64,000 bases of DNA, taken from assembly GCF_014643835.1 (NCBI RefSeq), contig NZ_BMKD01000007.1, positions 248,001-312,000 on the forward strand, read 5' to 3'. A program made the translations under genes and the position numbers. The notes beneath the pieces were generated by a model that saw only the letters and a program-made list of their open reading frames with translations, did no database searches and was not told where the DNA came from. Of the stretch, positions 1 to 64,000 are shown piece by piece. The stretch is from Mucilaginibacter rubeus (GTDB lineage Bacteria > Bacteroidota > Bacteroidia > Sphingobacteriales > Sphingobacteriaceae). The stretch's first letter is position 1, and every line of letters starts with the position of its first letter.

Positions 1-1196
1 TGGGTATCTATTCGTGTATTGGGAAAAATCTTGATGAAGTTAAGGAATCCCTTTATACCGGCAGGTCGGGCATTGTATATGATGCTATCCGTAAAGATTT
101 TGGCTACCGCTCAGGGCTTACCGGCGCGGTTGAAAAGCCCAACCTTAAAGGTACGCTTGATCGCCGGGCGCGTATCATGTTGCCCGAGCAAGGCGAATAT
201 GCATATATAGCCACCACCGAAGCATTACAGCAGGCAGGTATCGATGCCGATTACATCGCCCAAACCGATGTAGGCATTTTATACGGTAACGACAGTACTG
301 CCAAAGCTGTTATCGAAACCACAGATATCATCCGCGAGAAAAAAGACACCATGCTCATTGGTTCTGGTGCGGTTTTTCAAACCATGAACTCTACTGTTAC
401 CATGAACCTGGCTACCATATTCAAGCTGCGCGGTGTCAATTTTACCATCAGCGCGGCTTGCGCCAGTGGTTCGCATTCTATAGGTATGGGTTACCATCTT
501 ATCAAAAGCGGTATGCAGGACTGCATTATTTGCGGCGGCGCACAGGAACTCAGTCATTATTCAATGGGCAGTTTTGATGCGCTTTCGGCATTTTCTGTAC
601 ACGAGGCCGACCCTGCTAAAGCCTCCCGCCCGTTCGATCGTGACCGCGACGGATTGGTTCCAAGCGGCGGAGCAGCTACTGTGATTTTGGAAAGCCTGGA
701 ATCGGCCCTAAAACGAGGCGCTACTATTTTTGGCGAGATTGTTGGTTATGGTTTTTCATCAAATGGGGGGCATATTTCAAACCCAACGGTTGAAGGGCCG
801 GTACGCTCGTTGAATATGGCATTAAAAGATGCCGGTATACAGGCTTCTGAAATTGACTATATCAATGCTCATGCCACCTCTACCCCTGCCGGTGATGCCA
901 GCGAGGCTAAAGCCATTGATGAGGTTTTTGGCGATTATAAGCCCCTGGTAAGTTCAACCAAATCCATGACCGGTCATGAGTGCTGGATGGCGGGTGCAAG
1001 TGAGATCGTTTATTCGATGCTGATGATGCAAAACTCGTTCGTGGCGCCTAACATTAACTTTGAAAACCCCGACGAGGATTCGGCGAAACTTAACATCGCT
1101 ACCGAAACCGTCGATAAAAATATAGATACATTCCTGTCAAACTCGTTTGGGTTTGGCGGCACCAATTCGTCCCTGATTATTAAAAAATATATTTAA
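1..1196 (+). CDS. beta-ketoacyl-ACP synthase (KAS I/FabB-like), 5' partial
   Basis: Condensing enzyme that extends an ACP-bound acyl or polyene chain with malonyl-ACP. The reading frame is open to the left edge: bases 1-2 are the end of a Met codon followed by GIYSCIGKNLDE, a typical KAS N-terminal stretch, so only a few residues are missing and the ATG at 177 is internal. The thiolase-fold catalytic triad is visible: Cys in AACASGS (nt 459), His in NAHATSTP (nt 870) and His in MTGHECWMAG (nt 975). The C-terminal GFGGTNSS loop is also present. The downstream ACP starts 11 bp later. The GHECWMAGASE form resembles the KAS of aryl-polyene/flexirubin clusters. Family assignment is firm; the cluster role is inferred from context. 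Confidence 0.93.
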   Translation, partial: GIYSCIGKNLDEVKESLYTGRSGIVYDAIRKDFGYRSGLTGAVEKPNLKGTLDRRARIMLPEQGEYAYIATTEALQQAGIDADYIAQTDVGILYGNDSTAKAVIETTDIIREKKDTMLIGSGAVFQTMNSTVTMNLATIFKLRGVNFTISAACASGSHSIGMGYHLIKSGMQDCIICGGAQELSHYSMGSFDALSAFSVHEADPAKASRPFDRDRDGLVPSGGAATVILESLESALKRGATIFGEIVGYGFSSNGGHISNPTVEGPVRSLNMALKDAGIQASEIDYINAHATSTPAGDASEAKAIDEVFGDYKPLVSSTKSMTGHECWMAGASEIVYSMLMMQNSFVAPNINFENPDEDSAKLNIATETVDKNIDTFLSNSFGFGGTNSSLIIKKYI

Positions 1197-1207
1197 ACTA
1201 AGCCATT

Positions 1208-1465
1208 ATGCAAATTGAAGAGATCATAGAAAAAATCAACAGCTTCCTTGCCGAAGAATTTGAGGTTGATGCAGATAAAATGGTGCCCACAGCAAATCTG
1301 AAAGAAACCCTCGACCTTGACAGTCTTGATTATATCGACCTTGTTGTAGTAATTGAAAGCAACTTTGGGTTCAAAGTAAAACCCGAAGATTTTACGGGCA
1401 TTGTTACCTTCCAGGATTTTTACGATTACGTACTATCGCGCGTACAACCTGAGGAGCTTGCATAA
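1208..1465 (+). CDS. acyl carrier protein (first of two)
   Basis: An 85-residue acidic ACP that carries the growing chain on a phosphopantetheine arm. The attachment serine is Ser39 in LDLDSLDYIDL, the usual DSL motif, followed by the helix that docks to partner enzymes. The length is normal for a free-standing type II ACP. It sits between the partial ketosynthase and the acyltransferase, and its stop codon overlaps the next start (TAATG), which suggests translational coupling. It most likely serves this operon and not primary fatty-acid synthesis. A second, different ACP is at 7147. Confidence 0.93.
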   Translation: MQIEEIIEKINSFLAEEFEVDADKMVPTANLKETLDLDSLDYIDLVVVIESNFGFKVKPEDFTGIVTFQDFYDYVLSRVQPEELA

Positions 1466-2343
1466 TGCCCGCCTGGCAGGGAAAATCAAAAGGCAATACC
1501 CTTGGCTATCGCATTTTTGTAAGCGTTTTAAAAACAGCCGGTGTAATGCCGGCCTATTTTATGCTGAGGTTTGTGGCGCTTTATTACTTCCTGTTTTCGT
1601 GGCAAACATCAAAAGGAACATATTACTATTTCCACAAGCGGCTCGGTTTCGGCAAAGTAAAATCAATATTCAAGCTTTACCGCAACTATTACCTGTTTGG
1701 GCAAAGCATTATTGACAAAGTGGTGATCATGTCGGGTATTCCCAACAAATTCACTTTCAACTTTGACGGGATCGACAACCTACGGCAGATTGCCGCCATG
1801 AACAAGGGCGGATTACTGCTTAGCTCGCACATTGGCAGCTGGGAAATAGCAGGCGAACTGCTTGATCATATAAACACCCGCATTAACATTGTAATGTTTG
1901 ATGGCGAAGACAGGCAGATCAAGCAATACATGGATTCGGTAACCGGCGAGCGGAAAATAAACATCATTGTCATCAAAAACGACCTGTCGCACATATTTAA
2001 AATAAACGCGGCATTTCAGAACAATGAGCTGGTTTGCATGCATGCCGACAGGTATATCGAGGGCAATAAAACCATAACAAGGGAGTTTTTAGGTGAGGAT
2101 GCGAAATTCCCGGCAGGGCCGTTTGTAATGGCCGAAAAATTTAAAGCGCCGGTAACGTTTGTTTACGCACTAAAAGAAAGCGCGTTGCATTACCACTTTT
2201 TCGCCAGTCCGGTAAAGGATTATTCGGATTGGGGCAGAGGCAAAGGCATGGAACAACTGGCAAATGATTTTATAACCAGCTTTGAAAACAAGGTAAAAAC
2301 GTACCCTGAGCAGTGGTACAACTATTATAATTTTTGGCAATGA
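1465..2343 (+). CDS. LpxL/HtrB-like lysophospholipid acyltransferase
   Basis: A 292-residue protein of the lipid A biosynthesis acyltransferase family (LpxL/LpxM). These inner-membrane enzymes move an acyl chain from ACP to a lipid hydroxyl. The HX4E catalytic motif is visible as His122-IGSW-Glu127. A hydrophobic N-terminal segment (about residues 27-47) fits a membrane anchor. Homologous acyltransferases occur in aryl-polyene and flexirubin clusters, where they are thought to attach the finished polyene to a lipid or resorcinol acceptor. The gene overlaps the ACP stop on one side and the dehydratase-like start (ATGA) on the other. Substrate is inferred. Confidence 0.88.
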   Translation: MPAWQGKSKGNTLGYRIFVSVLKTAGVMPAYFMLRFVALYYFLFSWQTSKGTYYYFHKRLGFGKVKSIFKLYRNYYLFGQSIIDKVVIMSGIPNKFTFNFDGIDNLRQIAAMNKGGLLLSSHIGSWEIAGELLDHINTRINIVMFDGEDRQIKQYMDSVTGERKINIIVIKNDLSHIFKINAAFQNNELVCMHADRYIEGNKTITREFLGEDAKFPAGPFVMAEKFKAPVTFVYALKESALHYHFFASPVKDYSDWGRGKGMEQLANDFITSFENKVKTYPEQWYNYYNFWQ

Positions 2344-2762
2344 TCTTACCAACACAGGATATTTTACCGTTGATACCACAGCGGTCGCCATTTGTAATGA
2401 TTGACAAGCTGTTGTCATCAACTGATGACAACACGGTAACCTCGCTTCAGGTAAAGGCTGATAACGTTTTGGTAAGCGATGGCGAATTAAGCGAAGCCGG
2501 ACTGACCGAAAACATAGCCCAAACCGCCGCCGCTGGTGCCGGATATGCCGCTCAGCAATTAGGCAAACCTGTACAGCCGGGCTTTATCGGTGCGGTAAAA
2601 AACCTGGAAGTATTTGCTTTACCAAAAGTTGGCGATACCATAGAAACCGAAGTAAAAATTGAAAACCAGGTTTTCGATGTTACCATCATCAAAGGAAAAA
2701 TTACTTGCAAAGGCATAACGATAGCCCAATGCGAAATGAAAATATTTATTCAACCACAATAA
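2340..2762 (+). CDS. FabZ-like hot-dog dehydratase subunit lacking the catalytic His
   Basis: A 140-residue hot-dog protein resembling 3-hydroxyacyl-ACP dehydratases. It begins with a LIPQRSPFVMID segment equivalent to the FabZ LPHRYPFLLVD signature. The ATG at 2340 overlaps the upstream stop (ATGA) and is preferred over the TTG at 2334. The stretch that normally reads GHFPxxPxxPG with the catalytic His is shortened and reads roughly SDGELSEAGL, with no His. The acidic partner seems kept as Glu57 in LTENIAQ. This looks like an ApeP-type subunit that may need a partner to supply the His; the protein at 11819 has the opposite pattern. Family is clear; activity alone is doubtful. Confidence 0.83.
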   Translation: MILPTQDILPLIPQRSPFVMIDKLLSSTDDNTVTSLQVKADNVLVSDGELSEAGLTENIAQTAAAGAGYAAQQLGKPVQPGFIGAVKNLEVFALPKVGDTIETEVKIENQVFDVTIIKGKITCKGITIAQCEMKIFIQPQ

Positions 2763-2770
2763 TATCAACC

Positions 2771-3415
2771 ATGAAAAAAAACGCAATTAAACTGAGTTTA
2801 CTGATACTTTTATTAACCGCGTTCTTAAAACCGGCATCTGCCCAAACCAAAGCAGAGGTATTCGATAAAAAAACCCCGATAACCTGGTTAGGTATGGATT
2901 TTTCACAAATGAAATTCATTGGTTCGGAAGAAGCTTACAGACGGGAGGTGATCAATGCCGAATTTGTTGGCAAATACATCCCCCTATGGGAAAATTTCTT
3001 TCTAAAAGAACCTAAAAAATATAACCCAGCCAGGGCGGTTCACCGCGATACCGTTCATTTTGCAATGAATGTTACCGAAAAAGTTAACAACGCGCTTACC
3101 AAAAACTTCTTTGATACTGATCCCGGTCATTTCAAAACGCTGACCGAAAAAGATATTGATGCATTGATTAAAAACTATGATTTTTTAGGTAATAAAGGCA
3201 TCGGTATGTTGCTGATTGTTGAAGGCATGGATAAAGGGCGGGCGCAAGGGGGCGCCTGGGTAACTTTTGTTGATATGGATAAGAAAACGGTTTTATATAC
3301 CGTTTTCCGCACCGGCAACAGCCGTGGATTTGGTTTCAGAAATTACTGGGCACACCCATGGCCGGTAATCCTGGACGATTTTGGCGCTGATTTCGATCTT
3401 TTCAAAAAATACTAA
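2771..3415 (+). CDS. secreted hypothetical protein of the pigment operon
   Basis: A 214-residue protein with a clear signal peptide (MKKNAIKLSLLILLL, cleavage near ASAQ), so it is exported to the periplasm or envelope. The ATG at 2771 gives a proper signal peptide; an in-frame ATG at 2705 lies inside the preceding gene and would bury it. The mature part has no catalytic motif I recognise, but it is rich in aromatic and charged residues and ends in a conserved-looking NYWAHPWPVILDDFGADFD segment. It sits between the dehydratase-like and thioesterase genes, 8 bp after the former, so it probably belongs to the same envelope-pigment process. Function unknown. Confidence 0.75.
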   Translation: MKKNAIKLSLLILLLTAFLKPASAQTKAEVFDKKTPITWLGMDFSQMKFIGSEEAYRREVINAEFVGKYIPLWENFFLKEPKKYNPARAVHRDTVHFAMNVTEKVNNALTKNFFDTDPGHFKTLTEKDIDALIKNYDFLGNKGIGMLLIVEGMDKGRAQGGAWVTFVDMDKKTVLYTVFRTGNSRGFGFRNYWAHPWPVILDDFGADFDLFKKY

Positions 3416-3427
3416 GCCCTTAAGGTT

Positions 3428-3853
3428 TTGCAGCAATCGCTAATAAATACTATTGAGATTGAAGTCAAATTCAGTGACGTGGATATGCTGGGCGTGGTTT
3501 GGCATGGCAACTATATTCGATATTTTGAAGATGGCCGCGAGGCGTTTGGCAAGCAATATGGCCTGGGTTATATGGATGTATATAACGCGGGCTACGTTGT
3601 GCCTATAGTTAACGTAAATTGTGATTATAAGCGCTTTTTGCGGTACGAGGATAAGGTGATCGTCGAAACCACCTACACCCCTACCGAGTCGGCAAAGATC
3701 AATTTTACTTACAGGTTACTCAACGCCCAAACCGGCGAACTTATCGTTAAAGGATCGACAACACAGGTTTTTGTTCGCCGTGATAATTTTGAACTGCAAC
3801 TTACCAACCCGGATTTTTTTCTGGATTGGAAACAACAACAAGGTTTGATATAA
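3428..3853 (+). CDS. acyl-CoA/acyl-ACP thioesterase (4HBT, YbgC/FadM-like)
   Basis: A 141-residue single hot-dog thioesterase. The 4HBT signature is visible as FSDVDMLGVVWHGNY followed by RYFEDGREAF, placing the catalytic Asp near residue 19. It would hydrolyse an acyl-ACP or acyl-CoA, releasing a chain or editing stalled intermediates. No ATG fits; the start is TTG at 3428, 12 bp after the previous stop, with TAAGG just upstream. Free-standing thioesterases are standard in aryl-polyene and flexirubin clusters, so context supports a role in chain release or proofreading. Confidence 0.87.
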   Translation: MQQSLINTIEIEVKFSDVDMLGVVWHGNYIRYFEDGREAFGKQYGLGYMDVYNAGYVVPIVNVNCDYKRFLRYEDKVIVETTYTPTESAKINFTYRLLNAQTGELIVKGSTTQVFVRRDNFELQLTNPDFFLDWKQQQGLI

Positions 3854-3865
3854 CAGAACGCCGTG

Positions 3866-5002
3866 ATGAAGAAGGTTTACCTTGTTGCCGATAATGTTTA
3901 CTCGCCGTTAGGGGCTACCACCACTCAAAACTTTGAGCACCTGGTTAACGGCGTTTCAGGCGTGAGGCAACACGACGACAAAGCCCTGTCTGACGATCTT
4001 TTTTTCGCATCGCTATTTGAAAAAGTATATTTTCAAACCGATGAATACTGCACCAAATTCGAGCACCTTCTCATCGCTTCGTTAACCGAAACCTTACATG
4101 GAGTCGATAAAAATATATCCGATAAAAAAACTGTTCTGATTATTTCCAGTACCAAAGGCAACATCAGTCTGCTGGAAACGGAACAAGCGGGCCCTGAACT
4201 GGATGAGCGCATTGCCCTGCATTCATCAGCAAAAAAAATAGCCCGACATTTTGGTTTTGTAAACGAGCCAATAATAGTTTCACATGCCTGTATTTCCGGA
4301 CTTGTTGCTATGATCACCGGGATGCGATTGATCCAATCAGGGCAGTACGACCATGCGGTTATAGCCGGGGCAGATGTGATTTCAAAATTTGTGCTTTCGG
4401 GCTTCCAATCTTTTCAGGCCGTTAGTCAGGGATTATGCAAGCCATTTGATGCAGATCGTGACGGTATCAATTTGGGCGAGGGCGCGGCTACGGTTATTCT
4501 ATCGGCAGACAAACCAACCGGAGAAGCTATTGAATTAGTTTCGGGTGCAATAAGCAATGATGCCAACCATATTTCAGGCCCTTCACGCACCGGCGAAGAA
4601 TTATATTACGCCATCAATAAAGCGATGGATGCTGCCGGTTTAAAGCCTGAGGATATTGATTTTATATCTGCCCATGGTACAGCGACCGTTTATAACGACG
4701 AAATGGAAGCAAAAGCTGTAACGCTGGCCGGTTTGCAGCATGTTCCACTCAATAGCCTGAAAGGTTTTTACGGGCATACTTTGGGCGCTTCGGGATTGAT
4801 AGAGGCCATCGTTTCTGCTCAATCATTAAAGCAAAATACCATCATTCCTACCAAAGGCTTTAGCAAACAGGGCGGTGCTAACCCGGTAAACGTTTGCAGC
4901 CAATTGATATCAACGCCACTTAACCGTTGCCTCAAAATAGCCTCTGGCTTTGGGGGATGTAATGCAGCCATAATTTTAACCAAATCACAACAGGATATTT
5001 GA
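3866..5002 (+). CDS. beta-ketoacyl-ACP synthase (second, intact triad)
   Basis: A 378-residue thiolase-fold condensing enzyme. The triad is complete: Cys142 in SHACISG, His270 in SAHGTATVYND and His304 in GFYGHTLGASG, and the C-terminal GFGGCNAA loop is present. ATG at 3866 is chosen over the adjoining GTG at 3863. It is somewhat shorter than FabF (about 410 residues) and divergent in its first 120 residues, which suggests a specialised substrate such as a polyene-ACP. It lies 12 bp after the thioesterase and 4 bp before the halogenase-like gene, within one transcription unit. Confidence 0.92.
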   Translation: MKKVYLVADNVYSPLGATTTQNFEHLVNGVSGVRQHDDKALSDDLFFASLFEKVYFQTDEYCTKFEHLLIASLTETLHGVDKNISDKKTVLIISSTKGNISLLETEQAGPELDERIALHSSAKKIARHFGFVNEPIIVSHACISGLVAMITGMRLIQSGQYDHAVIAGADVISKFVLSGFQSFQAVSQGLCKPFDADRDGINLGEGAATVILSADKPTGEAIELVSGAISNDANHISGPSRTGEELYYAINKAMDAAGLKPEDIDFISAHGTATVYNDEMEAKAVTLAGLQHVPLNSLKGFYGHTLGASGLIEAIVSAQSLKQNTIIPTKGFSKQGGANPVNVCSQLISTPLNRCLKIASGFGGCNAAIILTKSQQDI

Positions 5003-5006
5003 TAAT

Positions 5007-6257
5007 ATGAACACAGAACAGGTAGATGTATTGGTAATAGGCGCCGGTCCGGCGGGCACGGTGGCCGCTTCTATCGTACACCAGGCAGGCTTTAAGGTAA
5101 AAATTGTAGAGAAACAGCTTTTCCCGCGGTTTGTGATTGGCGAAAGCTTGCTGCCACGATGCATGGAAGCGCTAACCGAAGCCGGCTTTGTAGATGCCAT
5201 AAGCGAAAAAGGCTTTCAGCAAAAAAATGGGGCTAAATTTGTGAAAGATGGCAAGATCTGCGATTATCAATTTGCCGACCAATTCACTCCCGGCTGGAAC
5301 CGGACCTGGCAGGTACCCCGTGCCGATTTTGATAAAACCTTAGCCGATACTGTTGAGAAAATGGGCGTTCCTGTTCATTACGAAACTACCGTTACTAATA
5401 TTGTTTTCAACGGCCAAAACTCGGTAACTACTTTGGAGGATAAAGATGGAAATCAAACAGAGATTTCGGCTCGTTTTATCATCGATGGCAGCGGTTATGG
5501 CAGGGTGATCCCCAAACTATTTAACCTCGACAGGCCATCGACCCAAGTTCCGCGTAAGGCGCTTTTTGTGCATACGGTGGATAAAAAACGCTCTATGGCC
5601 GATGAGCCAAACCGCATTACCATCGTAGTGCATCAGCCTGGCGTTTGGATCTGGATCATTCCTTTCGCCAACGGTATTACCTCCTTAGGTTTTGTGGGCA
5701 ATCCTGAGTTTTTTAAGCAACATGAAGGCTCCGACGAAGAGATTTTGCGTGGATTGATAGCGTCGCAACCATATTTCAGCGAGCGTTTTGAGGATGTGGA
5801 ATTTACTTTCGCACCGAGAGTTTTGGAATCATGGTCGGCCACTACAGATAAGTTTTATGGTAATGGCTTTGTACTTACCGGTAACGTAACAGAGTTCCTT
5901 GATCCGATATTTTCATCGGGCGTAACGCTGGCTACGGTATCGAGCCAAACAGCAGCCAAACTGGTGATCCGCAAGCTTAACGGCGAAACTGTGGATTGGG
6001 ATAAAGAATACATGCAGCACATGATGCAGGGTGTAAATACCTTCCGCTCCTACGTTACCGCATGGTATGAGGGCGTGCTCGACACGATATTTTTTGCCAA
6101 TAACCAGGACCCGCTTGTTAAAAGTCAGATCTGCTCGGTATTGGCCGGTTATGTTTGGGACCTCGATAATCCGTATGTTAAAAATCACGAAACAGCTTTG
6201 CATAAACTGGCACGTACTATTACCCTAAGAGATTTAGTAGCAGCCGATAAAAGCTAA
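5007..6257 (+). CDS. flavin-dependent halogenase-like FAD oxidoreductase
   Basis: A 416-residue FAD enzyme of the tryptophan-halogenase-like superfamily. The FAD-binding GAGPAG motif is at residues 12-17, and IGESLLP near 44 matches the family's conserved GES/GEA motif. The halogenase WxWxIP signature is perfect (WIWIIP, residues 214-219). A lysine in KNGAKF (residue 73) falls where phenolic halogenases carry their catalytic Lys, although that alignment is by eye. Related enzymes occur in flexirubin clusters, where the ring can be chlorinated. It could be a halogenase or a non-halogenating hydroxylase or oxidase of the aryl head group. It is in tight operon context after a ketosynthase. Confidence 0.85.
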   Translation: MNTEQVDVLVIGAGPAGTVAASIVHQAGFKVKIVEKQLFPRFVIGESLLPRCMEALTEAGFVDAISEKGFQQKNGAKFVKDGKICDYQFADQFTPGWNRTWQVPRADFDKTLADTVEKMGVPVHYETTVTNIVFNGQNSVTTLEDKDGNQTEISARFIIDGSGYGRVIPKLFNLDRPSTQVPRKALFVHTVDKKRSMADEPNRITIVVHQPGVWIWIIPFANGITSLGFVGNPEFFKQHEGSDEEILRGLIASQPYFSERFEDVEFTFAPRVLESWSATTDKFYGNGFVLTGNVTEFLDPIFSSGVTLATVSSQTAAKLVIRKLNGETVDWDKEYMQHMMQGVNTFRSYVTAWYEGVLDTIFFANNQDPLVKSQICSVLAGYVWDLDNPYVKNHETALHKLARTITLRDLVAADKS

Positions 6258-6282
6258 AGGCAGGATCATTTAACCATGTACG

Positions 6283-6426
6283 AATTGAAAAACAATAAAT
6301 GAAAATTTTTCACACTAATTTTTACGTATTAATCGAATTACACGAATTGAATCAATTTAAGATTCGTGTAATTCGATTAATTGTGGAGCGCTTGCAAAGC
6401 ATTTGTGTAGAAATTTTTCAGTATGA
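6283..6426 (+). repeat. interspersed ~140 bp palindromic repeat, copy 1
   Basis: This AT-rich element fills the main gap in the pigment operon. Its core is an inverted pair, ATTAATCGAATTACACGAAT and its complement around GATTCGTGTAATTCGATTAA, flanked by outer arms containing TGAAAATTTTTCACAC and GTGTAGAAATTTTTCA. A near-identical copy in the opposite orientation is at 60959-61098. It carries no gene and is probably a miniature mobile or REP-like element. In the transcript it could fold into a long hairpin that affects expression of the downstream genes. Confidence 0.85.
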
Positions 6427-6444
6427 GATTAGTAAAACTATAAA

Positions 6445-7080
6445 TTGAAGAACCAATATTACATATCAGCTCACTGCAGTATCAGCGATAACATTGTTCG
6501 TTATAATAACGAAGTCGTATTTGCGGGTACAGAGAATGATATTCCCGGTTTTTTTCTGTCGGTTTACCAGCATCTTGGGGTAAAATACCCTAAGTTTTAT
6601 AAGATGGATAACCTGGCAAAACTGGGTTGGCTTACTGCTGAAGTTTTGCTGAAAGATTTCGACAAGGCGAAATATCAGCCGACTGACATCGGCGTGGTGT
6701 TAACCAACGCAAACTCCAGTCTTGATGCTGATAAGCGGTATTATGATTCGATGCAGGAGATAGCAAGCCCTGCATTATTTGTTTATACGCTACCCAACAT
6801 TGTTATCGGCGAGATCTGCATCCGTCATCATTTTAAAGGCGAAAACGCTTTTTATATTTTTGACCGGTTTAATGCAGATTTCATAGCAAGTTACGTTTAC
6901 AACTTGCTCGATATCAGGCAATTGAATGTTTGTATTTGCGGATGGGTGGAGCTGCTTGGCGATGAATATAAAGCAGTTTTGTTTTTGATAGAAAAGGACG
7001 GTGTAATGCCCTTCAAAACAGAAAATATTAATAAAATTTACAACCCCACCCAAACCCTCTCCGAAAAGGAGGGCTTTTAA
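6445..7080 (+). CDS. truncated ketosynthase-like protein without active-site Cys
   Basis: A 211-residue protein that resembles the N-terminal half of a ketosynthase (GVVLTNANSSLDAD, then TLPNIVIGEICIRHHF). By eye it corresponds to the region before and around the nucleophile in its neighbours. Where KAS enzymes have the Cys nucleophile it reads FDRFNADF, and the C-terminal half with both histidines is absent. It is therefore not a condensing enzyme by itself; a structural partner or chain-length-factor-like role is possible. Translation must start at TTG 6445, since a stop lies 9 bp upstream. Its last 13 or so residues (NPTQTLSEKEGF) are encoded by an interspersed repeat, so the original end may have been altered. 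Confidence 0.75.
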   Translation: MKNQYYISAHCSISDNIVRYNNEVVFAGTENDIPGFFLSVYQHLGVKYPKFYKMDNLAKLGWLTAEVLLKDFDKAKYQPTDIGVVLTNANSSLDADKRYYDSMQEIASPALFVYTLPNIVIGEICIRHHFKGENAFYIFDRFNADFIASYVYNLLDIRQLNVCICGWVELLGDEYKAVLFLIEKDGVMPFKTENINKIYNPTQTLSEKEGF

Positions 7081-7130
7081 AAATGTGTTTTTTTAAGTCT
7101 CCCCTACCGGGGGAGATTTAGAGGGGGTAA
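7041..7130. repeat. CCCTCTCC-type palindromic repeat overlapping a gene end
   Basis: This is an inverted pair: a left arm with CCAAACCCTCTCCGAAAAGGAGGG and a right arm with CCCCTACCGGGGGAGATTTAGAGGGGG. The stop codon of the ketosynthase-like gene (7078-7080) lies inside it. Related elements are at 10477-10558, 30806-30925, 34893-35012 and 62918-62977. They recur beside or inside gene ends, which suggests a mobile or recombinogenic repeat that may also act as a transcript hairpin. Confidence 0.8.
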
Positions 7131-7146
7131 TTATAAAACTTACAAT

Positions 7147-7410
7147 ATGGATAAATTAATGGCCGATCTGAAAGAGCAGATCATTGAGCAGTTGAACTTA
7201 CAGGATGTAAAGCCGGAAGATATCGGTGATGACCAGCCGCTTTTTGGTGATGGCCTTGGTCTGGATTCGATAGATGCCCTGGAACTTATTGTACTGCTGC
7301 AGCAAAAGTATAAAGTAAAACTTTCTAACGCTGAAGACGGCCCTAAAATCTTCCGCTCAGTGCGTACCATCGCCGAATTTATTGAAAGCACCAGGATCCC
7401 GAACGCCTAA
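7147..7410 (+). CDS. acyl carrier protein (second)
   Basis: An 87-residue type II ACP. The phosphopantetheine serine is Ser41 in GLGLDSIDALEL, a DSI variant, while the first ACP has DSL. The N-terminal helix is lysine/glutamate-rich. The two ACPs are clearly different in sequence and may load different ketosynthases, for example one for priming with an aryl starter and one for elongation. It is 66 bp after the ketosynthase-like gene, with a repeat in that gap, and 3 bp before the next ketosynthase. Confidence 0.93.
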   Translation: MDKLMADLKEQIIEQLNLQDVKPEDIGDDQPLFGDGLGLDSIDALELIVLLQQKYKVKLSNAEDGPKIFRSVRTIAEFIESTRIPNA

Positions 7411-7413
7411 ACA

Positions 7414-8613
7414 ATGGAGCAACCTGTTTTTATAGCCGGCCTTGGGGTAATTTCGGCCATAGGTAATACTGTGGCTCAAAACCTGCTGTCGCTTGAGCAG
7501 GAAAAAACGGGCATTGCCCCTATCCAATACCTTGATACTGACCACCGGGATGAGTTTCCGGTTGGTGAGGTTAAACTGAGCAATGCTGAACTTGCGGAAT
7601 TATCGGGATTTAAACATGGTATCAGTCGCACGGCTATGCTAAGCTTAATTGCCGCTAAAGAAGCTTTAGCCGACACCGAACTTGCTAACCTTGCAGGACT
7701 AAGAACAGGTTTTGTCTCAGCCAATACCGTCGGCGGCATGGATAAAACAGAAGATTTTTTCAGGGACTTTTTAGACGATAACACCAAAGGCAGATTACGC
7801 AATGTCATTAATCACGAGTGCGGGGCCATTACCAATTTAGTTGCCGATCAGCTGGGTATAAGGCATTATGTAAGCACTATTAGCACGGCTTGTTCTTCAT
7901 CGGCTAATGCCATTATATACGGCGCAAGGCTTATTAAAAACAACATACTGGATGTGGTTATTGCCGGCGGTACCGATGCACTTACCCGCTTTACCCTCAA
8001 CGGTTTTAACACCCTCATGATATTGGATAAACAGCCCTGCCAGCCTTTTGATGCCAACCGCCGTGGCCTTAATCTTGGTGAGGGTGCAGGGTATGTGGTG
8101 CTGGTATCTGCGCGAATAGCATCATCGCTTAAAAAAGAGATATATTGCACCTTCGGCAGCTATCATAACGCCAATGATGCCTATCATCAAACGGCTTCAT
8201 CGCCCGAAGGAACCGGATCATTGTTGGCCATGGAAGGCGCGCTTAAAAAAAGTGGCTTACAGCCTGCCGATATCAGTTATATTAACCTGCATGGTACAGG
8301 CACACAAAATAATGATAGTTCAGAAGGCACAGCCATCAGCAAGCTATTTGCAGGACATTCTCCAAAAATGAGCTCTACTAAAGCATTCACGGGGCACACG
8401 CTCGGAGCAAGCGGCGGCATTGAAGCCGTGTTTTCAGCATTGGCGGTGCGGCGCGGTTTGATATACCCTAATCTGAGGTTTGAAACGCAAATGGACGGCT
8501 TTCCTTTTACACCGGAGACCCATTTTTCAACGCAGCCGGACGTCAAACACGTATTATCTAACTCTTTTGGGTTTGGCGGAAATTGTTCATCATTAATATT
8601 TTCAAAACTATAG
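7414..8613 (+). CDS. beta-ketoacyl-ACP synthase (third, intact triad)
   Basis: A 399-residue FabF-like condensing enzyme with all catalytic residues: Cys160 in STACSSSANA, His293 in NLHGTGTQNND, and His328 in KAFTGHTLGASGG. The GFGGNCSS loop closes the active site. Its length matches typical KAS II. It is followed after 3 bp by a ketosynthase homologue with no triad, an arrangement like ketosynthase/chain-length-factor pairs of type II polyketide synthases and the ApeO/ApeC pair of aryl-polyene systems. The pair may therefore work as a heterodimer that sets polyene length. Confidence 0.92.
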   Translation: MEQPVFIAGLGVISAIGNTVAQNLLSLEQEKTGIAPIQYLDTDHRDEFPVGEVKLSNAELAELSGFKHGISRTAMLSLIAAKEALADTELANLAGLRTGFVSANTVGGMDKTEDFFRDFLDDNTKGRLRNVINHECGAITNLVADQLGIRHYVSTISTACSSSANAIIYGARLIKNNILDVVIAGGTDALTRFTLNGFNTLMILDKQPCQPFDANRRGLNLGEGAGYVVLVSARIASSLKKEIYCTFGSYHNANDAYHQTASSPEGTGSLLAMEGALKKSGLQPADISYINLHGTGTQNNDSSEGTAISKLFAGHSPKMSSTKAFTGHTLGASGGIEAVFSALAVRRGLIYPNLRFETQMDGFPFTPETHFSTQPDVKHVLSNSFGFGGNCSSLIFSKL

Positions 8614-8616
8614 GCG

Positions 8617-9666
8617 ATGTACATCAGGGCAGCAAGCAATATATCGCCACAAAATACCTTCGGTAATCAGCGGTTCCTTTCAGAACTGGCAGGATATACC
8701 GGCGACGGGCTCACCTGTATTGAACCGGATTATAAAGCCCTGATCGATCCAAAAATCATCCGCCGCATGAGCCGAATCATTAAAATGGGTGTTGCTGCCG
8801 GGATGGATTGCCTGCAACAAGCCGGAGTCAACGCGCCGGATGCTATCATCACCGGAACGGCTTACGGCTGCCTGGAAGATACCAATACCTTCCTTACTAA
8901 AATGGTGCAGCAAAACGAGGAAGCGCTATCCCCTACCGCGTTTATCCAATCCACCCATAATACCATCAGCGCGCAGATAGCCTTACTGCTGCAATGTCAT
9001 CAATACAACAACACCTTTGTAAATGGCGGCGCTTCGTTTGAAAACGCCCTGCTTGATGCTATGATGCTTTTGTATGAGGGCGAAGCGGCCAATGTACTGG
9101 TTGGCGGTATCGATGAAATCACCACTAATAGTCATGCTATTTTAAAGCGCATGGGCTTATATCGCCGGGAACAGGTATCAAACTTTGATCTGCTTAATAC
9201 TCCCGGCAAGGGGACAATGGCTGGCGAAGGATCCGCGTTTTTCATGTTGAGCAGGGAAGCCTCGGATAATGACTGGGCTAAAATTGATGGCGTATCCAGC
9301 TTTTATAAACCGCGCAACACCGCCGAAATAAAACAACAGATCAGCATTTTTTTGCAAAGCCAAAACGCCAATATCCATGAGATTGACCTGGTAATAACCG
9401 GTAATAACGGTGATTTAAAAAATGATGCCGTTTATGAGCAATTGCTAAAATATGATTTTGCTAATGCGCCTGTTATCAATTACAAAGCCCTCTGCGGCGA
9501 ATATCCAACCTCATCGGCATTTGCAACGTGGCTGGCGGCGCATGAAATCAAAGCTGGGGGCTGTTCATTTGTACCTGAAAGCGACCAAACTTCGTTAAAA
9601 AAGGTATTGATCTATAATCATTACCAAAATATCCACCACTCGTTAATCCTGCTTTCGGCATGTTAA
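8617..9666 (+). CDS. ketosynthase-like chain-length-factor candidate (dead triad)
   Basis: A 349-residue protein over the full thiolase-fold length. The Cys nucleophile is replaced by Ser140 (NGGASFENA). The first His region reads TGNNGD and not HGTxT. The second His is replaced by Glu295 (LCGEYPTSS, where active enzymes have GHTLGAS). All three catalytic residues are thus missing while the fold landmarks remain, including GEGSAFFML near 203-211. By analogy with type II PKS chain-length factors it probably pairs with the ketosynthase directly upstream. Its stop overlaps the next start. Role inferred; loss of the triad is seen directly. Confidence 0.82.
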   Translation: MYIRAASNISPQNTFGNQRFLSELAGYTGDGLTCIEPDYKALIDPKIIRRMSRIIKMGVAAGMDCLQQAGVNAPDAIITGTAYGCLEDTNTFLTKMVQQNEEALSPTAFIQSTHNTISAQIALLLQCHQYNNTFVNGGASFENALLDAMMLLYEGEAANVLVGGIDEITTNSHAILKRMGLYRREQVSNFDLLNTPGKGTMAGEGSAFFMLSREASDNDWAKIDGVSSFYKPRNTAEIKQQISIFLQSQNANIHEIDLVITGNNGDLKNDAVYEQLLKYDFANAPVINYKALCGEYPTSSAFATWLAAHEIKAGGCSFVPESDQTSLKKVLIYNHYQNIHHSLILLSAC

Positions 9667-10433
9667 ATTTCAGGAATACCAATATCCTTTTTGCCGGGCT
9701 GCTGGGGTTGATAATCTGGCAGGATATTACAGAAGGGGTATCCTGGTGGAGTTATCCAGTGTTGATTTTTATTTACTCGCTGATATTATTTTACGGGTGC
9801 TATTACATCGGCTCTAACTTTTTTATGCGGGTGATGTGCTCACTCAAAACCAACAAAAAGATCATTGCCATTACTTTTGATGATGGACCTGACACTACAG
9901 CCACTCCACAGATTTTGGAGATTTTAAGGCAACATAACACCCCGGCAGCATTCTTTTGTATTGGTAATAGAATATCCGGAAATGAAACCATCCTGAAACA
10001 AATTCACGAAGAGAGCCATATCATCGGGAACCATAGTTTTTCGCACCATTTCTGGTTCGATCTGTTTTCTTCCGCCAAAATGCTGGATGATATGCTTCAG
10101 ACCAATCAATCAGTAAGGCAGACGATTAACTTAAGTCCACTGTTGTTCCGCCCCCCTTACGGGGTGATCAACCCCAACCTCAAAAAAGCCATTTTAAAAA
10201 GTAGGATGGTGCCCATAGGCTGGAGCGTGCGGTCCATGGATACCATTATTAACGATCCTAAAAAACTATTAAATAAGATAACCCGCTGTTTAAACCCCGG
10301 CGCTATTTTCCTGTTTCATGATACGGGAGCTGCAACAATTTCGGTATTGCCCCTGTTTATTGAACATGCCAAAGCACAGGGATACGAAATAGTACGACTG
10401 GATAAAATGCTAAATTTGCAGGCTTATGCGTAG
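9660..10433 (+). CDS. membrane-anchored polysaccharide deacetylase (NodB domain)
   Basis: A 257-residue carbohydrate esterase family 4 protein. Two hydrophobic segments (about residues 8-22 and 33-56) anchor it, followed by the NodB domain: ITFDDGP (71-77) with the catalytic and metal-binding Asp pair, the metal ligands His125 and His129 in NHSFSHH, and RPPYG. Such enzymes remove N-acetyl groups from GlcNAc polymers or related sugars. The start overlaps the previous gene by 7 bp, and its stop overlaps the next start, so it is integrated in the pigment operon. Related genes are known near flexirubin clusters in some Bacteroidota. The substrate here is unknown and may be a lipid or glycan modification. 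Confidence 0.88.
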   Translation: MLNFRNTNILFAGLLGLIIWQDITEGVSWWSYPVLIFIYSLILFYGCYYIGSNFFMRVMCSLKTNKKIIAITFDDGPDTTATPQILEILRQHNTPAAFFCIGNRISGNETILKQIHEESHIIGNHSFSHHFWFDLFSSAKMLDDMLQTNQSVRQTINLSPLLFRPPYGVINPNLKKAILKSRMVPIGWSVRSMDTIINDPKKLLNKITRCLNPGAIFLFHDTGAATISVLPLFIEHAKAQGYEIVRLDKMLNLQAYA

Positions 10434-11220
10434 ATTGATTGAAAATAAAATATTAAAAGCTGAAGCAGGGGCTGTGCGATTCCCTCCCTCGGGAGGGTTT
10501 AGGGAGGGGTTTCATCAGCGTTTAACCCCTACCTCCTCCTTCCCCAAGGAAGGAATCGCGCGGGCCGCCACACTTTTATCATGTACTAAGTCTCTGTTGA
10601 TTCTTTTGATAATCACCTGCGCGGCCATCTCTGCCCAAGCCCAGCACGCAGGTTATACCCAACTATCTGATCTTACCAAATTCAAACAGCAGTTTGCCGA
10701 AGTTGCTGCAAAAACAAACAGCATTAAAAGCGATTTTACCCAGGATAAAAATCTGAGCATGCTTTCAGAAAAGATCACCTCTAAAGGCAAATTCTGGTAC
10801 CGCAAGCCCAATATGCTGCGGATGGAGTATACCCAGCCATTCAGCTATCTCATGATCCTGAACAAGGACAATGTGTACATTAAAGATGGACAAAAAGAAA
10901 ACAAGGTATCCACCCGCTCCAACAAAGTATTTAAGCAGATCAACAAAATCGTTGTCGATTGTATACAGGGAACGGCACTCAATAGCGGCGATTTTAAATC
11001 GGCGGTATACGAAAACAAGGGCACCTATTTAGTTTCTCTATCCCCTGTCAATAAACAACTGAGTGACTTTTTCAAAACCATCGAGATCACTGTTGATAAA
11101 AAAGATTATTCGGTAAACACCATCGAAATGCTGGAAGGTACGGGCGATAGCACTACCCTGCATTTCACCAATAAAGAGATCAATGCCAATATCCCGGATG
11201 CGTTTTTTGCTATTAAGTAG
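10426..11220 (+). CDS. LolA-like outer-membrane lipoprotein carrier, repeat-extended N-terminus
   Basis: A 264-residue periplasmic carrier of the LolA fold, visible from GKFWYRKPNMLRMEYTQPF and the repeated strand pattern that follows. LolA homologues (ApeL type) are regular members of aryl-polyene clusters and may ferry the lipid-linked pigment. The ATG at 10426 overlaps the preceding stop (ATGCGTAG). About residues 17-45 are encoded by an inserted palindromic repeat, so the hydrophobic signal segment (SLLILLIITCAAISAQA) sits unusually far from the start. Either the long leader works, or a non-ATG codon after the repeat is used. No better ATG exists in frame. Confidence 0.83.
   Translation: MRRLIENKILKAEAGAVRFPPSGGFREGFHQRLTPTSSFPKEGIARAATLLSCTKSLLILLIITCAAISAQAQHAGYTQLSDLTKFKQQFAEVAAKTNSIKSDFTQDKNLSMLSEKITSKGKFWYRKPNMLRMEYTQPFSYLMILNKDNVYIKDGQKENKVSTRSNKVFKQINKIVVDCIQGTALNSGDFKSAVYENKGTYLVSLSPVNKQLSDFFKTIEITVDKKDYSVNTIEMLEGTGDSTTLHFTNKEINANIPDAFFAIK
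10477..10558. repeat. CGATTCCCTCCC palindromic repeat inside a coding start
   Basis: An 82 bp inverted repeat. The left arm CGATTCCCTCCCTCGGGAGG continues to GGGAGGGGTT; the right arm begins AACCCCTACC and ends CCAAGGAAGGAATCG, close to its complement. It lies in frame within the 5' part of the LolA-like gene. Same family as 7041-7130, 30806-30925 and 34893-35012. Confidence 0.85.
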
Positions 11221-11818
11221 CTGCCTGCTAATGCTGGCTGGCTGCTCATCGGTTTACAAAAACCTGAAGCCGACCGAAGGCAATGTACGCGAGATCAAAA
11301 AATTCGCGCCCGATTTTACCAATGTGCTTTATAAAACCGGGGTAGATGTAATTGGCGGGCATCATTTAAGCGGCCTGTTGCTGATTAAAACCCTACCCGA
11401 TAAAAGCGTACGTATGGTATTCAGCAATGAGATGGGTTTTAAATTCTTTGATTTTGAATTTAAACCCGACGGCGGCTTCAAGGTGTATTATATCATAAAG
11501 CAAATGGATAAACGCCCGGTGATCATCACCCTGCAAAAAGACTTTGAACTGGTGATGATGCGTAAGCAAAACCCCGAAACAGGTTATATGCGCAAAGATG
11601 ATAACTATCTGTATTATGTTTTCCCGCAGGAAAAAGGCGCCAACTATTACATCACCAATAAAACCGGAACAGAGCTAATCCGCATGGAACGCTCATCCGA
11701 CAGGAAACCCGTGGTGCAGGCCATTATGCATGGCTTTCACAATGGCATCCCTGATACCATTGGCATCAGCCATAAAAACTTTAAATTTAATATCGGTCTT
11801 AAACGTTTGGAAAGATAG
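11198..11818 (+). CDS. small envelope lipoprotein of the pigment operon
   Basis: A 206-residue lipoprotein. From ATG 11198 the signal peptide reads MRFLLLSSCLLMLAGCSS, with a good lipobox (LAGC). An upstream in-frame ATG at 11183 adds five residues and is less likely. The gene starts inside the end of the LolA-like gene. Its position next to LolA matches the DUF3261-type lipoprotein (ApeN) of aryl-polyene clusters, but I cannot confirm homology by eye. The mature part is rich in beta-prone, aromatic stretches, fitting a small lipid-binding envelope protein. Confidence 0.78.
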   Translation: MRFLLLSSCLLMLAGCSSVYKNLKPTEGNVREIKKFAPDFTNVLYKTGVDVIGGHHLSGLLLIKTLPDKSVRMVFSNEMGFKFFDFEFKPDGGFKVYYIIKQMDKRPVIITLQKDFELVMMRKQNPETGYMRKDDNYLYYVFPQEKGANYYITNKTGTELIRMERSSDRKPVVQAIMHGFHNGIPDTIGISHKNFKFNIGLKRLER

Positions 11819-12178
11819 ATGCTCAACAATACTTTTTTCAGTTTTACCACTCCCACAACTGATGGCGATTTGCTCAAAACAACCATCAGCCTTAACCCTG
11901 CGCATGATATTTTTAAAGGGCATTTCCCAGGCAATCCCATTGTGCCGGGTGTGTGCATGATGCAGATGGTCAAAGAGATTCTGGAAAATCAGCTCGGCAA
12001 AAAGTTAAGACTTGTTAAGGCTGATAGTATCAAGTTTCTGTCGTTCATCAACCCTAATGAACACCCCCAGGTTGGGTTGGAGATAAAGATGAGTACCGTT
12101 GATGAGCAGGTTAAGGCAGATGCGCAACTGGTAAATGAGGGGATTGTGTTTTTGAAGTTTAAGGGAGTATTCTCTTAA
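11819..12178 (+). CDS. FabZ/FabA-like hot-dog dehydratase subunit with Glu-to-Gln change
   Basis: A 119-residue hot-dog protein. The FabZ motif GHFPGNPIVPGV is intact, with the catalytic His at residue 35. The acidic partner seven residues after PG, normally Glu in PGVLxxE, is Gln49 here (PGVCMMQ). This is the mirror image of the protein at 2340, which keeps the Glu and lacks the His. FabZ active sites form at a dimer interface, so the two may form a heterodimer with one complete site. ATG follows the upstream stop directly (TAGATG). It is the last gene of the operon. Confidence 0.85.
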   Translation: MLNNTFFSFTTPTTDGDLLKTTISLNPAHDIFKGHFPGNPIVPGVCMMQMVKEILENQLGKKLRLVKADSIKFLSFINPNEHPQVGLEIKMSTVDEQVKADAQLVNEGIVFLKFKGVFS

Positions 12179-12189
12179 AAATAAAATTG

Positions 12190-12321
12190 TCATTTCGAAA
12201 CGAGGAACGAGTGAGAAATCTTATACGCCTTGTTTAGCGAATGACCAGTCCGGCCATGCATGGTGTACAAGATTTCTCTTTCGCCCCGGCGCACCATCCC
12301 CACAGCTCTATCGAAATGACA
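12190..12321. repeat. TGTCATTTCG-ended inverted repeat element
   Basis: About 130 bp bounded by TGTCATTTCGAAACGAGG on the left and TATCGAAATGACA on the right, with an internal AGAAATCTTA/AAGATTTCTC pair. It lies between the convergent pigment operon and the DUF308-like gene, so it may serve as a bidirectional terminator-like structure. A related half-copy is at 36721-36783. Confidence 0.75.
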
Positions 12322-12339
12322 TTTTTTTTAGATTTTATA

Positions 12340-12927
12340 TCAATTCTGCGCAACAGTCTTCGCGCTTTTTCCTAACCTAATGGCTGCCAATAAATAGTAA
12401 AAAGCACCAAAAGCCGAATATCCTGCCAAATTCGCAATCCCCATATTAGGCGAGTGCGCCATTGCTATAAATGACACACCGGCAAGCATAGATTGCCCCC
12501 CACTTAATATCATTGGCCATTGGCCGCCAAACTCTTTACGTCTTTTTAAGCCCAATACCAATTGGATTAATCCTGTTAACAAAGCCCATCCGCCAAATAC
12601 AATTAACGCGGCAGGCACTCCTTTGGTTATAGCAAAACCTACCGACAGGGTTGTAACGATGCTAATAGCAGCGTTTACATATTGCGGTGTTACCGATGTT
12701 CCGTTGCCTTGATTAGCACGGATATCAAGGAATGTACCTACAACATCCCATAACGGATAGATCACAAGCAGTATGGTTGCTGCGGTAAATGAAGTTTTAG
12801 CCAATAACGATACCAATATTACCCAGGTAACTGAAAATGCTACCCTTGTAAAATAAAGCTTACGCAACTCGCGGGCTGTATTAGCCGCGGCTGAAGTTTC
12901 TATGATCAATGTTTTATTTGCTGACAT
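12340..12927 (-). CDS. DUF308-like multi-spanning membrane protein
   Basis: A 195-residue hydrophobic protein with about five to six membrane helices (for example VAFSVTWVILVSLLA, AAISIVTTLSVGFAIT and LIVFGGWALLTGLIQLVL) and a short charged loop LKRRKEFGG. The pattern resembles the HdeD/DUF308 family of small integral membrane proteins of unknown function. It is monocistronic, diverging from nothing obvious; a Crp/Fnr regulator lies upstream on the same strand, 114 bp away. Function unknown. Confidence 0.7.
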   Translation of the reverse strand: MSANKTLIIETSAAANTARELRKLYFTRVAFSVTWVILVSLLAKTSFTAATILLVIYPLWDVVGTFLDIRANQGNGTSVTPQYVNAAISIVTTLSVGFAITKGVPAALIVFGGWALLTGLIQLVLGLKRRKEFGGQWPMILSGGQSMLAGVSFIAMAHSPNMGIANLAGYSAFGAFYYLLAAIRLGKSAKTVAQN

Positions 12928-13041
12928 GACTTTAAATTTTTATTTCGTTTTGTTTGATGAAGCAAAGTTGGGCACAAAACGTGGCGGCAATTTTCACTTA
13001 GGTGAAAATCGGGAGGGGCATTTGTCAGCAGAGTTTCGTTT

Positions 13042-13638
13042 TTAAGGCTTTTGCTGTGATAGTCGCTTCTTGATGCGGGTAAGAGATGGGTTTTTAATGC
13101 CCAAATAAGATGAAATATGATATGCGGGAATGCGGCTTACGATATTGGGATGCTGCGTTATCATTTTCAAATAACGCTCTTCGGCTGTATTAAATAAAAA
13201 CTCTTCGGTACGGGCTTGCGATTGGTTAAAGAATAATTCGGCAACCAGGCGACCGAAGCGTTGCCAGCCGGTTGGCGTGGAGTAAAGATATTGAAGATCA
13301 TTATAGTTGATGGAGATGATCTCGGCATCCTCCATCGCCTGGATATAATATGCGCAAGGGTATTGATTGATAAAACTGCGGAATGATACCAGGAACTGCC
13401 TTTCCGAAAAAAAGTAGATGTTCTTTTCTTCCTGCGTTTCGGGGTGTACGTAGTAGATCCGGAATAGACCTTTGTTAATAAGCGCAAGATCGGTACATAC
13501 AATGTTCTGCATGTTAAAAAAATCGCCTTTCTCAATTTTACGGGTGCGCCAATACGGCAAGCTAACCGCCACATCGTTTTCAGACATACCGGCAAAATTG
13601 CCAAGAAGTTCGTTTAATACCTGTTGCTTATCGGCCAT
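13042..13638 (-). CDS. Crp/Fnr-family transcriptional regulator
   Basis: A 198-residue regulator. The N-terminal part folds as a cyclic-nucleotide-binding-like beta-barrel (KIEKGDFFNMQN through the FFSERQFLVSF region), and the C-terminal end has a winged helix-turn-helix (HISSYLGIKNPSLTRIKKRL). It lacks the cysteines of an Fe-S Fnr sensor. The ATG at 13638 is chosen over TTG at 13647. This is the common Bacteroidota Crp-like type found next to a gene it may control. The adjacent DUF308-like gene, transcribed in the same direction, is a plausible target. Confidence 0.88.
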   Translation of the reverse strand: MADKQQVLNELLGNFAGMSENDVAVSLPYWRTRKIEKGDFFNMQNIVCTDLALINKGLFRIYYVHPETQEEKNIYFFSERQFLVSFRSFINQYPCAYYIQAMEDAEIISINYNDLQYLYSTPTGWQRFGRLVAELFFNQSQARTEEFLFNTAEERYLKMITQHPNIVSRIPAYHISSYLGIKNPSLTRIKKRLSQQKP

Positions 13639-13780
13639 AACTAACAAAGTGCAATAAGGTTAAATATCGGCACAAAAAATCATACTAATTTTCACCTGGG
13701 TTAAAAACAACTGATTTTATTTTCTTATTTTACAATCAAACTAAATTGAATAAAAAACAATCATTAAATCAATCAACACA

Positions 13781-13897
13781 ATGAAGCATATAAATACATC
13801 TCCCCATGTTAGTGAGTTTGATAGAGATCACCCTGTTCCTGACGGTTATTATATTGGCCGTTTCAGGTCCCCGGAAAAGAAAAAAGAAAGACAATAA
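13781..13897 (+). CDS. possible small protein gene (38 residues), perhaps frameshifted
   Basis: A short open frame starting MKHINTSPHVSEF with an A-rich upstream region, too short to be sure of. Its stop follows an A-rich tract (GAAAAGAAAAAAGAAAG). Right after it, in the +1 frame, translation continues as a coding-like stretch (INTDALLRSEYHITENGG) to a stop at 13977-13979. A strong terminator follows at 14021. Together this looks like a ~65-residue small protein interrupted by one frameshift, programmed or mutational. No family is recognised. Confidence 0.4.
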   Translation: MKHINTSPHVSEFDRDHPVPDGYYIGRFRSPEKKKERQ

Positions 13898-14019
13898 CAT
13901 CAACACGGATGCCCTTCTGCGTTCCGAATACCACATTACCGAAAACGGGGGATTAGAACACGTAAAAAGTGAAATCTAATACCAAACCTACCTTCAGAAA
14001 CATAATGAAAATAAAATAG

Positions 14020-14054
14020 AACCGTCGCTAAACAATTAGCGGCGGTTTTTTATT
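14020..14054 (+). terminator. rho-independent terminator
   Basis: ACCGTCGCTAA, loop ACAA, TTAGCGGCGGT, followed by TTTTTTATTT. It ends the short transcript carrying the small-protein candidate and isolates the downstream barrel gene. Confidence 0.85.
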
Positions 14055-14091
14055 TAATTTACGGAATTATAAACCTCATCCCCGTCCCGGC

Positions 14092-16515
14092 TTGAAACAT
14101 ATCTGCAGCTTTTTATTTTTTAGTTTAATTTATAGCAGCCTGTTTGCACAGATAAAAGTTAGCGGTAAAATTGTCGACAATTCTAAAGTTCCTGTGGCCT
14201 TTGCTGTGGTTAACCTGCAACAGCAAAATTCAGAGCAAACAAGGGTAGTGCAAACCGATTCCATCGGGCTATTTAGTTTTACTGACGTTGATAAAGGCAC
14301 CTATCATTTAACTATCACCTTCACCGGCTATCAAAAAACCAAACTTAAATTAAACTTGCAACAAGATACCTCGGTATCTATTACCCTCGCTGATAATACC
14401 ACACAGTTGAACGAAGTAACCGTAACAGCAGGCAAAGCCTCTGTTGAAAACAAGGGCGATAAGCTGGTTTACAATGTATCCACCAGTGCCACATCGGCAG
14501 GAGCTGATGTACTTACGGTTATTGGTCGCGTGCCGGGTATAAAAGTTGGTGATAATGACCTGAGCATTGTTGGCAAAGGCAGCGTTAAAGTTATGGTGAA
14601 CGAAAGATTGGTTCAACTGGCTGGAACCGACCTGCTCCGTTACCTGCGCTCATTATCTGCAAGCCAGGTAGGCAGTATTGAGGTAATTAAAAATCCGGGA
14701 GCTGCTTATGATGCTGAGGGCAACGCCGGATTGATCAACATCACGCTCAAACATAGCAAAAAACATGGCTATACCGGCAGCGTACAAATTAATGATAAGC
14801 AATGGATGCATAGCCCGGCCTCGGTTTATGGTACCAGCAATTACTGGTGGTTAAATGCCAGCGGCGATATTAACTACAATTCGGCCAAACTCTCCGCATA
14901 TGCCAGTGTTAATGTTGACCATGACCACGAACTGGAGGGCTTTGAAACCGATATTTACTATCCTAAGCAAACCTGGCTGCAAACAGATACCGGCAACTAT
15001 CGTTACCACAATTTAAACTTCATTGCCGGGGCCGATTATAGGTTTAGTTCAAAAGTAACTGCCGGGGTAAATTACCAGGGAGGTAAGAATACCTATGACG
15101 GATCCGACCATGTGAATAACCCCATCATTAACAACACTACCGGTGCTATCGATTCAACATTAAGAACCTATGCCACCTATCACCCGGTGGCTATCAGTAA
15201 TGCGGTTAACCTGCATAGCACCATCAGCCTGGATACATCAGGTGCTAAATTGGTACTTAATGCCGACTATTTTAACTATTACCGCACCGACAGATCGGAC
15301 TTTGAGAGCAACACTTACCTCGCTGACGGATCATTGAATGCAGCCAGTCGTAATCGCTACCATGATACCAATAAGCAGGACATCAACATTTATACATTCA
15401 AGGCCGATGCGCTTTTGCCAACCAAATATGCCCGCTTTGCTTTTGGCGGCAAACTGAGCTTTATCAATAATTACAGCAACGCTTTTTATTATAAAAAGGC
15501 AACCAACGATTCGCTAAAGTATGACCCGAACTTAAGCAATGAATTTACCTATACCGAAAATACCCAATCTGTTTACGGCAGCATAAACCGCGAGGATGGT
15601 AAATGGAAGTACCAGGCCGGCTTGCGGGCAGAGCACACCGAAACCAAAGGCTACTCGCACACGCTTAACCAAACTACCATTAATAATTACACAAGGTTGT
15701 TTCCATCAGCAACGGTGAGTTACCAGGCAGCTGTTAATCACAGCCTATCACTAAACTTTGGCAGGCGGGTTAACCGGCCAACTTTCTGGAACCTTAACCC
15801 ATTCAAGAGCTTGTTTACAGCTTATAGCTATGGCGAAGGCAACCCCTATCTTCAACCAGAATATAATACCAATTTTGAGCTTTCGCACACCTATAAAAAC
15901 AGGCTTACTTCGGCTATATTTTTAAACGTTACCAACAATGGTTTTAACAACGTAACCATTGCCCGGCCAGATACTAATTTGATTTATACCACGCCCCTTA
16001 ATTTTATTAAAACTTACCGGGTAGGTATTTCCGAAAATTATTCGATGCAATTGCTTAGCTGGCTTGATAATAATAACCAGTTCACTTTTTATCATACCGA
16101 TGCAAAATCTGCATTGGCTGCAGTAAATGGGATCAATGGCTTCGGGGCGTATATTGCGACCAACAACAACATCTATTTTAATGCCGATAAATCATTTTCA
16201 GGTGCAGTTAATTTTTGGTACCAGTTCCCGGAGGTAGATCATATAGGCAGAAGTGATGCTTACTACAAACTCGATCTTGGCATTAAAGCTTCGGTTTTAA
16301 AAAAGAAGGTTGATGTTTCATTTGTGATGAACGATATTTTCAGGAGCAGCGCGTCAGCTGTTACCACAACCGTTAACGGGGTAAGGCAAAAGTATACCAA
16401 CTTCCAGATTAACAGATATACTTTGCTTGGCATCAGTTACCGTTTCGGCAACAGCCAAAATAAAACCGAAAAACAGGATACCGGTAACCAGGATGAGAAA
16501 GGCCGGATCCATTAA
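14092..16515 (+). CDS. TonB-receptor-like outer-membrane beta-barrel protein (CarboxypepD_reg + OMP barrel)
   Basis: An 807-residue outer-membrane protein. A signal peptide ends near SLFAQ (residue 20). A carboxypeptidase-regulatory-like beta-sandwich follows (SGKIVDNSKVPVAFAVVNLQ to about residue 100), then a plug-like region (EVTVTAGKASVENKGDKL to GSIEVIKNPGAAYDAEGNAG), then a barrel of alternating aromatic strands. This matches the Bacteroidota 'outer membrane beta-barrel family', related to TonB-dependent receptors but usually without a SusD partner. No TonB box was identified with confidence. The start is TTG at 14092, 38 bp after a terminator, so its own promoter must be very close. Ligand unknown. 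Confidence 0.87.
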   Translation: MKHICSFLFFSLIYSSLFAQIKVSGKIVDNSKVPVAFAVVNLQQQNSEQTRVVQTDSIGLFSFTDVDKGTYHLTITFTGYQKTKLKLNLQQDTSVSITLADNTTQLNEVTVTAGKASVENKGDKLVYNVSTSATSAGADVLTVIGRVPGIKVGDNDLSIVGKGSVKVMVNERLVQLAGTDLLRYLRSLSASQVGSIEVIKNPGAAYDAEGNAGLINITLKHSKKHGYTGSVQINDKQWMHSPASVYGTSNYWWLNASGDINYNSAKLSAYASVNVDHDHELEGFETDIYYPKQTWLQTDTGNYRYHNLNFIAGADYRFSSKVTAGVNYQGGKNTYDGSDHVNNPIINNTTGAIDSTLRTYATYHPVAISNAVNLHSTISLDTSGAKLVLNADYFNYYRTDRSDFESNTYLADGSLNAASRNRYHDTNKQDINIYTFKADALLPTKYARFAFGGKLSFINNYSNAFYYKKATNDSLKYDPNLSNEFTYTENTQSVYGSINREDGKWKYQAGLRAEHTETKGYSHTLNQTTINNYTRLFPSATVSYQAAVNHSLSLNFGRRVNRPTFWNLNPFKSLFTAYSYGEGNPYLQPEYNTNFELSHTYKNRLTSAIFLNVTNNGFNNVTIARPDTNLIYTTPLNFIKTYRVGISENYSMQLLSWLDNNNQFTFYHTDAKSALAAVNGINGFGAYIATNNNIYFNADKSFSGAVNFWYQFPEVDHIGRSDAYYKLDLGIKASVLKKKVDVSFVMNDIFRSSASAVTTTVNGVRQKYTNFQINRYTLLGISYRFGNSQNKTEKQDTGNQDEKGRIH

Positions 16516-16520
16516 AAGCA

Positions 16521-16546
16521 AAAGGGAGCTCATGCGGACTCCCTTT
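16521..16546. terminator. short hairpin between convergent genes
   Basis: AAAGGGAG and CTCCCTTT around a 10-base loop, located between the barrel gene (+) and the MXKDX gene (-). There is no strong T-tract, so terminator function is tentative. Confidence 0.4.
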
Positions 16547-16571
16547 AAACAATCACGAAACAAAAGCAAGG

Positions 16572-16910
16572 TTACATTTTGCCTGAGCTGTCTTTGCCCA
16601 TTTTGCCTTTACCCATTTTACTTTTTGACATTTTATCGTGGCTCATTTTATCCGAACCCATTTTGTCTGATGCCATTTTATCATGGCTCATTTTGTCCTT
16701 GCTCATTTTATCAGTACTCATTTTGCCTGAAGCCATTTTATCGTGGCTCATTTTGTCTTTGCTCATCTTGTCCTTTTTCATTTTACCGGTGTCGCTTAGC
16801 ATAACGGTATTATGCGCAGGATTTAATGTTTTAGCTTGTACATTCGCTGTAATGCCGGCAATAGCAAGGGTGGCGATAAGGGCGCCCGAAATAATTGATG
16901 TGATTTTCAT
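16572..16910 (-). CDS. pentapeptide MXKDX repeat secreted protein
   Basis: A 112-residue exported protein. A signal peptide starts at ATG 16910 (MKITSIISGALIATLAIAG, cleavage near VQA). The mature part is almost entirely a tandem five-residue repeat of the type K-M-[SAG]-x-D (KMSKD, KMSHD, KMASD, KMSTD), about 14 units, ending KMGKDSSGKM. This fits the 'pentapeptide MXKDX repeat' family, whose function is unknown. Met/His/Asp-rich repeats suggest metal binding, for example copper, but that is inference. The DNA repeat unit is 15 bp, so unit number may vary. An upstream in-frame ATG at 17015 would destroy the signal peptide. Confidence 0.82.
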   Translation of the reverse strand: MKITSIISGALIATLAIAGITANVQAKTLNPAHNTVMLSDTGKMKKDKMSKDKMSHDKMASGKMSTDKMSKDKMSHDKMASDKMGSDKMSHDKMSKSKMGKGKMGKDSSGKM

Positions 16911-17067
16911 GTTTGATTTTTTAGTTGGTATTTGCCGCTTAGTCGGGTTGATAAATGAAACCTTACAAAATATTTTCATTTTATTTAGAAAGCCATCCGA
17001 TAGGCTATCAATCAAAAAAATTCGTGAAATTCGTGCACACTCAATTCGACCACATTAAAGCTACTTT

Positions 17068-17394
17068 ATGGAGATCAGCCAGGCACAGCAACTTGTAGAT
17101 AACTGGATAAAAACAACCGGCATCAGGTATTTTAACGAACTTACCAATACCGCCATTTTAATGGAAGAGGTTGGCGAAGTAGCCCGGATCATGGCGAGGC
17201 AATACGGCGAGCAATCATTCAAAAAATCAGATACAGAAGTTAACCTGGCCGATGAAATGGCCGATGTACTTTTTGTACTTATTTGCCTGGCCAATCAAAC
17301 CGGCATCGACCTAACCGACGCCCTGGAAAAGAACATGGAAAAGAAAAGCATCCGAGATGCCGAACGGCATAAAAACAATGAAAAATTGAAATAA
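17068..17394 (+). CDS. MazG-like nucleotide pyrophosphohydrolase
   Basis: A 108-residue all-alpha NTP pyrophosphohydrolase of the MazG superfamily. The Mg-binding pattern is visible as MEEVGE near residue 32 and DEMADVLF near 62, the typical EExxE-(12-28)-ExxD layout. It hydrolyses (d)NTPs to monophosphate and pyrophosphate, cleaning non-canonical nucleotides. The length fits the single-domain type. It stands alone, with an AT-rich gap before the DUF4349 gene. Exact substrate cannot be told. Confidence 0.88.
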   Translation: MEISQAQQLVDNWIKTTGIRYFNELTNTAILMEEVGEVARIMARQYGEQSFKKSDTEVNLADEMADVLFVLICLANQTGIDLTDALEKNMEKKSIRDAERHKNNEKLK

Positions 17395-17510
17395 TCAAAA
17401 TTAAATTCTATAATTTTCGGTTAAGAAAAATTTAATTCCGTATAATTTTGATTTAATATAATTTAATAAGGCAAAAACCGTTTAATCTAAAACAATTAAA
17501 CAACCTTATT

Positions 17511-18389
17511 ATGAAAACCTATTTTATGCTGTCGGTAAGTTTTTTACTTGTACTGACATCCTGCGAACGTCAAAAAGAACAAAAAGCAACAATTGCCGAA
17601 GTGGCGTTAACGCCCGCTCCTCCTGCAGAAAAATCTGATATGGAAGCATTTAAAACCCCGGCAGTAGTTGACGATAAACACGTTTCTGCCAATACAACAA
17701 TTACCGACACCGCCAAAAAAATCATCAAGGAAGGAGATATCCGTTTTGAAACCGGTAATCCTAAGGCAGCTAGGCAAAACATTGTTTCGTCGCTCAAAAA
17801 ATTAGGCGGTTACCTTGCCGAAGAAAATGAGACCAACAGCGGCGAAACCAATCAAAAGGAATACAATCTCAAGATCAGGGTTCCCTCAAAAAACTTTGAT
17901 GCTTTTTTAAGTAGCTTAACTTCCAGTGCAGATCATATCGACTCCAAAAACATTCACATCAGGGATGTGACAACGCAATTCATCGACGTTAAGGCACAAA
18001 TCAACAATAACAAGCAGTTAGAGCAGCGTTATTTGCAGTTGGCTGCTAAAGCCACCAAAATGACCGACCTGCTGGCTATTGAAGATAAGCTTGCCGCTAT
18101 CCGTACCGAAATTGATTCGGCACAAGGGCAGTTGAACTATTTAAGCAGCCAGGTTAGTTACAGCTCGCTGGATATCAGCTTTTACACCAGGCAGGCCAAC
18201 CTGGTTAACAACGGCAACGGTTTTGGCTATAAGTTTGAAAACTCACTGAGCACCGGCTGGGACACCATGCAAAACATGTTTTTTTCAATAGTATCCCTGT
18301 GGCCTTTAATATTTGTTGCGTTAATTATTTACCTGTTAATCATCCGCTGGAAAAAACGAAGGAGAGCAAATGTGTTAACAGAGGCATAA
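17511..18389 (+). CDS. DUF4349 membrane lipoprotein
   Basis: A 292-residue protein with a lipoprotein signal (FLLVLTSCERQ) and a DUF4349 core: KIIKEGDIRFETGNPKAARQNI, then LKIRVPSKNFDAFLSSL, and a coiled-coil stretch (EQRYLQLAAKATKMTDLLAIEDKLAAI). It closes with one C-terminal transmembrane helix (FFSIVSLWPLIFVALIIYLLI) and a basic tail. It may thus be held in the inner membrane at both ends. Function is unknown; the family is widespread in envelope biology. The upstream 110 bp are very AT-rich and include a TAATTTTG element (17443-17450) resembling a Bacteroidota -7 box. Confidence 0.83.
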   Translation: MKTYFMLSVSFLLVLTSCERQKEQKATIAEVALTPAPPAEKSDMEAFKTPAVVDDKHVSANTTITDTAKKIIKEGDIRFETGNPKAARQNIVSSLKKLGGYLAEENETNSGETNQKEYNLKIRVPSKNFDAFLSSLTSSADHIDSKNIHIRDVTTQFIDVKAQINNNKQLEQRYLQLAAKATKMTDLLAIEDKLAAIRTEIDSAQGQLNYLSSQVSYSSLDISFYTRQANLVNNGNGFGYKFENSLSTGWDTMQNMFFSIVSLWPLIFVALIIYLLIIRWKKRRRANVLTEA

Positions 18390-18557
18390 AAAATATCGTT
18401 AAAGTTAACTTAATGTTTAAATTATAAAAAGGCTAATGCAAAAAGGTATTAGTTGATGAAGATTTAATTAAAAGGGTAGAAACTTTACTAAATTATTTAA
18501 TAAATGCTTGATAAGTAGAAATTTAACCCCTAATTTTAAGCACCTAATTAATTGATT

Positions 18558-18971
18558 ATGATCCGTGTACGGTCTAAAGTTGTACTGTTGGTTGCCCCCC
18601 ATGTAGTTGGCCTTGAGGTATTGCCTAATAACAAGGTTTTTAAACATATTTCAGCCATTCCGGCTATTTTTCCATCCATACACGATATCAAACCCAACCT
18701 GCTCATACTTGATTACGACTATCTTGTTCAGGACATCGAAAAGATCCTTCGCCGTTTAAGCGCAAACATTGCATACAAAAACATCAGGATTTGCTGCTAT
18801 AAAAATAAATGGCACTCCAAGGTTGATCCTTTCCTGAAAACATTAGGCGTTGACCATATTTTTTATGCTGAAGATATGCAGGACGAAGTCACCAGGAAAA
18901 GCGCATTTGACGCCATTGGCAACGTTATAATGGACGGGACGTTTTTTAATTTATTAAAGCCGGTACATTGA
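18558..18971 (+). CDS. degenerate receiver-like protein, hypothetical
   Basis: A 137-residue protein with alternating hydrophobic strands and helices like a response-regulator receiver (SKVVLLVAP, then NLLILDYDYL, IRICCYK and VDHIFYA). The Asp in LLILDYDY falls where the phospho-acceptor would be, but the acidic pair after strand 1 and the conserved Lys near the end are missing. It may be a phosphorylation-independent receiver or simply a similar fold. ATG 18558 is preferred over TTG 18552. It stands alone between AT-rich gaps. Function unknown. Confidence 0.6.
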   Translation: MIRVRSKVVLLVAPHVVGLEVLPNNKVFKHISAIPAIFPSIHDIKPNLLILDYDYLVQDIEKILRRLSANIAYKNIRICCYKNKWHSKVDPFLKTLGVDHIFYAEDMQDEVTRKSAFDAIGNVIMDGTFFNLLKPVH

Positions 18972-19114
18972 TCGCCCGTTTCTCTTAGATATCATTGCAA
19001 GCGCAGCATGGTAATGACATGTTTTTATTCTTATATCATGGCTCTTGCCATCCGATTTTTAATGTCCTGCCTCTTGATCTCTTGTTTCCTGATCCTTGAT
19101 CTTTTGTCTCTCCC

Positions 19115-19900
19115 TTAAACAACCACATCTCCCTCAAAAACCCTTTCAGCAGGGCCTTCTAAAAAAATGTCTGTAAAAGTTTTGCCATCATAATCAAAAC
19201 GGATATTGAGGTTGCCCCCCAATACTCTTATAGGTGTGGTAATATGCCCGGTTTGCTGTTTGTGCTGCGCCATGGCCAGCGCAACGGCAGTTACGCCCGT
19301 TCCGCAGGCAAAGGTCTCATCCTCTACCCCACGCTCAAATGTGCGTACAAAGTAGCCCTCTTTCATTGGTTCAACAAAATTTACATTAATGCCATTTTTG
19401 CGATAAGTGGCATTATTGCGGATAGCGTGGCCTTCCTGGTAAACATTGCGTTGTTCAAGCCCGTCAACCAGCTTTACGTAATGTGGCGAGCCGGTGTTGA
19501 GCACATAAGCATCGGCATCGGTATTAACTTCGTTTACATCAATCATTTGCAGGCTTACCCAATCGCCTTCGTCTGAAATTTTGGCATAATGGGGGCCGTC
19601 TACTGCCAAAAATTCGGTTTCCGATTCAATAACGCCTAAAAATTTGGCAAAGGCCACAATACAGCGCCCGCCGTTGCCGCACATGCTGCTCGGCTGGCCG
19701 TCGGCATTGTAATAAATCATCTCAAAATCGTATCCGTCTTTGTTTTGCAATAGCATCAAACCATCACCCCCGATTCCGAAACGACGATCGCACAGTCCCG
19801 AAATCAGCTTAGGGTTATGATGATCAACGCTGTTATCGCGGTTATCAATCAAAATAAAATCATTGCCTGCGCCCTGGTATTTATAAAAATGTATCTTCAC
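19115..19900 (-). CDS. dapF: diaminopimelate epimerase
   Basis: A 261-residue enzyme converting LL- to meso-diaminopimelate for lysine and peptidoglycan synthesis in the cytoplasm. Both catalytic cysteines are present: Cys74 in SSMCGNGGRC and Cys199 in FACGTGVTAVAL. The GAGNDFILID motif near the N-terminus is a hallmark. The start is GTG at 19900, giving MKIHFYKYQGAGNDF; an upstream in-frame extension to 19954 has no family support. Length is close to the normal ~270. Single-copy housekeeping gene, apparently monocistronic and divergent from the htrA-like gene. Confidence 0.96.
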   Translation of the reverse strand: MKIHFYKYQGAGNDFILIDNRDNSVDHHNPKLISGLCDRRFGIGGDGLMLLQNKDGYDFEMIYYNADGQPSSMCGNGGRCIVAFAKFLGVIESETEFLAVDGPHYAKISDEGDWVSLQMIDVNEVNTDADAYVLNTGSPHYVKLVDGLEQRNVYQEGHAIRNNATYRKNGINVNFVEPMKEGYFVRTFERGVEDETFACGTGVTAVALAMAQHKQQTGHITTPIRVLGGNLNIRFDYDGKTFTDIFLEGPAERVFEGDVVV

Positions 19901-20013
19901 AATTATCCTGTTAATATCAGCCCCTTTAGTCTTCAACAAAACCCGTGCTAACAATTAAAATAGCCGGTGTTTATCTATTTAACAAATTTTAACAAAAAAC
20001 GGGATAACTAATC

Positions 20014-20046
20014 ATTGATTATCTCGTCTATATGGTATTAAATTTG
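20014..20046 (+). promoter_or_regulatory. possible Bacteroidota-type promoter for the HtrA gene
   Basis: TTG at 20015-20017 and TAAATTTG at 20039-20046 are spaced 21 bp apart, resembling the TTTG / TAnnTTTG (-33/-7) promoter pattern of Bacteroidota. It is 45 bp upstream of the start codon. Assigned by eye only. Confidence 0.35.
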
Positions 20047-20091
20047 ATCTGTAAAATAAGTAAACTTAATAATAAGAAAGGCAAATAATAA

Positions 20092-21621
20092 ATGAAAAAG
20101 ATTGGTTTAACACTATTAACCGCTTTTGTTGGAGGTGCGATGGCCTTAGGAGTATATAAGGTTATCGAAAACAAATACTCCGACAACCTGAGCTTTGAAG
20201 ACAAGCAAAAGGTATATTTTACGAGCAACCCGTCCACCCCGGTTTCATCAACCGGTGACCTTGATTTTACCCAGGCAGCGGCTGCAGCAACCCCGGCGGT
20301 GGTTTACATCCGCACAACCTATACTAACAAAGGCAGCGGCGGACAGGACCAGCTGGAGCAAATGTTTGGTGATATGTTTGGTCAGCGGGTTCGTCCGCAA
20401 GGCCCACAGATGGCATCAGGCTCTGGTGTTATCATTTCGCCCGATGGCTACATTGTAACCAACAACCACGTGGTTGAAAAGGCCGATAAAATTACCGTTG
20501 CTACCAATGATCACCGTACTTTCAGCGCCAAAGTTATCGGCACCGACCCAAGTACAGATCTTGCCCTCATTAAAGTTAGCGCTAACAACCTGCCAATTGT
20601 AAAATTAGGTAACAGCGACGACGCTAAAGTTGGCGAATGGGTTTTAGCTGTAGGCAACCCTTTTAACTTAACATCAACCGTTACAGCCGGTATCATCAGC
20701 GCCAAAGGCCGTAACATTGGTATTATTGGCAGCGAAAACAATGATGACGATAACCCGTTTGGCCGTACCCGCAACCAGTCGACTCCTAAGCTGAACAAAG
20801 CTATAGAGTCGTTCATCCAAACCGATGCGGCTATTAACCCTGGCAATAGCGGCGGTGCCCTGGTGAACACCCGTGGCGAACTGATTGGTATTAACGCCGC
20901 TATCGCTTCGCACACCGGTTCATACGAAGGCTACGGCTTTGCCATCCCGGTTAACCTGGCTAAAAAAGTACTGAACGATATCAAGAAATTCGGTACAGTA
21001 AAACGCGGTTTTGTGGGTGTAACCTTCACCGAACTTAACCCGGACGTAGCCCAAAAACTCGACGTAACAACCACCAACGGTTTATACGTGAACGACCTTG
21101 TACCGGGCGGCGGTGCCGAGCAGGCAGGCTTACGCAAAGGCGACATCATTGTTAAGGTTGAAGGTCAGCCGGTTTATGAATCATCTGATCTGCAGGAACG
21201 TGTAGGCCGTTTACAGCCCGGCGATAAGATCAATATTACTGTGCTGCGTGATGGCAAGGACAAAGATTTCGCGGTAACGCTCAAAGGCGATGCCGTGGCG
21301 CCATCAAACCGCATAGCAGCGTCTAAATCGGCCGAAGAGCTGTTTAACAAACTGGGCGCAAGCTTCCACGCTTTAACTCCTGCCGAAAAGAACAGGCTGC
21401 ATGTTAACGCAGGTGTACTGGTTACCCAGGTACGTGAAGGTGGTTTATTTGACGCTGCCGAAATACCTGAAGGCGTTGTGATCACCAGTATTAACAAACT
21501 GCCGATCAGCAGTATCGAAGATATTGACAAGGCAATTGTAAAACCTATCCAGGGCAATATCATTATTGCCGGGATCTACCCCGATGGTTCGCACTTCAGC
21601 AGCGCGTTCCCGGCTCAATAA
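20092..21621 (+). CDS. periplasmic serine endoprotease, HtrA/DegP (Do) family
   Basis: A 509-residue envelope protease and chaperone that degrades misfolded proteins. An N-terminal hydrophobic segment (residues 4-22) exports or anchors it. The trypsin-like triad is His126 (VTNNHVV), Asp156 (STDLALIKV) and Ser253 (NPGNSGGAL). Two PDZ domains follow (about 300-395 and 410-505). The length matches Bacteroidota DegQ/DegP homologues. It diverges from dapF and is followed by a terminator at 21649. Heat or envelope stress regulation is usual for the family but no specific operator was seen. Confidence 0.95.
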   Translation: MKKIGLTLLTAFVGGAMALGVYKVIENKYSDNLSFEDKQKVYFTSNPSTPVSSTGDLDFTQAAAAATPAVVYIRTTYTNKGSGGQDQLEQMFGDMFGQRVRPQGPQMASGSGVIISPDGYIVTNNHVVEKADKITVATNDHRTFSAKVIGTDPSTDLALIKVSANNLPIVKLGNSDDAKVGEWVLAVGNPFNLTSTVTAGIISAKGRNIGIIGSENNDDDNPFGRTRNQSTPKLNKAIESFIQTDAAINPGNSGGALVNTRGELIGINAAIASHTGSYEGYGFAIPVNLAKKVLNDIKKFGTVKRGFVGVTFTELNPDVAQKLDVTTTNGLYVNDLVPGGGAEQAGLRKGDIIVKVEGQPVYESSDLQERVGRLQPGDKINITVLRDGKDKDFAVTLKGDAVAPSNRIAASKSAEELFNKLGASFHALTPAEKNRLHVNAGVLVTQVREGGLFDAAEIPEGVVITSINKLPISSIEDIDKAIVKPIQGNIIIAGIYPDGSHFSSAFPAQ

Positions 21622-21648
21622 GCTTTTTTTAAGTGATTTTGCATAAGG

Positions 21649-21686
21649 AAGCTCCGGTCTCTTTTGAGATTGGGGCTTTCTTTTTA
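21649..21686 (+). terminator. rho-independent terminator after htrA
   Basis: AAGCTCCGGTCTC, loop TTTT, GAGATTGGGGCTT with G-T pairs, followed by TCTTTTT. Confidence 0.75.
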
Positions 21687-21734
21687 TGGAGAATTTTCGG
21701 GACTTAGAAGGGCTTTTGTTCGCCCTAAAACTAT

Positions 21735-23489
21735 TTAAAACAAATTAACCCCAAAGCTCCATCCAACCCAACCGCTCCAATTCCTGTTATCACGGATAAA
21801 AGAATAATGCAGGTCCCGCGCATAGGCGTAACCATCTACCGGGGTGCGCTGGTCGGAATAAAGGAAATTTAACGATGGCCCTGCGAAAATGGAAAACTTG
21901 CGGCTTACTTTATAAGTAAAATCAAGGTTGAACTTGTTAAGCTGATTGGTTTTTAACCAGGTACCCTGGTACAGGTAACTTGAACCAATTTCGGTGTTGA
22001 TAGCCAGGTGCTGCCCCAGTCCAAACTCCCGCCCGAAACCCAAACCAAATGAATATAATTTACTGTTGTCATCAACCCGCATACCACCCTGCCAAATGGT
22101 GTACAGTTTGCCGTTGCCATTTTTAAAGGCGAGGTTGATATTTTGAGTTTCGTTAGTGGAGATAGCGAGCTTATGGTAACCGCTGTTGATAATATTCAAC
22201 AGCCCGATACTAAATCCCGAAGAAGTATCGGCTATGTTTACCAGCGCCAGTTGAACACCGGTGAGATGTTTGGCATAGTTAAACAATCCCGCCACCTGCA
22301 AGCCGCCAAACTTTTGCTGTGCTATATTACCAATCCCACCCAGTTGTAACGCGTCTGAATTTTTGCCTGCAATATTGCCTATCGCCCCTAACTGAATGCC
22401 CCTGACTGATCCGCGGGTATGGTTGTAAAGGGCTGACAACTGCAAACCATTCATGTTTTGTTTTACGCTGTTATGGAGCAGGGCCAGCTGAATGCCCCGC
22501 ACGTTACCCAGCACGTTATTGTACATGCCGCCAAGCTGAATACCATTTACTGAGCCGCCCACCACATTAAAGATCCCGGCTATTTGTACCGCACCAACAT
22601 CGCCTTTATCTAAATTGAAAATAATGCCCATTTCAAAGCCATCAACCCCGGCATTATAGCCGCCCACAGCATTGAGGGAAACCACATTCACTACCTGTCC
22701 GCTGAAGTTGCCGTGAGTGCTTACGCCCGGTATGGCCGAAGCCTGGAAGGGGGCTTGTGCAATCAAACCGCCGAGGTTGGCCGCCTGGACCTGCTGTTTG
22801 GTGGAAAGGAACAACCTGCCCAGCGAAGTATTTTCGACACCCGAATAATCGTCGCTAAGGATATACCCCAGCAGGCTGCGTTTTTTCTTCAGGGTGGTGT
22901 CGGTGCTTCTTACGTTAACATCTGTTAAAAAAGTAACCGTAGTATCCTTATAAAATTCCCGGCTGATGGTGAGGGTGATCGGCTGGCCTTCGTTATGCAG
23001 GCTAATATCAAAATGACCTTCCTTATCGGTCAGTACCGATTGCAATTGCTCGTGCGAGTATACACTGGCATTGGGCAGGCTATGGCCGGTTTGCTCGTCG
23101 GTTACGATACCGCTGATGTTGTAATTGTCGCCATCGGTAGCGGCTTTATCTGTAACTATAGTGAGTTGAAGGGGCGCATATCTCAGAATAATAAAATTCT
23201 TCGATTCGCGGTACTCAAAGCGATAGCGAAGCATGTGGTCAAGCACTTCTTTAATCGTCCAGTTATCAGCATTGATCGTAACCAGACTGTCGGTTTTTAC
23301 AATGTTGCTGTTGTACGAAAAGTAGAAGTTGCCTTTTTGTTCGATGGTTTTAAGCACCGTGCCCAGTCGCATTTCGGTTACATGGACGGATATGTTTTTG
23401 GAAAGGATGGAATCGGCACGAGCGGTTAGGGCTGTGAGGAGCAGCAGGCAGATGGTATAGTTTAGGTAACGATGTAGTTTATACAACAT
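21735..23489 (-). CDS. STN + CarboxypepD_reg + GxQLxxxN surface-repeat protein
   Basis: A 584-residue exported protein. The signal peptide ends near TARADS (residue 25). An STN domain (about 30-105) follows, the type that contacts FecR-like anti-sigma factors; then a carboxypeptidase-regulatory sandwich (about 125-200). About nine ~16-residue repeats come next (290-440), with the pattern G-[IL]-Q-L-[GA]-x-[ILM]-x-N, for example VNGIQLGGMYN and VRGIQLGAIGN. The end looks like outer-membrane strands finishing in Phe. The repeats resemble LA_2272-type surface repeats (from memory). It sits downstream of the FecR and sigma genes, where a TonB receptor would normally be, so it may be the surface sensor or output. 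Confidence 0.8.
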   Translation of the reverse strand: MLYKLHRYLNYTICLLLLTALTARADSILSKNISVHVTEMRLGTVLKTIEQKGNFYFSYNSNIVKTDSLVTINADNWTIKEVLDHMLRYRFEYRESKNFIILRYAPLQLTIVTDKAATDGDNYNISGIVTDEQTGHSLPNASVYSHEQLQSVLTDKEGHFDISLHNEGQPITLTISREFYKDTTVTFLTDVNVRSTDTTLKKKRSLLGYILSDDYSGVENTSLGRLFLSTKQQVQAANLGGLIAQAPFQASAIPGVSTHGNFSGQVVNVVSLNAVGGYNAGVDGFEMGIIFNLDKGDVGAVQIAGIFNVVGGSVNGIQLGGMYNNVLGNVRGIQLALLHNSVKQNMNGLQLSALYNHTRGSVRGIQLGAIGNIAGKNSDALQLGGIGNIAQQKFGGLQVAGLFNYAKHLTGVQLALVNIADTSSGFSIGLLNIINSGYHKLAISTNETQNINLAFKNGNGKLYTIWQGGMRVDDNSKLYSFGLGFGREFGLGQHLAINTEIGSSYLYQGTWLKTNQLNKFNLDFTYKVSRKFSIFAGPSLNFLYSDQRTPVDGYAYARDLHYSFIRDNRNWSGWVGWSFGVNLF

Positions 23490-23514
23490 AAAAAATCTAA
23501 CGTGTATATTAAGT

Positions 23515-23562
23515 TATGTCATTGCGAGTGAAGCGTGGCAATCCCGTAGCAATTATTCCACC
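23515..23562. repeat. partial TGTCATTGCGAG repeat
   Basis: TGTCATTGCGAGTGAAGCGTGGCAATC is a half-copy of the element at 46021-46104. It lies just upstream of the STN gene start. Confidence 0.6.
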
Positions 23563-23594
23563 ACATCATTGCCTTGACGGCTTCCAAACGGGCT

Positions 23595-23664
23595 GTCATG
23601 CTGAGCCTGTCGAAGTATGGCGGGCAGGCCTCTGCGCACGAGTCTTCGACAGGCTCAGACTGAC
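23595..23664. repeat. 70 bp CTGAGCCTGTCGAAG palindromic repeat, copy 1
   Basis: GTCATGCTGAGCCTGTCGAAG and CTTCGACAGGCTCAGACTGAC form long complementary arms around GGCAGGCCTCTGCGC. Copies of the same 70 bp length are at 32201 and 49481. The gap holds no gene. Confidence 0.9.
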
Positions 23665-23741
23665 AGGCCCTCTTTGTCATTTCACCTTCAGAGGCCCCGG
23701 ATTTAAATCACTCAGCATGACAGCGCACCATATACAATCCC

Positions 23742-24734
23742 TTACCTCAACACAATCCCCTTTTTCCCGCGCTCCACTTTGATCTTGAACGTTTCGGAGA
23801 TCACTAGCAGCACCTGATCTAACGACTGATCTTTAAACACAGTAGTAATAGGCAGGTTGGCAATGGCTTTATTGCCGATAACAATGTGCGCCCCGTACAC
23901 TTCGTTTAATGAACCTACCAGCTCATTTAGCGGGGTTTCATCGCAAACCAGTTCATGGGTTGCATAGTAGTTATATAAACGCCCTTTGATGCTTTCTTTA
24001 GCCTGCAGGCCATCTTTGCCGGTAACCAACACCTTTTCGCCGGGGTTAAGGTTTACGCTTTTTTTCTTTTCGCTTACGTTAACTATGCCCGTTTCAACAA
24101 TAACCTGCGTTTTGCCGTCGCGGCTCTTTATATTGAATGACGTGCCAACCACCCTAACCGTTACACCGTTCACCCTAATTATAAAAGGTTTGGTTTTATC
24201 GGGCGTTACTTTAAAAAAAGCCTCGCCCAGCATAGTCACCGGGCGGATCTTGCCGGTAAACTTTTCGGGGTAAATAAGCGTACTGTGGCTATTCAACGTA
24301 ACTACCGACCCATCGGGCAGGGTTTGCGCGCGGGTTTTAGCTTCACTGTTTATCCTGACGAAAGCAATATTCCGGTTATCATAATAGTGGCTGATGGTTA
24401 ACCAGGCCACCGTGCAAATCAGCAATAGCGATGCCGCTATACCTATCCACCAGCTGGTTTTCATTTTGCGCTCCCGGGCGGGTTGAGTTGGCGTTGTGAC
24501 TGTATTGCTGATCCTTTTCTGCAGCCGGAGATAGGCGGCATCCTCATCCAAATTTTTAGTAGAAGCAATTTGCCGGCTTTCATCCCAGATCAGTTTAAAA
24601 TTATCATACTCCTGCCTGTTAGCCGGCGAAGCGGCAATCCAGTTCTGTATAGCCTCCACCTCGGCGGGCGTAGCTTCGCCAACCAGGTATTTCACCAGCA
24701 AATCATCATCTATAGGCATACCGGTATAGCTCAT
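23742..24734 (-). CDS. FecR-family anti-sigma/sigma regulator
   Basis: A 330-residue inner-membrane regulator. The cytoplasmic N-terminal part (LLVKYLVGEATPAEVEAIQNW) matches the FecR anti-sigma motif. One membrane helix (WWIGIAASLLLICTVAWLTI) is near residue 100, followed by the periplasmic FecR domain (LPDGSVVTLNSHSTLIYPEKF) and a C-terminal STN-like region. The start at 24734 overlaps the sigma factor stop (ATGA). FecR proteins relay a signal from an outer-membrane STN-bearing protein to the sigma factor. Here the partner is probably the surface-repeat protein downstream. Confidence 0.93.
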   Translation of the reverse strand: MSYTGMPIDDDLLVKYLVGEATPAEVEAIQNWIAASPANRQEYDNFKLIWDESRQIASTKNLDEDAAYLRLQKRISNTVTTPTQPARERKMKTSWWIGIAASLLLICTVAWLTISHYYDNRNIAFVRINSEAKTRAQTLPDGSVVTLNSHSTLIYPEKFTGKIRPVTMLGEAFFKVTPDKTKPFIIRVNGVTVRVVGTSFNIKSRDGKTQVIVETGIVNVSEKKKSVNLNPGEKVLVTGKDGLQAKESIKGRLYNYYATHELVCDETPLNELVGSLNEVYGAHIVIGNKAIANLPITTVFKDQSLDQVLLVISETFKIKVERGKKGIVLR

Positions 24735-25369
24735 ACAAACCAATTAATAAATAACAATAAAATAATGGGTAAAAACTCGGCCAGTTTTTGGCGCATTACC
24801 CGCAGCGCTTTGCCCATCTGGTTTTCGATGGTTTTGATCGAGAGACCCATTTGATCCGCAATTTGCTGGTATTTCAACTGCTCAAACCTGCTGAGCTGAA
24901 AAATGATGCGGCATTGCTCGGGCAGTTCGCTCAGGGCTTTTTCAATGTGCTTCTGCAGCTCGGCCGTGAGCAGTTTTTTTGAGGCCAGTTCATCGCTGCC
25001 AACCTGTTCCATTTCATCGGCATAATAAACGCCGAAATTGGCGCGTACCTTCTGATGTTTCAAATAATTCAGGCTTTCGTTATGTACAGAGCGGCACAGG
25101 TAGGCCTTGATACTGCCCTCGGTTTTAAGCAGATCGCGTTTTTCCCAAATGCGGCAAAATACGTTTTGTACTACCTCTTCGGCCATTTCATCATCCTTTA
25201 AAAAAGTGAAGGCATAGGCGTGCAGACTTTTAAAGTGATCTTTAAAAAGCCGCTCAAAAGCTTTCTGGCTTCCCTGTTTAATTAAACCAATGGCCGTGCT
25301 ATCGCTGTATTCCACTTTTAAGGTGTAGATGTTAGCGCTAAAGATAGCTTGTTTGGCCGTTAAATTCAT
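24731..25369 (-). CDS. ECF-type RNA polymerase sigma-70 factor
   Basis: A 212-residue ECF sigma factor of the Bacteroidota FecI-like type. Region 2 is seen as FKSLHAYAFTFLKDDEMAEEVVQNVFCRIWEKRD, here cited by its position, residues 45-80. Region 4 has the helix-turn-helix YQQIADQMGLSIKTIENQMG. The C-terminus adds a short hydrophobic tail (FLPIILLLFINWFV). ATG 25369 is chosen over TTG 25378. It is translationally coupled to the FecR gene and forms a cell-surface signalling set with it and the STN protein. Confidence 0.94.
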   Translation of the reverse strand: MNLTAKQAIFSANIYTLKVEYSDSTAIGLIKQGSQKAFERLFKDHFKSLHAYAFTFLKDDEMAEEVVQNVFCRIWEKRDLLKTEGSIKAYLCRSVHNESLNYLKHQKVRANFGVYYADEMEQVGSDELASKKLLTAELQKHIEKALSELPEQCRIIFQLSRFEQLKYQQIADQMGLSIKTIENQMGKALRVMRQKLAEFLPIILLLFINWFV

Positions 25370-25392
25370 AGTACCCAAATGTTAAAAATCAA

Positions 25393-26076
25393 TCAGGCCA
25401 ATTGAATCTGGATAGTGTACAGCGAATGATGAATATCCACCTTGCTGCACACACCATTGGTATAGCTGTAAAAATTGTAATTACCATCGGGCAGATCAAT
25501 ACGGTATACGTGCGGGCTCACCTGCTTAACCTGCAAAAACTGCTGAAAGTTATCGGAGTACACCTGCGACTGGTCGGCCGGTTCATGGCAGTACAGCAGC
25601 ATGAGGTTGGCGGCAATTTGTTTTTGATCAACCGTTTTGCCGCATTTGCCTTCGGCGATGGTTTGATAGCCCGAGGCTACGGCTTTGGTTTGACGGTTGC
25701 ATTTTTCTGAGCCATTAACATTTCTGCACACCTGCGAACTCATGAGCTTGCCATTGTTAAAAGTGCTCTCCTCCTGGATCTCCACCTTGATGCTGAAAAT
25801 GAAGCGCATTTTAACCTCGGAGATCATTTTGAGGTACAGCTCATCTCCCTGGCGCTTTTGGTACAGGTTCATGTGGCCAACCAACTTGCCGCTGTGCAGC
25901 ACATTGTATTTAACCGTTTGTTCCTGCGCCAGGGCACCCACAGCGAGGCACAGCAAGGCCACCACCATAGCCGCCCATTTTAGCGGACCGAAGATATTGA
26001 AGGTTGGGAAAGTTTTATTTTGGAGGGCAGGCCGGATATATTTTTTAAATAACCAAATTATTAAAGCGGGTATCAT
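25393..26076 (-). CDS. secreted DUF6134-like hypothetical protein
   Basis: A 227-residue exported protein with a hydrophobic signal or anchor (AAMVVALLCLAVGALAQ). If translation starts at the internal ATG 25971, this is a standard signal peptide; from ATG 26076 there is an extra N-terminal hydrophobic segment. The mature part is beta-rich, starting VKYNVLHSGKLVGHM, with four cysteines that may form disulfides, and resembles the DUF6134 family. It lies 24 bp upstream of the sigma factor on the same strand, so it may be transcribed with the signalling set. Function unknown. Confidence 0.7.
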   Translation of the reverse strand: MIPALIIWLFKKYIRPALQNKTFPTFNIFGPLKWAAMVVALLCLAVGALAQEQTVKYNVLHSGKLVGHMNLYQKRQGDELYLKMISEVKMRFIFSIKVEIQEESTFNNGKLMSSQVCRNVNGSEKCNRQTKAVASGYQTIAEGKCGKTVDQKQIAANLMLLYCHEPADQSQVYSDNFQQFLQVKQVSPHVYRIDLPDGNYNFYSYTNGVCSKVDIHHSLYTIQIQLA

Positions 26077-26589
26077 GGGTTGTCATATTAAAGTGATTGA
26101 ATAAAGCTTTTAACGCGTTTACTTTATTACAACACTGTAAACTTTTACCCCTATGCCTTTGCATTATTTTGTTCGATTAATTAAATTACTACTATGCCTA
26201 TATGCATTATATAATTTCAAATATAAGTAAAAAAACGGGTGTCCCAATTTTTTGATTCCCCACGAAAAATTGAAAAAAGCACACCGCCCGTTTTTGCGAA
26301 AATGAGCGTGTTCCAATTTTTGAGTGTGAAAACGCGGAACACCTTTTTTATGAAACATACTGATAATCAAATAATTAATATTTCAACTGAAACAATAATA
26401 AAACATTGACTGTCAATTAGTAAAACTTTTAAGAGTAAAATATGGCCTTAATTGAGACAGCGCTGGCAGAGGGATTTTTTTGGTGTTTTTTTGATGTTTT
26501 TTCAACGAAAATGAGGTTAGGCGGTGTAGGTTGGTTGGGGTGCTGACAATATAGCGCCACCATTTTTGTAAGGTTTAGGAGTTATAGGG
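26077..26589. other. 512 bp AT-rich gap without a convincing gene
   Basis: No credible coding frame. An imperfect inverted structure lies at about 26235-26292 (CGGGTGTCCCAATTTTTT against AAATTGAAAAAAGCACACCG). A second GTTCCAATTTTTGAGTG copy occurs near 26308. The rest shows no feature I can name. Confidence 0.5.
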
Positions 26590-26904
26590 CTACAGGGATG
26601 GTAAGTTTTTAAGGATGTTTATAAACAAGGCTGTATCTGCCCCGTCGTCGGCTGGCTCATCGGTATACTCCACACTTTCAAACTCATGAAAGGTATGGTC
26701 AAGTTCGTTATCCCGGGTATCGAAATACAGATCTGGGAGATGCCATTGATCGGCATAAAACCAGTGGTGGAATATTAGTTTGGAATGGATTAATGCTTCC
26801 AATGCAGATAGCTCAATATTTTGCGGGTTGTGATATACAGCGCTGTTGAAATTTTTGTAGTTACCGCCATCGCGGTAGAAGTAGTTGAATTTGATGTTTG
26901 GCAT
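26590..26904 (-). CDS. hypothetical protein, 104 residues
   Basis: A small acidic cytoplasmic protein (MPNIKFNYFYRDGGNYKNF) with many aromatic residues and a stretch reading DNELDHTFHEFESVEYTDE. I recognise no named domain, but similar short proteins with this N-terminal pattern occur in Bacteroidota, so it is probably real. It is 58 bp downstream of the helicase gene on the same strand and could be the last gene of that transcript. Function unknown. Confidence 0.65.
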   Translation of the reverse strand: MPNIKFNYFYRDGGNYKNFNSAVYHNPQNIELSALEALIHSKLIFHHWFYADQWHLPDLYFDTRDNELDHTFHEFESVEYTDEPADDGADTALFINILKNLPSL

Positions 26905-26962
26905 CCGGCAAGGTATACCGGATGCTTGGGTTTGTCAATCGGAGATAAGTGAACTTTTAGGG

Positions 26963-29900
26963 TTATCCAACAGCAAGCTTACCGCTCTCTTTCCAAATAT
27001 AAGCCGGCATAGGCTCGTTCAATTGCCACTCAATGTTCATCGGTTTTGATCCGCTTGATTTTATAAAGTTAGCTTCTCCTAAAAACACGTACGACATAGT
27101 AAATCCAAACTCATCGTCGTTTTGCTCTCTCACAAAAAGCAAGATTTTCTTATCATCATCTTTATGGTTTATATAAGATAAACCTTTAGGCGATTCTGGA
27201 GATGTTGCATTTTGTGATTGCCAATGGAAAAGATATTCGTTTATGGCATAATCATCATAAAGCGTTGTTGGTGAATATTCTTTATCAGATTTTTTTAATG
27301 TTACAAAAAACGCTTCCGTATTTAATTCTTTATTTAATGCAACCCCCTCCCTGTTAGACGATGCTTTATCAAAGCTATGTAGTTGCATGGCTACTAAAAT
27401 TTGGTCGCGATTATAACGACTATGTACTTGTAAAGGGAATGGGAAATCTAAAGCTATAGGTTTTTCTACAAAATCAACCCTACTTATTAGAATATCTATC
27501 ATCTCTTGAAGTTCAGCAACCATGATTGGATTATTGCTAATTTGTAGTATACTTTTTTCGATAGAATCAAAGCCAGCGTCTGGCCCTGCTTTTTGCCAAA
27601 CATCGTAATGGAACATTAAAAGCATTTGCTGCTGCACCGAATCCAAGCTATTGATAATAAATCTATTATCAATTAACGACTTAATAAAATGCAAGTAACT
27701 TACGGAATTACATTGCAATAGTTTTCTGGCGATAGATCCAGTTAAAACCGATTCATTAGGCTCGTCAAAGTTACTAATAGCTCCAGCCTCTGCGCATAGC
27801 CTTTTCCATCCAAGCTTTTTATTTTTATAAATTAAAGGGAGGTCAATATTCTGAATTCTAATAAAGTTTTTTAACGTTAATGGCAAGGCTATTTGCAAAT
27901 GAAAGCTTCTGATTTTATTTATTAGTTGTGTTCTATTAAATCCTATTGCAGCTGTTATGTTTTTTAGAATAATTTCTTTTGCTTTCTTTTCGAGTACTAT
28001 TGAACAGCCTAAAGGTAAATGAGGAAATTCATCTTCTATCTCAGTAATAATTGACGTATGCGTTTTACCAACAAGCGCTCTGAATTTGTGCTCAAAATCG
28101 TATTCTGGTCTTGAATTGCCAACAAAATCAAGAACTGTTAAACAATCTTTATTAGGAGCAAGGCGTAAGCCCCGTCCTAATTGTTGTAGGAAAATAGTTA
28201 GACTTTCTGTTGGGCGTAAAAATAAAACGGTATCGATTTCTGGAATATCAACACCCTCATTAAAGATATCTCTAACAAAAAGGTAATTAATTTCTTTACG
28301 TCTAAGCCGAGCTCGCAATTCATCCCTATTATTAGATGTTTCAGATGTTAGATAATCGGCCTTTAACCCAGCCAAAGTAAACTTTTCAGCCATATAGCGA
28401 GCATGATCCTGACTAACACAAAACCCAACCGCCATTACATCGTTAATATCGGTTAAATATTTTTCGCAATTGGCTAAAATTTCGCTTACTCGCCTATCAT
28501 CTTCAGTATATAGCTTTGTAAGCTCATTTATCTCATATTTTCCATTTTTCCACGATATTCTTGACAGATCTACGCTATCTGAAAGCGCAAAATATTGAAA
28601 CGGAGATAGTAGTTTTCTATTCAACGCTTCAGGTAGCCTTATTTCTGCAGCTATTTCATCACAAAAGTCTTTTAGCACATTTTCGCCATCTCCTCGTTCG
28701 GGGGTTGCGGTTAAGCCCAATAAGATTTGTGGGGTGAATTTTTCAAATATGGAACGATAGCTTGATGCAGGAGCATGGTGTACCTCATCAATAATTATAA
28801 AATCATAGAAGTCGGGTAATAAGGTTAAGTCTTGAATTTTGTTATTTAGACTTTGTACCGATGCAAATACATACTCATAATTGGTTGGTGTAATACCATC
28901 TACCCACAAATCGCCGAAATTGGAGTCTTTTAAAACATGCTGAAAAGTGTTTTGCGCTTGTTGAAGAATTTCTTTCCTATGAGCTACAAAAAGCAATCGT
29001 GCCCTCGGATTAGAGTTCTTAAATTGTTTGTAATCAAAAGCAGAGATTACAGTCTTGCCGGTGCCTGTTGCAGCCACTAAAAGATTTTTAAATCTGTTAT
29101 GAACAAATCTTTCGGCATGTAGCTTTTCTAATATTTCTTCTTGATAAGGAAATGGTTTTAAATCAAAGAAAGTTGTAATAGATTGCTTATCGTATGACTT
29201 TTGTTGTTTTAACGCTGTTTCGAGTTTGAGGGCATCTTTGCCTGGTATATAAGTCTCAAAATCTTTGTCAACCCAATAAGTCTCAAATGTTTTTTTGAAC
29301 TTATCTATGATATGGCTGATTTCTTTAGAGGTTACTTTTAAGTTCCATTCCAGTCCGTTAGTAAGTGCTGATCGTGAGATGTTTGAAGAACCAATATATC
29401 CTGTGTTGAACCCCGTTTTTCTTAAAAATAAATATGCTTTAGCATGTAGGCGCTCATGATCAGAGTTATAGGATACCTTTATTTCTGTATTAGGCAATTT
29501 GGATAAGAACTCAATTGCTTTCACATCAGTAGCTCCCATATATGATGTGGTTATAATCTTTAACTTCTTGCCACCATAAGTAAATTCTTCCAATTCGTCT
29601 TTAAATATCCTGATCCCAGAATATTTTATAAAAGAGACTAACCAACAGATTTCGTCAGATGAAAGAATTTCTTTTTTTATTTCGCTTTCTAATGAAACGC
29701 CAACATTGTTACCTGTGAAAAGTTCACTCTGACTTAATCGGGTATATGGAGTAATTAGCTTTACACGCTCCTCTAATTTACTATGAGGATTATCTAACGT
29801 AGAAAATACAGCATTAAGAATTTTACCTTCATCTTCAATTAAATTACCCGTTAAACTAATATCGGGCAATGCGTTTATCAATAGGTTGATTATCTTATTT

Positions 29901-30118
29901 GATAATTCAATCTGTTTAAATACTTTATCATCGCCCTTGATCTCATTGAGCGCAAACTTTATAGTCTCAGATAAATATATACTGAGGTATCTGGACGCTT
30001 CTTCTTTATCGAGTAAAGTACTCTTAACAAAGAATTTATCATTGTTAACGGTTTGTAATTTATTGGAAATGAGTTTAGTGATAAGCTGTTCGTACAAGCC
30101 CAATTCAATTGCTGGCAT
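26963..30118 (-). CDS. PLD-nuclease/DEAD-helicase/DUF3427 protein
   Basis: A 1051-residue multi-domain protein. A phospholipase-D-like nuclease domain is near 150-285 (HAKAYLF at 225-231, GSSNISRSALTNG at 243-255). The SF2 helicase core has Walker A ATGTGKT (350-356), DEVHH (444-448), LTATPERGD (469-477) and a motif VI QQLGRGLRLAP near 665. The rest matches DUF3427. Such proteins unwind and probably cleave nucleic acid; many are suspected of phage or plasmid defence, though none is named here with certainty. The gene begins immediately after the NUDIX stop codon. It is visibly more AT-rich than its neighbours, which hints at transfer. Confidence 0.92.
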   Translation of the reverse strand: MPAIELGLYEQLITKLISNKLQTVNNDKFFVKSTLLDKEEASRYLSIYLSETIKFALNEIKGDDKVFKQIELSNKIINLLINALPDISLTGNLIEDEGKILNAVFSTLDNPHSKLEERVKLITPYTRLSQSELFTGNNVGVSLESEIKKEILSSDEICWLVSFIKYSGIRIFKDELEEFTYGGKKLKIITTSYMGATDVKAIEFLSKLPNTEIKVSYNSDHERLHAKAYLFLRKTGFNTGYIGSSNISRSALTNGLEWNLKVTSKEISHIIDKFKKTFETYWVDKDFETYIPGKDALKLETALKQQKSYDKQSITTFFDLKPFPYQEEILEKLHAERFVHNRFKNLLVAATGTGKTVISAFDYKQFKNSNPRARLLFVAHRKEILQQAQNTFQHVLKDSNFGDLWVDGITPTNYEYVFASVQSLNNKIQDLTLLPDFYDFIIIDEVHHAPASSYRSIFEKFTPQILLGLTATPERGDGENVLKDFCDEIAAEIRLPEALNRKLLSPFQYFALSDSVDLSRISWKNGKYEINELTKLYTEDDRRVSEILANCEKYLTDINDVMAVGFCVSQDHARYMAEKFTLAGLKADYLTSETSNNRDELRARLRRKEINYLFVRDIFNEGVDIPEIDTVLFLRPTESLTIFLQQLGRGLRLAPNKDCLTVLDFVGNSRPEYDFEHKFRALVGKTHTSIITEIEDEFPHLPLGCSIVLEKKAKEIILKNITAAIGFNRTQLINKIRSFHLQIALPLTLKNFIRIQNIDLPLIYKNKKLGWKRLCAEAGAISNFDEPNESVLTGSIARKLLQCNSVSYLHFIKSLIDNRFIINSLDSVQQQMLLMFHYDVWQKAGPDAGFDSIEKSILQISNNPIMVAELQEMIDILISRVDFVEKPIALDFPFPLQVHSRYNRDQILVAMQLHSFDKASSNREGVALNKELNTEAFFVTLKKSDKEYSPTTLYDDYAINEYLFHWQSQNATSPESPKGLSYINHKDDDKKILLFVREQNDDEFGFTMSYVFLGEANFIKSSGSKPMNIEWQLNEPMPAYIWKESGKLAVG

Positions 30119-30502
30119 TTAGGTTTCTATATAATGTTTAACAATAGGCACATCCGCCTCCGCCCAATCCAAAGCTAACAATTCATCTTTAGGCAGCCAT
30201 TTAAAATCAAGATGCTCTTTTAACAAAATCTGCCCCGAAGTAATTCTACAAACAAAAGGAATTAGCTGTATGGTAACATTAGGATATTGGTGTGTATTGG
30301 CCGGCAAAGAGGCTACTATTTCAACATCCACATGAAGCTCTTCCTTAATCTCGCGGATAAGGCAGGCTTCAGCGGTTTCGCCGGGTTCAATTTTACCGCC
30401 GGGGAACTCCCATTTTAACGGTAGACTCATGGTTGCGCTCCGCTGGGCGGCAAATACAAGTCCGTCGGCATTAACAATAATAGCGCATGTTACTTTGATC
30501 AC
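30119..30502 (-). CDS. NUDIX (deoxy)nucleoside triphosphate pyrophosphohydrolase
   Basis: A 127-residue MutT-like hydrolase. The Nudix box GKIEPGETAEACLIREIKEE is complete apart from the usual Gly near its end, which is His (EELHV). It would clean oxidised or modified nucleotides, or cleave a nucleotide signal. GTG at 30502 gives MIKVTCAIIVNADG, the normal MutT N-terminus; a longer in-frame extension to 30556 runs into repeat DNA. It is the first gene of a two-gene unit with the PLD-helicase, an association seen in other bacteria too. Confidence 0.9.
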   Translation of the reverse strand: MIKVTCAIIVNADGLVFAAQRSATMSLPLKWEFPGGKIEPGETAEACLIREIKEELHVDVEIVASLPANTHQYPNVTIQLIPFVCRITSGQILLKEHLDFKWLPKDELLALDWAEADVPIVKHYIET

Positions 30503-30549
30503 GTTTCTAAGATAAGAGTTTGGGGAAAGAAACAAGACGACAATGTGAA

Positions 30550-30712
30550 GAAGCAAGACAATAGAAGGAAAGAAGCAAGACGGTAAGAGTCAAGAAGTAA
30601 GATAAGAACCATGACATATTGTTATCAAGCCCAAAACAAAAGCGCGTTGGGCCGACAAAAAAGCGGGCCTGGGAGTATAGCCTTGCGGGTGGAAGCATTT
30701 TTTTGTCTTGAT
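30550..30712. repeat. ~160 bp direct repeat, copy A
   Basis: It begins GAAGCAAGACA, runs through AAGAGTCAAGAAGTAAGATA and CATATTGTTATCAAGCCC, and ends AAGCATTTTTTTGTCTTGAT. A near-identical copy in the same orientation lies at 32724-32884. The two flank the quinone-oxidoreductase gene. Confidence 0.9.
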
Positions 30713-30805
30713 GTTTGGTTAATTGCATCTAAGGTAAAGTAAAGTACTCCGTCCGGCCAACATCGCCGTTAACTTAAGGAAAAAACTCTTCAAAAGCGAG
30801 GGAAT

Positions 30806-30925
30806 GTGCGACTCCCCTCTTGAGAGGGGCGGAGGGGTGTGTTATTCTACGTGCAGCTTATCGCTTGTATAACACACCCCTGCTCCCGCTCTTTCCCACT
30901 ACGCCCTCTCTCAAGAGGGGATTTT
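30806..30925. repeat. CTCCCCTCTTGAGAGG palindromic repeat
   Basis: Left arm ACTCCCCTCTTGAGAGGGG plus GGAGGGGTGTGTTA; right arm TAACACACCCCTGCTCC plus CTCTCAAGAGGGGA. About 120 bp, same style as 10477-10558. The gap 30503-31184 holds only repeats and no gene. Confidence 0.8.
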
Positions 30926-31184
30926 AAAGCGCATGTGCTAAATTAATCTCTTAGGTTAATGGCTATGGCCCAGCCAGGAGGTCGACGATGTTTGTTAGTT
31001 ACAACAAGGTTTAAACATAATGATGTATACCAATTTACCACGTCCTTTTCCACCCCACAAAACCAGAACTAAAATATGGAGCTTAGGATGTATGCCCCAA
31101 AACACTAAATTATATTCCCCGTTTATACCATATATTTTATTTACCATGGTATAACTTTGGTATATCAAATGAATACATCGAAAT

Positions 31185-32126
31185 ATGAAAGCAATAATTT
31201 TAAAAGACTTTGGCGGGGTTGAAAACCTGGTACCTGCCGAAATACCTGTACCAACCATAGCTGCCGATGAAGTACTGGTAAAACTGAAAGCCATCAGCAT
31301 AAACCCTGTGGATGTTAAAACCCGCTCAGGGAAAGGCGTTGCCGGGCTTATTAAGGACGAGTCGCCGATTATATTGGGCTGGGACATTTCGGGCGAGATC
31401 ACCGAAGTGGGCGCGGATGTTACCGGCTTTAAACCCGGCGACGAGGTTTTCGCCATGATCGCTTTCCCTCAAAGCGGAAAAGCCTATGCCGAATATGTTA
31501 AGGCTAAAGCCGATGAACTTGCACTGAAACCTGCCGGCGTCAGTCATGAGGAGGCAGCGGCGGCTACACTTGCCGCGCTTACTGCCTGGCAGGCTTTCCA
31601 CACCAATGCACCTGTTAAACCCGGCGACCGGGTACTGATCCACGCCGCATCAGGCGGGGTTGGTCATTATGCTGTGCAGATAGCTAAACATTTGGGCGCC
31701 TATGTTATCGCCACTTCTTCGGCTGCCAACCGTGATTTTGTGTTGGGCCTGGGTGCCGATGAACATATCGACTATAAAGCGCAGCCCTTTGAAACCGCTA
31801 CCGGTAATATCGATTTTGTGCTTGACACCATTGGCGGCGAATATATTGACCGCTCACTGCAGGTGATGAAAAAAGGCGGCACCATTATAAGCATCGTTTC
31901 CGGCATGAACGAAACCGTTACCCCAAAAGCCAACGCGCTGGGCATTAATGGCCACAACACCAGGGTAAAACCCAATGCCGAAAACATGAGCACCATTGCC
32001 GGTTTGCTGCAAAAAGGGATCATTAAATCGCACGTATCCAAAGTGTTTCCGTTTGAGCAAATGGCCGATGCGCATTTGCAACTGGAAAGCGGGAGGACGG
32101 TTGGTAAGGTGGTATTGGTGTTTTAA
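31185..32126 (+). CDS. NADP-dependent quinone oxidoreductase-like (zinc-less MDR family)
   Basis: A 313-residue medium-chain dehydrogenase/reductase without the structural zinc cysteines. The N-terminal GroES-like domain includes ISINPVDVKTRSG and ILGWDISGEITEVG. The Rossmann domain has the nucleotide motif AASGGVGHYAVQIAKHLGA near 150-168. It would reduce quinones or enones using NADPH. It is monocistronic, flanked on both sides by repeats, with an AT-rich 50 bp leader. Physiological substrate unknown. Confidence 0.92.
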   Translation: MKAIILKDFGGVENLVPAEIPVPTIAADEVLVKLKAISINPVDVKTRSGKGVAGLIKDESPIILGWDISGEITEVGADVTGFKPGDEVFAMIAFPQSGKAYAEYVKAKADELALKPAGVSHEEAAAATLAALTAWQAFHTNAPVKPGDRVLIHAASGGVGHYAVQIAKHLGAYVIATSSAANRDFVLGLGADEHIDYKAQPFETATGNIDFVLDTIGGEYIDRSLQVMKKGGTIISIVSGMNETVTPKANALGINGHNTRVKPNAENMSTIAGLLQKGIIKSHVSKVFPFEQMADAHLQLESGRTVGKVVLVF

Positions 32127-32200
32127 ATAAAAATATGTCTTGCGAGTAGGTAAAATCCAGAGGCCTCTCAAGGTGAAATGACAATAGATGTGGAGGGCTT

Positions 32201-32270
32201 GTCATCCTGAGCTTGTCGAAGGACGCGCGCAGAGGCCCACCCCACTATGCTTCGACAGGCTCAGCATGAC
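32201..32270. repeat. 70 bp CTGAGCTTGTCGAAG palindromic repeat, copy 2
   Basis: GTCATCCTGAGCTTGTCGAAG pairs with CTTCGACAGGCTCAGCATGAC. Same length and core as the copies at 23595 and 49481. Confidence 0.9.
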
Positions 32271-32285
32271 ACCCATTTTTTAATT

Positions 32286-32330
32286 ATGTCATGGGTAGCG
32301 ATAGCGTGGCAACCGCTTGCTGTACAGAGC
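32286..32330. repeat. partial TGTCATGGGTAGCG repeat
   Basis: Degenerate half-copy of the TGTCATTGCGAG family (compare 46021-46104), including AGCGTGGCAACCGC and TGTACAG. Confidence 0.45.
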
Positions 32331-32448
32331 CGGGCGTCAAGTCCGCTATTGCTCTTTTAAAAAACCGTAGTTGTATTTAACTAACATCGGCCGCGCTCAA
32401 TCGCCGCGGGTTGGCTGTTACGTTTTTCGCGATTGTTTATTTTTTTAG

Positions 32449-32962
32449 GAGCTCAAGAGGGCTTCGCCGTTTTTCTTGACACAAAAGTAACCAAAAAGTC
32501 AAGTCGGCAGGAAGGCTTCTTTGCCGCACAGCCTTCGCCCGCTTGCCTTTCCCTGCCTTTACCCTGCAAACCGGGCAGAACCACGGGCTGCAATTATTTT
32601 GCCCCGCTTCGCCCGCTCGTTCCCTGGCTTCTGCAAAAACTTGCTATGCCCCTGCAGCCGCACCACCCACCATTGTTCTGCCCGCTTTCGCCCGAAGCTT
32701 ACCTGCCGACGGGAGGGGGAAAAGAAGCAAGACAGTTGAAGGAAAGAAGCAAGACGGTAAGAGTCAAGAAGTAAGATAAGAACCGTGACATATTGTTATC
32801 AAGCCCAAAACAAAAGTGCGTTGGGCCGACAAAAAAGCGGGCCTGGGAGTATGGCCTGCGGGGAGAAGCATTTTTTTGTCTTGATTTATTCGCAAGGTTG
32901 TTTTGCTTTGTAGGTGCTCATGAGCTCGCTCCGCTCGGTTTTTGGTTACTTTTTCATCAAGG
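32449..32962. repeat. possible ~510 bp element with inverted ends
   Basis: Left end GAGCTCAAGAGGGCTTCGCC followed by TTGACACAAAAGTAACCAAAAAG; right end is the complement, GGTTACTTTTTCATCAAGG preceded by GAGCTCGCTCCGCTCGG. Between them lie a C-rich stretch without a convincing gene and repeat copy B. It may be a composite non-autonomous element. The gap 32127-33087 otherwise holds no gene. Confidence 0.5.
32724..32884. repeat. ~160 bp direct repeat, copy B
   Basis: Second copy of the 30550-30712 repeat, differing by a handful of bases and by a short change near its end. Confidence 0.9.
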
Positions 32963-33087
32963 AAAAAGTGACTGGCCTCCGCCCGGCCAAGAGGGCGACG
33001 ATGTTTGTTATAAAACCACAAAAGCCCTTTCCTAACCTCAACGCCCTCCCACCAATGAACAAATGAACTATTGAACAAATGAACCAA

Positions 33088-33939
33088 TCAATCCAAATCC
33101 CCATTCCCAAAAGTATCTCCCTGGTTAATATCACCGGTGTCGAAACCTTTTTTAAACCAGTACATCCGTTGGGCGCTGGTGCCATGGGTAAAACTATCGG
33201 GCTCTACATGGCCCTGTGCTTGTTTTTGTAATCGGTCGTCACCTATGGCGTTGGCCGCGTTCAGGGCTTCTTCAATGTCACCTTTATCAAGCACGTTTTT
33301 CATGGTTTTTTCGTAATGTGCCCAAACGCCGGCATAAAAGTCGGCCTGCAGCTCCAGTTTTACAGAAAGCTTGTTGTATGCGCGTTCGCTCAATCGCGAC
33401 CGTGCCTGATCCATTTTTTGGGAGATCCCCAACAGGTTTTGCACATGATGGCCAACCTCATGCGCTATCACATAGGCCTGCGCAAAATCGCCGGCGGCAC
33501 CGAAACGGTTCTTCAACTCATCGTAAAAAGAAAGATCAATATATACCCGCGAATCGCCCGGGCAATAAAACGGGCCGCTTGCCGAGCTGGCATTACCGCA
33601 GGCCGACTGTACATAATCGCTAAATATGGTTAAACGCGGCTTTTCATAAGTACGGCCCATGTCGTTAAACAGTTTTGTCCAGATATCTTCGGTATCGGCC
33701 AAAACCACGCGCACAAATTTCTTGCCTTCATCTTCGGGGCCGTTATTAACGGTTTGCTCCTGCCGGGCCGGCTGGTTGGTTGCTACCTGGTTAAACAGCG
33801 CCGACGGATCGACTCCGGTAAAAAAATAAATAGCGGCCGCTATAAGTCCAAGCACACCGCCACCTATAGCTAATCTGCCGCCCCCACCACCGCGTTCATC
33901 ATCAACATTGTCGCTTTCGCGTCTGCCAAACCATTGCAT
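33088..33939 (-). CDS. YpfJ-family neutral zinc metallopeptidase
   Basis: A 283-residue membrane-anchored putative zinc protease. The glycine-rich N-terminus (DDERGGGGGRLAIGGG) and single helix (about residues 23-41) match the YpfJ/PF04228 family. The zinc motif is HEVGHH (His160, Glu161, His164) and FYCPGDSRVYIDLSFYDEL is typical of the family. The active domain should face the periplasm. It is a single gene between repeat DNA and a SIMPL gene. Substrate unknown. Confidence 0.92.
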   Translation of the reverse strand: MQWFGRRESDNVDDERGGGGGRLAIGGGVLGLIAAAIYFFTGVDPSALFNQVATNQPARQEQTVNNGPEDEGKKFVRVVLADTEDIWTKLFNDMGRTYEKPRLTIFSDYVQSACGNASSASGPFYCPGDSRVYIDLSFYDELKNRFGAAGDFAQAYVIAHEVGHHVQNLLGISQKMDQARSRLSERAYNKLSVKLELQADFYAGVWAHYEKTMKNVLDKGDIEEALNAANAIGDDRLQKQAQGHVEPDSFTHGTSAQRMYWFKKGFDTGDINQGDTFGNGDLD

Positions 33940-33993
33940 ATGTTGCCCCCCGGCCCCCTAAAGGGGGAGTTTTTTATACATGATAATAAAAAA

Positions 33994-34028
33994 AAGCCTC
34001 CGTTTGTTTGAACGGAGGCTTCAGATTT
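33994..34028. terminator. strong bidirectional terminator
   Basis: AAGCCTCCGTT, loop TGTTTG, AACGGAGGCTT, with A-tract on one side and ATTTTTT on the other. On the - strand it ends the SIMPL gene. Short GC-rich hairpins (around 33941-33973 and 34030-34047) flank it. Confidence 0.85.
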
Positions 34029-34056
34029 TTTCACCCCCTTTGGGGGTACGAGCCGA

Positions 34057-34755
34057 TTATTTCACAATCTCAAATACGGCCTGGATCTGGAAACTTAGTT
34101 TGATGTTTTTGAAACTGATATCCGAATCGCCAACATTGCTATCTGCCGAAGCTTTGAATGTCATCATATTGGCGGCATACATACGCGGTTGCGGGAAGCT
34201 GCTGTTATCGCTTTCAGTGATGTTGATGGCGCCGCCTAATTTTTCGCCAAGGGCAGCCAACAGGTAAGTTGCTTTATCGCGTGCGGCTAACAGGGCTTTT
34301 ATTTTAAGGTCACGCTTCAGATCGGCCATTTTTGAATAGTCGTAACTTTCAATATTGGTAGCCTGAATCCCTTTAGGATCAATTTTCGACATGATCTGGT
34401 TAAACTTGTTCAAGTCGCGCACACGCAGGCCATATTGTTTGCTGGCCAAAAAGTCGGGTGCTTTTTTCTTTTGATAGGTATTGTTCCAGGCAGATACATT
34501 GTTCACCGTAAAATCTGACGATGGAATGCCGGCATCTTTAACGGCTTTTTCCAGCTGGTCTTCCAGATCGTTAATGGCAATGTGCTTTTTGCCATCCATG
34601 TATTCCTGTAGTGATATGGTTACGTTTATAATATCAGGAGTAACCTCCTGCTCGGCAATGCCGGTAACTTCAATTTTACGCCTAAGGTCAACGTTTTGGG
34701 CAAATGCGCCAATGGTAGTTGCTAATAGTGCGGCAAGGATAAATAGCTTTTTCAT
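34057..34755 (-). CDS. SIMPL (DUF541) periplasmic protein
   Basis: A 232-residue exported protein. The signal peptide MKKLFILAALLATTIGAFAQ is clear. The SIMPL/DUF541 core starts KIEVTGIAEQEVTPDIINV and includes SLQEYMDGKKHI and the later RDKATYLLAALGEKLGG. The family forms periplasmic oligomers and is linked to stress responses in several bacteria; its biochemical role is not settled. It is monocistronic and ends at the terminator near 34020. Confidence 0.92.
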   Translation of the reverse strand: MKKLFILAALLATTIGAFAQNVDLRRKIEVTGIAEQEVTPDIINVTISLQEYMDGKKHIAINDLEDQLEKAVKDAGIPSSDFTVNNVSAWNNTYQKKKAPDFLASKQYGLRVRDLNKFNQIMSKIDPKGIQATNIESYDYSKMADLKRDLKIKALLAARDKATYLLAALGEKLGGAINITESDNSSFPQPRMYAANMMTFKASADSNVGDSDISFKNIKLSFQIQAVFEIVK

Positions 34756-34892
34756 GTGTATTTTATTTGATGTTATGACTAAGGTAACGTATGTTTAGTT
34801 TAATGTGTAACAGTAAGGCTACAATTAATTGCTAAGCCATTGGTATGCTTGTAAATAAACCGGCGGGTGGTTTTGTTTGAGGGGTGAAGTTA

Positions 34893-35012
34893 ATTCCCTC
34901 CCTGGGGGGCACGTTGAAATGCGCGGTTGCAGGGAAGGGTTTCTTCGCTTTGCGTTAATAAAAACAGTTTAAAGAAATCCCTTCCTACACCTTCCCCTGG
35001 GAAGGAATCAAG
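34893..35012. repeat. ATTCCCTCCCTGGGG palindromic repeat
   Basis: Left arm ATTCCCTCCCTGGGG with GCAGGGAAGGGTTTCTT; right arm AAGAAATCCCTTCC with CTTCCCCTGGGAAGGAATC. About 120 bp upstream of the Ku gene, member of the 10477-10558 family. The rest of the 34756-35098 gap shows nothing else. Confidence 0.8.
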
Positions 35013-35098
35013 CAGCCCCCACTTTTGATATATCGCCCCTCCCTTCAAACCCTTTACCTTTTTAATAGTTATACTACAACGCACTAATTTATTTGGTT

Positions 35099-35869
35099 AT
35101 GAGATCGATATGGAAAGGTTCGATAGGTTTTGGGCTGGTGAGCATCCCTGTTAAATTATATTCGGCAGTACAAACCAGCTCGCTTGATTTTGACATGCTG
35201 GATAGCCGTGATCATGCACGCATCCGTTTTCAGCGGGTAAACGAAAATACCCACAAGGAAGTCCCCTACGATAAAATTGTAAAAGGCTATAAGCTTGATG
35301 AAGATTACGTGATCATGGACGAACAGGACTTTGAAGATGCAGCGCCCGAAAAAAGCAAGGTAATTGAAATTGAAAGTTTTGTGGACATTGCCGACGTAAA
35401 CCCCATGTTTTACGAAACATCATACTACACCGAGCCCGATACCAAAAACAACAAAGCCTATGCCCTGCTTATCCAGGCACTTACGCAATCAAAAAAAGCA
35501 GGGCTGGCCCGTTTTGTGCTGCGCAGTACCGAAAGCCTTTGCATCGTTCACCCGCTTAAAAATGTACTGGTGGTAACCCGCATCCGTTTTGGACAGGAAA
35601 TTCGTGGTACGGAAGATCTTAACCTGCCCGATAAGATCGATGTAAGTAAAAAGGAGCTGGATATGGGCCTCACCCTGATCAACCAGTATGCAGAAGATTT
35701 TGATGTATCTAAATTTAAAGACGAGTATAATGATGAGCTGCTCAGGATCATCGAGGCCAAATCAAAAGGCAAACGCGCCAAAGTTAAAAAGCTTAAACCC
35801 CGTAAAACAGGTAGTGACGATTTGTACGACCAGCTGATGGCCAGTTTAAAAAGCAAGAAAGGAGCTTAA
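35099..35869 (+). CDS. ku: Ku DNA end-binding protein
   Basis: A 256-residue bacterial Ku, the homodimeric ring that holds double-strand DNA ends for non-homologous end joining. It begins MRSIWKGSIGFGLVSIPVKL, the hallmark Ku start, and continues with the beta-barrel core (SSLDFDMLDSRDHARIRF). The lysine-rich C-terminal tail (KSKGKRAKVKKLKPRKTG) is typical for LigD recruitment and DNA threading. ATG 35099 is preferred over TTG 35093. No LigD is in the window. Length is normal. Confidence 0.96.
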   Translation: MRSIWKGSIGFGLVSIPVKLYSAVQTSSLDFDMLDSRDHARIRFQRVNENTHKEVPYDKIVKGYKLDEDYVIMDEQDFEDAAPEKSKVIEIESFVDIADVNPMFYETSYYTEPDTKNNKAYALLIQALTQSKKAGLARFVLRSTESLCIVHPLKNVLVVTRIRFGQEIRGTEDLNLPDKIDVSKKELDMGLTLINQYAEDFDVSKFKDEYNDELLRIIEAKSKGKRAKVKKLKPRKTGSDDLYDQLMASLKSKKGA

Positions 35870-36104
35870 TGAAGCCGGAAGTACGGGTTGAAAGTTTTAG
35901 GTCTGCGGATGTTCCTTAAAAGGGTCACCATGCGTTGTTTTTAGCACTCACAATTGTACTTGTTTCAAAATTTATTTTTTTAGAGATAAAACCCCGTACT
36001 TATTCTCCAACAAATTATCCTAATAATTAATTTTATTTTTAAAAGAATAAGTTTTGGCTTTGTGTTTGTAGTGTTTATCTCACAAAAACATTAAAACATC
36101 TATC

Positions 36105-36650
36105 ATGGCAACTACTAAAGTAAAAACACCCGAACAAACTAATGATGTGCAGGAATCGGCACTGAATGAATTATTTATTGACGAATTAAAAGACATTTAC
36201 TGGGCCGAAAAACATCTTACAAAAGCACTGCCTAAAATGGCTAAAGCCGCAACATCCGATGAATTACGCTCGGCTATCGAAAGCCACCTGGCCGAAACCG
36301 AGCGGCAGGTGATTCGTTTGGAAGATGCGTTTGCTTCCATTGGCCAAAAAGCCGTGGCTGTAAAATGTGAAGCGATGGCTGGCCTCATCAAAGAAGGTGA
36401 AGAAATTATATCAGAAACCGAAAAAGGCAGTATTACCCGTGATGCCGGTATTATTTCGGCTGCTCAAAAAATTGAGCACTACGAAATAGCATCATATGGC
36501 ACCCTCCGCACGCTGGCTGGCGTACTGGGCTATGACCATGCGGCCGAACTGCTTGATTCAACCTTGCAGGAAGAAAAAACCTGCGATAGCCTGCTCACTC
36601 AAATTGCCGAAGCCGGTATCAACCAGGCATCAAAAGCCGAAAAAGCTTAA
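36105..36650 (+). CDS. YciE/YciF-like ferritin-fold protein (DUF892)
   Basis: A 181-residue four-helix-bundle protein. The DUF892 core starts ALNELFIDELKDIYWAEKHL and continues with the paired carboxylate/His pattern (AETERQVIRLEDAF, then AQKIEHYEIASYGTL) expected of a di-iron site. Such proteins are usually stress-induced in enterobacteria and may bind iron or nucleic acid; here the role is inferred. A separate promoter is likely in the AT-rich 235 bp gap after ku. A terminator follows at 36671. Confidence 0.92.
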   Translation: MATTKVKTPEQTNDVQESALNELFIDELKDIYWAEKHLTKALPKMAKAATSDELRSAIESHLAETERQVIRLEDAFASIGQKAVAVKCEAMAGLIKEGEEIISETEKGSITRDAGIISAAQKIEHYEIASYGTLRTLAGVLGYDHAAELLDSTLQEEKTCDSLLTQIAEAGINQASKAEKA

Positions 36651-36670
36651 CGTTTATTAGTTTTTTAAGA

Positions 36671-36707
36671 GCGGTCGTGGGGGAATTATTCCTCGCGGCC
36701 GTTTTTT
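36671..36707 (+). terminator. rho-independent terminator
   Basis: GCGGTCGTGGGGGAATTATT and CCTCGCGGCCG pair with G-T wobble, followed by TTTTTTATTT. Confidence 0.75.
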
Positions 36708-36720
36708 ATTTGAGCGTGTT

Positions 36721-36783
36721 GTCGCTAATCGATGAACGTAGCGCACAAGATTTCTCCTCGTTATTCGTCGAGATGACATTTCA
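36721..36783. repeat. half-copy of TGTCATTTCG element
   Basis: CGCTAATCGATGAACG through CAAGATTTCTCCTCG to GTCGAGATGACATTTCA matches the complement of the left half of 12190-12321. Confidence 0.6.
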
Positions 36784-36884
36784 CGTTATATTAAGCAGCA
36801 CCAACCGTTAATTACATATTAATTAAAGCATTTCCACAAACAATAAGCGGCAAACACGGTTTACCAACAAAAAACCGACGCCCT

Positions 36885-38279
36885 ATGAAACAATTCCTCC
36901 TGGCACTATTCGCCTTTTTATTTTGCTTTTACGATAATGTTTTTGCCCAGGATAAATTAGATGGCGTTTATGCCGGATGCGAGTTTTCGCCAAGTCCGAT
37001 ATTTGGAGGGGGCATGAACAGAACTGACGTTGCTATATTATTCAGACCTGATGGTACTTTCAATTCTTCGCTTAACAGTGCCGACTGGCAAACCAGCGTA
37101 AGCGGGCATTACACCATAATTAGAGGGGAAGTAACACTTAAATATACTAAAAGCTCATCTGTTTATGGCATAACCAAATATGGAAGCCTTTCCAATTATG
37201 CACATGAACTGTTTAAACTTCAGGGGAACATTATACCTCCGGGCTATTACTCGTTCATCAGCGCTATGGGCGGTGGCGGCGCGGCCTATGGTACAACTTA
37301 TGTAGGCGCTTTAAGCACACAGGGATTGAATTTCGACGGCAAGGGGCATTTTAGCAATTCGCGCTATTCGGGCTCAATGGTAGCCGGCGAAAATGTTGGC
37401 GGCGGCAGCTCAAGCAGCCGGGACGGCAGCGGCACCTATAAAATAAACAAAGGTGTGCTTACACTTACCTATACCGATGGCCACACTGAACTACACAGCT
37501 TTTTTTGTGATATGGGCGGTAAAACCCGCATGGCTGTAGTTGATGGGCGGGTATTTTTTGTAGACAATGATGACAATACCACCGCTAACAATACCAAATC
37601 ATCAGCCGCGGCTAAAAAAACTTCCGAAAACTCCGCCACAAATACAAGTAATGCCACCGTGCCAAATGGAAAAACTCTGCTTTTAAAAGCCAATGCCGCC
37701 CATGGAGGCGACAAACTGAATGCATTGAAAACCGCCCGGTTAACAGGTTCCGTTTCGGGGTTAAAAGTAGTTGAGCTGATTGATATTCCCAACAGCAAGG
37801 TACGCGTTGAAATATGGAAAAACGGCAAACCGGTGTCGGTGCAACAAACCGAAGGCAGTAACGGATGGCAATGGAGCAGCGGCAACAAATCCGATCTTCC
37901 GGCCAATAACGTTGCCGAGATAAAAACCGCCTTATACACCGGGGTTATTGGGTTGCGCAGATCATCGCTTGATCAAATGCAGATCATCAATACTCAAAAA
38001 ATCCCCGATAATGATATGTATACGGTTCAATGCAGGTTAAATGGCAACGAATACGTGTTTGCTATAAATAATCAAAACCAACTAATGGCTTACGGCTATA
38101 AGGTAGGCGACAAAACCCTGTTCGCTATGCTATCAGATCTTCGTCCGGTACAGGGCATTACCATTCCGTATCGTGAGGCTACAACAAGCGGCCAGCAAAA
38201 GCTCAATATTCAATACGAGAGCATGGATGTAAACCCTGTTTTAGACGGGCAAAGCTGGGCAGTACCTACCGGAAACTAA
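36885..38279 (+). CDS. secreted hypothetical protein, 464 residues
   Basis: An exported protein (signal MKQFLLALFAFLFCFYDNVFAQ). The first half (about 25-230) is Gly/Ser/Tyr-rich with repeated beta-like segments: GTFNSSLNSADW, GHYTIIRGEVTLKY, and later GTYKINKGVLTLTY, which look like two copies of one unit. A low-complexity Asn/Thr/Ser linker (about 232-262) leads to a second domain (GGDKLNALKTARLTGSVSG) resembling the periplasmic lipid-carrier-like domains seen with zinc proteases. Function unknown. Faces the aspartyl protease gene tail to tail with an 8 bp gap. Confidence 0.78.
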   Translation: MKQFLLALFAFLFCFYDNVFAQDKLDGVYAGCEFSPSPIFGGGMNRTDVAILFRPDGTFNSSLNSADWQTSVSGHYTIIRGEVTLKYTKSSSVYGITKYGSLSNYAHELFKLQGNIIPPGYYSFISAMGGGGAAYGTTYVGALSTQGLNFDGKGHFSNSRYSGSMVAGENVGGGSSSSRDGSGTYKINKGVLTLTYTDGHTELHSFFCDMGGKTRMAVVDGRVFFVDNDDNTTANNTKSSAAAKKTSENSATNTSNATVPNGKTLLLKANAAHGGDKLNALKTARLTGSVSGLKVVELIDIPNSKVRVEIWKNGKPVSVQQTEGSNGWQWSSGNKSDLPANNVAEIKTALYTGVIGLRRSSLDQMQIINTQKIPDNDMYTVQCRLNGNEYVFAINNQNQLMAYGYKVGDKTLFAMLSDLRPVQGITIPYREATTSGQQKLNIQYESMDVNPVLDGQSWAVPTGN

Positions 38280-38287
38280 ATTCTATT

Positions 38288-39454
38288 TCAGGTAGATAAT
38301 TTATTGGGCTTCAGGTACAGGTAATCATTTTTAAAATCGAGAATCATATTGAACCGTTTTAAAAGACCGTTCCCCAAATAGTTGATTTCAAAACCCATCG
38401 GGTTTTTATTGCTCAGCATAATGGCCGGCACATTACTAACAGGGAATCCATTGAGCCTGAATAGTGGTGTTTCTACAATCTTCATTTCGTATTTTACCCC
38501 GCGCGGATCGCTGATGGTGGATGATTTGATGAGTTTAAGATCCCTGGGGAAATTATTTTTAACAGCCCATTCACTATCCAGTATCAATGACTGCTCGGAT
38601 CCCGTATCCATAGAAAAATTGCCGGTGTATTTTTTGCCGTCTATTTCAAACGTACCGGTAACATATGGGAACGAATGGATAAACCCAATCTTCGAGCGTT
38701 CATAACCGTTTAAGTTTTTAGGCATTTTATTACGGATGATGATACGGTTGTTATCATAATCAACCTCTACCTGTTTACCCTCAAACAGGTTCCAGCCAAA
38801 ACGGCCATCCATTCCAGTCGAGGTTATGTTTGTGGGCAACATTTCCAGATTGTGCCAAACTGATGTGCCGATTTGCAGCTTCAAAGCTTTGCTCATGTCA
38901 TTAAAATTTGGCTTTGCTTTACCGGCCAAAACATCAGCCTGGTTAGGCAGCAGTTTCGTTTTATTTAATATGGCATCCCTTGTTAAATGAAAGTCAAATG
39001 AGCTTAGATCAAAGTGAAGAGATAAAGTGTCGGTATCATTCATCACTGCCTTTACCGCAATGGCATTATAGGCTGTAAGTTTAAAGGGAATGGTGTCGCT
39101 TTTGTTGGGATTGATTTGCTGTTCATCCGCCGGCGGTATAGCGCTTGCTATTTGCGTATAACATGAATCCTTACCGTTAAGCAGGATAACGAAGTTATAC
39201 CTTGTGCCAGGCTTAACCTTTATCCTTATCGAATCGATATCTGTATAAAATGTAACCCATTTAGTTTCCCGGGTCCTATCGGCAGTATAAATGTCCGGTC
39301 GTGTTTTTGGCGAAAGCGACCATGCATTTTTATCCAAAAATCCGCCATCATTGATGGCTACTTTTTCAGAAGTGGCTTTGATTACCGGCAGTTTCGACTG
39401 GCCAAACACAAGCCCGGCAGGCAGCAGGCAGATAAGCAGCAGAAAATATTTCAT
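38288..39454 (-). CDS. secreted retropepsin-like aspartyl protease
   Basis: A 388-residue exported protein (signal MKYFLLLICLLPAGLVFGQ). The C-terminal half carries an aspartyl-protease-like domain: catalytic Asp283 in FSMDTGSEQS, preceded by the strand GTFEIDGKKYTG. An earlier strand pair (FGWNLFEGKQVEVDYDNNRI) is also typical of bacterial retropepsin-like proteins. The N-terminal 160 residues are a beta-rich domain of unknown kind. Probably periplasmic or outer-membrane-facing. Substrate unknown. Confidence 0.83.
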   Translation of the reverse strand: MKYFLLLICLLPAGLVFGQSKLPVIKATSEKVAINDGGFLDKNAWSLSPKTRPDIYTADRTRETKWVTFYTDIDSIRIKVKPGTRYNFVILLNGKDSCYTQIASAIPPADEQQINPNKSDTIPFKLTAYNAIAVKAVMNDTDTLSLHFDLSSFDFHLTRDAILNKTKLLPNQADVLAGKAKPNFNDMSKALKLQIGTSVWHNLEMLPTNITSTGMDGRFGWNLFEGKQVEVDYDNNRIIIRNKMPKNLNGYERSKIGFIHSFPYVTGTFEIDGKKYTGNFSMDTGSEQSLILDSEWAVKNNFPRDLKLIKSSTISDPRGVKYEMKIVETPLFRLNGFPVSNVPAIMLSNKNPMGFEINYLGNGLLKRFNMILDFKNDYLYLKPNKLST

Positions 39455-39620
39455 CGTTTTTATGAGGTAAGATGCCTAAAGATACACAGGGAATAAATCT
39501 TTCCAAAACACAACGTTAAATGAGCTGTATCTCCCCTAAAAAATACAAAATCTAAAACTTTTCAGTGGTCACAGTTATTATACTAATATCTATGAAAATC
39601 ATTAATTAAAACAAAGTATT

Positions 39621-39776
39621 ATGAACTCACTCCTGTATATCATTGCAGTCATCCTTATAATAGGATGGGCAATCGGCGTATTTTTTACAACGGTAGGCGG
39701 CCTGATCCACATTTTGCTGGTGATAGCTATTATCGCGCTTCTGTTAGGCGTAATCAGGCGGTCAACAGCTATATAA
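39621..39776 (+). CDS. lmo0937-type mini membrane protein (DUF5670-like)
   Basis: A 51-residue hydrophobic protein beginning MNSLLYIIAVILIIGWAIG and ending LLLGVIRRSTAI, with two membrane helices separated by FFTTVGGLIH. It matches the short lmo0937/DUF5670 family common in Bacteroidota, often stress-related, function unknown. An ATG with an A-rich leader (AACAAAGTATT) is at 39621. Confidence 0.8.
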   Translation: MNSLLYIIAVILIIGWAIGVFFTTVGGLIHILLVIAIIALLLGVIRRSTAI

Positions 39777-39829
39777 TGCTGCTGAAAATATAAAACTAAT
39801 AGGCTATCTCCAAAGAGATGAGCTATCTG

Positions 39830-39905
39830 AACCTTGATTCGATTGATTTGCGGATTACCTGATAAAATCAGAAAGTCTTTAAATCAAACGGATCAAGGTT
39901 TTTTG
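39830..39905 (+). terminator. long imperfect stem-loop with T-tract
   Basis: AACCTTGAT pairs with ATCAAGGTT over 71 bp, ATTGATTT pairs with AAATCAA inside, and CTGATAAAATCAG forms the tip; TTTTG follows. It could be a terminator for the mini membrane protein gene or a structured RNA. Confidence 0.55.
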
Positions 39906-39958
39906 TATACTTGTTTAAATCATCAGGGAGAAATTCTTAATCAGGGGAGAATCAAGGT

Positions 39959-40786
39959 TTGAAAAATATATACTTTTTATTATTTATGGCAGTTGTAGCC
40001 ACCATTAGCGCATGTTCGCCTAAAGTACAACCCTTCGCTGCCACGAATAAAGTATACCACAACCAAACCGATTCATTGACAGAGGTGATTAGCCGCGAGC
40101 AGCCGGCCATGCTGGTTGACAGTGCGGGAGGCGCCATCCCTTCGGAGTGGGTTGGCACCGTGAATTTCAACCTGCGCAAACCCAACTATGTTATCATTCA
40201 CTATACAGCTCAGGATTCGGTTAAGCAAACCCTCAATACTTTTACCCTGGTAAAGCCGCAGGTAAGCGCACACTATGTAGTAAGCAAAGACGGCAAGGTT
40301 TACCACATGCTAAATGATTACCTGCGGGCCTGGCATGCCGGCATCAGCAAATGGGGCAGTATTACCGATATGAACAGCTGTTCCATCGGCATTGAGATTG
40401 ACAATAATGGGCACGAGCCTTTTAATGATGTACAGGTAAAAAGCCTGCTTGCTTTATTGGCTCAGCTCAAAAAAGCCTACAACATTCCGCAGGCAAATTT
40501 TATAGGGCACCAGGATATAGCGCCATTGCGCAAACCCGATCCGGGGCCATTATTTCCCTGGAAACTATTAGCTCAAAAAGGTTTTGGGTTTTGGAGAGAA
40601 GAACTGCTTGAACTTCCGCCCGATAATTTTGATTATGCTACAGCACTTAAGGTGATTGGCTATGATATCAGCAATCTCCCGGTAGCCATTGTTGCCTTTA
40701 AGCGGCACTTTGTACAAACGGATGAAACACCGGTAATGACACAGCTGGATTTGAATATTCTTTATAACATTTATAGGAAATATTAG
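39959..40786 (+). CDS. N-acetylmuramoyl-L-alanine amidase (Amidase_2) lipoprotein
   Basis: A 275-residue peptidoglycan amidase of the AmpD/PGRP fold. The zinc ligand His in YVIIHYTAQDS, the SAHYVVSKDGKVYHM stretch and the later GHQDIAPLRKPDPGP are all present, as in AmpD-type enzymes. A short lipoprotein signal (AVVATISACS) suggests an outer-membrane lipoprotein. The start is TTG at 39959; an in-frame ATG at about residue 10 would cut the signal too short. It would cleave the bond between MurNAc and L-Ala during wall turnover. Confidence 0.92.
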   Translation: MKNIYFLLFMAVVATISACSPKVQPFAATNKVYHNQTDSLTEVISREQPAMLVDSAGGAIPSEWVGTVNFNLRKPNYVIIHYTAQDSVKQTLNTFTLVKPQVSAHYVVSKDGKVYHMLNDYLRAWHAGISKWGSITDMNSCSIGIEIDNNGHEPFNDVQVKSLLALLAQLKKAYNIPQANFIGHQDIAPLRKPDPGPLFPWKLLAQKGFGFWREELLELPPDNFDYATALKVIGYDISNLPVAIVAFKRHFVQTDETPVMTQLDLNILYNIYRKY

Positions 40787-40849
40787 CCCGCAGGCTCTAA
40801 GGAGGAAGTGGAAATTGCTTTAGAAGCAACCTAACTTTTATCACATAAA

Positions 40850-41242
40850 ATGAAAAAAATCACACCGCAGTTTATTGTGGAATTTATTGCAACTAATAAT
40901 ATTCCTTTTATTCCAACGCAATCCAGATTATCTATACCCATAATCTCAAGAATGTGTAGCAAGATGGAACATCATGTAAAATTTGGCGAGATAAAAATAT
41001 GCGGCAAATTGATTATAGATGGGCATCACAGATACTTAAGTTCTTTGATCATGAATTTTGAGCTGGGACAAGTGGCGACTAACTTAACGTCGGCAACCAA
41101 AGAAACCCCATGGAACCAAATTGAGTTTGATGAAAATGATTGGGATTCTGCTGCAGGAATTGAACACCTAAATAGATTAGACGCGGAGTACAATAAATTA
41201 GAATTGGAATTTTTAAGACGAATAACATCTAATGACGAATAA
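40850..41242 (+). CDS. small ParB-like-motif protein
   Basis: A 130-residue protein. The segment KICGKLIIDGHHRYLSSLI resembles the ParB/Srx nuclease-domain motif (DGHHR), which can bind or hydrolyse nucleotides. The remainder is acidic and has no clear domain; the length is shorter than ParB. AT-rich and with codon use unlike its neighbours. It lies 16 bp before a HAD-like gene and forms a two-gene unit with it. It could be a toxin-immunity or nucleotide-processing pair; that is a guess from context. Confidence 0.65.
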   Translation: MKKITPQFIVEFIATNNIPFIPTQSRLSIPIISRMCSKMEHHVKFGEIKICGKLIIDGHHRYLSSLIMNFELGQVATNLTSATKETPWNQIEFDENDWDSAAGIEHLNRLDAEYNKLELEFLRRITSNDE

Positions 41243-41258
41243 GTAGTAATTTTGTATT

Positions 41259-41732
41259 ATGTTGATTTTATTAGATATAGATGGAGTATTAGTCCCAGCA
41301 AACTCGTGGAAGAAACCTGAGTTTATGCCCGACGGCTTTCCCGTATTTAATTCAAGGGCGGTAAAGGCGCTTCAACATATTATAGCGGAAACTAATGCCT
41401 CTGTAATATTAACTACTTCACATAAATCGAAGTATAAAGTCGCCGAATGGAAAGATCTATTAAAGACGAGAGGGATTAGCCCTAAAAAGGTTCACCGACT
41501 GACGACAAATAGTTTAAAAAAGACACGTACTGAAGAAATATTGGAATGGTATAAAAAGAAACATCAACCGAGTCAAGAGTTTGTGATTATCGACGATGAT
41601 AAAATGCTAAATGGATTACCTGAAAATATAAAACATAACCTTGTTTTAACCAGCCCATCGGTAGGGCTCACGGAAGATCTTGCAGAAGATGCCATTTCTA
41701 TTTTAAGGAAAAAGAATTTTACTTTTTCTTAA
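41259..41732 (+). CDS. HAD-like hydrolase domain protein
   Basis: A 157-residue protein with the HAD motif I DIDGVLVP (residues 6-13), a Thr/Ser motif II (VILTTSHKS) and a late DDDKM that could serve as motif IV. The cap is minimal. The family removes phosphates from small molecules or proteins. AT-rich like its upstream partner and probably co-transcribed. Substrate unknown. Confidence 0.78.
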   Translation: MLILLDIDGVLVPANSWKKPEFMPDGFPVFNSRAVKALQHIIAETNASVILTTSHKSKYKVAEWKDLLKTRGISPKKVHRLTTNSLKKTRTEEILEWYKKKHQPSQEFVIIDDDKMLNGLPENIKHNLVLTSPSVGLTEDLAEDAISILRKKNFTFS

Positions 41733-41865
41733 TTAAACAATAATATAAAGCCTCGGCGCAATGCACCAGGGCTTTATTATGATCTTTTTTAACATGTCAT
41801 GGGTGAAAGCTATCGCCTACAGTTCCACATTTTTATTTATTTTTAGGATCTGGCTCAACATCACC

Positions 41866-42675
41866 ATGCAAATAGCCCCACATCCCTTGCTTTCGGGTAT
41901 TGTTAAGCACTATTTAATTATAGCGCATAATCAGCGGGTTGTCATGAATTACCGCCTGTTTTCGGACGGTAATCCGGGGATGGTGTTTCATTTGAAAGAT
42001 CCTTTACTCCAATATAACCAACAACATACCCTTGCCAGCAAGCAACCGGGCAGTTTTGTTTACGGACAAATAACTCATTATAATGATATTACTTCGGTTG
42101 GCGAACTGGCTATGCTGATTGTGGTTTTACAACCTAATGCTTTACTATCTTTACTTGATGTGGCGACCTATGAGTTAACTAACAATACCGTACCGTTAAA
42201 AGACCTTTTCGGGCAGGAAGCCCTTGAACTTGAAGACCGGATCGCAAATACAGCTAACCTCCAGGCAGCTGCGGCAATTGCCGAACAGTTTTTATTGAAC
42301 AAAACGGCTTCGAAAGGAAAACACGCCGGCATTACAGATCAGGCTATAAGCATCATTCATACAAGCAAGGGTATCATCAATGTTAAAAACTTACTGGACG
42401 TGATGCCCATAACCGAACGGCAGCTTGAGCGTAAGTTCGACGAAGAGGTAGGTATTTCGCCTAAAAAGTATATTGATGCCGTTAAGTTTCAAACCTATCT
42501 TAAACAACTTCAAAAACTATCTTCAATAAAAGAGCTAAGCTCATTGAGTTATGCCTGCGGATATTACGATCAGGCGCATCTTAATCACTTTTTCCGGAAA
42601 CATACAGGCCTTACTCCCCTGCAATACAAAGCCAATCATCATCTGTTGGCTATAAACTTTATGCCGCTCGTTTAA
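41866..42675 (+). CDS. AraC-family transcriptional regulator
   Basis: A 269-residue regulator with a C-terminal AraC-type double helix-turn-helix: ITERQLERKFDEEVGISPKK and the second ACGYYDQAHLNHFFRKHTG. The N-terminal part (MQIAPHPLLSGIVKHYLII) is a DUF6597-like sensor domain. ATG 41866 gives the normal family start; a longer in-frame extension to 41761 appears to be non-coding leader. It stands 71 bp upstream of the nitrilase-family gene and likely controls it. Confidence 0.9.
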   Translation: MQIAPHPLLSGIVKHYLIIAHNQRVVMNYRLFSDGNPGMVFHLKDPLLQYNQQHTLASKQPGSFVYGQITHYNDITSVGELAMLIVVLQPNALLSLLDVATYELTNNTVPLKDLFGQEALELEDRIANTANLQAAAAIAEQFLLNKTASKGKHAGITDQAISIIHTSKGIINVKNLLDVMPITERQLERKFDEEVGISPKKYIDAVKFQTYLKQLQKLSSIKELSSLSYACGYYDQAHLNHFFRKHTGLTPLQYKANHHLLAINFMPLV

Positions 42676-42746
42676 ATTGCGTTTGTCGGTTTTTTACAAT
42701 GCTTTTCGGTATAGCTCTGGTAGTTTTGAAAAAAGATGATCAGCGT

Positions 42747-43688
42747 ATGGAAAACCTAACAATCGCCACTGCTCAATTTGAAAACAGAAGCGGTGATAAA
42801 GCCTATAATTTATCAGTTATTGAAAAAATGACAGCGGATGCCGCGGCACAAGGTGCCCAAGCAATAGCTTTTCATGAATGCTCGATAACAGGCTATACCT
42901 TTGCCCGGAAACTTAATAAAGCACAAATGCTTGAGTTAGCCGAAGAAATCCCCGGCGGGCCAAGCATCGCCACATTAACCGAATACGCCCGGCGATACGA
43001 CATTGCCATACTGGCCGGGTTGTTTGAAAAGGACAAAGATGACAACCTTTACAAGGCTTATATATGCGTTGATAAAACCGGGATCGTTGCCAAACATCGT
43101 AAGCTGCACCCTTTTATCAACCCGCATCTTTTACCCGGCACAGCATATACCGTATTTGATTTGTATGGATGGAAATGCGGCATATTGATTTGTTATGATA
43201 ATAATATAATTGAAAATGTACGTGCAACTACCCTCCTCGGTGCACAGGTTATTTTTATGCCGCACGTCACCATGTGCACACCATCAACCCGACCGGGCGC
43301 CGGTTTTGTTGACCCAGAATTATGGAAAGACAAAGAAGCAAATACAGTGTTACTTCGCCAGGAGTTTGACGGCCTTAAAGGCAGGCAATGGTTAATGAAA
43401 TGGTTACCTGCCCGGGCATATGATAACGCAATTTATGCAGTATTCGCCAATCCGATAGGCATGGATGATGACCAGCTGAAAAATGGCTGCTCCATGATCC
43501 TCGATCCTTACGGCGATATTATAGCCGAATGCCGATCATTAGACAATGAGCTTGTTTTGGCTGAGCTAACCGCCGATAAACTAACCAAAGCGGGAGGCTA
43601 TCGTTACATCCAGGCCAGGAAGCCCGAACTATACCGGAATATTATCGGCCGTGAACATGAAAGCTTTCAAAAAGTGGTTTGGCTTTAG
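42747..43688 (+). CDS. nitrilase-superfamily carbon-nitrogen hydrolase
   Basis: A 313-residue amidase-type enzyme. The Glu-Lys-Cys triad is visible: Glu44 (AFHECSITG), Lys119 (HRKLHPF) and Cys149 (ILICYDNN). The Cys motif differs from the true nitrilase form, so a carbamoylase, aliphatic amidase or N-carbamoyl-polyamine hydrolase are options. ATG 42747 gives MENLTIATAQFENR, a normal family start; 42699 is an in-frame leader. It follows an AraC regulator. Substrate is not predictable by eye. Confidence 0.9.
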   Translation: MENLTIATAQFENRSGDKAYNLSVIEKMTADAAAQGAQAIAFHECSITGYTFARKLNKAQMLELAEEIPGGPSIATLTEYARRYDIAILAGLFEKDKDDNLYKAYICVDKTGIVAKHRKLHPFINPHLLPGTAYTVFDLYGWKCGILICYDNNIIENVRATTLLGAQVIFMPHVTMCTPSTRPGAGFVDPELWKDKEANTVLLRQEFDGLKGRQWLMKWLPARAYDNAIYAVFANPIGMDDDQLKNGCSMILDPYGDIIAECRSLDNELVLAELTADKLTKAGGYRYIQARKPELYRNIIGREHESFQKVVWL

Positions 43689-43798
43689 GCCTTAACAACT
43701 TGCGCTCATTTGTAATGAGCGGTTAATCTGGTTTGGCTATTGCATCGCCAGTCGCGTTATAAACGCTAACCCATGTTTAAACCATCGCAAGAAAAAAA

Positions 43799-43830
43799 AT
43801 GCCCCGGCACAACAAATGTACCGGGGCGCT
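43799..43830 (-). terminator. terminator of serS
   Basis: GCCCCGG, loop of 13, CCGGGGC; on the - strand the hairpin is followed by ATTTTTTTT. A CTCCCCCTTTAGGAGG repeat lies between it and the stop codon. Confidence 0.85.
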
Positions 43831-43864
43831 ATGCTTTTGACCTCCCCCTTTAGGAGGCCGGGGG

Positions 43865-45136
43865 CTAATCAATCCACTCAAACTTAGTATAAGGCACAAG
43901 CACTTCAGGCACTTTAATACCTTTTTCAGTCTGGTTGTTCTCTAACAAAGTAGCAACAATCCGCGGCAGGGCCAGCGCGCTGCCGTTTAGCGTATGTGCT
44001 AACTGCGTTTTACCATCGGCATTCCGGAAACGCAGCTTAAGCCTGTTACTCTGGAAAGTTTCAAAGTTTGATACTGATGAAACTTCCAGCCAGCGTTGTT
44101 GTGCCGCGCTCCAGGTTTCCATATCGTAAGTTAAGGCAGAACCAAAACCCATATCGCCGCCACAAAGGCGTAATACACGGTATGGTAAGCCTAATTTTTG
44201 TAACAGGCCCTGTACATGGCTGCTCATCAGCTCCAATATTTCGTATGATTTATCGGGATGGGCAATGGTTACTATCTCTACCTTATCAAACTGATGCAAG
44301 CGGTTCAGTCCGCGAACGTGTGCGCCATATGAACCGGCCTCACGACGGAAACATGGCGTATGCCCGCAGTTACGCACCGGTAACTGATCTTCTTTCAATA
44401 TCACTTCACGGTACAGGTTAGTAATCGGCACCTCGGCGGTAGGGATCAGGTACAGGTTATCTACACCTACATGGTACATCTGTCCCTCTTTATCCGGCAA
44501 TTGTGATGTGCCAAAGCCGGATGCTTCATTCACCATTAATGGTACACTTACCTCACTATAGCCTGCTTTTTCGGCCTCGTCGATAAAATAATTGATCAAT
44601 GCGCGTTGCAATTTAGCACCCTTGTTTTTATATACTGGAAAACCGGCTCCGGTTATTTTAACGCCCAGTTCAAAATCAATCAGGTTGTATTTAGCGGCCA
44701 GTTCCCAATGCGGTAGCGCATCGGCAGGTAACTCAGGCTTGGTACCGTCCTCCAATACTACCTCATTGTCTTCAGGAGTTAAGCCTTTGGGTACTGAACT
44801 ATGTGGCAGGTTGGGCAGCAATACCAGTTTCTGGTAAAGTTCCTCTTCGGTAATGGTAAGCAGGTCGCCGAGCTTTTTGATCTCTTCTTTCCAGGCTCCG
44901 GTTTTACCCTTAAGACCTTCCGCTTCTTCTTTTTTACCGGCACGCATCAGCTCGCCTATTTGTTTTGCAGCTGCATTGGCCTCGGCCGAAACATTATCCA
45001 TACTGGTTTGAGTGGAGCGGCGTTTGTCGTCCAGCTCAATTATTTCATCAACCAGTTGGGGCTGTTTAAAATTTTTTACAGCCAAACGTTCCAAAACCTG
45101 TTCCCGGTTATCACGGATATAACTAACTTGCAGCAT
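43865..45136 (-). CDS. serS: seryl-tRNA synthetase
   Basis: A 423-residue class II aminoacyl-tRNA synthetase charging tRNA-Ser. The N-terminal coiled-coil arm (about 30-105), motif 2 (CFRREAGSYG, then RGLNRLHQFDKVEI) and motif 3 (HTLNGSALALPRIVATLLE) are all visible. Length and start (MLQVSYIRDNREQVLERLAV) are normal. Essential housekeeping gene, monocistronic. Confidence 0.97.
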   Translation of the reverse strand: MLQVSYIRDNREQVLERLAVKNFKQPQLVDEIIELDDKRRSTQTSMDNVSAEANAAAKQIGELMRAGKKEEAEGLKGKTGAWKEEIKKLGDLLTITEEELYQKLVLLPNLPHSSVPKGLTPEDNEVVLEDGTKPELPADALPHWELAAKYNLIDFELGVKITGAGFPVYKNKGAKLQRALINYFIDEAEKAGYSEVSVPLMVNEASGFGTSQLPDKEGQMYHVGVDNLYLIPTAEVPITNLYREVILKEDQLPVRNCGHTPCFRREAGSYGAHVRGLNRLHQFDKVEIVTIAHPDKSYEILELMSSHVQGLLQKLGLPYRVLRLCGGDMGFGSALTYDMETWSAAQQRWLEVSSVSNFETFQSNRLKLRFRNADGKTQLAHTLNGSALALPRIVATLLENNQTEKGIKVPEVLVPYTKFEWID

Positions 45137-45167
45137 TATTTTATTTTTTAGGCAAAGATATAAATAA

Positions 45168-45265
45168 GTCTATAGTCCATAGTCGATAGTCCATAGTAAT
45201 TTACGTTAGCGGTGTAAGCCCGGAACGATGAAGAGCCATGGACCATCGACTATCGACTATCGACT
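45168..45265. repeat. ATAGTCGATAGTCC inverted repeat between divergent genes
   Basis: Left arm GTCTATAGTCCATAGTCGAT and right arm GGACCATCGACTATCGACT are near-complementary and each internally repetitive. It lies between serS and rsmI and overlaps an in-frame upstream extension of rsmI that is not coding. Confidence 0.7.
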
Positions 45266-45273
45266 CAAACAAC

Positions 45274-46002
45274 ATGAACAATCCAATAGGCAAACTATAT
45301 TTAGTCCCCACCCCGATAGGTAATTTGGAGGATATGACCTTCAGGGCTATCCGCGTGTTGAAGGAGGTGGATCTGATATTGGCTGAGGATACCCGCACCT
45401 CCGCCCCGATGTTGAAACACTTCGAGATCCATCAAAAAGTATTTGCGCATCATCAGCATAATGAGCATCAATCAAGCAACGAGATCATTAAGTTTTTGCT
45501 GCAGGGGAAAAATATCGCGCTCATTTCGGATGCAGGCACACCCGCTATTTCCGATCCGGGTTTTTTCCTGGTACGCGAGGCTTTGAAGTTTAATATCGCT
45601 GTGGAATGTCTGCCAGGCGCTACCGCATTTGTGCCGGCCCTGGTAAATTCGGGCTTTCCTACCGACAAGTTTTGTTTCGAGGGATTTTTGCCATTAAAAA
45701 AAGGCCGTCAAACCCGGTACAAGTTTTTGGCCGAAGAAGAGCGGACCATCATACTATATGAGTCGCCCCACCGTTTGTTAAAAACACTGGATGAGATGGC
45801 CACCTATTTTGGGGCCGACAGGCAGATCTCGGTATCCCGCGAGCTTACCAAAATGTTTGAAGAAACCGTGCGCGGCACTGTAGTTGAGGTAAAACAATAC
45901 TTTGAAACGCACCCCATGAAAGGCGAGTTTGTGATGTGCGTGGCCGGCGCAGCGGCTAAACCGGCAAAAGGGAAATATGAAAGGGATGAGGAAGAAGAGT
46001 AA
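45274..46002 (+). CDS. rsmI: 16S rRNA (cytidine1402-2'-O)-methyltransferase
   Basis: A 242-residue SAM-dependent methyltransferase that modifies C1402 in the ribosomal decoding centre. LYLVPTPIGNLEDMTFRAIR near the start and SDAGTPAISDPG near residue 90 are family hallmarks, followed by VECLPGATAFVPAL. ATG 45274 starts the family at MNNPIGKLYLV. Length is slightly shorter than the E. coli enzyme, which has a C-terminal extension. Divergent from serS. Confidence 0.95.
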   Translation: MNNPIGKLYLVPTPIGNLEDMTFRAIRVLKEVDLILAEDTRTSAPMLKHFEIHQKVFAHHQHNEHQSSNEIIKFLLQGKNIALISDAGTPAISDPGFFLVREALKFNIAVECLPGATAFVPALVNSGFPTDKFCFEGFLPLKKGRQTRYKFLAEEERTIILYESPHRLLKTLDEMATYFGADRQISVSRELTKMFEETVRGTVVEVKQYFETHPMKGEFVMCVAGAAAKPAKGKYERDEEEE

Positions 46003-46020
46003 AACTTCAACTCTCCCGCA

Positions 46021-46104
46021 TGTCATTGCGAGGCACGAGGCAATCGCATGCTATACAGAATTGCTTTGCTTCCGTGCGATTGCCACGCTACGCTCGCAAT
46101 GACA
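46021..46104. repeat. TGTCATTGCGAGG palindromic repeat
   Basis: TGTCATTGCGAGGCACGAGG at one end and CGCTACGCTCGCAATGACA at the other, with GAGGCAATCGCATGC pairing with GTGCGATTGCC inside. Other copies or halves: 63818-63912, 23515-23562, 32286-32330. Confidence 0.85.
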
Positions 46105-46154
46105 TTTTACAATTTTAAATATAAGCGACAACAGCATAATTCTTGTCACTCTAC

Positions 46155-47789
46155 ATGAAAAAAAATCTACCATTAGCCATGCTATCTGGCTTGCTTTTAT
46201 GGATAGCCTGGCCACCTACCCCTTATACTACGTTTTTACTTTTCATTGGCTTTGTGCCTATGCTGCTGGCCATTGAAAACATTATTAACGATGATAAACC
46301 TAAAAAAGGCAGGCGGGTATTTAATGTAACTTTCATCGGCTTTTTTATCTGGAACTCATTATCTGTTTATTGGGTTTATAATGCGTTAAAAATAGTGGGC
46401 AAGGTTGTGGCCATACCCATTACCCTTATCCCCTATTCGCTTGGGCCGTTGTTGATGGCGACGGCTTTCTGGCTGTATTACCGGTTTAGACTGGTTGCCC
46501 CTCGCTGGGTTGCACTAATTGGCTTAGTTTGCTTCTGGATCGGGTATGAATACCTGCATCAAAGCTGGGATCTCTACTTTCCGTGGATGACGCTTGGCAA
46601 CGGTTTTGCCGTATCGCATCAATGGGTTCAATGGTATGAATATACCGGCGTATACGGCGGCACTTTATGGATCTGGGTTGTAAATATCCTGGCTTTTTTA
46701 ATTTATACAAGTCTTCACGAAGCTCAAACCAAACGCCACAGAATGGCATTGATCATGGCGATTGCAATTGTTGTAACAGTGCCTCTTGGCTATTCATTAT
46801 CGGTTTATCATAACTATGTTGAAGAAGTAAACCCATCAAACATCGTTATTGCCCAGCCCAATATAGATCCGTACGAGAAAGATGGTACCATTCCCCCTGC
46901 TTCACAACTTGATATCCTGATCCAGCTTTCAAGACAGGTGGCCCAACCCAATACCGAGTTTTTTATATGGCCCGAAACAGCTATCCCCGCACCTGTTTAT
47001 ATTAACGAGGAACAGATAGGCCAAAATGATTTTATTAAGCAGGCCCAGCTTTTTTTACGGAAATATCCTAATGGCAACCTGGTTACCGGCGCCGAAACAT
47101 ACAGGCTATATAACAACAGGGCAACCCCAACGGCGGTTCCCTCACCATGGGGAGGCGACCAGTTCGCAGACTTTTATAGTACAGCCCTCAATATTGAAAA
47201 TGGCGACAGGATTCAAACTTACCATAAATCACGGTTAGTACCCGGGGCCGAATCATTGCCTTTTGGCGATGCGCTTTCATTCCTGAAACCCGTATTTGAA
47301 CATTTAGGCGGCGCTACCGGCAACTATGCTCCCGAAAAAGACGCAAAAGTGCTTTATTCGCAAAGCGGCATAGGGGTTGATCCGGTTATTTGCTATGAAT
47401 CGATATGGGGAGGTTACATTGCCCGCTCTGTTAAAAAGGGTGCCCAGTTCATCGCTATTATTACTAACGATGGCTGGTGGGAAAACACATCGGGTAAAGA
47501 TCAGCATTTAGATTATGCCAAACTTCGGGCTATCGAAACACGCCGCTGGGTTTGTCAATCGGCCAATACCGGTATTTCCGGGTTTATCAACCAGCGCGGC
47601 GATGTGGTTAAACATACTGAATGGTGGGTTAAAACCGCCATCAAACAGGATATCAACCTCAACAGCGAACTTACTTTCTACGTTAAACATGGCGATTATA
47701 TCCCACAAACCGGCAGCGTATTGGCAGGGCTTGGCATTGTGTTTTTACTGGGGATGAGATTGAGGAAAAAACAAACGTTAACAGCTTAG
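46155..47789 (+). CDS. lnt: apolipoprotein N-acyltransferase
   Basis: A 544-residue inner-membrane enzyme adding the third acyl chain to lipoproteins. The N-terminal half has about six to seven membrane helices (starting LPLAMLSGLLLWIAW). The periplasmic nitrilase-fold domain carries the Glu-Lys-Cys triad: FIWPETAIPAP, YHKSRLVPGAE and VICYESIW. ATG 46155 is preferred over TTG 46143. The length is at the upper end for Lnt but usual for Bacteroidota. Follows rsmI with a repeat in between. Confidence 0.95.
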   Translation: MKKNLPLAMLSGLLLWIAWPPTPYTTFLLFIGFVPMLLAIENIINDDKPKKGRRVFNVTFIGFFIWNSLSVYWVYNALKIVGKVVAIPITLIPYSLGPLLMATAFWLYYRFRLVAPRWVALIGLVCFWIGYEYLHQSWDLYFPWMTLGNGFAVSHQWVQWYEYTGVYGGTLWIWVVNILAFLIYTSLHEAQTKRHRMALIMAIAIVVTVPLGYSLSVYHNYVEEVNPSNIVIAQPNIDPYEKDGTIPPASQLDILIQLSRQVAQPNTEFFIWPETAIPAPVYINEEQIGQNDFIKQAQLFLRKYPNGNLVTGAETYRLYNNRATPTAVPSPWGGDQFADFYSTALNIENGDRIQTYHKSRLVPGAESLPFGDALSFLKPVFEHLGGATGNYAPEKDAKVLYSQSGIGVDPVICYESIWGGYIARSVKKGAQFIAIITNDGWWENTSGKDQHLDYAKLRAIETRRWVCQSANTGISGFINQRGDVVKHTEWWVKTAIKQDINLNSELTFYVKHGDYIPQTGSVLAGLGIVFLLGMRLRKKQTLTA

Positions 47790-47808
47790 GAGGCCAACTT
47801 AAAGGCTT

Positions 47809-48390
47809 TCAATCAAGTACAGAAAGGGTGGTTTTTATAATATCATCAAAAAAAGCCTTATCGGCCGTGGCTTTAGCTGATACCTGCATGCCTCTTACCG
47901 CATTCATGATGAACCGGGCCAATGCCAGGGAATCCTGAGGGCTACGGATCTCACCACTGTCCTGCCCTTTTTTTATAGCCTGAAGAATGGCATCTTCGAA
48001 CTGCTGCTCATTTCGGCATACCACATTCTTAACTTCAGCATCCAGCGATGCCAGTTCAATTTCGGCATTTACCATGAAACAGCCTTTACGTTGTTCATCG
48101 TTTAGCAAATCGCGCATGGTAAGCTCCAAAAGCTTTTGTATAGCCTCTTTGGCCGATGCTGAATTATTGATAATATCACACATCTGGTTTCCACCCGCCT
48201 TTTGATAGCTATCCAAAGCTTTAATATATAAAGCGTGTTTATCACCAAAAGTATCATACAGGCTTGAGCGGCTGATGCCTAAGCCGTCAACCAAATCCTG
48301 CATAGACGTACCATTATAACCCTTATGCCAAAAAATGCAAACGGCCTTGCTCAGTACCTCGGCTTCATCAAAATCTTTACTTCGTGCCAT
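47809..48390 (-). CDS. TetR/AcrR-family transcriptional regulator
   Basis: A 193-residue repressor-type regulator. The N-terminal helix-turn-helix (ARSKDFDEAEVLSKAVCIFW to GLGISRSSLYDTFGDKHAL) is typical, and the C-terminal TetR_C-type ligand-binding part is helical. It is transcribed in the same direction as, and downstream of, the SDR gene, separated by ~100 bp, and probably controls it. Confidence 0.93.
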   Translation of the reverse strand: MARSKDFDEAEVLSKAVCIFWHKGYNGTSMQDLVDGLGISRSSLYDTFGDKHALYIKALDSYQKAGGNQMCDIINNSASAKEAIQKLLELTMRDLLNDEQRKGCFMVNAEIELASLDAEVKNVVCRNEQQFEDAILQAIKKGQDSGEIRSPQDSLALARFIMNAVRGMQVSAKATADKAFFDDIIKTTLSVLD

Positions 48391-48491
48391 AACAGAAAAG
48401 CTTTACCCGTTTTGGGCAAAGCTATTCATTTTTAATTAATTGTTTAGTTATACCCTTCCCTGTTTACGCTAACCGGGCTTTACAGGCATTA

Positions 48492-49241
48492 TTATCTTAC
48501 ACCACCACTGGCCAGGATAATTTCGCCGGTTAACCAGCGTGAATCATCAGATGCCAGGAATACTGCAACAGGCGCAATATCATCCGGCTGTCCAATACGG
48601 CCAAGCGGCGTGGTGCTTTCAATTTGTGTTTGAAAATCACTGCCGATAAACCCTGCAGTATGTGTACCCTCTGTTTCAACCATGCCCGGGTTAATAGCGT
48701 TTACGCGGATCTTTTTAGGACCAAGCTCTTTTGACAAAACCTGTGTAATAGAATCAACCGCACCTTTAGTGCCTGTATAAATAGCACTTTGCGGTGGAGT
48801 AATACGGGTTACAGTTGAGCTTATGTTGATTATGCTGCCGCCTTTATCTCCAAAGCTATTTACCGCTCCCTGGGTAGCAAGTAATAAGCCGAGTACATTG
48901 ATATCAAACTGGCGGTGGAATTCTTCTTCGGTTACAGCTTCTATCGGTGTAAACTGGTATACGCCTGCGTTGTTCACCAAAACATCAACACCACCAAAAG
49001 CTTCTTTGGTTTCGGCAAAAAGATGGTCAACGTCGGCCTTCTTTGCCACGCTGCCTTGTACGGCGATAGCTTTCCCGCCTTCGGCGGTAATTTCGGCAAC
49101 CACTTTATCAGCACCGTTTTTATCTGATGCATAATTTACTACTACTGCAGCACCTGCCGAAGCCAGGCTTTTAGCTATACCTGCGCCAATACCTTTCGAA
49201 GCTCCTGTTACTACTGCCACCTTGTTTTCTAATTTTTTCAT
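48492..49241 (-). CDS. SDR-family oxidoreductase
   Basis: A 249-residue classical short-chain dehydrogenase/reductase. The NAD(P) motif is TGASKGIGAGIA (residues 13-24), NNAGVYQF is the second motif, and the active site has Ser in NISSTVT and Tyr/Lys in YTGTKGAV. The C-terminal GEIILASGGVR is usual. The family is close to FabG-like 3-oxoacyl reductases. With the TetR gene next to it, a detoxification role for an aldehyde or ketone is likely; substrate unknown. Confidence 0.93.
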   Translation of the reverse strand: MKKLENKVAVVTGASKGIGAGIAKSLASAGAAVVVNYASDKNGADKVVAEITAEGGKAIAVQGSVAKKADVDHLFAETKEAFGGVDVLVNNAGVYQFTPIEAVTEEEFHRQFDINVLGLLLATQGAVNSFGDKGGSIINISSTVTRITPPQSAIYTGTKGAVDSITQVLSKELGPKKIRVNAINPGMVETEGTHTAGFIGSDFQTQIESTTPLGRIGQPDDIAPVAVFLASDDSRWLTGEIILASGGVR

Positions 49242-49480
49242 TTTCTGGAAGATTAATTTAATTTTGGATCAATCGTTCCACAAATATAAACTCATTTTGG
49301 AACATTCATTCCCGAATTAATTTTTATTAGGCTGGGATGACAAATGAAGTTGGCTAATATGGTGGCGGCGCTAAAGACAGATAACCTACAAAACTGCGTT
49401 CCACAAAGAGTTAGGAATGGTGAAATATTGAATTATTTAAATCCTGGGCTGTAGAAGACGAAATGACAAAAGAGGGCCGG

Positions 49481-49550
49481 GTCAGTCTGAGCCTGTCGAA
49501 GACTCGCGCGCAGAGGCCTGCCCACTATGCTTCGACAAGCTCAGCATGAC
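49481..49550. repeat. 70 bp CTGAGCCTGTCGAAG palindromic repeat, copy 3
   Basis: GTCAGTCTGAGCCTGTCGAAG pairs with CTTCGACAAGCTCAGCATGAC. The gap 49242-49583 otherwise shows nothing. Confidence 0.9.
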
Positions 49551-49583
49551 CCGGTTCTAATTTTGTCGCGGGTATAATTCTGC

Positions 49584-50450
49584 CTACTCTTCTGTTGCCA
49601 TTTCATTCCTTTTCAGGATAAAGGCCATTAGGTCATTGATGGGGTGCTTGATGATCTTCCCTGTTTTTACGCCGTGCAGGTGGCACAGAGACACAAGCTC
49701 CTCAGAAAATGAATAAGCTATGGAGCCAACAAAGTGGCATTTATATTTATGATACTCGGGGTATGATTTGATATTGGTTTCAATAAATTCAACCAACCCG
49801 TCAACCAACATGGAATGTCCGTATTCGGTGGCCTTTATTTCGCTTACAAACTTACTGAACGATGCCAGGTAGGTATTGGCATTAGGCTTTTGATACACAT
49901 TTTTGATCACGATCTCCTTGTTCAGGTGGTAGGCCTTATCAAATTGCTGGCTGATATCATACGGCATATTGCCATATAAAAAATCGGTAACCAGCTTTTT
50001 GCCAAACCATGTGCCGGCACCTTCATCGCCCAAAACAAAACCAAGGCCATGCTGCCCGTCATAGATATCTTCGCCATCAAAAAAGGAGATATTACTGCCG
50101 GTGCCCAGCACACAACAAATCCCTTTTTCCTGGCCACAGGTTGCATAAGCGCATCCCAGCAAATCGCTGTCAACACTGATATAGGCTTTGCTAAAATGCG
50201 TGCTCAGGGCATTTGATACTATTTCGTGCCTGTCGGGACTGCTGCATCCGGCACCAAAAAAATAAATTTCAGAAATTTCGCCGGCAAACGCCACCATTTC
50301 AGGGGCCTGCTCCAGCACAATGCGGGCTATCTCTTTTTCGGTTAAAAAATAGGGGTTTAATCCCGCAGTAAGGAATGAGCGGCTTTCCTGGTCTGAAACG
50401 GTCAGCAACCAATCAGTTTTTGATGATCCGCTATCTGCTACTAAGATCAT
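49584..50450 (-). CDS. N-acetylglucosamine kinase-like ATPase (BadF/BcrA family)
   Basis: A 288-residue sugar-kinase-fold ATPase. The phosphate-1 motif is DSGSSKTDWLL near the start and the phosphate-2 motif is LGTGSNISFFDG near residue 120, as in GlcNAc kinase homologues. The residues GAGTWFGKKLV also fit the family. ATG 50450 overlaps the response-regulator stop by 4 bp (ATGA). It likely phosphorylates GlcNAc or a related amino sugar from wall recycling. An enzyme-after-regulator overlap is unusual. Confidence 0.9.
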   Translation of the reverse strand: MILVADSGSSKTDWLLTVSDQESRSFLTAGLNPYFLTEKEIARIVLEQAPEMVAFAGEISEIYFFGAGCSSPDRHEIVSNALSTHFSKAYISVDSDLLGCAYATCGQEKGICCVLGTGSNISFFDGEDIYDGQHGLGFVLGDEGAGTWFGKKLVTDFLYGNMPYDISQQFDKAYHLNKEIVIKNVYQKPNANTYLASFSKFVSEIKATEYGHSMLVDGLVEFIETNIKSYPEYHKYKCHFVGSIAYSFSEELVSLCHLHGVKTGKIIKHPINDLMAFILKRNEMATEE

Positions 50451-50827
50451 TGACAAATTTCTTCGAGCGCTTTAACAGTAAGTGGCTTATGAATAAACTG
50501 TGTAATATGCTTATTATCTTCCGAGTTCCTGATATCGGTAGGATCAAGCGATGACGATAACATATATATTTTTATTCCTTTTTTAGCGATATCCAAACCG
50601 GCAAATTCGTGCAGAAACTCAAAACCCGTCATTATTGGCATCCTGATATCTAAAAAAATAACGTCGGGGTTCACCGATCCATCTTTTAATGATTCAATAG
50701 CTTCCATTGGCGAGTGACGCACAATGATATCTTCGGCAAAGTTGCTGCTTTCCAAAACCCGGCGTGTTATAAAGCTATCAATGTAGTTATCATCAATAAG
50801 CATACAGGTTTTGAAAGGCGCGGTCAT
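50447..50827 (-). CDS. single-domain response regulator
   Basis: A 126-residue stand-alone receiver. The acidic pair is Asp12-Asp13, the phospho-acceptor Asp60 (VIFLDIRMP), Ser91 sits in the Thr/Ser position and Lys114 is the conserved lysine (FIHKPL), so it should be phosphorylatable. It has no output domain and belongs to the Bacteroidota type often placed near histidine kinases, but no kinase is adjacent. It overlaps the kinase-like gene downstream, suggesting co-translation. Confidence 0.92.
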   Translation of the reverse strand: MTAPFKTCMLIDDNYIDSFITRRVLESSNFAEDIIVRHSPMEAIESLKDGSVNPDVIFLDIRMPIMTGFEFLHEFAGLDIAKKGIKIYMLSSSLDPTDIRNSEDNKHITQFIHKPLTVKALEEICQ

Positions 50828-50868
50828 GATTCAAAAATAAGTTTTTAAACTTACTATTAAAATATTTT

Positions 50869-52191
50869 TTATTTGATGTTAATACTGTTTGTTATCTGTT
50901 TTAACATGATCTCGGCCTGTTTACTTTGGTATTGCGCAGCAAAGAATTTTGATTGTGCGTCAAGATAGTTACGCTGTGCTTCCCTTACCTCAAGCGGGGT
51001 AATATTACCTAACTTATACTTATCAAGCGTAATATCCAGGTTTTTTTTGTTAAGGTTTACATTGGCTTCTTCCAGCTTTACCAGGTCAAGCCCCGAAAGG
51101 TATGCCACAAACAAGCTGTTGATCTGGCTTTCAATATCCAGTTTGGTTTGTTTAGCGGCAATGCCGGCATTGTCAATCTGGATCTTGGCATTCTTTTCGC
51201 GCCTGTTTTGGTTAAAGCCATTAAAAATGTTAATGCTTGCGGTGAGGCCGTAATTAAAGCCATGTACATTTTGCGACAAGGTAAACCCTGCCGGTGTTTT
51301 GCTGTTGGTAAAAGTATATCCCGATGTTACCCCCACCTGCGGATACCGTGTAGCGCGCACCTGTTTAAGATTGATCTCGGCCAGGCGCTGGTTTATTTGT
51401 GCCGATAATATCGCCGGATTTTGCAGTTGCGCGTTGTTAAGCACATCGGCCAGCGCAAGCTTTTCATCAATTACAATGGTATCGGCAACAGAAAAATCGG
51501 TTTGCAGGTCGCGGATCAGTAACTGGTTAAGCTGTATTTTGGTTGTCTTGAATTGCTGGTACTGGATCACCAGGTTGCCGGTATCTGTATTCAGGTTTAC
51601 CTGGGCATTCAATACTTCCAATCGCGAAGCCCTGCCTACAGCAAACTTATCATTGGCAATGCGCAACTGCGTGCGGGAAATATCAATAGCTCCTTTTAAT
51701 GCCTTGATCTGTTCGTTCTGGCTGATCAAGTTATAATAGGTATCGATAACGCTGGCCACTGTTCTTTGTACGGTATCCTGTAATCTCAGCACACCCAGTT
51801 TATCCATCTGCTTTAGCTGATCATAGTTTGCAAACATGGCGAAGCCATCAAAAATTGTCCAGTTAAGGTTTACCCCATAATTATTATTGGAGTTTTTGGC
51901 ATTGCGGATATTGTTAACCGTACCATCATTACGGGTTTGCTTGGTTGTTTGGCGACTGTTATTGTCATTAAAGTCGCCGGTAACCACCGGCAAGATCCCG
52001 GCATTACCAAGTGTAACATTATTTGATGCTATGGTTGAGTTGTTTTGCGACAACTTGATATTATAGTTGTTTTTCAGTGCTATTTCAACCGCGTCTTTTA
52101 AAGTAAGTAAGGGCGCATCCTGCTGGGCTAAAGCCATGGTTGATATCATAGCGAAACAACAAACCAGGCAGGCTATTTTCTTGATCATCAT
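50869..52191 (-). CDS. TolC-family outer-membrane efflux channel
   Basis: A 440-residue outer-membrane factor. Signal peptide MMIKKIACLVCCFAMISTMA. The two OEP repeats are seen as DAVEIALKNNYNIKLSQNNS and later LEVLNAQVNLNT, with another TPLEVREAQRNYLDAQSKFF near the end. It trimerises with the RND pump and adaptor encoded directly upstream to expel drugs or metabolites. Last gene of the four-gene operon. Confidence 0.94.
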   Translation of the reverse strand: MMIKKIACLVCCFAMISTMALAQQDAPLLTLKDAVEIALKNNYNIKLSQNNSTIASNNVTLGNAGILPVVTGDFNDNNSRQTTKQTRNDGTVNNIRNAKNSNNNYGVNLNWTIFDGFAMFANYDQLKQMDKLGVLRLQDTVQRTVASVIDTYYNLISQNEQIKALKGAIDISRTQLRIANDKFAVGRASRLEVLNAQVNLNTDTGNLVIQYQQFKTTKIQLNQLLIRDLQTDFSVADTIVIDEKLALADVLNNAQLQNPAILSAQINQRLAEINLKQVRATRYPQVGVTSGYTFTNSKTPAGFTLSQNVHGFNYGLTASINIFNGFNQNRREKNAKIQIDNAGIAAKQTKLDIESQINSLFVAYLSGLDLVKLEEANVNLNKKNLDITLDKYKLGNITPLEVREAQRNYLDAQSKFFAAQYQSKQAEIMLKQITNSINIK

Positions 52192-52197
52192 ATTATG

Positions 52198-55100
52198 TTA
52201 CAAGTTTTCGATCAGTTTAGGTTCTTGATGGTGCGGGTGACGGGCAGCTTCGGCTATTTCAGCCTCTGCAGCCAGGTCCTCCGGATCGTGGTCATGGTCT
52301 TTACGGGTTTTAGCAGCCAGCAGCAGGTACATCATCGGGATGATGTAAAGGGTTAACACCAATGAAAACAGCATCCCCCCCATAATCACAATCCCTAATG
52401 AAACACGGCTTTTTGCACCGGCGCCCAATGCAAACGCAATTGGCACAGCACCAAGCACCACGGCTAAGCTGGTCATTAATATGGGGCGTAAACGCGCCGT
52501 TGCCGCTTCAATAACTGCCTCGTATTTGGCTACGCCCTGCTCCATCCGTTGGTTTGCAAACTCCACGATAAGAATACCGTTTTTAGTTACCAGCCCTACA
52601 AGGGTGATGATCCCAATCTCGCTGAAAATATTGAGGGTTTGATTAAACAACCACAGTGATAAAAACGCACCCGAAATGGCCAGCGGAACGGTAAGCATCA
52701 CGATAAGCGGATCCATAAAGCTTTCAAACTGGGCCGCCAGTACCAGGTAGATCAGCAGCAAGGCAAAGCCAAAAGCAAAAAGAATGTTTGACGAACCTTC
52801 GGCATAGTCACGTGAGGGGCCGCTTAACGCGGTACTAAATGTATCGTCAAGTAAGCTTTTGGAGATCCTGTCCATCTCCTTGATACCATCGCCTACAGTA
52901 TAACCCGGAGCAAGACCGGCCGAAAGTGTTGCCGATTTATAACGGTTAAAATGGTAAATGGCCGGAGGCGTGGCGCCTTCGGATGTTTTAACTACGTTAT
53001 CCAGCTGAACCAACGTCCCTTTTGAGCTGCGCACATAAATTGATTTCAGATCAAGCGGCTGATCGCGGTTAGCGCGGTCAACCTGTGCTATTACCTGGTA
53101 TTGCTTACCGTTTATCAGGAAGTAGTCGAGCCGGCCTGCGCTATAATATAATTGCAGCGTTTGGGCAATATCATCAACCGAAACACCTAAGTCACGGGCA
53201 CGCTCACGGTCGGTAACCACGCGCAACTCGGGTTTAGTAAATTTGAGATTAACATCCGTTCCCTGGAAAACCGGGCTTTTTGACACCTCGGCAAAAAAGG
53301 TCGGCAGCACTTTACGGATCTTTTCAAAATCCTGGTTTTGGATAACATACTGCACCGGCAACGATGTTTTTGATCCGGAACCACCGCCACTGATAGTTTG
53401 CTCCTGCACCACAATGGCACGCGCATCGGGCATTTTGCGTAGCTTACCATTCAGCCAGTCGGCAAGTTCCTGCTGGGTTCGTTTTCGTTCATCCGGACCA
53501 ACCAGCCCTACCCTTCCAAAGCCGGTATTTGAAGCACCGCCGCCGCCAAATGATGGCGAAACAATTTCAAGGTTAACATTAGCCTCCGGAATTGAATCTG
53601 CAACCAGGTTAGACACCTTATCCATATACCGGGTCATGTACTCATAGGTTGCGCCTTCCGAACCGGTAACGCTGTAACGGAGCAAACTACGATCATCAAG
53701 CGGGGCAAGCTCGGATGGGATAACTTTTACCAGGACGCCGATGATAACCAAAGATGCAGCAAGAATGGCAAATGATACCCATTTACGCTTCATGAACTTA
53801 ATGAGCGATTCGGTATATGAAGTGGTCATATTAATGAAGAACGGCTCCGTTCTTTCGTAAAACTTCGATTTCTTTTGGTTTTTGCGAATCAGCTTTACGT
53901 TAAGCATCGGGGTTAATGACAGGGACACGAATGCCGATATCAACACCGCTCCGGCCACTACTACCGCAAACTCGCGGAACAAACGCCCGGTAAAGCCCTG
54001 TAAAAACACAATAGGTAAAAACACAGCTGCCAGTGTAACCGATGTGGATACTACCGCGAAAAAAATCTCGGCCGAACCTTCAAAAGCCGCTTTACGGATC
54101 GCCATGCCCGCCTCTACCTTCTTATAGATGTTTTCTGTTACTACAATACCGTCATCCACCACCAGGCCCGTCGCCAGAACTATCCCCAAAAGGGTTAAGA
54201 TATTAATAGAAAAACCGAAGATGTACATAATAAAGAAAGCACCGATCAATGATACCGGGATATCAATCAGCGGGCGGAAAGCTATCAGCCAATCGCGAAA
54301 GAAAAGGTAGATGATAATTACCACCAGTACAAAGGCCACGATCAATGTTTCCTGCACCTCAGATATCGACTGATTAATGAACCTCGTATTATCCAAAGCC
54401 ACTTTTACCGAAATATCAGGCGGAAGATCTTTTTTAATCTGTTCTAAACGGGTATAAAAATCCTTGGCTATCTGTACATAATTAGCACCCGGCTGTGGTA
54501 CCAGTGCCAGACCAACCATCGGCACCCCCGACTCTTTAAATATGGTTTCCTCGTTTGCCGAGCCCAACACAGCATAACCAATATCGCTCAGCCTGATCAC
54601 CCTGTTGCTATCGGCACGGATAATGAGGTTGTTAAAATCTTTTTCCGTTGCCAGTTTGCCCAAAGCCCTGATGGTAACTTCGGTATTATTACCCTCAATT
54701 TTACCTGCAGGCAACTCTACGTTTTCTTTAGCTAAAGCCGCACCAATGTCGGTAGCTGTAACGCCAAGTGCCGAAAGCTTGGTAGGGTCTATCCACAGGC
54801 GCATAGCATACTGGCGCTGCCCCTGTACGTTAATGGTACTTACACCGGGGATGGTTTGTAAGCCTTCCAGCAGCACATTTTCTGCATAATCATCCAACTG
54901 GTTGATGTTACGGGTGTCACTGCTCACGGTAAGGGTAATGATTTGGTCGGCGCTGGCATCGGCTTTGGTTACTACCGGCGGGGCGTTAATATCCTGCGGT
55001 AGCTGGCGCTGGGCCTGGCCCACTTTATCGCGCACGTCGTTTGCTGCTGTTTCCAGGTCGGCATCAAGGTCAAACTCAACAGTGATATTGCTTTGCCCAA

Positions 55101-55356
55101 CCGAACTGGTTGACGATATGTTACGGATGCCCGGCACACCGTTGATAGATTTTTCAAGCGGCTCTGTGATCTGCGATTCAATTACATCGGCATTGGCCCC
55201 GGAGTAACTGGTTGATACCGAAATTATGGGCGGGTCGACCGAGGGAAAATCCCGCACGCCCAAAAACTTATAGCCGATAATACCAAATACAACAATAACC
55301 ACAGACATTACTGTTGCCAATACCGGCCGCTTAATACTTACTGAGGATAAACTCAT
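52198..55356 (-). CDS. RND efflux pump permease (AcrB-like, HAE-1)
   Basis: A 1052-residue proton-driven inner-membrane pump with about twelve helices and two large periplasmic loops. SIKRPVLATVMSVVIVVFG begins TM1 and GLVVDDGIVVTENIYKKVE lies in the TM4 region, with the conserved Asp pair for proton coupling; a second half repeats the pattern (GLVTKNGILIVEFANQR). It is 6 bp from both neighbours. Substrates are unknown, but antibiotics or bile-like compounds are typical for MarR-controlled systems. Confidence 0.96.
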   Translation of the reverse strand: MSLSSVSIKRPVLATVMSVVIVVFGIIGYKFLGVRDFPSVDPPIISVSTSYSGANADVIESQITEPLEKSINGVPGIRNISSTSSVGQSNITVEFDLDADLETAANDVRDKVGQAQRQLPQDINAPPVVTKADASADQIITLTVSSDTRNINQLDDYAENVLLEGLQTIPGVSTINVQGQRQYAMRLWIDPTKLSALGVTATDIGAALAKENVELPAGKIEGNNTEVTIRALGKLATEKDFNNLIIRADSNRVIRLSDIGYAVLGSANEETIFKESGVPMVGLALVPQPGANYVQIAKDFYTRLEQIKKDLPPDISVKVALDNTRFINQSISEVQETLIVAFVLVVIIIYLFFRDWLIAFRPLIDIPVSLIGAFFIMYIFGFSINILTLLGIVLATGLVVDDGIVVTENIYKKVEAGMAIRKAAFEGSAEIFFAVVSTSVTLAAVFLPIVFLQGFTGRLFREFAVVVAGAVLISAFVSLSLTPMLNVKLIRKNQKKSKFYERTEPFFINMTTSYTESLIKFMKRKWVSFAILAASLVIIGVLVKVIPSELAPLDDRSLLRYSVTGSEGATYEYMTRYMDKVSNLVADSIPEANVNLEIVSPSFGGGGASNTGFGRVGLVGPDERKRTQQELADWLNGKLRKMPDARAIVVQEQTISGGGSGSKTSLPVQYVIQNQDFEKIRKVLPTFFAEVSKSPVFQGTDVNLKFTKPELRVVTDRERARDLGVSVDDIAQTLQLYYSAGRLDYFLINGKQYQVIAQVDRANRDQPLDLKSIYVRSSKGTLVQLDNVVKTSEGATPPAIYHFNRYKSATLSAGLAPGYTVGDGIKEMDRISKSLLDDTFSTALSGPSRDYAEGSSNILFAFGFALLLIYLVLAAQFESFMDPLIVMLTVPLAISGAFLSLWLFNQTLNIFSEIGIITLVGLVTKNGILIVEFANQRMEQGVAKYEAVIEAATARLRPILMTSLAVVLGAVPIAFALGAGAKSRVSLGIVIMGGMLFSLVLTLYIIPMMYLLLAAKTRKDHDHDPEDLAAEAEIAEAARHPHHQEPKLIENL

Positions 55357-55362
55357 ATCGGT

Positions 55363-56445
55363 TTATTTAATAACTTTTAAAATTTTCAAAGGCACTTTTG
55401 GCCGCATTTGGATCAGGCCCGATACTACCACACTGTCGCCAGGCTTTAAGCCTTCAATTACCTGGATCTTTGTATCGGTACGCAGATCTGTTTTTACAGG
55501 TTTTGACATGGCTTTACCATTGTGGTAGATCCAAACCAGGCTGCTTTTCAAATCGGGAATAACCGCCTCTGTTGGCAGCAAAATGGTTTTAGGAATTTGA
55601 TCAAGCGTTAAATTGATCTTGGCAAAGCTGCCCGCGGTAAGGATCCCTTTAGGATTGGGTGCCTTAGCGCGCACAGTAATAGTGCGCGAGCTTGCATCAA
55701 TTGAAGGGTCAATGGCATACACTGTACCCACAAAACTCTCCATCGAGCTTTCTGTTTTGAACCTGATCTTACTGCCCGGGCCAAGTATAGAAAGGTACCT
55801 TTCAGGCACAGCAAAGGTTACTTTTGCCGGATCGATATTAACCAGATCGGCAATAGGCGATGATGGAGAGAGGTAACTGCCCGGGCTCACATTCCTTAAA
55901 CCGATAGTCCCCGAAAAGGGCGCCCGGATCTCGGTACGGGCAATCTGCGCCTTAATTACATTTGCAGCAGCTTTTAACGAATTTAATGATGTTAATGAAG
56001 TATCATATTCCTCTTGGCTTATGGCTTCTTTTTGAAGCAACTGACGGTTGCGGCTTTCCTGTTGTTTTGCCAATGCCACCTGGTACTGGTTTTGCTGCAA
56101 CGATGCTTCCAGGTCCTGGTTGTACACTTTAACCAGCAACTGGCCCTTTGTTACTTTAGTGCCTTCATTAAAATAGATCCCGGTAATATTCCCTGCTGTT
56201 TGGCTTATCAGGCTTACCTTTTCATTGGCATCAATGGTGCCGGTAATATCAATAATGTTGTTTACGGCGGTATCTTTAACTATCATTACTTTAACCCCTA
56301 CCGCGCCGCCGCCTTTTTTCTTATCACCTTTACCCGAAGCCATAGCCGCGGCCGATTTCTTTGCCCCTTCGCTAAAAAATTTATTGTAAATTAAATAGGC
56401 AACCAGCAGGGCCAGCGCCGTGTAAATAATATATTTCGTTTTCAT
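55363..56445 (-). CDS. RND efflux periplasmic adaptor (membrane-fusion protein)
   Basis: A 360-residue HlyD/AcrA-like adaptor linking pump and TolC. One N-terminal helix (YIIYTALALLVAYLIYNKFF), a lysine/glycine-rich linker, the lipoyl half (DANEKVSLISQTAGNITGIYF), a coiled-coil hairpin (about 110-175) and a second lipoyl half (IRAPFSGTIGLRNVSPGSYL) are visible. Between MarR and the permease in one operon. Confidence 0.95.
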   Translation of the reverse strand: MKTKYIIYTALALLVAYLIYNKFFSEGAKKSAAAMASGKGDKKKGGGAVGVKVMIVKDTAVNNIIDITGTIDANEKVSLISQTAGNITGIYFNEGTKVTKGQLLVKVYNQDLEASLQQNQYQVALAKQQESRNRQLLQKEAISQEEYDTSLTSLNSLKAAANVIKAQIARTEIRAPFSGTIGLRNVSPGSYLSPSSPIADLVNIDPAKVTFAVPERYLSILGPGSKIRFKTESSMESFVGTVYAIDPSIDASSRTITVRAKAPNPKGILTAGSFAKINLTLDQIPKTILLPTEAVIPDLKSSLVWIYHNGKAMSKPVKTDLRTDTKIQVIEGLKPGDSVVVSGLIQMRPKVPLKILKVIK

Positions 56446-56452
56446 ACTTTGT

Positions 56453-56920
56453 TTAATCCGTGTGTGATTTAGCTTGTAGGGTTGTTTCGGGTGATACCAA
56501 TGGTTTTAAATTTTTATGCATGCGGGTAAGTACGCTTTCAAATACCTGCATATCGGCTTCGGATATGCCTTCGGTAATATCCGCGTTGATGGCTTCAAAT
56601 GTTTCAATGATCTGAGGAACGGCCAGTTTTGCCTTATCGGTAACGCGAAGCAATTGCTGCCGCCTGTCGTTCGGGTTGTTTTCGCGGTAAACAAAACCTT
56701 TTGCTGTAAGCAGATTAATGATGCTTACCATAGCCGATTTATCCTTGCCCAGCAGATGTGCCAACGCGTTTTGGGTAAGTTGCCCGTCATGAAAGTAAAT
56801 GAGCGAAAGTATATAGTGATACCGGGTAACATCCAGGTGAACGGTATGCTTTACCAGTACATTAAGGTACAGTTTACCTAAGCGTATCAGCTTGCGCGAA
56901 ATAGGTTCAATCAGTTCCAT
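56453..56920 (-). CDS. MarR-family transcriptional regulator
   Basis: A 155-residue winged-helix regulator. The DNA-binding part is QNALAHLLGKDKSAMVSIINLL, followed by the wing (YRENNPNDRRQQLLRVT). MarR proteins usually repress the adjacent operon and are relieved by a ligand. As the first gene of the marR-adaptor-pump-channel operon it is probably its local repressor. Divergent from the M61 peptidase gene; an operator is likely in the 135 bp between them but was not identified. Confidence 0.94.
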   Translation of the reverse strand: MELIEPISRKLIRLGKLYLNVLVKHTVHLDVTRYHYILSLIYFHDGQLTQNALAHLLGKDKSAMVSIINLLTAKGFVYRENNPNDRRQQLLRVTDKAKLAVPQIIETFEAINADITEGISEADMQVFESVLTRMHKNLKPLVSPETTLQAKSHTD

Positions 56921-57055
56921 TTACTTAAAAATCGATGTAAAACTAATAGCATAATATCAACAATAGTTGCATGTATCAACCATTTTACAACGGTGTTTAG
57001 GGCGCTGTAACGCCACATACATAACTGATTATATAATATTTTATAAATTGCGGCC

Positions 57056-58858
57056 ATGAAACTGACCAACCTACGCACGTTATTTTTTCTAACGATTTTT
57101 ATTATGAGTACTACTATCAGCAAAGCCGCCGCCAGCGCTCAGATTACCTACAATGTTTCGTTTCCTGAAGCCCAGGCCCATTATGCTGATATTGAAATGC
57201 ATATTACCGGCCTTCAGCAAAACACCCTTGAGCTCAAAATGCCGGTATGGACACCGGGCTCATACCTGGTGCGCGAGTTCGCAAAAAACATCGAATCATT
57301 AACTGCTGAAGCTAACGGCAAACCCGTTGCAGCACCCAAAATCAATAAGAATACCTGGCAAATTGTTACAAAAGGAATTTCATCGGTAACGGTAAAATAC
57401 AGGGTTTATGCCTTTGAGCTCTCCGTACGTACCAGCTTTATAGATGCCTCGCATGGCTTCCTTTCCACTACGGGCATCTTTATTTACCCGGCCAGCATGC
57501 TGCATTCGCCCGCTATCATCCACATCAAACCATATAAAAACTGGGATAAAGTTTCAACAAGCCTCGATATGGTGAATAATGATCCGTTTACCCGTTTATC
57601 ACCAAGCTTCGATATCCTGTTCGATTCGCCAATTGAAGTAGGCAACCAGGATGTTTTTGGATTTGATGCATCTGGTGTTCATTATGAAATTTGCATGTAC
57701 GGCGGCGGCAATTATGATAAGGAAAAATTAAAAGCCGATATCCACAAAATTGTTGACCAGGAAGCAGCTGTTTTTGGCGAAAACCCCAATAAACACTATG
57801 TATTTATTGTACATAACCGCCAACGTAATGGTGGTGGTTTGGAGCACCTGAGCTCAACAGTTTTAGGAGCATCTCGCGATAACTACACCAACGATAAAGG
57901 ATATCAAAGCTTTTTAGGCCTTGTTGCCCACGAGCATTTTCACTTATGGAACGTGAAACGCCTGCGCCCGATTGTGTTAGGCCCTTTTGATTATGACAAT
58001 GAAAACTATACTACCAATTTGTGGATAGCCGAAGGTTTTACCGAGTACTACCAGGGTATCATTGTACGCCGTACGCAACTGTTCCCGGTTCAGAATTATT
58101 TTGATGTTTTGGAGGGCGAGTTCAATGTTCTGGAAAACCTACCCGGAAAAAATGTACAAACCGTTGCCGAATCAAGCTTTGATGCCTGGATCAAAGCTTA
58201 CCGCCCTAACGAAAACTCTAACAATACTACTATTTCATACTACAACAAAGGGGCAATCATTGGTATGATGCTTGATCTGGAGATCATCAACGACAGCAAA
58301 GGCAAATACTCGTTAGATGATGCCATGAAGTACATGTACACCCAGTATTATAAAATCAAAAAGCGCGGTTATACCGATGCTGAGTTTAAAGCAGCCTTTG
58401 AAAAATTTGCAGGTAAAAAACTGGATGATTTTTATGCCAGATACATCAATGGTCTAACCCCTATCGATTATAATAAATATTTAGGTTATGCCGGTTATAA
58501 GGTAGAGGATGAACTGGCCGATAAAAACGATGCGGCTTTAGGTATCACTACTACAACAACCGCAGCTAAAAAAATTATTGTTACGAGCGTGCAGCGTGGT
58601 ACTGCCGCTTATATTGATGGCATTAACGTAAACGACGAGATCACTGCTATTGACGGAACGCCGGTTACTGATGCTGCAACCCTGATCAATGGTAAAAATC
58701 CCGGCGATAAAATTGAGGTTACCGTGACTCGCGACGGGCAAGCTATAACCCTACCGGTTACCCTACTGAAAAGCAACCGCGTTAAATACAATATTGTTAC
58801 CCTTGATAGCCCAACCGAGCAGCAATTGGCTGTTAGGAAGAAGTGGTTAAGCATATAA
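57056..58858 (+). CDS. M61-family peptidase with PDZ domain
   Basis: A 600-residue exported glycyl-aminopeptidase-like enzyme. Signal MKLTNLRTLFFLTIFIMSTT. The zinc motif is HEHFH (292-296) with the third ligand region GFTEYYQG near 335. The N-terminal beta domain (about 30-200) and a C-terminal PDZ domain (IIVTSVQRGTAAYIDGINV, 505-585) match the family. Probably periplasmic. A terminator follows at 58877. Confidence 0.94.
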   Translation: MKLTNLRTLFFLTIFIMSTTISKAAASAQITYNVSFPEAQAHYADIEMHITGLQQNTLELKMPVWTPGSYLVREFAKNIESLTAEANGKPVAAPKINKNTWQIVTKGISSVTVKYRVYAFELSVRTSFIDASHGFLSTTGIFIYPASMLHSPAIIHIKPYKNWDKVSTSLDMVNNDPFTRLSPSFDILFDSPIEVGNQDVFGFDASGVHYEICMYGGGNYDKEKLKADIHKIVDQEAAVFGENPNKHYVFIVHNRQRNGGGLEHLSSTVLGASRDNYTNDKGYQSFLGLVAHEHFHLWNVKRLRPIVLGPFDYDNENYTTNLWIAEGFTEYYQGIIVRRTQLFPVQNYFDVLEGEFNVLENLPGKNVQTVAESSFDAWIKAYRPNENSNNTTISYYNKGAIIGMMLDLEIINDSKGKYSLDDAMKYMYTQYYKIKKRGYTDAEFKAAFEKFAGKKLDDFYARYINGLTPIDYNKYLGYAGYKVEDELADKNDAALGITTTTTAAKKIIVTSVQRGTAAYIDGINVNDEITAIDGTPVTDAATLINGKNPGDKIEVTVTRDGQAITLPVTLLKSNRVKYNIVTLDSPTEQQLAVRKKWLSI

Positions 58859-58876
58859 AAACTACTATTTACAGGG

Positions 58877-58907
58877 AAAGGCTGGCTGAGAAGCTTGCCT
58901 TTCTTTA
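58877..58907 (+). terminator. rho-independent terminator after M61 gene
   Basis: AAAGGCTGGCT, loop GAGA, AGCTTGCCTTT, then CTTT. Similar in style to the hairpin after the toxin gene at 59416. Confidence 0.75.
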
Positions 58908-58950
58908 TCTAAGGTTAATGCCAATTGGTATTTATTAATTAAATTTGTTT

Positions 58951-59154
58951 ATGGAAACATTCATTGTACATCCTGAAAACAAAGAACAATCAGCTGCTGT
59001 CAAAGCTTTTTTAAAAGCTCTTAAGATCAATTTTGAGAAGCATGACCAAGGCTCATACAATGCTGAATTTGTTGAACAGGTATTAGCGGGTGAAACAGCA
59101 CGAAAAGCAGGTAAAAAAGGCGTTAGGGTAAACACCGACGACCTATGGAAATAG
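58951..59154 (+). CDS. antitoxin of a YoeB-type module (DUF2683-like)
   Basis: A 67-residue antitoxin candidate starting METFIVHPENKEQSAAVKAF, followed by KALKINFEKHDQGSYNAEFV and a basic C-terminus that could contact the toxin. This arrangement is the usual Bacteroidota partner of YoeB/RelE-like toxins. ATG 58951 is chosen over TTG 58945. It overlaps the toxin start by 10 bp, which couples their synthesis. Confidence 0.85.
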   Translation: METFIVHPENKEQSAAVKAFLKALKINFEKHDQGSYNAEFVEQVLAGETARKAGKKGVRVNTDDLWK

Positions 59155-59405
59155 ACTTATACGAAAAAGCTATCCGGGATTTTGAGTATTGGAAAAAATC
59201 TGGAAATAAGTCTGTTCAAAAAAAGATCTCACAAATATTTAATGATATGAAAGCTCATCCCTTTGAGGGAATAGGGAAACCGGAGCCTCTTAAATATAAA
59301 TTAACAGGAAAATGGTCAAGGCGCATAAACTCCGAGCACAGAATTATATATGACGTTGTTGACGAAACCATTAATATTTACTCTTTACGAGGGCATTATG
59401 AATGA
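59145..59405 (+). CDS. Txe/YoeB-family mRNA interferase toxin
   Basis: An 86-residue ribosome-dependent mRNA-cleaving toxin. GKPEPLKYKLTGKWSRRINS and EHRIIYDV carry the basic and active-site residues, and the C-terminal YSLRGHYE matches the YoeB end, including the catalytic His. It would cut mRNA at the A-site when freed from the antitoxin. The neighbouring terminator closes the unit. Confidence 0.93.
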   Translation: MEIDLYEKAIRDFEYWKKSGNKSVQKKISQIFNDMKAHPFEGIGKPEPLKYKLTGKWSRRINSEHRIIYDVVDETINIYSLRGHYE

Positions 59406-59413
59406 TCCCATCA

Positions 59414-59445
59414 ATAAGGTCGGCTGAAAAGCTGGCCTTTCTTTT
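59414..59445 (+). terminator. rho-independent terminator after toxin gene
   Basis: AAGGTCGGCT, loop GAAA, AGCTGGCCTT, then TCTTTT. Confidence 0.75.
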
Positions 59446-59526
59446 GGCCCCCTATCCTCATTCCGAACTTGTTTCAGCTCAATAAAAAAATAAAATATTA
59501 ACGCATAAGTTATATTTTTATAGCTT

Positions 59527-60849
59527 ATGCCCGCTGCAACCTCGTTAAAAAAAATACGCCCGATACAGCTTGTTGCTGTTATTTTTTTTACTGTATCCGG
59601 TGGCCCTTACGGCCTTGAGCCGCTATTAAGTTATGCAGGCGATCATGGCGCGTTAATCATCCTGCTCATAACCCCGTTAATGTGGGATGTGCCGGCCATA
59701 TTTACCGTGCTTGAGCTTAACAGCATGATGCCTGTTACCGGCGGCTATTACAAATGGGTAAAATATGCCCTCGGTACCCACTGGGGTTTTATTGAGGGCT
59801 GGTGGACCTGGCTCTATACTTTTGTCGACCTTGCCATTTACCCTGTGTTGTTTGTACAATACGCCGGTTTCTTTTTCCCCGAATTGCTAAATTTTCAGAT
59901 TCCGGTTTGTTTGGTGATCATCTGGGCATCAGCCGGGTTAAATATTTTAGGCATTATGCCGGTGGGTAGGGTATCTGTATTTTTGAGTGCGGCCGTTCTC
60001 GCCCCGATCATATTAATGATAGCGTTAGGTATTTATCACCATAGCGGGCCAATGCACATCCCCTCAACATCATTAAAAGGGCTCAGCTTTCCGTCGTTTG
60101 GTATGGCTTTGTACACGGTAATGTGGAATTGCCTCGGCTGGGATAATGTAACCACCTATGCCGAAGAAGTTGAAAAGCCGGTACGCTCCTACCTTATTTC
60201 TATTTTTACAGCTTTCGCGTTGGTAATGGTGGTGTACTTTTTTGCCATCTGGGTTGCCCAGCAATCGGGCATTAACCATGATACCTTAACCGAAAATGGG
60301 TTTCCTGCATTAGGCGAATTGATTGGAGGGCATTGGCTGGGTATAGTAGTTGCAGCAGGCGGTATGGCCAGTACCCTCGGAATCTATACCGCTGTATTGT
60401 TATCGGTATCACGTGTGCCGCAGGTAATGTCTGAAGACAATTTACTTCCAAAAGGAGTTAACAAACTACACTCTCGTTTTAAAACACCTTTTGTTTCCAT
60501 CATCATCTGCTCCATAGTAGTGAGCTTTATGGTACTGTGGACCTTTGCCGATTTGCTTATCATTGATGTAACTGTTTACGGCGCGGGGCTTTCTTTAGAA
60601 TACATCGCCCTCGTAAAACTCCGCGTCAAGGAGCCGATGAAAGAGCGGCCTTTCCGCATCCCGCTTAGCGTTACCGGCCTATGCCTAATAATGCTGTTGC
60701 CATTTATTGTTTACAGCGTAGCACTTGGCGGGGCATTAAGCTCAACACCGAAGGCCCTTTCGGCTGCTGTTTTTGCACTGGTTGCATTATCAAGTGCGGA
60801 AGTGGCCTGGCAAATTATTAAACTAAGCAAGCCTGAGCTGAAGCAATAA
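59527..60849 (+). CDS. APC-family amino acid/amine permease
   Basis: A 440-residue inner-membrane transporter with about twelve helices. FFTVSGGPYGLEPLLSYAG in helix 1 is the APC substrate-binding motif, and PVTGGYYKWVKYALG follows at helix 2-3. It resembles amino acid or polyamine permeases of the PotE/YjeM type. Monocistronic. Substrate not predictable by eye. Confidence 0.93.
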   Translation: MPAATSLKKIRPIQLVAVIFFTVSGGPYGLEPLLSYAGDHGALIILLITPLMWDVPAIFTVLELNSMMPVTGGYYKWVKYALGTHWGFIEGWWTWLYTFVDLAIYPVLFVQYAGFFFPELLNFQIPVCLVIIWASAGLNILGIMPVGRVSVFLSAAVLAPIILMIALGIYHHSGPMHIPSTSLKGLSFPSFGMALYTVMWNCLGWDNVTTYAEEVEKPVRSYLISIFTAFALVMVVYFFAIWVAQQSGINHDTLTENGFPALGELIGGHWLGIVVAAGGMASTLGIYTAVLLSVSRVPQVMSEDNLLPKGVNKLHSRFKTPFVSIIICSIVVSFMVLWTFADLLIIDVTVYGAGLSLEYIALVKLRVKEPMKERPFRIPLSVTGLCLIMLLPFIVYSVALGGALSSTPKALSAAVFALVALSSAEVAWQIIKLSKPELKQ

Positions 60850-60958
60850 TAATACATGAATCAATTGGCCATCTAATACAATTAATTCCAACTTCGCAAA
60901 TCGTGGTGCAGAAACAGGGCAATCGTTTTTAAACAATTCGATCTGTTTTACAAATCTC

Positions 60959-61098
60959 ACACTGAAAAATTTTCACACAAATGCTTTGCATGCTGTCCAC
61001 AATTAATCGAATTACACGAATCTCAAATTAATTCAATTCGTGTAACTCGATTAATACGTAAAAATTAGTGTGAAAATTTTCATTTATTGCTTTTCAAT
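60959..61098 (-). repeat. interspersed ~140 bp palindromic repeat, copy 2
   Basis: Opposite-orientation copy of 6283-6426, with the same inner pair (AATTAATCGAATTACACGAAT) and outer arms. A short related stretch (ATTCGTGCAATTCGATTAAT) lies at 61142. The gap 60850-61260 has no other feature. Confidence 0.85.
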
Positions 61099-61260
61099 AT
61101 ACAACTGGTTAAAGGCTATTTCCCTGAGTGAGGAAAGAAAAATTCGTGCAATTCGATTAATTCGGAAAAATTTGTGGCGATAATTTCTTCAACGTTTCAA
61201 TGATTGGATAATTGACCGGGATTTGCGTAAATTCGATCCTTTCCCGAAAACTCATATCAT

Positions 61261-62907
61261 ATGAAAATCAAATACCGATACCTGATGCTTATTGGTGGCC
61301 TTGCTATTTTTGCAGGCTGCCAAAATAATAAAAGCGTGCCCGCCGAAAAGGCCATAACTGCGGCCGAAATAAAAAAATACATCTCGGCTTTAGCCAATGA
61401 TTCCATGATGGGCCGCAAACCTTTCACCGCCGGCGAAGACAAGGCGATCAAATACATTTCGGAGCAGTTTAAACTGGCCGGGCTCGAACCGGGTAACAAT
61501 GGCAGCTATTTCCAGGATGTGCCCATGGTGCAGATCACCAGTACGCCATCTCCTGTCATGGAAATAACCGGCGGTAAAACGCCGCTCAGTCTGCATGCTA
61601 CTACAGATTTCGTAACCTTCAGCCGCCGCGAGGTTGATTCGGTAACGCTTAAAAACTCCCCGCTGGTTTTTGCCGGGTATGGTGTTGTTGCTCCCGAATA
61701 TCACAGGAATGATTATGCCGGACTTGATGTTAAAGGTAAAACTGTTGTGGTGCTGGTGAACGACCCGGGCTTTAAAAACGGCGATCCTACATTTTTCAAA
61801 GGCGATACCATGACCTACTACGGCCGGTGGACTTACAAGTATGAGGAAGCCGCGCGTCAGGGCGCTGCAGGGGTGCTTATCATCCACCAAAAAGAGCCTG
61901 CAAGCTATGGCTGGGAAGTGGTATCCAACAGTAACACAGGTGCCAAACTTTACCTGCAGCAAAAGGACAAGCACATGAACCGCTGCAAGGTTGAAGGCTG
62001 GATCACCGAAGATATGGGTAAAAAGCTTTTAGCTGAAGTGGGCATAACCGGCGATTTCCGCGCCCTGGCCCGTAAAAAAGATTTTAAAGCCATTCCGCTT
62101 AAGCAATCAGTTACTTTAACCATCAACAACCAGTTAAAGTATTCCACATCGCACAATGTGATCGGCACACTTAAAGGCAGTTCACAGCCGGGCGAATATG
62201 TATTATACACCGCCCATTGGGACCACCTGGGCATAGGCAAGCCTAACGCCAAAGGTGATAGCATTTACAATGGCGCTGTTGATAATGCCGATGGTGTGGC
62301 TGCTATTATCAGTGTGGCTAAAGCATTTAACAAGGCCAAAGAAAAGCCCAAACGCTCTATTGTATTTTTAGCTGTTACAGCCGAAGAGCAGGGTTTACTG
62401 GGTTCGGAATATTATGCCACCCATCCCATTTACCCGGTTAACAAAACAGTTGCCGATCTCAACATGGATGCCCTGGGCGATTACGGCGAAACCAAAGACA
62501 TTGCTGTAACCGGGAAAGGTCAAAACGATTTGGAAGATTATGTTGACGAAATAGTAAAAGCACAAGGGCTTAGCACTGTTGGCGACAGGCACCCCGGCTC
62601 TGGCAGCTACTACCGGTCGGACCATTTTAACTTTGCCAAGGTTGGTGTACCGGCCCTTGACATTAACAATGGCAGCATCAGCGCAGTACACGACGGCAGC
62701 TACGGCGAAGCTAAACAAAAAGATTATGGCGACAACCGCTATCACCAACAGGCCGATAATTACACCGATACTATGGATGCCACAGGCATGGCACAGATAG
62801 CTAATATCCTTTATGAAGTTGGCACTAAGCTGGGTAACGAAACAACCTTCCCCGGCTGGAAAAATGGCTCGGAGTTTAAGGCGATAAGGGAAAAATCGAT
62901 GAAGTAA
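61261..62907 (+). CDS. M28-family zinc metallopeptidase lipoprotein
   Basis: A 548-residue exported aminopeptidase-like enzyme. Lipobox signal (LIGGLAIFAGC). A PA-like insert (about 130-230) precedes the M28 core: TAHWDHLG (His, Asp), GAVDNADGVAAI (bridging Asp), VTAEEQGLLGS (Glu pair) and SDHFNFAKVGVPAL (His), all two-zinc ligands. Likely periplasmic-facing outer-membrane lipoprotein. Terminator at 62984. Confidence 0.94.
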   Translation: MKIKYRYLMLIGGLAIFAGCQNNKSVPAEKAITAAEIKKYISALANDSMMGRKPFTAGEDKAIKYISEQFKLAGLEPGNNGSYFQDVPMVQITSTPSPVMEITGGKTPLSLHATTDFVTFSRREVDSVTLKNSPLVFAGYGVVAPEYHRNDYAGLDVKGKTVVVLVNDPGFKNGDPTFFKGDTMTYYGRWTYKYEEAARQGAAGVLIIHQKEPASYGWEVVSNSNTGAKLYLQQKDKHMNRCKVEGWITEDMGKKLLAEVGITGDFRALARKKDFKAIPLKQSVTLTINNQLKYSTSHNVIGTLKGSSQPGEYVLYTAHWDHLGIGKPNAKGDSIYNGAVDNADGVAAIISVAKAFNKAKEKPKRSIVFLAVTAEEQGLLGSEYYATHPIYPVNKTVADLNMDALGDYGETKDIAVTGKGQNDLEDYVDEIVKAQGLSTVGDRHPGSGSYYRSDHFNFAKVGVPALDINNGSISAVHDGSYGEAKQKDYGDNRYHQQADNYTDTMDATGMAQIANILYEVGTKLGNETTFPGWKNGSEFKAIREKSMK

Positions 62908-62917
62908 AGTCTCTTAG

Positions 62918-62977
62918 GGGAGACTTGAAAATGGCCTTCTTAAGCCCCCTCCCTTGGAGAGGGTTTGGGTGAGGTTA
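62918..62977. repeat. CCCTTGGAGAGGGTTTGGG repeat
   Basis: Contains AGGGGAGACTT and CCCTCCCTTGGAGAGGG followed by TTTGGGTGAGGTT; its complement matches the left arm of 7041-7130. Confidence 0.7.
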
Positions 62978-62983
62978 ACAAAA

Positions 62984-63018
62984 AAATCCACCCCGTAACA
63001 GAAGGTGGATTTTTTTTT
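62984..63018. terminator. bidirectional terminator
   Basis: AAATCCACC and GGTGGATTT around CCGTAACAGAA, with A- and T-tracts on the outsides; serves both the M28 gene and the TM2 gene. Confidence 0.85.
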
Positions 63019-63050
63019 GATATATAGTGAAACTATACCCTTAAAGGGAT

Positions 63051-63413
63051 TTAGTTGCTCATTTTAGCTATGTTGAAGCTTTCGTAAGCCATTTGCCTGT
63101 TGTAATCGTTGGCGATGGTTTTGTAGTTGATCAGGTCGACAATGGTACCGATGAAACAAAAACCGGCTGTGAAAAAGTACAGGATCCCCATCCCAATCTG
63201 ATCAGTCATGAAACGCTGTACACCTGATACACCAAGGAAACCTGCAAGCGTTGCGAACATAATATCCTGTGGGTTGCGTCTTTTGCTGGCATAAAATGAC
63301 ATAAAAGTGCGAGCCTGGTTTTCTGTTAATGAGGCAGTAGCCTGTTGCAGAAATGTATATTCTTCGGGAGTGATACCGTCGAAAGACATATATGGATTTT
63401 GATAAGCGTTCAT
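63051..63413 (-). CDS. TM2-domain membrane protein
   Basis: A 120-residue protein. The hydrophilic N-terminus (MNAYQNPYMSFDGITPEEY) precedes a TM2 domain: GFLGVSGVQRFMTDQIGMGI then LYFFTAGFCFIGTIVDLI, two helices joined by a short charged loop. TM2 proteins are small membrane proteins of unknown biochemical role. Monocistronic with its own terminator. Confidence 0.92.
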   Translation of the reverse strand: MNAYQNPYMSFDGITPEEYTFLQQATASLTENQARTFMSFYASKRRNPQDIMFATLAGFLGVSGVQRFMTDQIGMGILYFFTAGFCFIGTIVDLINYKTIANDYNRQMAYESFNIAKMSN

Positions 63414-63817
63414 TTCAGTAAGTTTTAAAGTTTGCGATTGTTTTATGATATAAAGGTACAGTGGTGCTCATAAAACGCCTAAGGGAGATAGGTTAGCGGA
63501 GATAAGTAATCGGTGAAATGACAGGTTTTAACGGTGAAAAGTAGCGTGGAAATTTTACCGAGGATAAGAGTAGCAATAAAATGTCATTGCTGTAAGAAAC
63601 GACCTGAGAAATCCCGGAAAAAAACCGTGATGGCGTATAAAGTATATTTTGGTGATAGTGCGCTGGGGCCGCGTTAGTGATAGGAGCGGATACCGGCCGG
63701 TGGCTAATGCCTGCGCAGTATGAGCGGATAGCACGGGCCGCAGGCAACGCCCCAATTTATAATATCGATCAAAAACACACCTGATAATCAAAAACTTACA
63801 ATCACATCATTATACAG

Positions 63818-63912
63818 AACGAAGCAATCGCACGGAAGCATAACCAACCTGTATAACATGCAATTGCCACGCCGCGCCCTGCTCATACCCCTCCTGCTCC
63901 TCGCAATGACAT
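63818..63912 (-). repeat. TGTCATTGCGAGG repeat, degenerate copy
   Basis: The complement starts TGTCATTGCGAGGAGCAGG and includes CATGTTATACAGG and TTCCGTGCGATTGC, as in 46021-46104. The gap 63414-63924 holds no credible gene besides this. Confidence 0.75.
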
Positions 63913-63924
63913 GATTTATAAAAT

Positions 63925-64000
63925 TTAGGTAAGGCTCTTAAACTGATTCCTCTCCGGCAGCCTTGCTTTGGTAAGCACATAAATCCGGTTAAAGATCACG
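63925..64000 (-). CDS. possible C-terminal end of a gene running off the right edge
   Basis: A - strand frame open to the edge encodes VIFNRIYVLTKARLPERNQF and ends in TAA at 63925-63927. The segment reads as plausible coding sequence, with charged and aromatic residues, and lies right after the repeat, but 24 residues are too few for identification. Confidence 0.4.
   Translation of the reverse strand, partial: VIFNRIYVLTKARLPERNQFKSLT

Follow-up and report, generated by a model that had tools for sequence, protein, structure and literature searches.

Within a single type II polyketide synthase cluster of the aryl polyene type, two distinct hot-dog dehydratases were found in the window (the whole 64,000-nucleotide stretch of Mucilaginibacter rubeus DNA analysed here), and the question raised by this locus is whether each of them is an enzyme in its own right or only half of one. 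A preliminary description had proposed that the products of the open reading frames at 2340 and 11819 carry complementary broken active sites and form an obligate heterodimer with one working site; both reading frames were confirmed, as were the residues on which that proposal relied (Glu57 and no His in the first protein, GHFPGNP with His35 and then Gln49 in the second). From what is observed, namely the residues, their conservation, the linkage and co-occurrence of the genes, the cluster type and the likeness to ApeP/ApeI, we infer that a complex forms, how it is arranged and that it is active: the two proteins, here called FlxF and FlxS, would together act as one dehydratase within a flexirubin-type aryl polyene synthase, a 1:1 double hot-dog with a His35/Glu57 site and a dead mirror site, at a probability of about 0.83.

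Table 1. Features of the window that bear on the proposed dehydratase (positions in the window).
Feature	Position	Strand	Remarks
Rest of flexirubin-type cluster	3..11818	+	ketosynthases, two ACPs, acyltransferase, thioesterase, FAD enzyme, polysaccharide deacetylase, LolA, LolB2
FlxF-type dehydratase subunit P0001, 140 aa	2340..2762	+	acid half, without His; hot-dog model; flx name from gene order
Glu57 codon, proposed catalytic acid	2508..2510	+	invariant in aligned FlxF
FlxS-type dehydratase subunit P0002, 119 aa	11819..12178	+	His half; PF07977 28.8 bits against a cut-off of 23; hot-dog model
His35 codon, proposed catalytic base	11921..11923	+	invariant in aligned FlxS
Gln49 codon, position of the Glu in FabZ	11963..11965	+	Gln in 43/56 class-wide

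The cluster begins upstream of the window start and, as assigned from its genes, is a flexirubin-type aryl polyene cluster. LolB2 (11183-11818) scored 125.6 bits with NF053540, against a cut-off of 60, and the ketosynthase, ACP, acyltransferase and dehydratase genes stand in the order of a flexirubin cluster. The same gene order was found in the nearest genome examined (G001), where an aromatic lyase gene and a ketoreductase gene come first; these two genes of the cluster front were seen only in G001, and the window starts inside the cluster. For the 211-aa protein encoded at 6445, neither a Pfam match nor a convincing solved relative was found. In the flexirubin cluster of Chitinophaga pinensis, flxF and flxS are named as dehydratases and, in the available text of that report, are not paired (PMC3992019). 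That cluster is of the same type as the one in the window and has the same gene order so far as it is described there, and the window pair is probably flxF plus flxS, the same two genes.

In H. pylori FabZ, according to the available text, the catalytic His58 is complemented by Glu72 from the other subunit (PMC2692856), which agrees with the earlier statement that FabZ sites are built with His and Glu from different chains. In FabZ a single sequence has both residues, so that the homodimer has two sites, whereas in the Flx pair they are found on two proteins; neither P0001 nor P0002 unites His and Glu as a FabZ chain does. The likeness to FabZ lies in the hot-dog fold, the GHFPxxP loop of FlxS, the E-x3-Q helix of FlxF and, in the proposed complex, the supply of His and Glu by different subunits. 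In P0001, Glu57 sits in AGLTENIAQT and the whole chain contains no His. Profile alignments placed Glu57 on the Glu of the FabZ E-x3-Q; a single-sequence alignment and a nine-protein MAFFT alignment (7-21% identity), both too weak, did not line the two residues up. In P0002, GHFPGNP with His35 and then Gln49 follow the FabZ spacing GHFPxxPxxPGVxxx[E]. Single-chain models predicted a hot-dog fold for both proteins (pLDDT 94.0 and pTM 0.90 for P0001; 94.3 and 0.87 for P0002), and both scored far below the cut-offs of the NCBIfam FabZ models (29.8 against 113 for P0001; 27.9 against 155.15 for P0002).

Glu57 was kept in 26 of the 26 aligned FlxF proteins and, in the class-wide set obtained by profile search, Glu57 and Gln61 were each present in 65 of 65; another count of Glu57 (87/87) was set aside because the retrieval pattern, EN[IMV]AQ, already includes this residue. 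No conserved His column was present in the class-wide FlxF proteins, the best being position 92 (28/65), and position 49 held His in 5/65. A catalytic His elsewhere in FlxF was ruled out, since P0001 has none and no His column is conserved across FlxF; likewise, chance loss in one genome was ruled out by the 65 FlxF and 56 FlxS proteins. The invariance of Glu57 also speaks against the idea that FlxF lacks a catalytic residue and serves as a hot-dog for chain binding or as a scaffold, with FlxS doing all of the chemistry as HadB does. Such an arrangement has a precedent in HadAB of Mycobacterium, a heterodimeric hot-dog dehydratase with one site in which, as given in the available text, HadB supplies both catalytic residues from a hydratase 2 motif and the other subunit binds the chain (PMC4491049). 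HadAB thus shares the heterodimeric one-site design proposed for the Flx pair but differs in that both residues are on HadB, and no subunit of the window pair was found to carry both. As HadB has His and Asp whereas in the window FlxS the position of the FabZ acid is taken by Gln, a purely structural FlxF is very unlikely.

His35 was kept in 23/23 aligned FlxS proteins and in 56/56 of the class-wide set from profile search, in which 56 of 57 rows were counted and a contig-end fragment (G117) was left out; two of 24 FlxS loci (G006 and G009) were dropped because their flanks were cut. Position 49 varied in the class-wide set (Gln 43, Glu 6, Arg 3, Lys 2, Tyr 1, His 1). The exact complementary pattern, with no Glu at 49, holds for the window pair and for 50/56 FlxS, but across the sequences compared 'complementary' is too strict a word for the family because six FlxS keep Glu49. 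At position 53, Glu was found in 40/56 and Asp in 9/56, so that 49/56 have Glu or Asp there, and seven of the 56 have no acid at either 49 or 53, with His35 still in place. Most FlxS proteins may accordingly have a possible acid of their own (Glu49 in 6/56, Glu or Asp53 in 49/56). This would fit a reading in which the acid of FlxS has been shifted by one helix turn, from 49 to 53 (Gln49-x3-Glu53 against the Glu-x3-Gln of FabZ), a FlxS homodimer is the working enzyme and FlxF is a non-catalytic helper; in the P0002 model a single helix (44-59) does span positions 49 and 53. However, the seven proteins with His35 but neither acid do not fit it, a helper would not need the E-x3-Q helix that FlxF keeps in 65/65, and all six ApeI-like proteins retain Asp at 49. 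A moved acid is therefore considered unlikely.

The heterodimer with one composite site, which is backed by the FabZ precedent, the conservation, the co-occurrence, the neighbouring genes of related genomes and a probable kinship with ApeI/ApeP, is probably right, but it is not new in kind: for aryl polyene synthesis, ApeI/ApeP has been reported to be a heterodimeric dehydratase with one active site (PMC8041823). The present analysis adds that the Glu of FlxF and the His of FlxS are invariant while the acid position of FlxS drifts, together with the co-occurrence counts and a ketoreductase-linked pair in six Mucilaginibacter genomes. Like the window pair, ApeI and ApeP are two hot-dog dehydratases from one aryl polyene cluster. 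When compared with PDB 6QSR, which we take to be the Xenorhabdus ApeI-ApeP complex, the FlxS profile matched chain A (E 2.5e-9) and the FlxF profile matched chain B (E 7.7e-6, with several FabZ chains scoring better); chain B carries a His, in DGHLPGW. ApeP-like proteins keep the Glu (5/5 seen) and ApeI-like proteins the His of GHF (6/6 seen), as FlxF and FlxS do. The difference is in the acid place, which is Asp in 6/6 ApeI-like proteins seen, whereas the window FlxS keeps the His but has Gln instead of Asp, and 50/56 FlxS class-wide have no acid there.

Unlike ApeP and ApeI, the two flexirubin proteins are not captured at cut-off by the curated Pfam models for ApeP-like (PF22817) and ApeI-like (PF22818) proteins. 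At E up to 1, PF22817 matched 0/26 FlxF; it also matched in 0/3 genomes, where its 14 controls were equally silent. PF22818 matched 23/23 FlxS at E up to 1, the window protein reaching 18.2 bits, below the cut-off of 28.5. In a tree built without the two long-branch rows of the first tree, FlxS grouped with ApeI (100/94) and FlxF with ApeP (93/80), and neither FlxF with FabZ (p 0.318) nor FlxS with FabZ (p 0.281) was rejected; the first tree, with one FabZ, gave 97/92 and 100/98.

The presence of both genes was followed in two surveys. Class-wide, among 296 genomes, 56 had both genes, one had FlxF only and none had FlxS only; in the genus survey of 149 genomes, 84 had both, three FlxF only (G387, G404 and G406) and two FlxS only (G006 and G386). 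Completeness was 61-71% for G386, G387 and G404 and 84% for G406, and G006 is split over about 600 contigs. In G088, FlxF was present and FlxS absent, and this lack may be real because the genome has a completeness of 98% and consists of about 70 contigs; an FlxS-like match was found there only inside a 468-aa reading frame (E 3.7e-7), and in G006, which has FlxS, an FlxF-like match only inside a 476-aa one (E 3.4e-4). Co-occurrence is partly expected for any two genes of one cluster. Among the genomes with both genes, flxF and flxS adjoin in 2/56 class-wide and 6/84 in the genus, and their 9-kb separation in the window is no obstacle to pairing because they adjoin in these 8 other genomes. 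In six Mucilaginibacter genomes, they adjoin each other and follow a ketoreductase gene, away from the other flexirubin genes.

These neighbourhoods bear on a further alternative, in which FlxF and FlxS would each partner the housekeeping FabZ as add-on subunits that redirect it to the polyene. FabZ-like matches were indeed found in long reading frames (397-608 aa, LpxC-FabZ-like by size), also where FlxF or FlxS is absent, but the two Flx proteins co-occur, adjoin in six genomes away from other flx genes and are probably akin to ApeP and ApeI, all of which makes partnership with FabZ very unlikely.

In the preferred reading, FlxF and FlxS would pair 1:1 as a double hot-dog. In each round of extension, after ketoreduction, the 3-hydroxyacyl chain on its carrier protein would enter a single tunnel formed between the subunits, with His35 of FlxS and Glu57 of FlxF as the base-acid pair for which FabZ uses two copies of one chain. 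The opposite, mirror-image site would be dead, with no His from FlxF and no acid from the window FlxS. Pigment formation would then require both proteins, and a dehydratase annotation should not be given to either one alone; pigments of the flexirubin type are in wide use as a marker for Bacteroidota.

It also seems reasonably, if not strongly, likely that the flexirubin branch has taken the splitting of the site beyond ApeI/ApeP: most FlxS would have lost the spare acid, leaving neither chain able alone, a minority would keep it, and in some Mucilaginibacter the pair and a ketoreductase would have left the cluster as a three-gene reduce-and-dehydrate cassette. If true, present-day FlxS proteins would form a graded series, from a redundant split enzyme to an obligate one, and relatives with the second acid, beside those without it, could be used to test how an enzyme turns into an obligate heteromer. 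The ketoreductase-FlxF-FlxS trio could itself serve as a compact unit for polyene work.

Translation of the two genes bore out the residue patterns on which the preliminary description had based a heterodimer with one FabZ-like site, namely Glu57 without a His in P0001 (FlxF type) and GHFPGNP with His35 and Gln49 in P0002 (FlxS type). Both proteins were confidently predicted to adopt a hot-dog fold, with a mean pLDDT of 94.0 and Glu57 in helix 52-73 for P0001, and a pLDDT of 94.3 and Gln49 in helix 44-59 for P0002. In profile alignments, Glu57 of P0001 falls on the Glu of the FabZ E-x3-Q motif, and the P0002 motif aligns with GHFPxxPxxPG of FabZ. The Glu residues of P0001 and FabZ were not lined up in a single-sequence alignment or in a MAFFT alignment of nine proteins (7-21% identity), so their equivalence rests on the profiles.

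Coordinates of the two window genes and of the ketoreductase-FlxF-FlxS trios found apart from other flexirubin genes (L, sequence stretch read, with its own coordinates)
Feature	Location	Remarks
P0001, FlxF type, 140 residues	window 2340-2762 (+)	Glu57 present, histidine absent
P0002, FlxS type, 119 residues	window 11819-12178 (+)	GHFPGNP, His35, Gln49
Trio	L057:12669-14265	
Trio	L065:9263-10794	Mucilaginibacter sp. L196
Trio	L107:9259-10799	M. myungsuensis
Trio	L279:8504-10135	genome G380
Trio	L281:2074-3588	
Trio	L282:9437-10988	

The cluster in the window runs from a ketosynthase (truncated by the window start), an ACP, a lipid-A-type acyltransferase and P0001, through a protein without Pfam match, a 4HBT thioesterase, a ketosynthase, an FAD enzyme, a 211-aa protein without Pfam match, an ACP, a ketosynthase and a ketosynthase-like protein, to a polysaccharide deacetylase, LolA, LolB2 and P0002. 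P0001 starts within the stop codon of the preceding gene and P0002 directly 3' of the lolB2 stop. LolB2 scored 125.6 bits against the curated model 'flexirubin biosynthesis protein LolB2' (cut-off, 60). The same gene order was repeated in the nearest genome compared (G001; 32% of sampled 31-letter words common with the window), where genes for an aromatic amino acid lyase and for a ketoreductase lie upstream; LolA of this genome was not recovered by tblastn. In the flexirubin paper on Chitinophaga pinensis, FlxF and FlxS are called dehydratases, FlxA is the lyase, FlxB or FlxV the reductase and FlxC one of the ketosynthases, and flxP-flxU begins with a polysaccharide deacetylase (PMC3992019). 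Judging by gene order, we infer that P0001 is FlxF and P0002 is FlxS. The four closest named records for FlxF were all from Mucilaginibacter (61-83% identity).

Among aligned relatives, Glu57 was present in 26/26 FlxF and His35 in 23/23 FlxS proteins, and position 49 of FlxS, read by eye, was Gln in 20 and Asp, Lys or Ser in one each (n=23). In 65 FlxF and 56 FlxS sequences taken from 296 genomes drawn across the class, Glu57 and Gln61 of FlxF (65/65 each) and His35 of FlxS (56/56) were constant, and position 49 of FlxS was occupied by Gln (43), Glu (6), Arg (3), Lys (2), Tyr (1) or His (1). Position 53 of FlxS was Glu in 40, Asp in nine and another residue in seven, and these seven proteins also lack an acid at position 49. 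In FlxF, His occupied position 49 in 5/65 sequences and reached 28/65 in its richest column, 92. His35 was also present in all 42 FlxS collected around named loci (36 from the flanks of 80 such loci and six from stretches of the genomes compared), with Gln at position 49 in 40, Ser in one and the position cut off in one; many of these flanks stop short of the expected place of FlxS, so absence there is uninformative.

In Helicobacter pylori FabZ, the active site is formed by His58 and Glu72 from the other subunit (PMC2692856). Because the FabZ site spans two subunits, a FlxF-FlxS dimer would have one place where His faces Glu and another free to lose both. The aligned sequences fit such a one-site dimer, with the Glu of FlxF and the His of FlxS constant, the acid of FlxS variable and no conserved His in FlxF. 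The notion of complementary broken sites holds for the window and for 50/56 class-wide FlxS, but 6/56 retain Glu49; therefore, strict complementarity is limited to the former. We regard the heterodimer of P0001 and P0002 as a sound reading, and we infer the complex and its activity.

The FlxF profile matched chain B of 6QSR, which we take to be the ApeI-ApeP complex, with an E of 7.7e-6 (7.2e-6 when the profile was built from five distant members). The FlxS profile matched chain A with an E of 2.5e-9 and 3ESI, counted as ApeI on its sequence, with 5e-10. With the FlxF profile, several FabZ chains outscored 6QSR chain B (best, 1.6e-8). In a tree of 47 rows, FlxS grouped with ApeI (100/94) and FlxF with ApeP (93/80), and neither of the alternatives, FlxF with FabZ (p 0.318) or FlxS with FabZ (p 0.281), was rejected. 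Aryl polyene clusters in named records of Cedecea, Moellerella, Pseudoalteromonas and Cupriavidus (4/4) encode an I-type protein (named after ApeI) that has GHF and Asp, alongside a P-type protein (after ApeP) that has Glu; Asp was present in 6/6 I-type proteins, including 6QSR chain A and 3ESI, and Glu in 5/5 P-type proteins, including 6QSR chain B. The latter has a His within DGHLPGW, and GHL is absent there from the other four P-type proteins.

When 60 relatives were searched, FlxF was found in 23 and FlxS (E below 1e-9) in 24, with FlxS present in 23/23 FlxF-bearing relatives; in 15 further relatives, the FlxS search gave weaker matches only, within ORFs of 397-608 aa that are LpxC-FabZ-like by size. 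Profile searches of the 296 class-wide genomes at E 1e-12 detected FlxF in 57, FlxS in 56 and both in 56 (Fisher p 4e-60), and 84 of the 149 genomes of the Mucilaginibacter set had both, three FlxF only and two FlxS only. As both genes sit in one cluster, their co-occurrence alone is no proof of a complex. At the thresholds used, genome G088 of the class-wide set had FlxF without FlxS, and G006, one of the 60 relatives, had FlxS without FlxF. Two tandem FlxF genes and one FlxS were found in 8/57 class-wide genomes (G058, G061, G098, G128, G202, G274, G300 and G307), with Glu57 kept in every copy. L138, whose title reads Beijerinckiaceae bacterium (isolate BOG_genome_mining.200), has a FlxF 52% identical to that of the window, through either transfer or mis-binning.

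All class-wide pairs on the same contig and no more than 30 kb apart had FlxF first and on the same strand (34/34 genomes); in 20/56 genomes the two genes were on separate contigs and in 2/56 more than 30 kb apart (478 kb in G085, 668 kb in G165). Within the genus (n=84), 69 pairs were within 30 kb, eight on separate contigs, one farther apart and six were neighbours. Neighbouring genes, with 21-85 bases between the profile matches, were found in 2/56 class-wide and 6/84 genus genomes. The six genus pairs were preceded by a ketoreductase sharing 72-83% identity with the G001 enzyme, forming the trios of the table (six Mucilaginibacter genomes). L278 and L280 were taken as second copies of the L107 and L065 stretches (genomes G365 and G381, respectively), so each of these two genomes was counted once. 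No other flx gene was detected near them by tblastn with 18 flx proteins in the 2 to 16 kb read on each side, except in G380, where FlxF and FlxS are separated by a 22-residue stretch resembling the LolB2 end (L279:9714-9779), as if the genes between them had dropped out of the usual order. A reduced polyene set (lyase, ketosynthase, 211-aa protein, ketosynthase and ketosynthase-like protein, with an ACP match in 2/3) was present elsewhere in 3/3 trio genomes examined (G011 and those of L065 and L107). G132 and G159 have the two genes side by side within a KS-ACP-FlxF-FlxS cluster, and FlxS of both keeps Glu49.

Split heterodimeric dehydratases are already known as a type of enzyme. ApeI and ApeP were reported as a heterodimer with a single active site (PMC8041823), and stable heterocomplexes among nine enzymes including both were reported in X. 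doucetiae (PMC8253772). HadAB is another one-site heterodimer, with both residues given by HadB (PMC4491049). No description of FlxF and FlxS as a heterodimer was found in titles and beginnings of abstracts, a weak search with most subscription journals outside its coverage. Our analysis adds a probable flexirubin-cluster counterpart of such a dehydratase in Bacteroidota. It also shows that most FlxS have lost the spare acid and that, where the cluster breaks up, FlxF and FlxS stay beside a ketoreductase as a trio.

Within the window cluster, the gap that separates the FAD enzyme gene from that of the 211-aa protein contains a perfect inverted repeat (6328-6381), with 20-base arms and a 14-base loop. 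A stretch rich in C/G runs (7101-7127), with a single exact copy within the window, lies ahead of the second ACP gene, and a similar-looking one, found by eye (10480-10560), lies within the 5' portion of the LolA ORF at 10426, so the true start of this gene is uncertain. The 211-aa protein (6445-7080), for which a PDB search also gave no convincing match, keeps its place between a ketosynthase and either an ACP or a second ketosynthase in L056, L058, L059, L263 and L265, and likewise in the reduced sets of L275-L277; a role as a short subunit resembling a chain-length factor is possible.
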